Source of the DNA: a virus
Reading direction: 5' to 3' (one strand)
Length of the DNA stretch: 22,533 bases
IMG/VR virus record: IMGVR_UViG_3300032088_000099
Span: 1 to 22,533 of that record
Both the position numbers and the translations under genes were made by a program. A model generated the notes under the pieces. It was not told where the DNA came from and searched no databases. It saw only the letters and a program-made list of their open reading frames with translations. Shown here piece by piece: positions 1-22,533 of the stretch. Positions within the stretch are counted from its first letter, which is position 1. The number at the start of each line of letters is the position of its first letter.

Positions 1-2368
1 TAGTATAGAAGCTGTTCATAGCTGGGTTAGTCCTAAGAATAGTGCTTACACTATACTCAAAGACAGCGTTGGATATCTCCATCATAGAAGACATACCTGA
101 CATTCCCATATTAACAGCAAAGCTAAAGGCTCTCATACCTACGTTAAATTCTTTAACACCCTTGCTGAATGGTTCTTTGTGAGCTAGTCTACCAGTTATC
201 CCATCATACATAAAATCCAAAGCATCTAACTCAGACCTATATTCTCCCTCAGAAATGTTCTGCATTTTAGCTTGACTTTTAATAGTCTCTCTAAAAGCGT
301 CCCAGCTAGAACCTGCTTGGTTGGTATTGATACCATTTCTAGCTAGTCCAATAGCTCCTGAAAGTTGGAAGATATAAGAGTTATGTAGCTGTTCGATATC
401 AGTCTCTAACAACTCTTCAAACCGTATCTCTTCTATTTCCCCATCAGCACGTGTTACGCTAATAGAGGCACTTTCGTCAAGTAGTAAACGAGGGCGGCTA
501 CGCTTGTGTTCAGCCTTTGTAGGTCTACCGTTTGCAAAGAGTTCTACAACATCATCTATCTGATCGTCTGATAATTCATCCTTAAACTCTCGCTTCATAA
601 GATCACCCAAATCTTCTAGGGTCATCTCATTTAGACCTTGTGCGCCGCCTGATTTTCCAAATGTGCGATCAACGATACCTTTAGTATAACCAGCAGCTAT
701 ACGTCTAATCATTTCGTTAGCTTCTGCTTCTATATCCTTAGTGGACTTTCGGCTAGGTTTCTTCTTAGCAGCCTTCTCAGCCTTTTTCATAATACTCTTA
801 ATAACATTATCAAGTATGTCAGGCTGACCCTTACGTAGAGCCTCTTCTACTAATTGAGCAATCTTCTCGTCAGCATCAGCACCAAGACGTTTTCTTAGAT
901 TAACAATGTTTTCATCATTAAAGATACGAGCTAGGTAATTCTTATGCTTATCTAGTATTGATGGTGTGAAACCAGCAACATCATACTTAATACCCATCTC
1001 AGCAAGTTCACGTTCTTGTTTCTGTACCAGTTCAGCTACAGCCTTAACTTCAGGGTCTGCCTCTGTAATAATACCACGTGCGTACTTACTAACTAAATCA
1101 TTAAAGTCAGGGATAGATAGCCCTGTTCTTTTAATAAAAGCTTCCTGAGCAGGATAGAACACTGAACCAAAACTCTGCCTATACTGACCTTGGATACGCT
1201 CTGCAATTTCTGAAGCTGAGTCGTTGGCATGTAAGTTGCCACCTTTATAGCCTACAGTATTAGCACCTAAGGCTCTAGCACCCTGACGCATCCGTGAGAG
1301 CTTAGACATACCAGCCTTGTACCCAGAGGATACTAGCTTACGTACACCTAGTAGACCAAAACCAGCAATCTCAGGGATAGCTTCGGCAGTCGCTTCAGGC
1401 GTTGCAGCAAGAGCCACACGCTCAGATACTCCTGTATCACTAACCCTAGTAGCAGCAGTAGTAGCGTCAGCTACGTTAAACATGGTATCGTTAGCCATTG
1501 TTTCGTTAATTAAACGCTGTGCAGTAGCCTCTGCATTGTTAGCGTTATAGAAGGCTCGTTCAGCAGGAGTGAGTTGTCCACCCTCTGCTACCTTCTTAGC
1601 TAATCGTGCTACATTACCACGTTTAATGAACGTAGATATACCTGCGTTTAAAGTGCCGCCTAGTACTGAACCAGCACCCATAGCTATAAGTACATCATTA
1701 GCATCAACATCATACTTAAGACCAGCACGGATGCTTTCAAAAGCAGCTAACTCAATACCTGTAACTGCTGCACCCGCACTAAAAGCTTTAGCTGCACTAT
1801 AGGCTTTCTTAGCCCTCATAGCCGCACCAGCGGTTAGTGCAGTAGTAGCGGTTAGAGGGGCAGCAGGGCCACTTAGAGAGGCTATAGCAGCCGTAGAAGC
1901 TCCAATGGTAGCCCATTCTACTGGATCAAACATTGCAGCAAAGAAAGTAGCGGCTGTTCCACCCCAACCAGCCTCAGCTAGTTTCTGGCGGTTAGTTTGT
2001 GTCTCTAAGTAATCTTCCCTGAGCCTCATTGCACTATTAAGGTTGACGTTGGTGGCTTCATCTAACACTTCACTAATAGCACGTTCATCAGTTAGACCGT
2101 TAGTCAGTTCAAAAGTCATCTCATCAGTTAAAGTACCGACAGCTTCACCCTCTGGTGTTCTTAATCTGTCGGCACTTTTAAAGAGAATAGGTGCTATTTG
2201 TTCTTCCACGACTGCTGTAGGCAAGGAAGAAAAGAAGCCACCCTTTGTTGTTACTTCCTCTTGTGCCTTAAATATTGTACCTTCGCTAACCATAGGAGTT
2301 ACGTCAGGGGCTGTAATCCCTGACTCAAATCCTAGGCCAGTGAGGATAGTATTAGATTTCTCAGCCAT
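1..2368 (-). CDS. Internal virion (ejection) protein, gp16-like; partial, C-terminus beyond the left edge
   Basis: The reading frame begins at ATG 2368 (MAEKSNTILTGLGFESG) and I read no stop down to base 2, so at least 789 residues are present and the C-terminus is cut off. A good ribosome-binding site (AAGGAAACTCAC before the ATG) follows the stop of the 1203-residue gene by about 12 bases. Residues about 130-215 are rich in Ala, Gly and Ser with hydrophobic stretches (for example FDPVEWATIGASTAAIASL from about 147). Later parts are charged and helical, and the last visible part is Met/Ser-rich. Position (last of three large genes after the tail-tube genes), size and composition fit the T7 gp16 class of internal core proteins that are ejected to form the DNA channel across the envelope. 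T7 gp16 has an N-terminal lytic transglycosylase; I see none here. The assignment rests mainly on synteny and size, not on a recognised motif. Confidence 0.75.
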   Translation of the reverse strand, partial: MAEKSNTILTGLGFESGITAPDVTPMVSEGTIFKAQEEVTTKGGFFSSLPTAVVEEQIAPILFKSADRLRTPEGEAVGTLTDEMTFELTNGLTDERAISEVLDEATNVNLNSAMRLREDYLETQTNRQKLAEAGWGGTAATFFAAMFDPVEWATIGASTAAIASLSGPAAPLTATTALTAGAAMRAKKAYSAAKAFSAGAAVTGIELAAFESIRAGLKYDVDANDVLIAMGAGSVLGGTLNAGISTFIKRGNVARLAKKVAEGGQLTPAERAFYNANNAEATAQRLINETMANDTMFNVADATTAATRVSDTGVSERVALAATPEATAEAIPEIAGFGLLGVRKLVSSGYKAGMSKLSRMRQGARALGANTVGYKGGNLHANDSASEIAERIQGQYRQSFGSVFYPAQEAFIKRTGLSIPDFNDLVSKYARGIITEADPEVKAVAELVQKQERELAEMGIKYDVAGFTPSILDKHKNYLARIFNDENIVNLRKRLGADADEKIAQLVEEALRKGQPDILDNVIKSIMKKAEKAAKKKPSRKSTKDIEAEANEMIRRIAAGYTKGIVDRTFGKSGGAQGLNEMTLEDLGDLMKREFKDELSDDQIDDVVELFANGRPTKAEHKRSRPRLLLDESASISVTRADGEIEEIRFEELLETDIEQLHNSYIFQLSGAIGLARNGINTNQAGSSWDAFRETIKSQAKMQNISEGEYRSELDALDFMYDGITGRLAHKEPFSKGVKEFNVGMRAFSFAVNMGMSGMSSMMEISNAVFEYSVSTILRTNPAMNSFYT

Positions 2369-2380
2369 GTGAGTTTCCTT

Positions 2381-5300
2381 TTATCCAAATATGTCAAGCA
2401 TACTAGTCCATGCGGTTTCTAGTTTATCTACAGCAGTGCCAGCAACACCCCACTTCATTTCTCGTATGGATGGTAGGTTGTCTACATCTGCTGGTGTTAC
2501 ACCATCTAACCTACGAATACGTAAATCCTTATCGTGTCCGTAAGATTTAATGGCTACCTTATCACCAGTGTTTCCACCAATGAAATGTAGTTCACCATTC
2601 TCAGATTTCACAACGATGCCCACGTGTCCAAAGGCAGTTAGCTTCTCACCTTTTCCTTTAAAGTAAGCATCCTTCTCAGCCTTAGTATGAACTTTAACCA
2701 TGATGTCACCAGCTTTTACATCAGCTAGTTCGACAGGTTTACCTATCTTTAAGTAGTTCTTAGAACGAGTAGCTGCGTACTTATCGGTTGCTCCCATAAG
2801 TTTATTAGCGTCCACACCTGCGTCAGCAAGTATCTGTGCTAAGAAGACAGCACACCAAGCGTTACCTTTAGCAACTTCTTCAGGAGTACCCTTAAAAGCT
2901 TTACCACCTACAACATCATTAAAGAACTTCTCAATAGCTTCGGCACCAGCCTTAGTATCTTCGTCAATACCGTGGTATTTTAAGGCGGCAGTAACGAGGT
3001 CAGGTGCTGTAGCCATAGCTACTACATCTTCACCCTTAGGCTGTTCCCCTACTTTAGCAGGTGTTATTTCAGACGCTTCTGCGCTAGGAATAATAGACTC
3101 TGTTACAGTTTTTACTATCCCAGCCCCAGCTTCAGATACGGCTGTAGCAGTATCACCTGCACTACTAGCAAGTTCATTAGCTACTTTCATGGCTCTGTTC
3201 TTAGTCTGTGTAGCCCACTTGGTAGCTGTAATTTTACCATCTTCTGCCATATTGTAAAGCATGTTGAACTTAGCTTTAGCAAGAGCAGTTGCCTGTTCTA
3301 CAGAACCTTCAGCATACTGTGCAGCTTCCTTAATTGAACCCATAAACTTAGGCCACTCTTTGGTGACGTTAAATCTACCTAGCTGATAACCCATCTGGAT
3401 CATACCAGACTTTGCTGTGTCTGGTAGGTTCTGAAAACCTTCTACTACGTCAGTAAAGTAATTGTCAATCTTAGCTACTTTGAGTGCAACAACAGCAGCA
3501 GATTCCTCTGGCTGTACGTTGTTTACATCACTGATTAAAGCTTTTTCATCAGGCTCAAGGGATTCAATTTGAAGCCCATGACCTACGGAGTCTTTACCCA
3601 TGTCATCATAAGGAGTGTAAGAGAAACCCTCATCATCTATGATAGCAGTAGTAGCGTTAGCTGTAGATATGCCAACGGTATTATCAATAAGATTAGTTAC
3701 CACGTCTAAAGCATCATCAGCTAACGAACTAGTCTGTTGCTCTTCTACCGTAGGCTCATCCTCAACTACGTCAGGTGGCTCTACAGGTTCGGGCTTAAGG
3801 TACTCTGGACTCTGAGTAGATACATAAGTAGGTTTAGAACCATCCGCTGTAATACCTGTGTAGTAGTAATGTCCTGTAGGCTCACCATTAACAACAATAG
3901 GCTGGGCTGTTAGTGGTTTAAACGTATCAGGAAGGCTAGTAACCATAACAGAGTTACCTAAGTTATTTTTAGCCCAGCCAGCACTAACATTAATAGGCTT
4001 ATTAACAGGATCATCCTCTGGAGCTAGAGAGCCACCAGAAAATGCTTTCTTTTTAGCTAGGATAACCTTGTTCTTATTACTTGCTATAATTTTAGCAACA
4101 ATTTGTGGGTCATTAAGCAAATCATCCTTCTTAACAACCCCAAGAGGAATATGTGGAAAACCGTTTTCATCCATAATAGAAATTCTAACAGCGTTAGGTT
4201 TAAGACGATCATTAGAAAAACCAACAGTAGGGTTTTCGATCATCCCTAACTCACCATTCATAATAATCTTTATGTCTGGATCATCACTCATTACTTTAGA
4301 AAGGTCTGTTAATCTTTGTGCTACAGGCGCACTAACATTAGGGTCAGTGTTAATCTGCCGGAAGGACATCTTCAGACCATTAGCAGCCTGATAGATTACA
4401 CTATCTTTCTTAAAGGCTTCTGCTGCCATAGTAGCTGCGTTTTCTAAGGATAAGCCACCCTCTAATTGCATGAGCAGTCCTGTCATACGCGAAAGTTCTT
4501 CGATGTTAGCTCTAGAATTACCTGTGTCAGTATGGTCAGTGCCTAAGAAAGTACTAATACTATTAGCTAGTTTTTCTTTGTTAGCAGCACTTAAAGTTTC
4601 ACCAATACTTAAGTCAGCCGATTGAGCCGTAAACATAGCGTTAGCAATATTAACAGTACCGTCATCCTTACTACCTACAGTAGCAGTTCTCATAGCAAGT
4701 ATCTTAGCTATCTCAAAGCGTTCCAATTGATCTGCATCTACCACTGACGTAGGAATATCTATACCCATTGCCTGTGCTTTGAATATACTATTAAAGGCTA
4801 ACTCAGCAGTAGCTGCATCCGTAGGATTAGAAATAATATCACCGCTGTTTAAAGCATAAATACCATTCTGAATATTGTTCTTCATATTAGAAGGAAGAAG
4901 ATTATTCTTTCTAAAGAAGTCTTCAAATTGATCCTGATTTAAGCCACGGCTGGCTGCATAAGCTTCAAAACGTGCTATTGTCTCATCATCATCCATGACA
5001 AGTTTAGTACCGCCAGCACCAGTTAATGTTTCACCCCTAAAATAATCCTGTTGATTATTAGAACCACCAAAGACAAAGTTTTCAAAACCTTGATTTAACT
5101 GCTGAGTAAAAAGAATATTATCATTCTGTTTATTAAACTCTTTATCATAAGCCCTAAGGTCACTATCAATAGTCTTATACATCGCTTGGTAGCGGGGGAT
5201 ACCACGGAACTTACGCTCCTCTGCCCACTCATAGGCTGCGTTTCTACCACCTGTTCTTACATTAGGAGCAATTACCTTCTCCATAATATAGTCATTAACC

Positions 5301-5992
5301 ATAGTTTGATTGTAGCCATAGGCTTGTGAAGCTTGTCTTACAACCTCATCAATGTTCTTTTTCTGCTGTTCTAATTTTAAACCTGCGCCAAAGGCAAGGT
5401 TTGCAGGATCAAGTAGTTCACCATCTTCATCAGACTCCGGTACAAATCCGTAACCAGCATCTGAAGTAATCCCAAGAACTTCATTACCTACTTTACCCAT
5501 ATTGATAGTAAAGTTATGTTTAAACTTTGCAGGGTCATAGTCTCTGTCAAACCACGCAAGGTTTCCCATTTCAATGTTGCCCTTGACAGCCTGAAATAGT
5601 AAGTCATCACCTGAGTCTTGGGCTTGCTGGATAAACGGCTGCATAATCTCAGCACGTCTTGCAGCTACCTGTTCATCAGACATTTCTAGATAGTCAGGTT
5701 CGTTATTTATAAAGTCCTTTTGAGCAGCCCTTAAAGCACTAGACACGCCAAGTTTAGCATCCATAGTACGTGCAGAGGCAATACCCTGCTCTGCTTCTCG
5801 CTGAAGCTTAAGTTGTTTCTGCTTTTCAATCTGAGCCAAGTCTTTAGCTGCTGGTGCAATTGCACGAACAAATTCACCCAAACCACTTTTAGCCGCAGGT
5901 TGTTCAGCAGGGCGTACATATGTCTCCACTGGACGAGCCACAGCTTGTAGCCTTGCAGAAGGCCGCAACCGTTCTACTTGTTTTCTAGCCAT
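2381..5992 (-). CDS. Internal virion protein (gp15/gp16-like) with two C-terminal cell-wall hydrolase domains
   Basis: This 1203-residue protein has a strong RBS (AAGGAGATAGCTT) before ATG 5992. Residues 1-770 are mostly helical and charged with no motif I recognise, as in T7-like internal core proteins. Residues about 784-940 look like a T4-type lysozyme (GH24). They contain E788-G-F, then D797, then VGHG at 803-806. Later come MIQMG (864-868) and KWATQTKNRA (925-934), which resembles the RWYNQTPNRA helix of T4 lysozyme. The catalytic Thr of the E-8-D-5-T triad is not at its usual spacing. Residues about 1042-1165 look like a papain-fold NlpC/P60 or CHAP-type hydrolase: WC at 1046-1047, HVGIVV at 1123-1128 and GGN at 1139-1141 give a Cys-His-Asn set. 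Likely role: local peptidoglycan opening during DNA ejection. It lies between the gp14-like and gp16-like genes. Domain calls are from motif memory. Confidence 0.85.
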   Translation of the reverse strand: MARKQVERLRPSARLQAVARPVETYVRPAEQPAAKSGLGEFVRAIAPAAKDLAQIEKQKQLKLQREAEQGIASARTMDAKLGVSSALRAAQKDFINNEPDYLEMSDEQVAARRAEIMQPFIQQAQDSGDDLLFQAVKGNIEMGNLAWFDRDYDPAKFKHNFTINMGKVGNEVLGITSDAGYGFVPESDEDGELLDPANLAFGAGLKLEQQKKNIDEVVRQASQAYGYNQTMVNDYIMEKVIAPNVRTGGRNAAYEWAEERKFRGIPRYQAMYKTIDSDLRAYDKEFNKQNDNILFTQQLNQGFENFVFGGSNNQQDYFRGETLTGAGGTKLVMDDDETIARFEAYAASRGLNQDQFEDFFRKNNLLPSNMKNNIQNGIYALNSGDIISNPTDAATAELAFNSIFKAQAMGIDIPTSVVDADQLERFEIAKILAMRTATVGSKDDGTVNIANAMFTAQSADLSIGETLSAANKEKLANSISTFLGTDHTDTGNSRANIEELSRMTGLLMQLEGGLSLENAATMAAEAFKKDSVIYQAANGLKMSFRQINTDPNVSAPVAQRLTDLSKVMSDDPDIKIIMNGELGMIENPTVGFSNDRLKPNAVRISIMDENGFPHIPLGVVKKDDLLNDPQIVAKIIASNKNKVILAKKKAFSGGSLAPEDDPVNKPINVSAGWAKNNLGNSVMVTSLPDTFKPLTAQPIVVNGEPTGHYYYTGITADGSKPTYVSTQSPEYLKPEPVEPPDVVEDEPTVEEQQTSSLADDALDVVTNLIDNTVGISTANATTAIIDDEGFSYTPYDDMGKDSVGHGLQIESLEPDEKALISDVNNVQPEESAAVVALKVAKIDNYFTDVVEGFQNLPDTAKSGMIQMGYQLGRFNVTKEWPKFMGSIKEAAQYAEGSVEQATALAKAKFNMLYNMAEDGKITATKWATQTKNRAMKVANELASSAGDTATAVSEAGAGIVKTVTESIIPSAEASEITPAKVGEQPKGEDVVAMATAPDLVTAALKYHGIDEDTKAGAEAIEKFFNDVVGGKAFKGTPEEVAKGNAWCAVFLAQILADAGVDANKLMGATDKYAATRSKNYLKIGKPVELADVKAGDIMVKVHTKAEKDAYFKGKGEKLTAFGHVGIVVKSENGELHFIGGNTGDKVAIKSYGHDKDLRIRRLDGVTPADVDNLPSIREMKWGVAGTAVDKLETAWTSMLDIFG

Positions 5993-6004
5993 AAGCTATC
6001 TCCT

Positions 6005-6607
6005 TTAATGACTAAGGCCATGTCCCTTATTTTGTGACGCACCGCTAAAATAATCATCATTCTTAGAATTGAATGTAGATTTATATTTATCAGATTGATT
6101 TACTTTAGCTGATTGATACGCAGACGTAGCATTAGCCGCAGTTCCCACAGCCGCAGCTAGGAAATTAGGCATGACACCCTGTTGTAGAGAGTTAGTTCTA
6201 TTTTGTGCTTCCGCAGATGCACCACGCTTTTCAAGCTCAATCTGTTTCTCTACATTCTCAAGGTTTCTATTGATAGTTGTAACACCACGTAGTTTCTGTG
6301 CTTCATAGTCCTGTAGTAGTAAGTCCATACTATTACCGCTAAGACCTGACTCACCCTGAGCAACCAGAGCAGCACCCTCGCCTTCTAGGGCTGCAATACC
6401 TAGTCTCATCTTTTCTTCAGAGGCAGCTTCTGCTTCTTGAATAGCTCTCTGGTTTAGGGTTTGTACTTTTAAATCTCTTGCTTCGTTAGCAGCCAGACGG
6501 TTAGCATCAAATCTAGATTGCTTCTGTTGTGCCTGAGCTACACCTTCTTCATATTGAGCAACACCCTGCGCCACCATTAATGTAGCCATAATAACTGGGT
6601 CACACAT
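6005..6607 (-). CDS. Internal virion protein, gp14-like
   Basis: A 200-residue protein. Residues 1-20 are hydrophobic (PVIMATLMVAQGVAQYEEG). Residues 20-135 form a long Ala/Gln/Glu/Arg-rich helical region, followed by a small Ala/Gly-rich segment (NFLAAAVGTAANATSAY, about 149-165) and a polar tail. This is the usual pattern of T7 gp14-type internal core proteins, which are ejected with the DNA and are thought to form the outer-membrane part of the channel. The start ATG 6607 lies inside the end of the gp13-like gene (8-base overlap) with AGGA six bases upstream, indicating translational coupling. The 1203-residue ejection protein starts 12 bases after its stop. Family assignment is by composition, length and synteny. 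Confidence 0.8.
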   Translation of the reverse strand: MCDPVIMATLMVAQGVAQYEEGVAQAQQKQSRFDANRLAANEARDLKVQTLNQRAIQEAEAASEEKMRLGIAALEGEGAALVAQGESGLSGNSMDLLLQDYEAQKLRGVTTINRNLENVEKQIELEKRGASAEAQNRTNSLQQGVMPNFLAAAVGTAANATSAYQSAKVNQSDKYKSTFNSKNDDYFSGASQNKGHGLSH

Positions 6608-7064
6608 CTTGTATCCTCACAAATTCTAAAAAGGGTTTGTTTCCTACACCCCAAGTTTCATGCCTTTTAATAAACGTAAATCCTACAAACTTTAACCAGT
6701 TAATAGCTACATCGTAGTTAGCGTCACAGGCATTAGTTAGGATGGGATATTTCTTATTTGTTTCTTTTACCCATTTGAGAGAGCCTCTAAGAAAGGGTAG
6801 CCAGACTTTAGTTATGGGTGGTGCTGTGAGTAGCCACGGTATACCTGTTAAATTATCTAATCCTACGACACCATAGATACCAGCGATCTCACCTGTTTCT
6901 TTTACAATAATAGTCCAGCACTCCTCTGACTCATTTAGCCCCTGCTGTAAGGCTTCCTTAACATCGCCATGTGAAGCAAGTACTTCTTCAGTGTCTTCTG
7001 GTCTTAAGTTACCTGCCAGATGGTCTACATCAGACTGAGTACTTGCTCTCACATAAACTTTCAT
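6600..7064 (-). CDS. GNAT-fold acetyltransferase-like virion protein, gp13 position
   Basis: A 154-residue protein with GNAT-like features: an N-terminal strand (MKVYVRAST), a central strand pair (CWTIIVKETGEIAGIYGVV, about 49-67), a helical segment (FLRGSLKWVKETNKKYP) and a C-terminal half resembling the GNAT end, where a substrate-contact region reads AINWLKFVGFTF followed by the last strand. In T7-like phages a protein of this fold and size (gp13, DUF2833-type) sits between tail tubular protein B and gp14, exactly as here. It may help virion assembly rather than act as an enzyme. I cannot see a convincing R/Q-x-x-G-x-G/A acetyl-CoA loop, so catalytic activity is doubtful. Its ATG overlaps the upstream gp12-like stop in a TAATG junction. 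Confidence 0.7.
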   Translation of the reverse strand: MKVYVRASTQSDVDHLAGNLRPEDTEEVLASHGDVKEALQQGLNESEECWTIIVKETGEIAGIYGVVGLDNLTGIPWLLTAPPITKVWLPFLRGSLKWVKETNKKYPILTNACDANYDVAINWLKFVGFTFIKRHETWGVGNKPFLEFVRIQDV

Positions 7065-9403
7065 TACATTCTCCTAGAACGTAGGTTGAAGAAACCTTCC
7101 CATTCTGCTGATTGGAATACGCAGGGTAAGTGACTATCACTTTCTAATGTTACTGAGGTTTCTCTTGAATTACCAATAACTCCAAATCGGTATGTACCCG
7201 ATTCGATAGCAGCTACATTAAGAATGTTAGCAGAGCTACCAACCACACGGCCTGTAAAAGTACGTGTGTAAGGTGTGCGTTTTAGGGGTCTTAGTACTAC
7301 ATTAAAGAAACCTGTGTTATTGAATACCACAGCATAATTTCTAAGCTGTAAGTGTCCTGTAGTTATTGCTTTATTATCCTGCTTAATAACTGGCTCAGAA
7401 AACTCATACTTAAAAGTAAAGGGGATACCCGCAAATACCTTTTCAGAGTTAGCTAATTTAGCTGCTACTTGTCCAAGAGTAATAATTTTACCTGTTTGGT
7501 CAATGTAGATTGTATTAGCATCTACATAAGGTATAGCAGTAAGGCCACCTGTTTCTAACATAACACGTCTATCTAAGTGTATAGAGAAATTACCTGTAGT
7601 GTACGTAGTAGCTTCATCTACTGATAGATTTATACGTTCTAGGAACAAGTTTGTACCACGCTTAATTAAGATATAAATGTCAGCACGATTAAATGACATA
7701 CCTACTACATCACCACTAAATACCCAGCGTGACCAAGAAGCCTGTAGCTTCTCTCTGCCAGACCAGTAGTACCTATACAAGTATAAGGCTGTAGGATCAT
7801 TGTTGGTTTGTGCTAGTATCATATCCTCATTTGATGATGCTTCAATCTTGATAATTTCACCATTAAGATATTCAGGAATATGTGAGCTAATCTCTGTAGC
7901 ATCATTCGTATCAGTGTCACTATCTACAAAGTACTCCCACATACCTGACCACGCACCACGCTTAGAGGCAAAGTAAACATACTTACCCGCTGCTGCTGGT
8001 CTAGCTCGTAGACTTGTTTCAAACTCTGTAGTATTAGCTACGTCAACAGTCTCAGGGGTTAGTACAGGATCACCTGTTACCTTAAATTGTGTAAGGTCAG
8101 AGAATAGTAGTAGTGCTTCGTTGAAGGGTACTGCATGTTTAAGAATACTAACCTTATTAGAGGACACTGCCACATCAATGGGATCACTATCAATAATGGT
8201 TAGCGTTGACTTTCTAAAGAAGTCAAAGTTAAGAAACTCGCCAGCACTACTAAATATGACATTTTCATCAGCTAGTACTCCAAGTCTATTCTTATGGAAG
8301 AAAATATCTGCTAACTTAAACCCTACAAATGAAGGGAATGGGTTAGTGTCATCATCTCCTACTTTTCTATTTGCAAAAGCAGCCGGATTAAATTCAAAGT
8401 TTCCGTTGACAAGCTTAGAAAGTTTATGAGGTAGAGTAGCAGGGTCTAGTGCAATTTCTATATTAGGCTCTACAGTTTCTTTCCAGACACCATTACTAAA
8501 CTTAACATAGTAATCATCCTGTGCCTTCTGGTTGTCACCTGAAACACCAATAACAAAATTGTTTGGCCCCTCAACAGGAAGCTGTTTAAAGTCGGGTGTC
8601 TCATCCTTAAATACTTTAAGATGATCTCCACCATGAGAGTCACCCACCTCTACTACAAAGTCTGTAGCATCGGTAGACTGGATGTGTATAACAGAGCCGT
8701 ACCTTGTCAATGTTAAACCTGATACTGCTGATGCGTTGGTAATAGCATCATAGTAACCAGTATTAACAACAGTCCCAGAAAATGTATTTAAGTTTGTAGA
8801 AATAAGGTCAGTAGATGCGCCACGTTCTGCGTTTTGTGTTAGTGCTGTAGAAGCTTGTGTACTAGACTTAGTAGCAAATTGTACTGTGCTTGTACTACTA
8901 CCCTTAGTTAATTTTAAACGATAAGTAGAAGCATAGTCAGCCTGTTTGACATATACTAAAGCTTCTGGATTACGTGTTGGGGATACCGTAGCTGCTTTAG
9001 CTACTACAGTATTCTTATTGATAATAAAAGTTGCGTCAGCAATAGAGACAGCAGCTAGTTCTTCATTAGGGTTTGTTAATCCTGATAGGTAGGAAGCAGC
9101 ATTATTGGTAACAGTCTTAGCTACACCATCTTTGTCAAACACCCTAATAGTACCAGCAGTATCCACAACCATAGAGTAGAACTCATTCTCATCCCTACGG
9201 ATAGTGTGGATAAACGCTTTGTCTAGGTTTGAAATAACTCCTAAGTCAGCAACGTGTTGTGAGCTTGGGCGTTTAGACAAACCTGATACAACACTGGACA
9301 GACCATTCTCTTGTAACTCAGCCTGAGTATTTAGGCGTAGTGATGGTGGCTGCTGTGATACACCGTTAATAAGGTTTGGGATTGATTGACTGATGAGTGC
9401 CAT
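7064..9403 (-). CDS. Tail tubular protein B (nozzle), gp12-like
   Basis: A 779-residue protein, close to the length of T7 gp12 (794). The N-terminus MALISQSIPNLINGVSQQPP, then LQENGLSSVVSGLSKRP, is nearly a fingerprint of T7 gp12 (MALVSQSI...GISQQP...KRP). The rest is beta-rich with many short Thr/Val/Asn strands. It forms the tail nozzle through which DNA leaves. The start ATG 9403 overlaps the stop of tail tubular protein A as TAATG, and its own stop forms TAATG with the gp13-like gene, so these tail genes are translationally coupled. Confidence 0.95.
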   Translation of the reverse strand: MALISQSIPNLINGVSQQPPSLRLNTQAELQENGLSSVVSGLSKRPSSQHVADLGVISNLDKAFIHTIRRDENEFYSMVVDTAGTIRVFDKDGVAKTVTNNAASYLSGLTNPNEELAAVSIADATFIINKNTVVAKAATVSPTRNPEALVYVKQADYASTYRLKLTKGSSTSTVQFATKSSTQASTALTQNAERGASTDLISTNLNTFSGTVVNTGYYDAITNASAVSGLTLTRYGSVIHIQSTDATDFVVEVGDSHGGDHLKVFKDETPDFKQLPVEGPNNFVIGVSGDNQKAQDDYYVKFSNGVWKETVEPNIEIALDPATLPHKLSKLVNGNFEFNPAAFANRKVGDDDTNPFPSFVGFKLADIFFHKNRLGVLADENVIFSSAGEFLNFDFFRKSTLTIIDSDPIDVAVSSNKVSILKHAVPFNEALLLFSDLTQFKVTGDPVLTPETVDVANTTEFETSLRARPAAAGKYVYFASKRGAWSGMWEYFVDSDTDTNDATEISSHIPEYLNGEIIKIEASSNEDMILAQTNNDPTALYLYRYYWSGREKLQASWSRWVFSGDVVGMSFNRADIYILIKRGTNLFLERINLSVDEATTYTTGNFSIHLDRRVMLETGGLTAIPYVDANTIYIDQTGKIITLGQVAAKLANSEKVFAGIPFTFKYEFSEPVIKQDNKAITTGHLQLRNYAVVFNNTGFFNVVLRPLKRTPYTRTFTGRVVGSSANILNVAAIESGTYRFGVIGNSRETSVTLESDSHLPCVFQSAEWEGFFNLRSRRM

Positions 9404-9987
9404 TAGATTGTTCTCCGTCCCTGCCTATCAATAATGCTAAAGGTGTCATAGTTGTCAAAGATGTTGTGGTCATCAGCGGCTTTATCAAAGTCACGTAACT
9501 CAACAAACGCACGGTTTTCATCTTTCTCATGGTATGAGTGTAGGCTATCTGATCCTACTACACGGTCTTGGAAGATGCGAGTAGCACGTAGTACAATGTA
9601 ACGCTTTGCTACTTCTGGTACATCCTCAAATAGTAACTGTACCACAACATCAAGGGCTGCATCAGTACCTACATTAAAAGTGTGATTTACCCTATCATAC
9701 ATTTTAAGGCCACGCTGCACTAGATTAGGCGCGTTGGCTTTTAGTGTTGAGTCTGCTCTAAGAATGTCAGCAGGGAGAATAATCTCACCATTTGTATCTT
9801 GAGCAAAACTCTTGTTTAATTCTATGTTAAAGTGCCAGCCCATAGACTGCACTTCTCTGTCAACTGTGTTAAGTATAGTCTCTGCAATCTCTGCTTCAAT
9901 CAAGCCAGAGGAGAGACTATTAACTGGTGCTTCGCCAATGGCAGAAAGCATCGTGTTGACTGCATCTAGTTTAGTTGTTCCTGCCAT
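9403..9987 (-). CDS. Tail tubular protein A (adaptor), gp11-like
   Basis: A 194-residue protein, the same size class as T7 gp11 (196). Recognisable features are the start KLDAVNTMLSAIGEAPVNSL, the helix ILNTVDREVQSMGWHFN (T7 has ILNKINRQIQSRGWTFN) and a C-terminal helix with the RATRIFQDRVVG motif. It forms the ring between portal and nozzle. RBS is AGG about eight bases before ATG 9987. It starts nine bases after the DUF6321-like gene and ends in a TAATG junction with the nozzle gene. Confidence 0.95.
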   Translation of the reverse strand: MAGTTKLDAVNTMLSAIGEAPVNSLSSGLIEAEIAETILNTVDREVQSMGWHFNIELNKSFAQDTNGEIILPADILRADSTLKANAPNLVQRGLKMYDRVNHTFNVGTDAALDVVVQLLFEDVPEVAKRYIVLRATRIFQDRVVGSDSLHSYHEKDENRAFVELRDFDKAADDHNIFDNYDTFSIIDRQGRRTI

Positions 9988-9996
9988 GTCGTTTAC

Positions 9997-10263
9997 CTAT
10001 GATACCTCTGGACAGTTCCATCGTTTCATTGATGCTATTGCCCTGTCATTATTTTTAGCTTTTTTACGTACACCGTTCATACGCCCACAGAAGGAATTTT
10101 TACGTCCCTGTTCTTTATCTGATTTTGGGTTAGGTGCGGGGGCTTTTAGCTTAGAACCTGTTGCCTTGTTGTACTTAGCTCTACCTTTTGCAGTGAGTCC
10201 TGCGCCTTGTTTGGTAGAAAGTTTTTCACCCTTCTTTATTGATAAAGCTACACCTGTACTCAT
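9997..10263 (-). CDS. Small basic DUF6321-like protein
   Basis: An 88-residue, Lys/Arg-rich protein. The segment around residues 28-80, with GRAKYNKATGSKLKAP, then GRKNSFCGRMNG and finally MKRWNC, matches the pattern I associate with DUF6321 proteins (GSKLK..., RRKSFC.RM.G, ...KKWNC) found in phages of marine bacteria. Function is unknown. The two Cys in conserved positions and high basicity suggest nucleic-acid or virion binding (inference). The ATG at 10263 overlaps the stop of the preceding 37-codon gene as ATGA, so the two are likely translated together. It sits between the capsid terminator and the tail genes. Confidence 0.7.
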   Translation of the reverse strand: MSTGVALSIKKGEKLSTKQGAGLTAKGRAKYNKATGSKLKAPAPNPKSDKEQGRKNSFCGRMNGVRKKAKNNDRAIASMKRWNCPEVS

Positions 10264-10373
10264 GGCTTTTTCTTCTTATACTTCATGGTAGCACCAGTCT
10301 TCTTAGCCGCAGCCTTAGCCTGTGCCATACCCTTTTTAGTATACTTGTACTCTTTACCTGCTACGTTTGGCAT
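10260..10373 (-). CDS. Very small Lys-rich protein (37 residues)
   Basis: ATG 10373 opens a 37-codon frame reading MPNVAGKEYKYTKKGMAQAK and then AAAKKTGATMKYKKKKP. It has a good RBS (GGAG six bases before the ATG). The stop overlaps the start of the DUF6321-like gene in an ATGA junction. The RBS and coupling make a real gene likely despite the size. Small Lys-rich ORFs of the type KEYKYTKKGMAQAK occur near capsid genes in marine phages, as I recall; function is unknown. It begins directly after the terminator of the capsid gene. Confidence 0.65.
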   Translation of the reverse strand: MPNVAGKEYKYTKKGMAQAKAAAKKTGATMKYKKKKP

Positions 10374-10383
10374 ATCATTCTCC

Positions 10384-10417
10384 AAAGAAAAAAGGGAGTA
10401 GCCCTTAAGCTACCCCC
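10384..10417 (-). terminator. Rho-independent terminator after the capsid gene
   Basis: Read on the minus strand, GGGGGTAGC (10417-10409), a six-base loop, and GCTACTCCC (10402-10394) form a nine-pair stem with one G-U pair. It is followed by TTTTTTCTTT. It starts nine bases after the capsid stop codon. T7 has its T-phi terminator in the same position, after gene 10; it stops only part of the transcripts so that tail genes are expressed at lower level. The same behaviour here is inferred. Confidence 0.9.
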
Positions 10418-10425
10418 AAGTTTAT

Positions 10426-11547
10426 TTAAGCGTTTGCATCAATCAATGCAATACATGAAGCAGGACGCAGGACGTTATGTCCCATTGCGTACTTAGCAAC
10501 CATGAGTGTACCCTGACGGTTAATCTGATACTCAGACTCCATACCAAGGTCAAGCAACTTAACAGTAGCTACAGCTTCTGGTGTAAAGACAAAGCCTTTA
10601 ATCAGAGCAGCTTCTGCAACCATGTCGCGTCCATCTACAGCAGCAGTTGGAAGGTCATAGTGTGTTGTGCGGCCTGAACCAGCAGTGTTTGCCAGTGGTG
10701 CGTTGTCTGCTGTCTTACCTTCATCAGCATTACCTGTTGTGAAGTTCTTGTACAAAGCAGATACGTCAGCATGGTTAGACATGATTACAGGAATACCTGC
10801 AATGGCTGGAACCATACCTGAAGCAATAGAGCCATTGCCACCAAAGTCTGAGTTCATGTAGGTCAGCTTTGAGCCATCAGTCACATCCATCAGTGCATAG
10901 TACTGTGCTGGTGGAAGAACAACAACTGCGTTCTCTGAAGGAACATTAGCAATGTCCATAGTCTTCTTGGCATCAAAGATAGCCTTAGCCAACTTTGCAG
11001 GGTCAAGCAGGTCAGCAGTAGCTGTACCAACAGTGACGTTAGCGGTGAAGTCTTCTTCAGTGAAAGCCTTGTAGTCTTGGATAAGACCAGCAGCGGCTGT
11101 CGCATTAGTTGACAGTGCAGCCTTAACAAGCATACGTGCTACGTTACGATCTGCCTCGTTAGCTAGTGCAATACCAGCTTCCTTTGAGTAGATTGAACGT
11201 ACATCGTAGTGGTTGATTGCCTCATCAATGTTAGCAATGAACTGGCTTGAGATAAGCAAATCGTCAATTGTTACGATACGCTCACCTGCACGAATAGCCC
11301 CACCTGTAATTTCGTTTCCGGGGGTCAAGTACTCAGCAGTTGCACGGCCTGTCATTGGGAATGAAGCAGACTTACCTTTAGAGATTGTGCGAGTACGTAC
11401 CTTGTCCATAAGGACTTTCTTTTCCTCATAGGCTGTTAGGACTTCTCCTGCATACAGCTTGAGAAACAGGTCACGTACATCACCTGTATTATTATTTTGG
11501 CCTTGGAAGCTTACGCTATAGGCCGGATTTGAAGCGGCTGATGCCAT
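10426..11547 (-). CDS. Major capsid protein, gp10-like
   Basis: A 373-residue protein, near T7 gp10A (345). T7-group capsid features are the N-terminal arm followed by DLFLKLYAGEVLTAYEEKKV (residues about 26-45) and TRTISKGKSASFPMTGRATA (52-71), then ITGGAIRAGERIVTIDD. Later come NEADRNVARMLVKAA and a C-terminal MAKYAMGHNVLRP-like end (VAKYAMGHNVLRPASC). The HK97-fold assignment is from family knowledge. The RBS AAGGAG lies nine bases before ATG 11547 and contains the stop codon of a 14-codon upstream ORF. The gene is preceded by a structured 272-base leader and followed by an intrinsic terminator, as expected of the most highly expressed late gene. I see no slippery sequence for a 10B-type frameshift. 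Confidence 0.97.
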   Translation of the reverse strand: MASAASNPAYSVSFQGQNNNTGDVRDLFLKLYAGEVLTAYEEKKVLMDKVRTRTISKGKSASFPMTGRATAEYLTPGNEITGGAIRAGERIVTIDDLLISSQFIANIDEAINHYDVRSIYSKEAGIALANEADRNVARMLVKAALSTNATAAAGLIQDYKAFTEEDFTANVTVGTATADLLDPAKLAKAIFDAKKTMDIANVPSENAVVVLPPAQYYALMDVTDGSKLTYMNSDFGGNGSIASGMVPAIAGIPVIMSNHADVSALYKNFTTGNADEGKTADNAPLANTAGSGRTTHYDLPTAAVDGRDMVAEAALIKGFVFTPEAVATVKLLDLGMESEYQINRQGTLMVAKYAMGHNVLRPASCIALIDANA

Positions 11548-11553
11548 TTTAAA

Positions 11554-11598
11554 TTACTCCTTAGTGAGTATAATGTTGAGTTGAAATACACTCTGCAT
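11554..11598 (-). CDS. Possible leader peptide (uORF, 14 residues) of the capsid gene
   Basis: ATG 11598 opens a 14-codon frame, MQSVFQLNIILTKE, ending in TAA at 11556-11554. It has a plausible RBS (AAAGGA nine bases upstream). Its last codons and stop, AAG GAG TAA, contain the capsid Shine-Dalgarno sequence AAGGAG, so ribosomes ending here would cover or hand over to the capsid start seven bases downstream. This arrangement could be coupling or attenuation. It could also be chance, because the frame is very short. Confidence 0.35.
   Translation of the reverse strand: MQSVFQLNIILTKE
11557..11575 (-). promoter_or_regulatory. T3/T7-like late promoter candidate before the capsid gene
   Basis: The minus strand reads CATTATACTCACTAAGGAG just before the capsid start. 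It shares the CTCACTA core and a downstream purine run with the T3 promoter (ATTAACCCTCACTAAAGGG) and T7 promoter (CGACTCACTATAGGG). The T7 phi10 promoter is in the corresponding place. Reservations: the purine run is also the ribosome-binding site, two bases are missing relative to T3 spacing, and I found no second clear copy in another gene gap. Confidence 0.35.
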
Positions 11599-11819
11599 TA
11601 CACTACATCCTTTCTCCAAGATTGTCCCTCGCAAGGGGTCAGGGGTAATCGTTTGTTATGTTTAGCTTCGTGTTAGTTAGAGTTAACAATCCTTTGTACA
11701 CCCTACAGTGCGGATTGCACATTCCTGTAAGGTTTTGGGATGTGATCCCTTCTAGGCACACCGTAATGTAACTAGAAGGAAGGGGGAAGTAATATATCCC
11801 CCAACCCCATGCAACAATG
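11599..11819 (-). promoter_or_regulatory. Structured leader between scaffold and capsid genes
   Basis: No convincing gene lies here. Read in the minus direction it holds a chain of hairpins. GGGGGA/TCCCCC has a nine-base loop (11802-11782). CCTTCTAG/CTAGAAGG has eight perfect pairs around a 16-base loop (11779-11748). GGGAT/ATCCC has a three-base loop (11749-11737) and shares two bases with the previous one. A short GTGC/GCAC hairpin lies at 11720-11708. None is followed by a clean U-run, so they look more like mRNA processing, stabilising or regulatory structures than terminators (inference). Host-type or phage promoters may be present but are not clear. Confidence 0.5.
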
Positions 11820-12578
11820 TTAGAACAGACTAGACCGTGCCAACTTATCAGCAATCTGCTGTCTGTAGGCGGGGTCTTTAGCGTATCTAGGGTCACCCAT
11901 AGCAGCAGTTAATTCTGCATTGCTAGAGAACTTCCCGCCTGTGGATACTGCACCTGTGCTACCTTCAATAAGGTTAGGTGCAGCCTCAGAACGATACCGT
12001 GCATTAAGACCTTGAATAGCAAGCCTAATCATATTAGGGTCTTGCGTTTCCATTGTTGCATTAAAAGCATCAATCTCATTGTCAGGTAGAGCATCTGCTG
12101 CCCAGCCTACTAGTTCTTGATACTGTTCTGAACCCCCTACTAGGGAGTGCATTTCAGCTTGTACTTGTTGGGACATAGCCTCTTGCCCAGCAATCCACTG
12201 ATCTACTACAGACTCAGGGAACCCAGCTTCTTCTAGGGCTGCATAAGCATCCTCAGATAGTCCACCTAGTTCTGCGTACTCTTGCTGTAGTACATCAAAG
12301 TCAATGCCATTAGCACCAAGAACCTCTGAGACTTCAGAGGCACTTTGGTTTATAACGTCTTCATCAACTTCTTCTTGTTCTTCCTGCTGAGGCTGGCCTA
12401 GCTTACCCTCTAATGCAGAGTATGCCTTAGCCATTTCCTCAACTGATTTAAATTTCTCAGGTAGCCACTCAGGACGTTCAGGGTCTTGTTGAGTTCCCTC
12501 TACCTTAGCTAACATTTCGTTTACATGCTCCTGAGATTCAGCAGCAGGTTCTTGATAAGTGTTTACGGTTTCAGCCAT
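11820..12578 (-). CDS. Capsid assembly scaffolding protein, gp9-like
   Basis: A 252-residue, strongly acidic protein (Gln/Glu-rich region with QPQQEEQEEVDED at about 62-74) placed between portal and capsid. The N-terminal part has the PEWLPEKFKSVEEMAKAYSA segment (about 37-56) common in T7-group scaffolds. The C-terminus contains MGDPRYAKDPAYRQQIADKL, the capsid-binding helix-turn-helix type end (DPRY...DPAYR) of such scaffolds. It shapes the prohead and then exits. The start ATG 12578 follows the portal stop TAA directly (TAAATG), implying coupled translation. Confidence 0.93.
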   Translation of the reverse strand: MAETVNTYQEPAAESQEHVNEMLAKVEGTQQDPERPEWLPEKFKSVEEMAKAYSALEGKLGQPQQEEQEEVDEDVINQSASEVSEVLGANGIDFDVLQQEYAELGGLSEDAYAALEEAGFPESVVDQWIAGQEAMSQQVQAEMHSLVGGSEQYQELVGWAADALPDNEIDAFNATMETQDPNMIRLAIQGLNARYRSEAAPNLIEGSTGAVSTGGKFSSNAELTAAMGDPRYAKDPAYRQQIADKLARSSLF

Positions 12579-14141
12579 TTAACTCATTTGCTCCATAGCT
12601 TGTTGTACTTGTTCTGGGTCAACTGCTCCCGCAATTGCTGGTGCTGCTTTCTGCAATGCACCTACCCCCGCCTGTTCCAGCATCTGTTGTTGCATCATTT
12701 GCTGTTGCATCATCTGTTCCTGAGCCTTCTGTTCTTCTGACTTAATAAGTCCAGAGGTATCAATACCAAGTGATGCAGCTAGTCTATCAATGTAGTCACC
12801 TAAGTTCATTTCATTAGCAATAACTTCTGGGCCTAGTGGCTGAAGATACTGTAAGAATGAAGCTAGTTTGTTCAAGTCTTGCCCACGTCCTAGTGCCTCA
12901 ATGCCTGTAACCACTGTAGGCTTGACACTATCCTTAGGCATCTTAGGCATCTTCCCCTGCTTCTGAAGAGAGTTAAGCAGTAGGTTGATGAGAGGTAGCT
13001 GGAACTCCTGAGACAGAATAGAGTATACACCACCAAGGGCAGTCTCTAGTTCCTGTGCCATGAAGCGTACTTCTTCTGCTGTTACACGCTCTGCTGCACG
13101 TTGTACGGAAGAGTTGAGCAGGAAGGCAGCACCTAGTCTATCGTTAATCATCTGCATAGTTTCTAAGGCTACACGGAAGTCACCACCCTTTTGTACCTGT
13201 AGGGTAGACACATCATTACTGTCACCCTGTAGGAACGCACCATTAGGTGCAGCAGAAAGGTCTTTAGTTTTAGTAGTACCATTAGGACGTACAAGAAACA
13301 ATACCTTTGCTGATGCTGCGCTGCCCTGCACGATAGCTTTAGTTAAAGCCTCAAGGCTGCGTAGATCACCAATGTACTCCTCAATAAAACCACGCCCATA
13401 GTCCTCACCATCAATACGGATGAACCGTAGTGGGATAAAGGGGTTTTGATCTTCCTTAAACATACCCTTACTAGACTCAAGCAATATCCCTGAAACTTCT
13501 TGGATTACCTCAAAGCCTTTAGGTGTGCGAGTCACTCTGGTATATAGATCGTGGCTTTTAACTGGTGTGTCTGATGGTGGTATTTGTTGTCTTACCTCAT
13601 CAGGCAAAGTCTGAGGAGCCATAGACTCTTTGGTGATAATCTCTAGTATCTTACCCATTGCATCACGCTTAACAACGTAACGGTCTGGTCTAAATACTTT
13701 CATCCCACCTTCCTTTGGCATATATACCAGCGCATTACCAGTAACGATAAGCAGCTTTAGTGCCTCAAAGGTGGGTACACGAATTGACTTACCCTCAATC
13801 TCTTGCATTGCCGCACGTTCAATACGTGCTAGACCTTCTTCTACCTGACCACGGTTGTCACCTGCGATCTGTTGTAGATCAAAGTCATCAATAGTCAGCC
13901 TGAAGAATGGGCTATTAGGTGGTAGTAAAGCGAGAAGAAGCTTAGATGCAAGGTTGTTTACACCCCTCGCTCCAATGCCCTGATATGGTGTCGCATAGAT
14001 AGATGAACTACTATGACCCTCTTCAGGCAAAAGAGTAGGAATAGTAAGCCTCGCCGCCTCACGGCCTCTTTCTAGGAAAGTATCTCTCTCTCCGTTTAGT
14101 TGGCTGTAGCGTTTAGCTACTGTACCTACATCTTGTTCCAT
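12579..14141 (-). CDS. Portal (head-tail connector) protein, gp8-like
   Basis: A 520-residue protein, close to T7 gp8 (536). T7-group portal features are RYSQLNGERDTFLERGREAA (residues about 11-30), the segment RLTIPTLLPEEG, GARGVNNLASKLLLALLPPN and the FFRLTIDD strand. A C-terminal half follows with AERVTAEEVRFMAQELE and LGGVYSILSQEFQLPL. It forms the dodecameric ring through which DNA is packaged. The C-terminus has an unusual Gln/Met-rich run (about 474-490). RBS GAGG lies eight bases before ATG 14141. The stop abuts the scaffold start. Confidence 0.96.
   Translation of the reverse strand: MEQDVGTVAKRYSQLNGERDTFLERGREAARLTIPTLLPEEGHSSSSIYATPYQGIGARGVNNLASKLLLALLPPNSPFFRLTIDDFDLQQIAGDNRGQVEEGLARIERAAMQEIEGKSIRVPTFEALKLLIVTGNALVYMPKEGGMKVFRPDRYVVKRDAMGKILEIITKESMAPQTLPDEVRQQIPPSDTPVKSHDLYTRVTRTPKGFEVIQEVSGILLESSKGMFKEDQNPFIPLRFIRIDGEDYGRGFIEEYIGDLRSLEALTKAIVQGSAASAKVLFLVRPNGTTKTKDLSAAPNGAFLQGDSNDVSTLQVQKGGDFRVALETMQMINDRLGAAFLLNSSVQRAAERVTAEEVRFMAQELETALGGVYSILSQEFQLPLINLLLNSLQKQGKMPKMPKDSVKPTVVTGIEALGRGQDLNKLASFLQYLQPLGPEVIANEMNLGDYIDRLAASLGIDTSGLIKSEEQKAQEQMMQQQMMQQQMLEQAGVGALQKAAPAIAGAVDPEQVQQAMEQMS
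12688..12713. repeat. Short direct repeat, period 15, in the portal gene
   Basis: Two copies of tgttgcatcat (plus strand) begin at 12688 and 12703. They encode the QQQMM repeats near the portal C-terminus. This is a coding low-complexity repeat that can expand or contract by five codons. Confidence 0.7.
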
Positions 14142-14172
14142 TTATTGTACCTCATAATAGACACTTGTAATC

Positions 14173-14493
14173 CTAAGTCTTAGGTATATTTAAACCAGTA
14201 CCACCAGTAGCACCAGCTACCTGTGCTGAACCCTGACCTAAGACAAGAGCCTTCTTGCCCCTACGTCTGCGGCGTTGTACACCTGCACCTGTTTCTACTG
14301 TGGTTGCCACTTCTTCATCTTGTTGTCTAGCTGCGGCTGTCGATGGTGATGCTGTTACGGCTTGTGGTTTTGTCCCACCACGTGCTTTTGCTTTACCACC
14401 TTGAACTCCATAGCTTGCTTTCTTAACTTGCTTTTTTACAGCACGTGAAACTTTCCTCACGGCCTTTTTAACTTGTCTTACTGGCGCACCCAT
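14173..14493 (-). CDS. gp7.3-like tail assembly/virion protein
   Basis: A 106-residue basic, low-complexity protein. It starts MGAPVRQVKKAVRKVSRAVK and ends with RRRRRGKKALVLG, then GGTGLNIPKT. The layout matches T7 gp7.3 as I recall it: an N-terminal KKVKKAVKKV stretch, a Gly/Ala/Glu middle, and a C-terminal GGKKSLSV...GGGINI. It also stands in the same place, just before the portal gene. T7 gp7.3 is a minor virion protein needed for adsorption and tail assembly; the role here is inferred. The RBS GGGG overlaps the end of the upstream gene, and the start lies one base after that gene's stop. Its own stop lies in a small palindrome, CCTAAGACTTAGG. Confidence 0.6.
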   Translation of the reverse strand: MGAPVRQVKKAVRKVSRAVKKQVKKASYGVQGGKAKARGGTKPQAVTASPSTAAARQQDEEVATTVETGAGVQRRRRRGKKALVLGQGSAQVAGATGGTGLNIPKT

Positions 14494-14494
14494 A

Positions 14495-14719
14495 CTATTG
14501 CCCCTGTCCTATTTGTAGTCCTGAACCAGTACTACCTGTTTGTAAAGATGGATCAGTCGTAACTTTTAATTGCTTCTTACCCTTCTGTTTTTTCTTAATG
14601 CCCATTGCTGGGGTTTCTTCGTCAGCCATCTCCAAGTCAGGTGTCTTCTGTACTGCTGTAACTGGACGTGCTACCTGTGGTGGGGGTGCTGGCATTTTAG
14701 GTCTGAACATTCCACCCAT
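14495..14719 (-). CDS. Small virion-type protein, gp6.7-like
   Basis: A 74-residue protein, MGGMFRPKMPAPPPQVARPV at the start, an acidic middle (DLEMADEETP), then KKKQKGKKQLKV and a Gly/Ser-rich end GSTGSGLQIGQGQ. The plan resembles T7 gp6.7 as I recall it (a short FSPKIKTPKM start, proline segment, then GRKGLKV), a small virion protein. Its C-terminal KGKKxLxV...GSGLxI module is also present in the following gp7.3-like protein. RBS AGGA lies nine bases before ATG 14719, inside the end of the previous gene. Function inferred from position and pattern only. Confidence 0.5.
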   Translation of the reverse strand: MGGMFRPKMPAPPPQVARPVTAVQKTPDLEMADEETPAMGIKKKQKGKKQLKVTTDPSLQTGSTGSGLQIGQGQ

Positions 14720-14721
14720 AT

Positions 14722-14904
14722 TTAAAATTCCTCATAATCTTGGTTTTGTAATTCAACTAGTTTCTGTATCACGGACTGCTGCCCCCTGAGGAACGCAAGC
14801 TCCTCAGAGGTAATTTGATTATGCGGAAGTTTGTTTGGATACAGTTCTAACAACGTGTTTAATAGTCCGTCAGTGATGTTGAAATCATTACCTAATACTT
14901 TCAT
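14722..14904 (-). CDS. Small hypothetical protein (60 residues)
   Basis: A 60-residue protein, MKVLGNDFNITDGLLNTLLE at the start, with a helical, Leu/Gln-rich remainder (ELAFLRGQQSVIQKLVELQN) and an acidic end YEEF. I do not recognise a family. The amphipathic C-terminal helix suggests oligomerisation (inference). It is the first gene after the nucleotide-metabolism block and opens the virion gene cluster, where T7 has gene 6.5. Its Shine-Dalgarno sequence is weak (GAAAG), unlike its neighbours. Its stop TAA lies two bases before the next ATG. Confidence 0.6.
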   Translation of the reverse strand: MKVLGNDFNITDGLLNTLLELYPNKLPHNQITSEELAFLRGQQSVIQKLVELQNQDYEEF

Positions 14905-14932
14905 TTATCAAACTTTCGCTAATAGAGGTACT

Positions 14933-16831
14933 TTAGATATCTACCAACTCACAAGCACCTGCTGTACAGGCTAGTGTTTGGCTACCAGATGTAGTATCCA
15001 CCTTTTCATATGCAGACAAAGCTGACCAATCAATCTTAGAAGGCATCTGTTTCTTGAGTTCTTCATAGGTTTCTTTATCCACATCCTGATATGGTGCTTG
15101 GGCATATGTGTGATCACTATGAGGTAGGAACGAGATACCTGAACATATGTCAAAGTTCTCATAGACCCACGCACCTACTGCCATCCACTCTGCATCCTTG
15201 ACTGTAATAGTTACAGATGGTTTGTGTTCACACCAGTGTAGTGCATAGTTCTTCCACAACTCTAGCTGCTCTAGTGCAGTCATATCATTACGAGTAACAG
15301 CACCAGATGGTGACTTGGTAGGGAAGCTAAACACTGTAGTAGAGTCAGGCTTCATCACACAAGGTTCAGCAGGGATACCACTGTCCTTCATAAACTGTGT
15401 GAGGGGGTCTTTATTATCACCACGTACAGTACGTATGTAATAGTCACTATGTCTAGCATGGATACCTGACGCACTATCAACTAGCTGTGACACTGTTCCA
15501 GAGGGTTTGACACAGGTGATAGCTGCACTGGCAGGAATACCAAGACGCTCTGCATAATCTGCATTAGTATCAATGGCAATTTGTTTCATCTTCTTTAACC
15601 ATATTTTACTATCAGAGGTCTTAGACAGTAAGTAGTTATCCATAATTCCTGTTAGTGATACACCAAGCAGTCGTTCTTCTTCTGTGTTTTTCTGCCAAAT
15701 ATTACGTAAGTAAGGCATCTTAGTAAAGGTAGACTGTGCTGTGCCAAGGATGGTAGCTAGGCGTACCTTACGTGTTAAACTATCTAGGTCATCACCCTGC
15801 CTAACAACAACCTCTGTTAGATTACAGAATTGGTAAGGACGTAGGATAATCTCAGAGCATGGGTTAGTACCCCACTCATGTCCTGTCTCTCTACGCCCAT
15901 TCATTTCTACATGCTTGTCTGCTGCTGTACGTGAGAAGATGCCACGTTCACCAGACTTAGATTCAACGAGTGACAACCACTCACGCATGAACCCTTCCAT
16001 ATCAGGCTTGTCTGTGTAGGCTACAGAGTTATTAGCCAACGCACGTTGACCCTCGTTCTCCCACCACTGACCTGACTTAGCATGTGCCATGCGTCCATCA
16101 CTAAGGTTAGATAGGCTAATCATAGCTGAACGGCGTACACCACCTACTACTACCACTTCACCAATCTTACACATGATATCGTGACACTCAATGCTAGTTA
16201 GCTTACGTCCTGCTGCACCTTTAAACTTGTCTACCACAAAGTTAAACAAGTCGTTCAATGGTTCTGGTCCACTAGCTCTACCACCAAAAGTTTTAAGCCT
16301 AGCACCTGCTGGACGAATAGCAGACAAGTCCCACTTAGGGATAATACCTGAGTACAATGTAGAGATGAGAGAGTGTAGTGCAGTGGCCCAACCCTCTTTA
16401 CTATCTTTAACTGTGATGGGTGGATTACCATACTCAAGTTGATTAGGTACTTCAGGTAACTTAGTAATAGACTGACGCTCTACTGAGAAGCCTACACCTG
16501 TACCACATAATAGAATAAACATAGCCTCATCAAAGGCACGGATGTGGTCTACTGGCAGGTAGCTACAGTTGTAGATGCAGGTGTTGTCACGATCTGCTGC
16601 TACCCCTGCTGTCATCAATGCCCTCATACTAGGCATGACTTCAAGGTTAAGGATAGCTTCTTCTATTTCTTCTAGGTCTTTACCTGATATACCTGTCTTA
16701 GCAATATAGTTTATGTATCGTTGTACTGTTTCAACCCAAGTCTCTCGCCTGTTCTCATCTTCTAGCCATCGTGCGTAACGGCTGGTAGCAATGAAGGTCT
16801 GGTAGTCTGTTGGTAGGTAGTTGCTTATCAT
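14933..16831 (-). CDS. nrdJ: Adenosylcobalamin-dependent (class II) ribonucleotide reductase
   Basis: A 632-residue enzyme that reduces ribonucleotides to deoxyribonucleotides using B12. Family features visible: TNPCSEI at 322-328 with the thiyl-radical Cys C325 and E327; C336 eleven residues later as one redox-active Cys; C85 or C89 as its likely partner; CVKPSGTVSQL at 440-450, the phosphate-binding PSGT motif; and C622/C627 near the C-terminus as the shuttle pair (CxxxxC). The C325-C336 spacing equals C408-C419 of the Lactobacillus monomeric RTPR. It is shorter than that enzyme (739), as phage NrdJ usually are. It needs no second subunit or oxygen. It overlaps the upstream MazG gene by four bases (ATGA), with RBS GGGGGA before ATG 16831. 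It supplies dNTPs for phage replication. Symbol by motif recognition. Confidence 0.95.
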   Translation of the reverse strand: MISNYLPTDYQTFIATSRYARWLEDENRRETWVETVQRYINYIAKTGISGKDLEEIEEAILNLEVMPSMRALMTAGVAADRDNTCIYNCSYLPVDHIRAFDEAMFILLCGTGVGFSVERQSITKLPEVPNQLEYGNPPITVKDSKEGWATALHSLISTLYSGIIPKWDLSAIRPAGARLKTFGGRASGPEPLNDLFNFVVDKFKGAAGRKLTSIECHDIMCKIGEVVVVGGVRRSAMISLSNLSDGRMAHAKSGQWWENEGQRALANNSVAYTDKPDMEGFMREWLSLVESKSGERGIFSRTAADKHVEMNGRRETGHEWGTNPCSEIILRPYQFCNLTEVVVRQGDDLDSLTRKVRLATILGTAQSTFTKMPYLRNIWQKNTEEERLLGVSLTGIMDNYLLSKTSDSKIWLKKMKQIAIDTNADYAERLGIPASAAITCVKPSGTVSQLVDSASGIHARHSDYYIRTVRGDNKDPLTQFMKDSGIPAEPCVMKPDSTTVFSFPTKSPSGAVTRNDMTALEQLELWKNYALHWCEHKPSVTITVKDAEWMAVGAWVYENFDICSGISFLPHSDHTYAQAPYQDVDKETYEELKKQMPSKIDWSALSAYEKVDTTSGSQTLACTAGACELVDI

Positions 16832-17157
16832 CTATTGTCCCCCTCTCCATGCAGTGTTCCTGCTTCTTGTCGTTTCTTTAACTTTTCTATATTCATCTCT
16901 GCAATAGTTTGGAGTGATAGACCACAATCATGGGCCAACGCTGCTAACATCCATAGTACGTCACCCATCTCTGCTGCAATAGCTTGCTTCTGATCCTGCA
17001 TTGGTATCTCATCACGCATCATCTTAGCAATCTTACCTGCTACCTCGCCAGCCTCTTCAGCAAGACCTAAGGCTGCATAGGATACAGCATATTTCTTAGG
17101 GTACACGGCTGTCTTTAACGCACCTATCTGGTACTCGTAGAAGTTCATCATTACCAA
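16828..17157 (-). CDS. MazG-type nucleotide pyrophosphohydrolase
   Basis: A 109-residue protein with the MazG metal-binding pattern: EEAGE at 34-38 (E34, E35, E38) and EMGDVLWML at 63-71 (E63, D66). These enzymes hydrolyse NTPs or related nucleotides to NMP and pyrophosphate; in phages they are proposed to alter nucleotide pools or alarmone levels. The start ATG 17157 overlaps the DUF3310 stop; ATGs at codons 3 and 4 are alternatives. The stop overlaps the RNR start in ATGA, so MazG and RNR are translationally coupled nucleotide-pool genes. Confidence 0.92.
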   Translation of the reverse strand: MVMMNFYEYQIGALKTAVYPKKYAVSYAALGLAEEAGEVAGKIAKMMRDEIPMQDQKQAIAAEMGDVLWMLAALAHDCGLSLQTIAEMNIEKLKKRQEAGTLHGEGDNR

Positions 17158-17465
17158 TTCACTCCTTTGGTTTTCTTCATCAGTTCAATCATCTTATCTA
17201 AATACCATGCAGCTTTCTCAGCATCTTCAATAGGATTACCCTTCTTCCATAAGCGTGAACCTGTGTACTTGAGAAGATTGCCATGACAATAGCTGATAGC
17301 TTCATATGCACCTAATACATCTACGATGTAATCAATGGTTTCAATCTCACCCTCTGCATAATGGGCAGGGCTATTCACCATGTCTCTATCTTTATTATCT
17401 AGCTCTTCTGCTTTAGCTTTCATGTATTGTTCATGCCCTAAAGGGATACCAAAGGTGGTTGCCAT
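17151..17465 (-). CDS. DUF3310 protein
   Basis: A 104-residue protein. The core at residues 29-97 matches the DUF3310 pattern common in phages: MVNSPAHYAEGEIETIDYIV, then KYTGSRLWKKGNPIEDAEKA and WYLDKMIEL. Function is not established; members are usually near nucleotide-metabolism and replication genes, as here. ATG 17465 lies 28 bases inside the exonuclease gene with an AGGAG about ten bases upstream. An internal ATG at codon 15 is a weaker alternative. The stop overlaps the MazG start. Confidence 0.85.
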   Translation of the reverse strand: MATTFGIPLGHEQYMKAKAEELDNKDRDMVNSPAHYAEGEIETIDYIVDVLGAYEAISYCHGNLLKYTGSRLWKKGNPIEDAEKAAWYLDKMIELMKKTKGVNW

Positions 17466-18163
17466 AGTTTTACTTCTCCTGTCTCTGTGTTGTACTCACC
17501 ATCACGTAGGATACGTGCTAGTCGTGCGTTTTCTAATGCTACTTCTTCAGATAAACCCTTACTCTTAAACGCAGCAACCACCGTATCCCACGTACAACCA
17601 GATGATAAAAGTTTATTAGCAGTCTTGGGGCCAACAGTTGGACAGCCGCTGTAGTTATCTGTACTGTCCCCAACCAGAGTTTGGAAAAGGAAATTGTAGT
17701 TAGCTTCTGCTTCAGAGATCGTAGCCAGTTCACCATTAATCCAATGCTGTGCTGGTATAGTGAGTAGGTCTTTGTCTTCAGACCAGATAATAGTATCTGG
17801 ATTTTTAGTAGCCAGTATTCCAAGAACATCATCAGCCTCCAAGTTTCTGTACATTATTGTATTATATTTAGATGTAAGGTATTCCCTAGCCCAGCCAAGT
17901 AGCATGGGCTTACGTGTATCCTTACGATTAGCCTTGTAGTAGGGTGCTACATCCTTACGAAAGTTAGCCTTGTCACTTAGTGTAATGATACAATCCTGAG
18001 CAGGAGCATCCATTAACTTATGTATCTGATCCTCTAGTCGTGCTTCTACATCAGGCTCAAAGGCATGTAGTGACCACAGACCATCACCCCAATTGATTGG
18101 TGTCTCAGCAGATGCAGCAGCCTTGTAAGCAATGATGTCACCATCAATAAGCAGTAGGGTCAT
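17438..18163 (-). CDS. 5'-3' exonuclease, T7 gp6-like (FEN/PIN-type)
   Basis: A 241-residue nuclease. Metal-binding acidic residues are visible in family order: DGD at 7-9, EADD at 109-112, SEDKD at 128-132 and GDSTDN at 165-170. A helix-hairpin-helix-type GCPTVGPKTANKLL follows at 173-186. A conserved basic patch (YKANRKDTR, about 76-84) contacts DNA phosphate in this family. It corresponds to T7 gene 6 exonuclease, which degrades host DNA and removes RNA primers. The C-terminus is shorter than in T7 gp6 (about 300). Start ATG 18163 has a strong RBS (GAGGAG, seven bases upstream) inside the end of the preceding small membrane-protein gene (20-base overlap). Confidence 0.93.
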   Translation of the reverse strand: MTLLLIDGDIIAYKAAASAETPINWGDGLWSLHAFEPDVEARLEDQIHKLMDAPAQDCIITLSDKANFRKDVAPYYKANRKDTRKPMLLGWAREYLTSKYNTIMYRNLEADDVLGILATKNPDTIIWSEDKDLLTIPAQHWINGELATISEAEANYNFLFQTLVGDSTDNYSGCPTVGPKTANKLLSSGCTWDTVVAAFKSKGLSEEVALENARLARILRDGEYNTETGEVKLWQPPLVSL

Positions 18164-18326
18164 CGTTAATCTCCTCTTCTTTCTCAGTCTTACGTAGTAT
18201 ACGCAGCCCTGTCTGTACCTGAATGTAGTCTAGGTATGCCTCAACAATCCACTTAACACTGAGACAAATACTCACACTCATAAACGAACAGGTTAGTATT
18301 AGTTTCCATACAAAATCAAAGTCCAT
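18144..18326 (-). CDS. Small single-span membrane protein (60 residues)
   Basis: The frame is open from 18386, but ATG 18326 is the likely start because AAAGGA lies about eight bases before it; the extension upstream would overlap the previous gene far more. The protein starts MDFDFVWKLILTCSFMSVSI and has one hydrophobic segment (about 8-31), then a charged tail (RILRKTEKEEEINDD). It overlaps the GIY-YIG gene by 11 bases and the exonuclease gene by 20. No family recognised. A short protein of this kind could be an inner-membrane host-takeover factor or a holin-like protein, but nothing here shows it. Confidence 0.55.
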   Translation of the reverse strand: MDFDFVWKLILTCSFMSVSICLSVKWIVEAYLDYIQVQTGLRILRKTEKEEEINDDPTAY

Positions 18327-18873
18327 TAAGAATATCCTTTGCTTCCTTAACTGTGATGTTGAACCACTCGTTCTTCTTCTCTCCAATTAGTTCAGCCAGA
18401 ACATGAGCTTCACGTTCAGCCTCTGCTCTGTCATTGGAAAATATACTGTGTTCTAGTTTGTAGTTTCTAAATGGAGAATAGGTTTGATAATCTTTCAACC
18501 TATCTTCAGCAAGGATAGCCTTACCAATCTTAACCCAGTCAGGCCAAGCAGAGTTAGTTATGATGTATACATTTCCTTCCTTGATAGCATCAAACTTAGC
18601 TAAGGTTCCTTTCTTAATCTTCTTGATTAAGTTCCTAGCACGTTCAATGGGTATCTGGTAGGCTCTAGTACAAGGCTTACACATATAACGTCTGTTCTTC
18701 TGAAAACCTTCATACCAGTTACTATCATTTAACTCTACATCACAATGGTTACAAGTCTTAGTGGGTGTCTGCCCAGTTGTTTCCGTACTTGTACTCGCTA
18801 TCAAGTCTGCATCTGAACTTGAAGTGTCTTTCAACGTCCCGCATACATTGAAGAATAACTCGCCCTGCTTCAT
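18316..18873 (-). CDS. Zinc-ribbon plus GIY-YIG (T5orf172-like) endonuclease
   Basis: The 185-residue frame has a C4 zinc-binding site (CNHC at 41-44, CKPC at 65-68) and then a GIY-YIG-type domain at about 100-182. That domain shows NVYIITN (101-107), VKIGKA (114-119), conserved R125, an acidic/His helix (AEAEREAHVLAEL) and EWF at 169-171. The pattern is that of T5orf172/Mug113 nucleases. Frames opened at ATG 18873 overlap the polymerase gene by 116 bases, and the recognisable domains begin directly after the polymerase stop. Residues 1-38 are therefore merely polymerase codons read in another frame. The true start may be this ATG (AAGGGA upstream) or a TTG at 18804. A free-standing homing-type endonuclease next to the DNA polymerase gene is the likeliest explanation. 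Function unproven. Confidence 0.75.
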   Translation of the reverse strand: MKQGELFFNVCGTLKDTSSSDADLIASTSTETTGQTPTKTCNHCDVELNDSNWYEGFQKNRRYMCKPCTRAYQIPIERARNLIKKIKKGTLAKFDAIKEGNVYIITNSAWPDWVKIGKAILAEDRLKDYQTYSPFRNYKLEHSIFSNDRAEAEREAHVLAELIGEKKNEWFNITVKEAKDILNGL

Positions 18874-20464
18874 CTTCCTGTCCCTTCTTTACTACTACTT
18901 GAACTTCATCATGGATGAACGCTACAATCTGTGCGTCCAACTTGGATTGCTTGATAGCACGTGAGATAAACACGTACCATGTCTTACAGATTATAGCACC
19001 AGCACTCTGTAGTAGAGTGTTCAGTGCAGCATGGCTGTGTCGGATAGGAATGATACGCCCATCCAATCCCTTGACAAACCCACGCTCATCAGCGGCCTTG
19101 GCTACAGCATCCTTGAGATACTTAAGGGCTGGTAGTTTAGCAAGGAACTTCTTCTTGATTGCCTTACCTTCCTTCGCACCCTTGCCTATGATCTTGCCTG
19201 TCTTCTCATCACCTGAGCCGTACAGGAATCCATAGATGAATGTCTTGGCTTGGTTACGTGACTCCAGACCAGCCGCCTTCTGGTTAGCGGTATGAATGTC
19301 ACCATTCAAGACCACATCAGCATACGATCCATCGTCATAAGCAGCCATATAATGAGCAAGACAACGTAACTCAAGACCACTAGCATCAGCACCAAGTAAA
19401 CTATACCCGCTAGGAGAGATGAATAATTCTCTACACTCCTTGCCATACGGCGCACCAACGCTTGGTATCTGTGCTGTGTTAGGATTGGAATGAGTACAAC
19501 GAGAGGTGACAGCACCCATATGATTGACACGTCCATGAATCTTTCCACCCCTCTCCATCTTCAGCCATGCTTGCTTACCTGTAGCTAGTTGGCCTATGCG
19601 TTTATTGAGTAGTAGGTACTCTTGTAATAGCCTAGCCTCTGGCAGATCAATACCAGACAGGACAGTCTCATCTACCTTAGGCTCACCACTGTCAGTGAAC
19701 GCTTTGGGTTTCCAACCACGCTTCATTAGTCGGTCAGCAATCTGCTGCCGTGATGCAGGGTTGAATGGGATAGTCTTGGTCTTTGTCTTTAGCTCAATGA
19801 TAGTAGGCTCAAAGGTACTGACTAACTCATCCTCAATGTCAGACCTACGTTGTGCTAGTCTACTGTAAAGAGCCTGAGCTTCCTTTACATTAAAGTCAAA
19901 GCCATGCTCTTGTTGTTGTAGTAGTAGGGTATGGATTTCAGCTTCTAGGTCTAGTGCCAATTGGCTGAAATTTTTCTCCATAATTTTACGATACAGTTTG
20001 TTTGTAACTGCTGTGTCTTGGATGCAGTAGTCGAGCATCTCAGGGGTATATGCTGCAAAGCTCTCGCTGCCACTATTGTAATCACCTTTTAATTCTCCTA
20101 GTCTAATGCCCCATGCCTTAAGTGAGTGACTACCTATTAGTTTCTGAGGGAAGTTACTCCCCTTGTTTAACTTGAAGTCAATCTCTTTTACATCAGGCCA
20201 TACTGTTCTAGAGTATACCAACGTATCAATGACCTCACCCTTGTAGGTGTAGCCATGTAGTTTCTTTATCACACGCAGGTCATAGTCAGTAATATTATGA
20301 CCAATGAGTGTCTTTGCTTTGTCCATAAAGTCCAAGGCTTCCTGCGTCTGTGTTGGGTCAAAGGTGTGTACCTCATCAGTGTCAACATCTCTGAAGACGT
20401 GACACCATACCTGAGTTACCTCATCTAGTAAGTTGTCTGCTTCTATATCCCATATGTATTTCAT
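18758..20464 (-). CDS. DNA polymerase, T7 gp5-like family A
   Basis: From ATG 20464 (RBS GGAG seven bases upstream) the protein has 568 residues; the frame is open five codons further to a GTG, but that would place the RBS inside the gene. The 3'-5' exonuclease has D6/E8 (DIEAD), D62 (HNITDYD) and D150 (CIQDTAV). Polymerase motif A is at 359-367 (ADASGLELR, D360). Motif B, RNQAKTFIYGFLYG (403-416), has Tyr at the sugar-discrimination position. Motif C is HDE at 518-520. The C-terminus reads LDSEYKYGNNWADTH and matches the T7 end LDTEGKMGPNWAICH, so it is complete. It is about 136 residues shorter than T7 gp5. The main loss is between STFEP and FNPASRQ, where T7 has its thioredoxin-binding insertion. 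It works with the adjacent primase-helicase. Confidence 0.96.
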   Translation of the reverse strand: MKYIWDIEADNLLDEVTQVWCHVFRDVDTDEVHTFDPTQTQEALDFMDKAKTLIGHNITDYDLRVIKKLHGYTYKGEVIDTLVYSRTVWPDVKEIDFKLNKGSNFPQKLIGSHSLKAWGIRLGELKGDYNSGSESFAAYTPEMLDYCIQDTAVTNKLYRKIMEKNFSQLALDLEAEIHTLLLQQQEHGFDFNVKEAQALYSRLAQRRSDIEDELVSTFEPTIIELKTKTKTIPFNPASRQQIADRLMKRGWKPKAFTDSGEPKVDETVLSGIDLPEARLLQEYLLLNKRIGQLATGKQAWLKMERGGKIHGRVNHMGAVTSRCTHSNPNTAQIPSVGAPYGKECRELFISPSGYSLLGADASGLELRCLAHYMAAYDDGSYADVVLNGDIHTANQKAAGLESRNQAKTFIYGFLYGSGDEKTGKIIGKGAKEGKAIKKKFLAKLPALKYLKDAVAKAADERGFVKGLDGRIIPIRHSHAALNTLLQSAGAIICKTWYVFISRAIKQSKLDAQIVAFIHDEVQVVVKKGQEDEAGRVILQCMRDVERHFKFRCRLDSEYKYGNNWADTH

Positions 20465-20482
20465 ACCGTGTCTCCGCACTAG

Positions 20483-22093
20483 TTAAAAGTCTATCTCTAC
20501 CTCATCCTCATCGTCCCAGTATGTCTCAGTCATCCTTCCTGTATCTGCTGAGTAGGACAAGTGACAGGCTATGCCTGTATCTCCTGACCATCTGTTCTTT
20601 AACACCCTGACATCACTGATGTTAGAGTTGTCCTTGTCCTGCTGGTTACGTTCAAGTCCGATAACAATATCAGATAGCTGACCGATAGCAGCACTACCAC
20701 GTAGCTGGGCAAGTGATGTCTGTGCGCCATCCTCATGTCCTCTGTCACCTGATGGACGCTTGAGGTGTGAGATCAGGATCATACCACAGTTCAACTCCTC
20801 AACTAAACCACGTAGCTTAGTCATGGTGTTGTCAATGATACGCCTTTCATCACCACCCTCTAGTCCTGACACCACGATACTGATGTGGTCTAGGACAATG
20901 AAGTTACAACCACAACCACGTACAAGATAACGTATCTTAGATAGTAGATTGTCGCTATCGGTGCTACCCCAGTGGTCATACAAGTACACCCTGCCTGAAC
21001 CTACGGTAGCATCAAAGGCTTCCTTCATCTCTTCTGTTGATACATCCTCGTTACTCTGTAGGTGTAGCAACCTGTTCATCTCAATAGACATAAGACCTAG
21101 GGCAGTACGCTTTACGTTCTCCTCTAGGGCTATGTAGCCTACTGTCTCACCATTCTTAATGAGACTGTGTGCTAACTCACGTGCTAGTTGAGACTTCCCA
21201 ATTCCCGATCCTGCTGTCAGGGTAACGATCTCACCCTTACGACAACCACCCACCTTCTCATTGAGTCCGGTGTATGGGTATGGGATAGAGGCACGTTCAT
21301 CTACTGATGTGACCACATCCCACAGGTCAGTACCTGATACGATACCATCAGGCCGGAATGTCTTAGCACCCCACACTGCATTGATTAGTTCCTCTGTACG
21401 CCCAGCCTGAAGCATATCACTAGCATCCTTGAGAGGAAGCTTGGCAATCTTAGCCTTGTTGGGTGGTAGGATAGAAGCTACATCAAGTGCAGCAGCCTGA
21501 CCAACATCATCATTGTCAAACATAAGGATGATACTGTCGTACTTACTAAGCCATTCGATTGAACGTCCAATAGCTCTCTTAGCACTGTCTATGCCTGAGG
21601 GTATGCTAACGACAGGCCACTTGTTACCAAAGGCTTGGCTAAGTGACAGGGCATCAAGCTCACCCTCGACAATAGTAATCATCTTACCACCATCACGGCA
21701 TAGGTTCTGACCATACAGGCCAGCCTTCTTTAAGTCACCGATAACGGTGAAGTCCTTGTTGGGAAAGCGTACCTTCTGTGCCTGTAGTGTACCGTGATCG
21801 TCATAGTAGTTGGCTACTTGTACCTTGCTACCATGATACTCAGACACACCATACTTCCAGTGTTTAGATGTAGCCTCGCTGATCCTACGCTTACCGAAAG
21901 CTTGGGGCGTGACCTCTAGGAAGTTAGCATTTGCTTTCGGCATTACCATCTCCTGTATCTCCTGCCCATCAGCAGGGGTTAGCGTCTGACAAGAAAAGCA
22001 GTAGTGATTACCGTTGCTGTATAAAGCATTGGCATCACTACTACCACAGTGAGGACAGGCTTCATGCCTGATGAACTCACTATCCTCTTGCAT
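20483..22093 (-). CDS. DNA primase-helicase, T7 gp4-like
   Basis: A 536-residue two-part enzyme. The primase zinc ribbon has C13, C16, C32 and C35 (CPHC...CFSC). The TOPRIM part has E143 (VEGELDAL) and DND at 193-195. The RecA-type helicase has Walker A GSGIGKS (295-301), the catalytic glutamates IALEEN (321-326), Walker B FIVLDH (398-403), LRGSAAIGQLSD (464-475) and the arginine-finger region KNRWSGDTGIA (499-509). The acidic C-terminal tail DDEDEVEIDF ends in Phe, as in T7 gp4, where the tail binds the DNA polymerase. It unwinds the fork and makes lagging-strand primers. ATG 22093 has AGGA eight bases upstream and lies 14 bases inside the preceding small gene. The polymerase ATG follows 18 bases after the stop. 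Confidence 0.96.
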   Translation of the reverse strand: MQEDSEFIRHEACPHCGSSDANALYSNGNHYCFSCQTLTPADGQEIQEMVMPKANANFLEVTPQAFGKRRISEATSKHWKYGVSEYHGSKVQVANYYDDHGTLQAQKVRFPNKDFTVIGDLKKAGLYGQNLCRDGGKMITIVEGELDALSLSQAFGNKWPVVSIPSGIDSAKRAIGRSIEWLSKYDSIILMFDNDDVGQAAALDVASILPPNKAKIAKLPLKDASDMLQAGRTEELINAVWGAKTFRPDGIVSGTDLWDVVTSVDERASIPYPYTGLNEKVGGCRKGEIVTLTAGSGIGKSQLARELAHSLIKNGETVGYIALEENVKRTALGLMSIEMNRLLHLQSNEDVSTEEMKEAFDATVGSGRVYLYDHWGSTDSDNLLSKIRYLVRGCGCNFIVLDHISIVVSGLEGGDERRIIDNTMTKLRGLVEELNCGMILISHLKRPSGDRGHEDGAQTSLAQLRGSAAIGQLSDIVIGLERNQQDKDNSNISDVRVLKNRWSGDTGIACHLSYSADTGRMTETYWDDEDEVEIDF

Positions 22094-22331
22094 CCAACTC
22101 TTCCTCTAAGATTGTAGACATCATGCGTAACCCATCTGCAATCCTAGATAGTTCGGGATCAGGATACTTATCAGCATCATGGCACATCGCATAAGCCATG
22201 TCATCATAGTCTACTGCTTCGTGAAACTCCAAGTCATCCATGTATACTGAGAAGCTCAGGCCATTCTTAGTGAACTCAGCCTGTAGATCAACCTCAGATA
22301 CAATCTCTTCTACTGTGTCAATGACACTCAT
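22080..22331 (-). CDS. Small acidic hypothetical protein (83 residues)
   Basis: The frame is open from 22391, but ATG 22331 is chosen. It forms TAATG with the endonuclease I stop and has GGAG eight bases upstream. The resulting protein (MSVIDTVEEIVSEVDLQAEF at the start) is strongly acidic, with segments such as YMDDLEFHEAVDYDDMAYA and a helical end MMSTILEEELDARG. I recognise no family. Acidic proteins near early genes in T7-like phages are sometimes DNA mimics or host inhibitors, but there is no direct evidence for this. It overlaps the primase-helicase start by 14 bases. Confidence 0.7.
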   Translation of the reverse strand: MSVIDTVEEIVSEVDLQAEFTKNGLSFSVYMDDLEFHEAVDYDDMAYAMCHDADKYPDPELSRIADGLRMMSTILEEELDARG

Positions 22332-22533
22332 TACAACCACTCCTCTGGTATTGTACCCTCTGCCCAGACAAACCCTTGTCGGTCTGCCCACTCACCACAA
22401 GTCATTTTAGACCCATCCTTTCTTTTCTTAGCACCCTGTATGGTAGAGCTTGCCTTCTGAAATACAAAGCGGATATCCAAGTCGGGGTACTGTGCCTTGA
22501 TTGACTTCATCTTGCGCTGGCTATCCTGTCTAA
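22331..22533 (-). CDS. Endonuclease I (Holliday-junction resolvase), T7 gp3-like; partial, N-terminus beyond the right edge
   Basis: The C-terminal 66 residues are visible: KSIKAQYPDLDIRFVFQKAS, then GSKMTCGEWADRQGFVWAEG and TIPEEWL. This matches the end of T7 endonuclease I (REQHPELDIRIVF...SYGEFCEKHGIKFADKLIPAEWI). T7 gp3 resolves branched DNA and helps degrade host DNA. The catalytic residues (D55, E65, K67 in T7) lie outside the window, so activity cannot be judged. The stop TAA overlaps the next ATG by one base. Confidence 0.9.
   Translation of the reverse strand, partial: RQDSQRKMKSIKAQYPDLDIRFVFQKASSTIQGAKKRKDGSKMTCGEWADRQGFVWAEGTIPEEWL

Follow-up and report, generated by a model that had tools for sequence, protein, structure and literature searches.

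A gp15-position protein of a marine T7-like phage carries a predicted GH24 muramidase and an exchangeable NlpC/P60-CHAP-like hydrolase domain

The stretch of DNA analysed here (the window) comes from a marine T7-like phage; it is a viral contig of 22.5 kb, the minus strand of which encodes a ribonucleotide reductase, the portal, scaffold, capsid, tube and nozzle proteins, a gp13-like protein, gp14, a protein of 1203 amino acids and a truncated gp16. The cultured matches of the nozzle protein all share ≤40% identity with it, the best of them coming from Rhizobium phage RHEph01, Pseudomonas phage LUZ100 and other T7-like phages, which include marine roseophages and pelagiphages, and the T7-like architecture suggests that the phage infects a Gram-negative host. 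The 1203-residue ORF has a Shine-Dalgarno (SD)-like sequence upstream of its ATG and occupies the gp15 slot, as it sits between the gp14 and gp16 homologues; the order gp13-gp14-gp15-gp16 is retained in relatives. The features of this region are as follows:

2..2368, minus strand: gp16-like ejection protein (phrog_342), cut by the window end and lacking the N-terminal SLT domain of T7 gp16
2381..5992, minus strand: gp15-position ejection protein, an ORF of 1203 aa (130 kDa) between the gp14 and gp16 homologues
2459..3013, minus strand: NlpC/P60-CHAP-like peptidase/amidase domain, residues 994–1178 (family profiles, model, conserved residues)
2852-2854 (C1047), 2624-2626 (H1123) and 2570-2572 (N1141), minus strand: predicted catalytic residues of the CHAP-like domain (alignment of relatives)
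3074..3091, minus strand: I968-P969-S-A971-E-A973 (I-P-x-A-x-A) in the linker that leads to the C-terminal module (alignment of 40 rows)
3179..3646, minus strand: T4-lysozyme-like (GH24) domain, residues ~783–938 (fold, profile, conserved residues)
3629-3631 (E788), 3602-3604 (D797) and 3587-3589 (S802), minus strand: predicted catalytic residues of the lysozyme-like domain (alignment of relatives)
3653..3661, minus strand: A778-N-A780 (Ala-x-Ala) directly upstream of the lysozyme-like domain (sequence; similar in relatives)
3665..5992, minus strand: N-terminal part, residues 1–776, without a recognised domain, presumed tunnel/core
6005..6607, minus strand: gp14-like ejection protein (Pfam T7_gp14, E 2e-27)

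The N-terminal part of the 1203-residue protein has no convincing match in Pfam or PHROG and no significant hhalign match to T7 gp15; as a sequence relation to the latter is undetected, the name gp15 is used here for the gene position only. A single-sequence PDB search with the whole protein returned nothing useful. The C-terminal third had been claimed in a first-pass annotation to hold two hydrolase domains, a claim on which fold, profile and residue conservation agree, and structure prediction, by which that annotation had proposed to judge it, gave a hydrolase fold for each domain.

The first of these is T4-lysozyme-like, and its span of ~783–938 lies close to the boundaries proposed earlier (about 784–940). 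From the window sequence alone, a match to Pesticin (lysozyme-like) is obtained with E 0.04, under the curated cut-off; the domain likewise falls below the Pfam PF00959 cut-off, which the relative L111 exceeds (26.2 versus 22.3 bits), and PF00959 matches 8 of 40 relatives. The AlphaFold model of the domain aligns with T4 lysozyme in Foldseek at a TM score of 0.70 (on target) and E 3e-4, and T4 lysozyme is the sole plausible PDB match of a 16-member lysozyme profile (E 4e-4), the profile alignment reaching the C-terminal W-x-x-Q-T-x-x-R-A motif of T4 lysozyme. Two profiles built from few relatives (A1 and A2) missed the PDB families, whereas the diverse lysozyme profile found T4 lysozyme. Relatives of the domain were retrieved at 49 loci, yielding 46 distinct domains for comparison: Glu788 is present in all 46, as is the aspartate at Asp797, two residues after an invariant tyrosine, while the third position (S802) is occupied by Ser/Thr in 43 and by Ala in 3. 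Serine at the position of T4 Thr26 is also seen in alignments of SP6 gp36 and phiKMV gp36, and the active-site string of T4 lysozyme itself (Y-x-D-T-E-G-x-x-T) is present in L042, L053 and L098. Over its first ~45 residues the domain occurs in two versions, D-D-M-G-K-x-S and I-D-T-E-G-H-x-T, the second being found in L042 (L042:4974-5516), L053 and L098. As L042 is nearly identical to the window over the remainder of the domain, this switch of version suggests an exchange inside the lysozyme domain.

The second domain is placed in the NlpC/P60-CHAP superfamily. Its position had earlier been given as about 1042–1165; the domain and its Cys-His-Asn residues were right, but the start lies near residue 994, with N-terminal helices included. 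The CHAP match from the window sequence alone has E 2e-4. Of the 40 aligned members, all are hit by TIGR02594 (E 1.5e-7 for the window, 7e-15 at best) and 36 by Pfam CHAP. The domain is assigned to the superfamily and not filed in TIGR02594, because the bit scores of the window are under the curated cut-offs (31.8 versus 70.55 for TIGR02594; 25.7 versus 26 for CHAP). The model of residues 994–1178, made from 64 sequences, has a mean pLDDT of 92.8, and the nearest solved structures are peptidoglycan hydrolases, including the Clostridioides autolysin Acd24020, MepS and CwlO. As in other members of the superfamily, the fold is papain-like, and the Cys and His are conserved together with a third residue that is polar: among the relatives compared, Cys1047 is present in 69/69 distinct sequences, and His1123 and Asn1141 in 68/69. 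Asparagine as the third residue presumably agrees with the G-G-N motif of TIGR02594 proteins. A diverse CHAP profile searched against the PDB gave sub-threshold matches only, headed by a cell-wall hydrolase amid chance matches. In a joint model of both domains the overall pLDDT is 64, falling below 50 in the linker. Judged by fold and conserved catalytic residues, both domains are intact-looking enzymes with predicted activity.

The linker contains the motif I-P-x-A-x-A, the four fixed positions of which have weighted frequencies of 91, 94, 98 and 100% in 40 sequences, embedded in a variable stretch predicted to be disordered. Of 20 non-redundant linkers, 18 contain it (1/18 elsewhere in the linker), compared with an expectation of 0.4 from shuffling. 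As the linkers are homologous, this count shows conservation of the motif and not independent origins. Similar Ala-x-Ala stretches lie in the linkers of proteins with the alternative C-terminal modules described below (alt1 and alt2), except L056. In most sequences a looser Ala-x-Ala also stands ahead of the lysozyme, where SP6 gp36 reads SPAFAS. With Pro at -5 and Ala at -3 and -1, the spacing of I-P-x-A-x-A matches the c-region of signal peptidase I sites, but the stretch before it is not strongly hydrophobic. It is a conjecture, and an improbable one, that host signal peptidase, or another protease, would cut the ejected protein at the Ala-x-Ala motifs in the periplasm and so free both hydrolases from the tunnel; the literature searched gave no example of a host processing enzyme used in this way during phage entry. 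The linker motif is more simply read as a flexible hinge.

The lysozyme-CHAP pair occurs in the same order in about 60 of the IMG/VR contigs fetched, its alleles being as little as about 43% identical across the region that spans both domains. Other combinations among these contigs are lysozyme with alt1 (n=8), lysozyme with alt2 (n=4) and CHAP without this lysozyme (n=29), counts that are biased to relatives of the queries, the last class including contigs cut short. One lysozyme-CHAP gp15 (L156, CACGIE010000014.1) comes from a single-cell assembly with the label Candidatus Poseidoniales, an archaeon that should have no murein, and probably belongs to a co-sorted virus particle; the scan of contigs for a host link returned just this virus contig and no usable link.

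The C-terminal module is swapped recently between close relatives, either as one of two CHAP subtypes or as an unrelated module, on a background where gp16 is about 98% identical. The identity of L003 to the window is 91–97% over the first 780 residues, 91% for the lysozyme and 98.7% for gp16; even so, the two have unrelated C-terminal modules. L002, about as close to the window as L003, has a CHAP domain that is just 48% identical. L028 and L042, conversely, have N-terminal parts of 24–36% identity and lysozymes of 86–87%. These identities differ by part, and the N-terminal part, the lysozyme and the C-terminal module are thus seen to move separately; among proteins with near-invariant catalytic residues the N-terminal parts drop to 21–32% identity. 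Two contigs of the same genome type (L117 and L126; nozzle 74%, gp16 59%) carry a different domain before CHAP, with a weak Phage_lysozyme2 match, and the phage protein L122 contains an SLT followed by an NlpC/P60-like domain. In L011 (L011:4514-8125), the middle of gp15 (about 216–780) is replaced (~30% identity), the ends being 86–94% identical to the window. The modules that take the place of CHAP are the following:

alt1 (L003:10836-11456; also L009, L054 and L148-L150): replaces CHAP in close relatives
alt2 (L050, L056 and L155): replaces CHAP in close relatives

Neither module has a match in Pfam, and alt1 is without any match, while alt2 matches the end of phrog_7348, filed as endolysin by PHROG. 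A hhalign comparison hints at a distant relation between them (E 8e-5, with a probability of just 62%). L155 is a phage protein of 473 aa, the N-terminal part of which matches endolysin families. A small membrane-protein-like ORF (~60–70 aa) directly follows gp15 in the alt1 contigs L003 (11475-11678), L004-L007, L009, L010 and L150 and in the alt2 contig L050, and is absent from the contigs with CHAP that were checked (window, L002, L011, L012 and L013).

As close relatives carry alt1 or alt2, without a recognised enzyme family, CHAP activity is not strictly required there, and non-catalytic NlpC/P60 proteins such as RipD are among the fold matches; the lysozyme could thus be active and the CHAP-like domain merely wall-binding or structural. 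This reading is unlikely, since the near-invariance of Cys1047, His1123 and Asn1141 argues for catalysis, and alt2 itself resembles the tail of an endolysin-named family and is joined in L155 to an endolysin-family part.

In T7 gp16, the SLT domain is N-terminal (residues 15–127). The gp16 of the window matches phrog_342 from profile position 283 only. In its hhalign alignment with T7 gp16, the first aligned residue is 359 in T7 and 199 in the window; the difference of about 160 residues agrees with a missing SLT domain. None was detected by Pfam in the full-length gp16 homologues scanned, including L013:907-4314. PF01464 (SLT) has no match in any of the seven relatives of 38–45 kb (0/7). Each of the seven (7/7) has a separate gene for a short GH24 endolysin that scores above the Pfam cut-off, and such an endolysin is presumed from them for the incomplete genome of the window. 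The gp15-position proteins of the cultured relatives LUZ100, RHEph01 and CRP-114 have about 540–670 aa, and the gp16 of RHEph01 is annotated as lytic transglycosylase-like. From these results together, wall cutting appears to have moved to gp15, away from gp16, and to be present there twice. This is in line with the first-pass annotation, which had placed a doubled lytic function at the C-terminus of the gp15-position protein: the gp16 family is without SLT, and gp15 has two lytic domains.

A role in entry is favoured over one in lysis because the long relatives have the separate endolysin and no SLT. Under the alternative, both C-terminal domains would form a lysis endolysin, freed by internal translation or cleavage and acting late in infection; the CHAP homologue of roseophage CRP-804 is a separate protein of 211 aa, phrog_21357 is named endolysin by PHROG, and the I-P-x-A-x-A motif could be a cleavage site. 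We consider this improbable, as no SD-like sequence was seen before the in-frame ATG/GTG codons examined after residue 700 and about 60 contigs keep the domains fused to the ejection protein, in addition to the separate endolysin. An assembly chimera or one-off fusion, conceivable for a window that is a single metagenomic contig, is hardly credible given the same domain order in those contigs, with their divergent alleles, and in the single-cell assembly.

The 1203-residue protein is best read as a gp15-position ejection protein with a GH24 muramidase and an NlpC/P60-CHAP hydrolase that open the wall at entry and replace the SLT of T7 (probability about 0.8). From the gene position and the PhiM1 core described below, we infer that it is present in virions. 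The N-terminal ~780 residues would be part of the ejected trans-envelope tunnel, while the GH24 muramidase would cut the glycan strand and, after the flexible linker, the NlpC/P60-CHAP cysteine peptidase or amidase would cut the peptide part. Once ejected to the periplasm, both hydrolases would stand in for the transglycosylase at the start of T7 gp16 and breach the wall locally so that the tunnel and the DNA can pass.

The T7 ejection machine has one local wall cutter. In a widespread marine group, a single tunnel protein appears to combine a cutter of glycan with one of peptide, the latter being exchanged like a cassette among otherwise nearly identical phages. These swaps make it testable whether host wall chemistry drives module exchange, and natural pairs with the same phage backbone and a different module are suited to entry experiments.

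The hydrolase domain of T7 gp16 is known to swap to the gp15 homologue in K1E and K1-5 (PMC8954989), lytic activity has been reported for phiKMV gp36, and SP6 gp36 is listed as a lysozyme (PMC5380687). The SP6 protein resembles that of the window in its gp15 position and in its GH24 domain at nearly the same place (770–905 of 978 aa), but its lysozyme is followed by a tail of ~75 aa without a peptidase, and in SP6 gp36 and the gp15 homologues of K1E and K1-5 one lytic domain was found. phiKMV gp36, also in the gp15 position, contains a C-terminal GH24-like domain at 749–878 (hhalign E 3.7e-5). In the cryo-EM structure of the PhiM1 core, a lysozyme-like domain lies in the gp15-equivalent protein (PMC11440229). 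In this protein, the PhiM1 OEP, the GH24-like domain is C-terminal; the OEP is without a peptidase, and the second enzymatic domain of PhiM1, endolysin/exotransglycosidase-like, is on a gp16-type protein. A lysozyme on a gp15-position protein is therefore already known from SP6, K1E/K1-5, phiKMV and PhiM1.

The SLT transglycosylase of T7 gp16 shares with the two domains of the window a presumed role in local wall cutting during ejection, but it is a single N-terminal domain of another family on another protein. Virion lysins with two lytic domains were, as of 2017, known from Gram-positive phages only (PMC5380687, section 12), to which the window would be an apparent exception if the phage, like other T7-like phages, infects Gram-negative bacteria. 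Among them, phi11 gp49, phiMR11 gp61, phiIPLA88 HydH5 and SP-beta CwlP likewise combine two lytic specificities on one virion protein (PMC5380687), but are not ejection-core proteins of a T7-like phage. Homologous CHAP-like domains (~28–34% identity) are contained in CRP-9 gp54, CRP-804 gp40 and Caulobacter phage tape measure proteins; unlike that of the window, these modules of alphaproteobacterial phages are stand-alone or in other large proteins, with no GH24 partner detected. No ejection protein that combines GH24 with a peptidase came up in the open-access literature searched, where absence is weak evidence. What is unusual here is the added peptidase on a gp15-position protein, together with its exchange.
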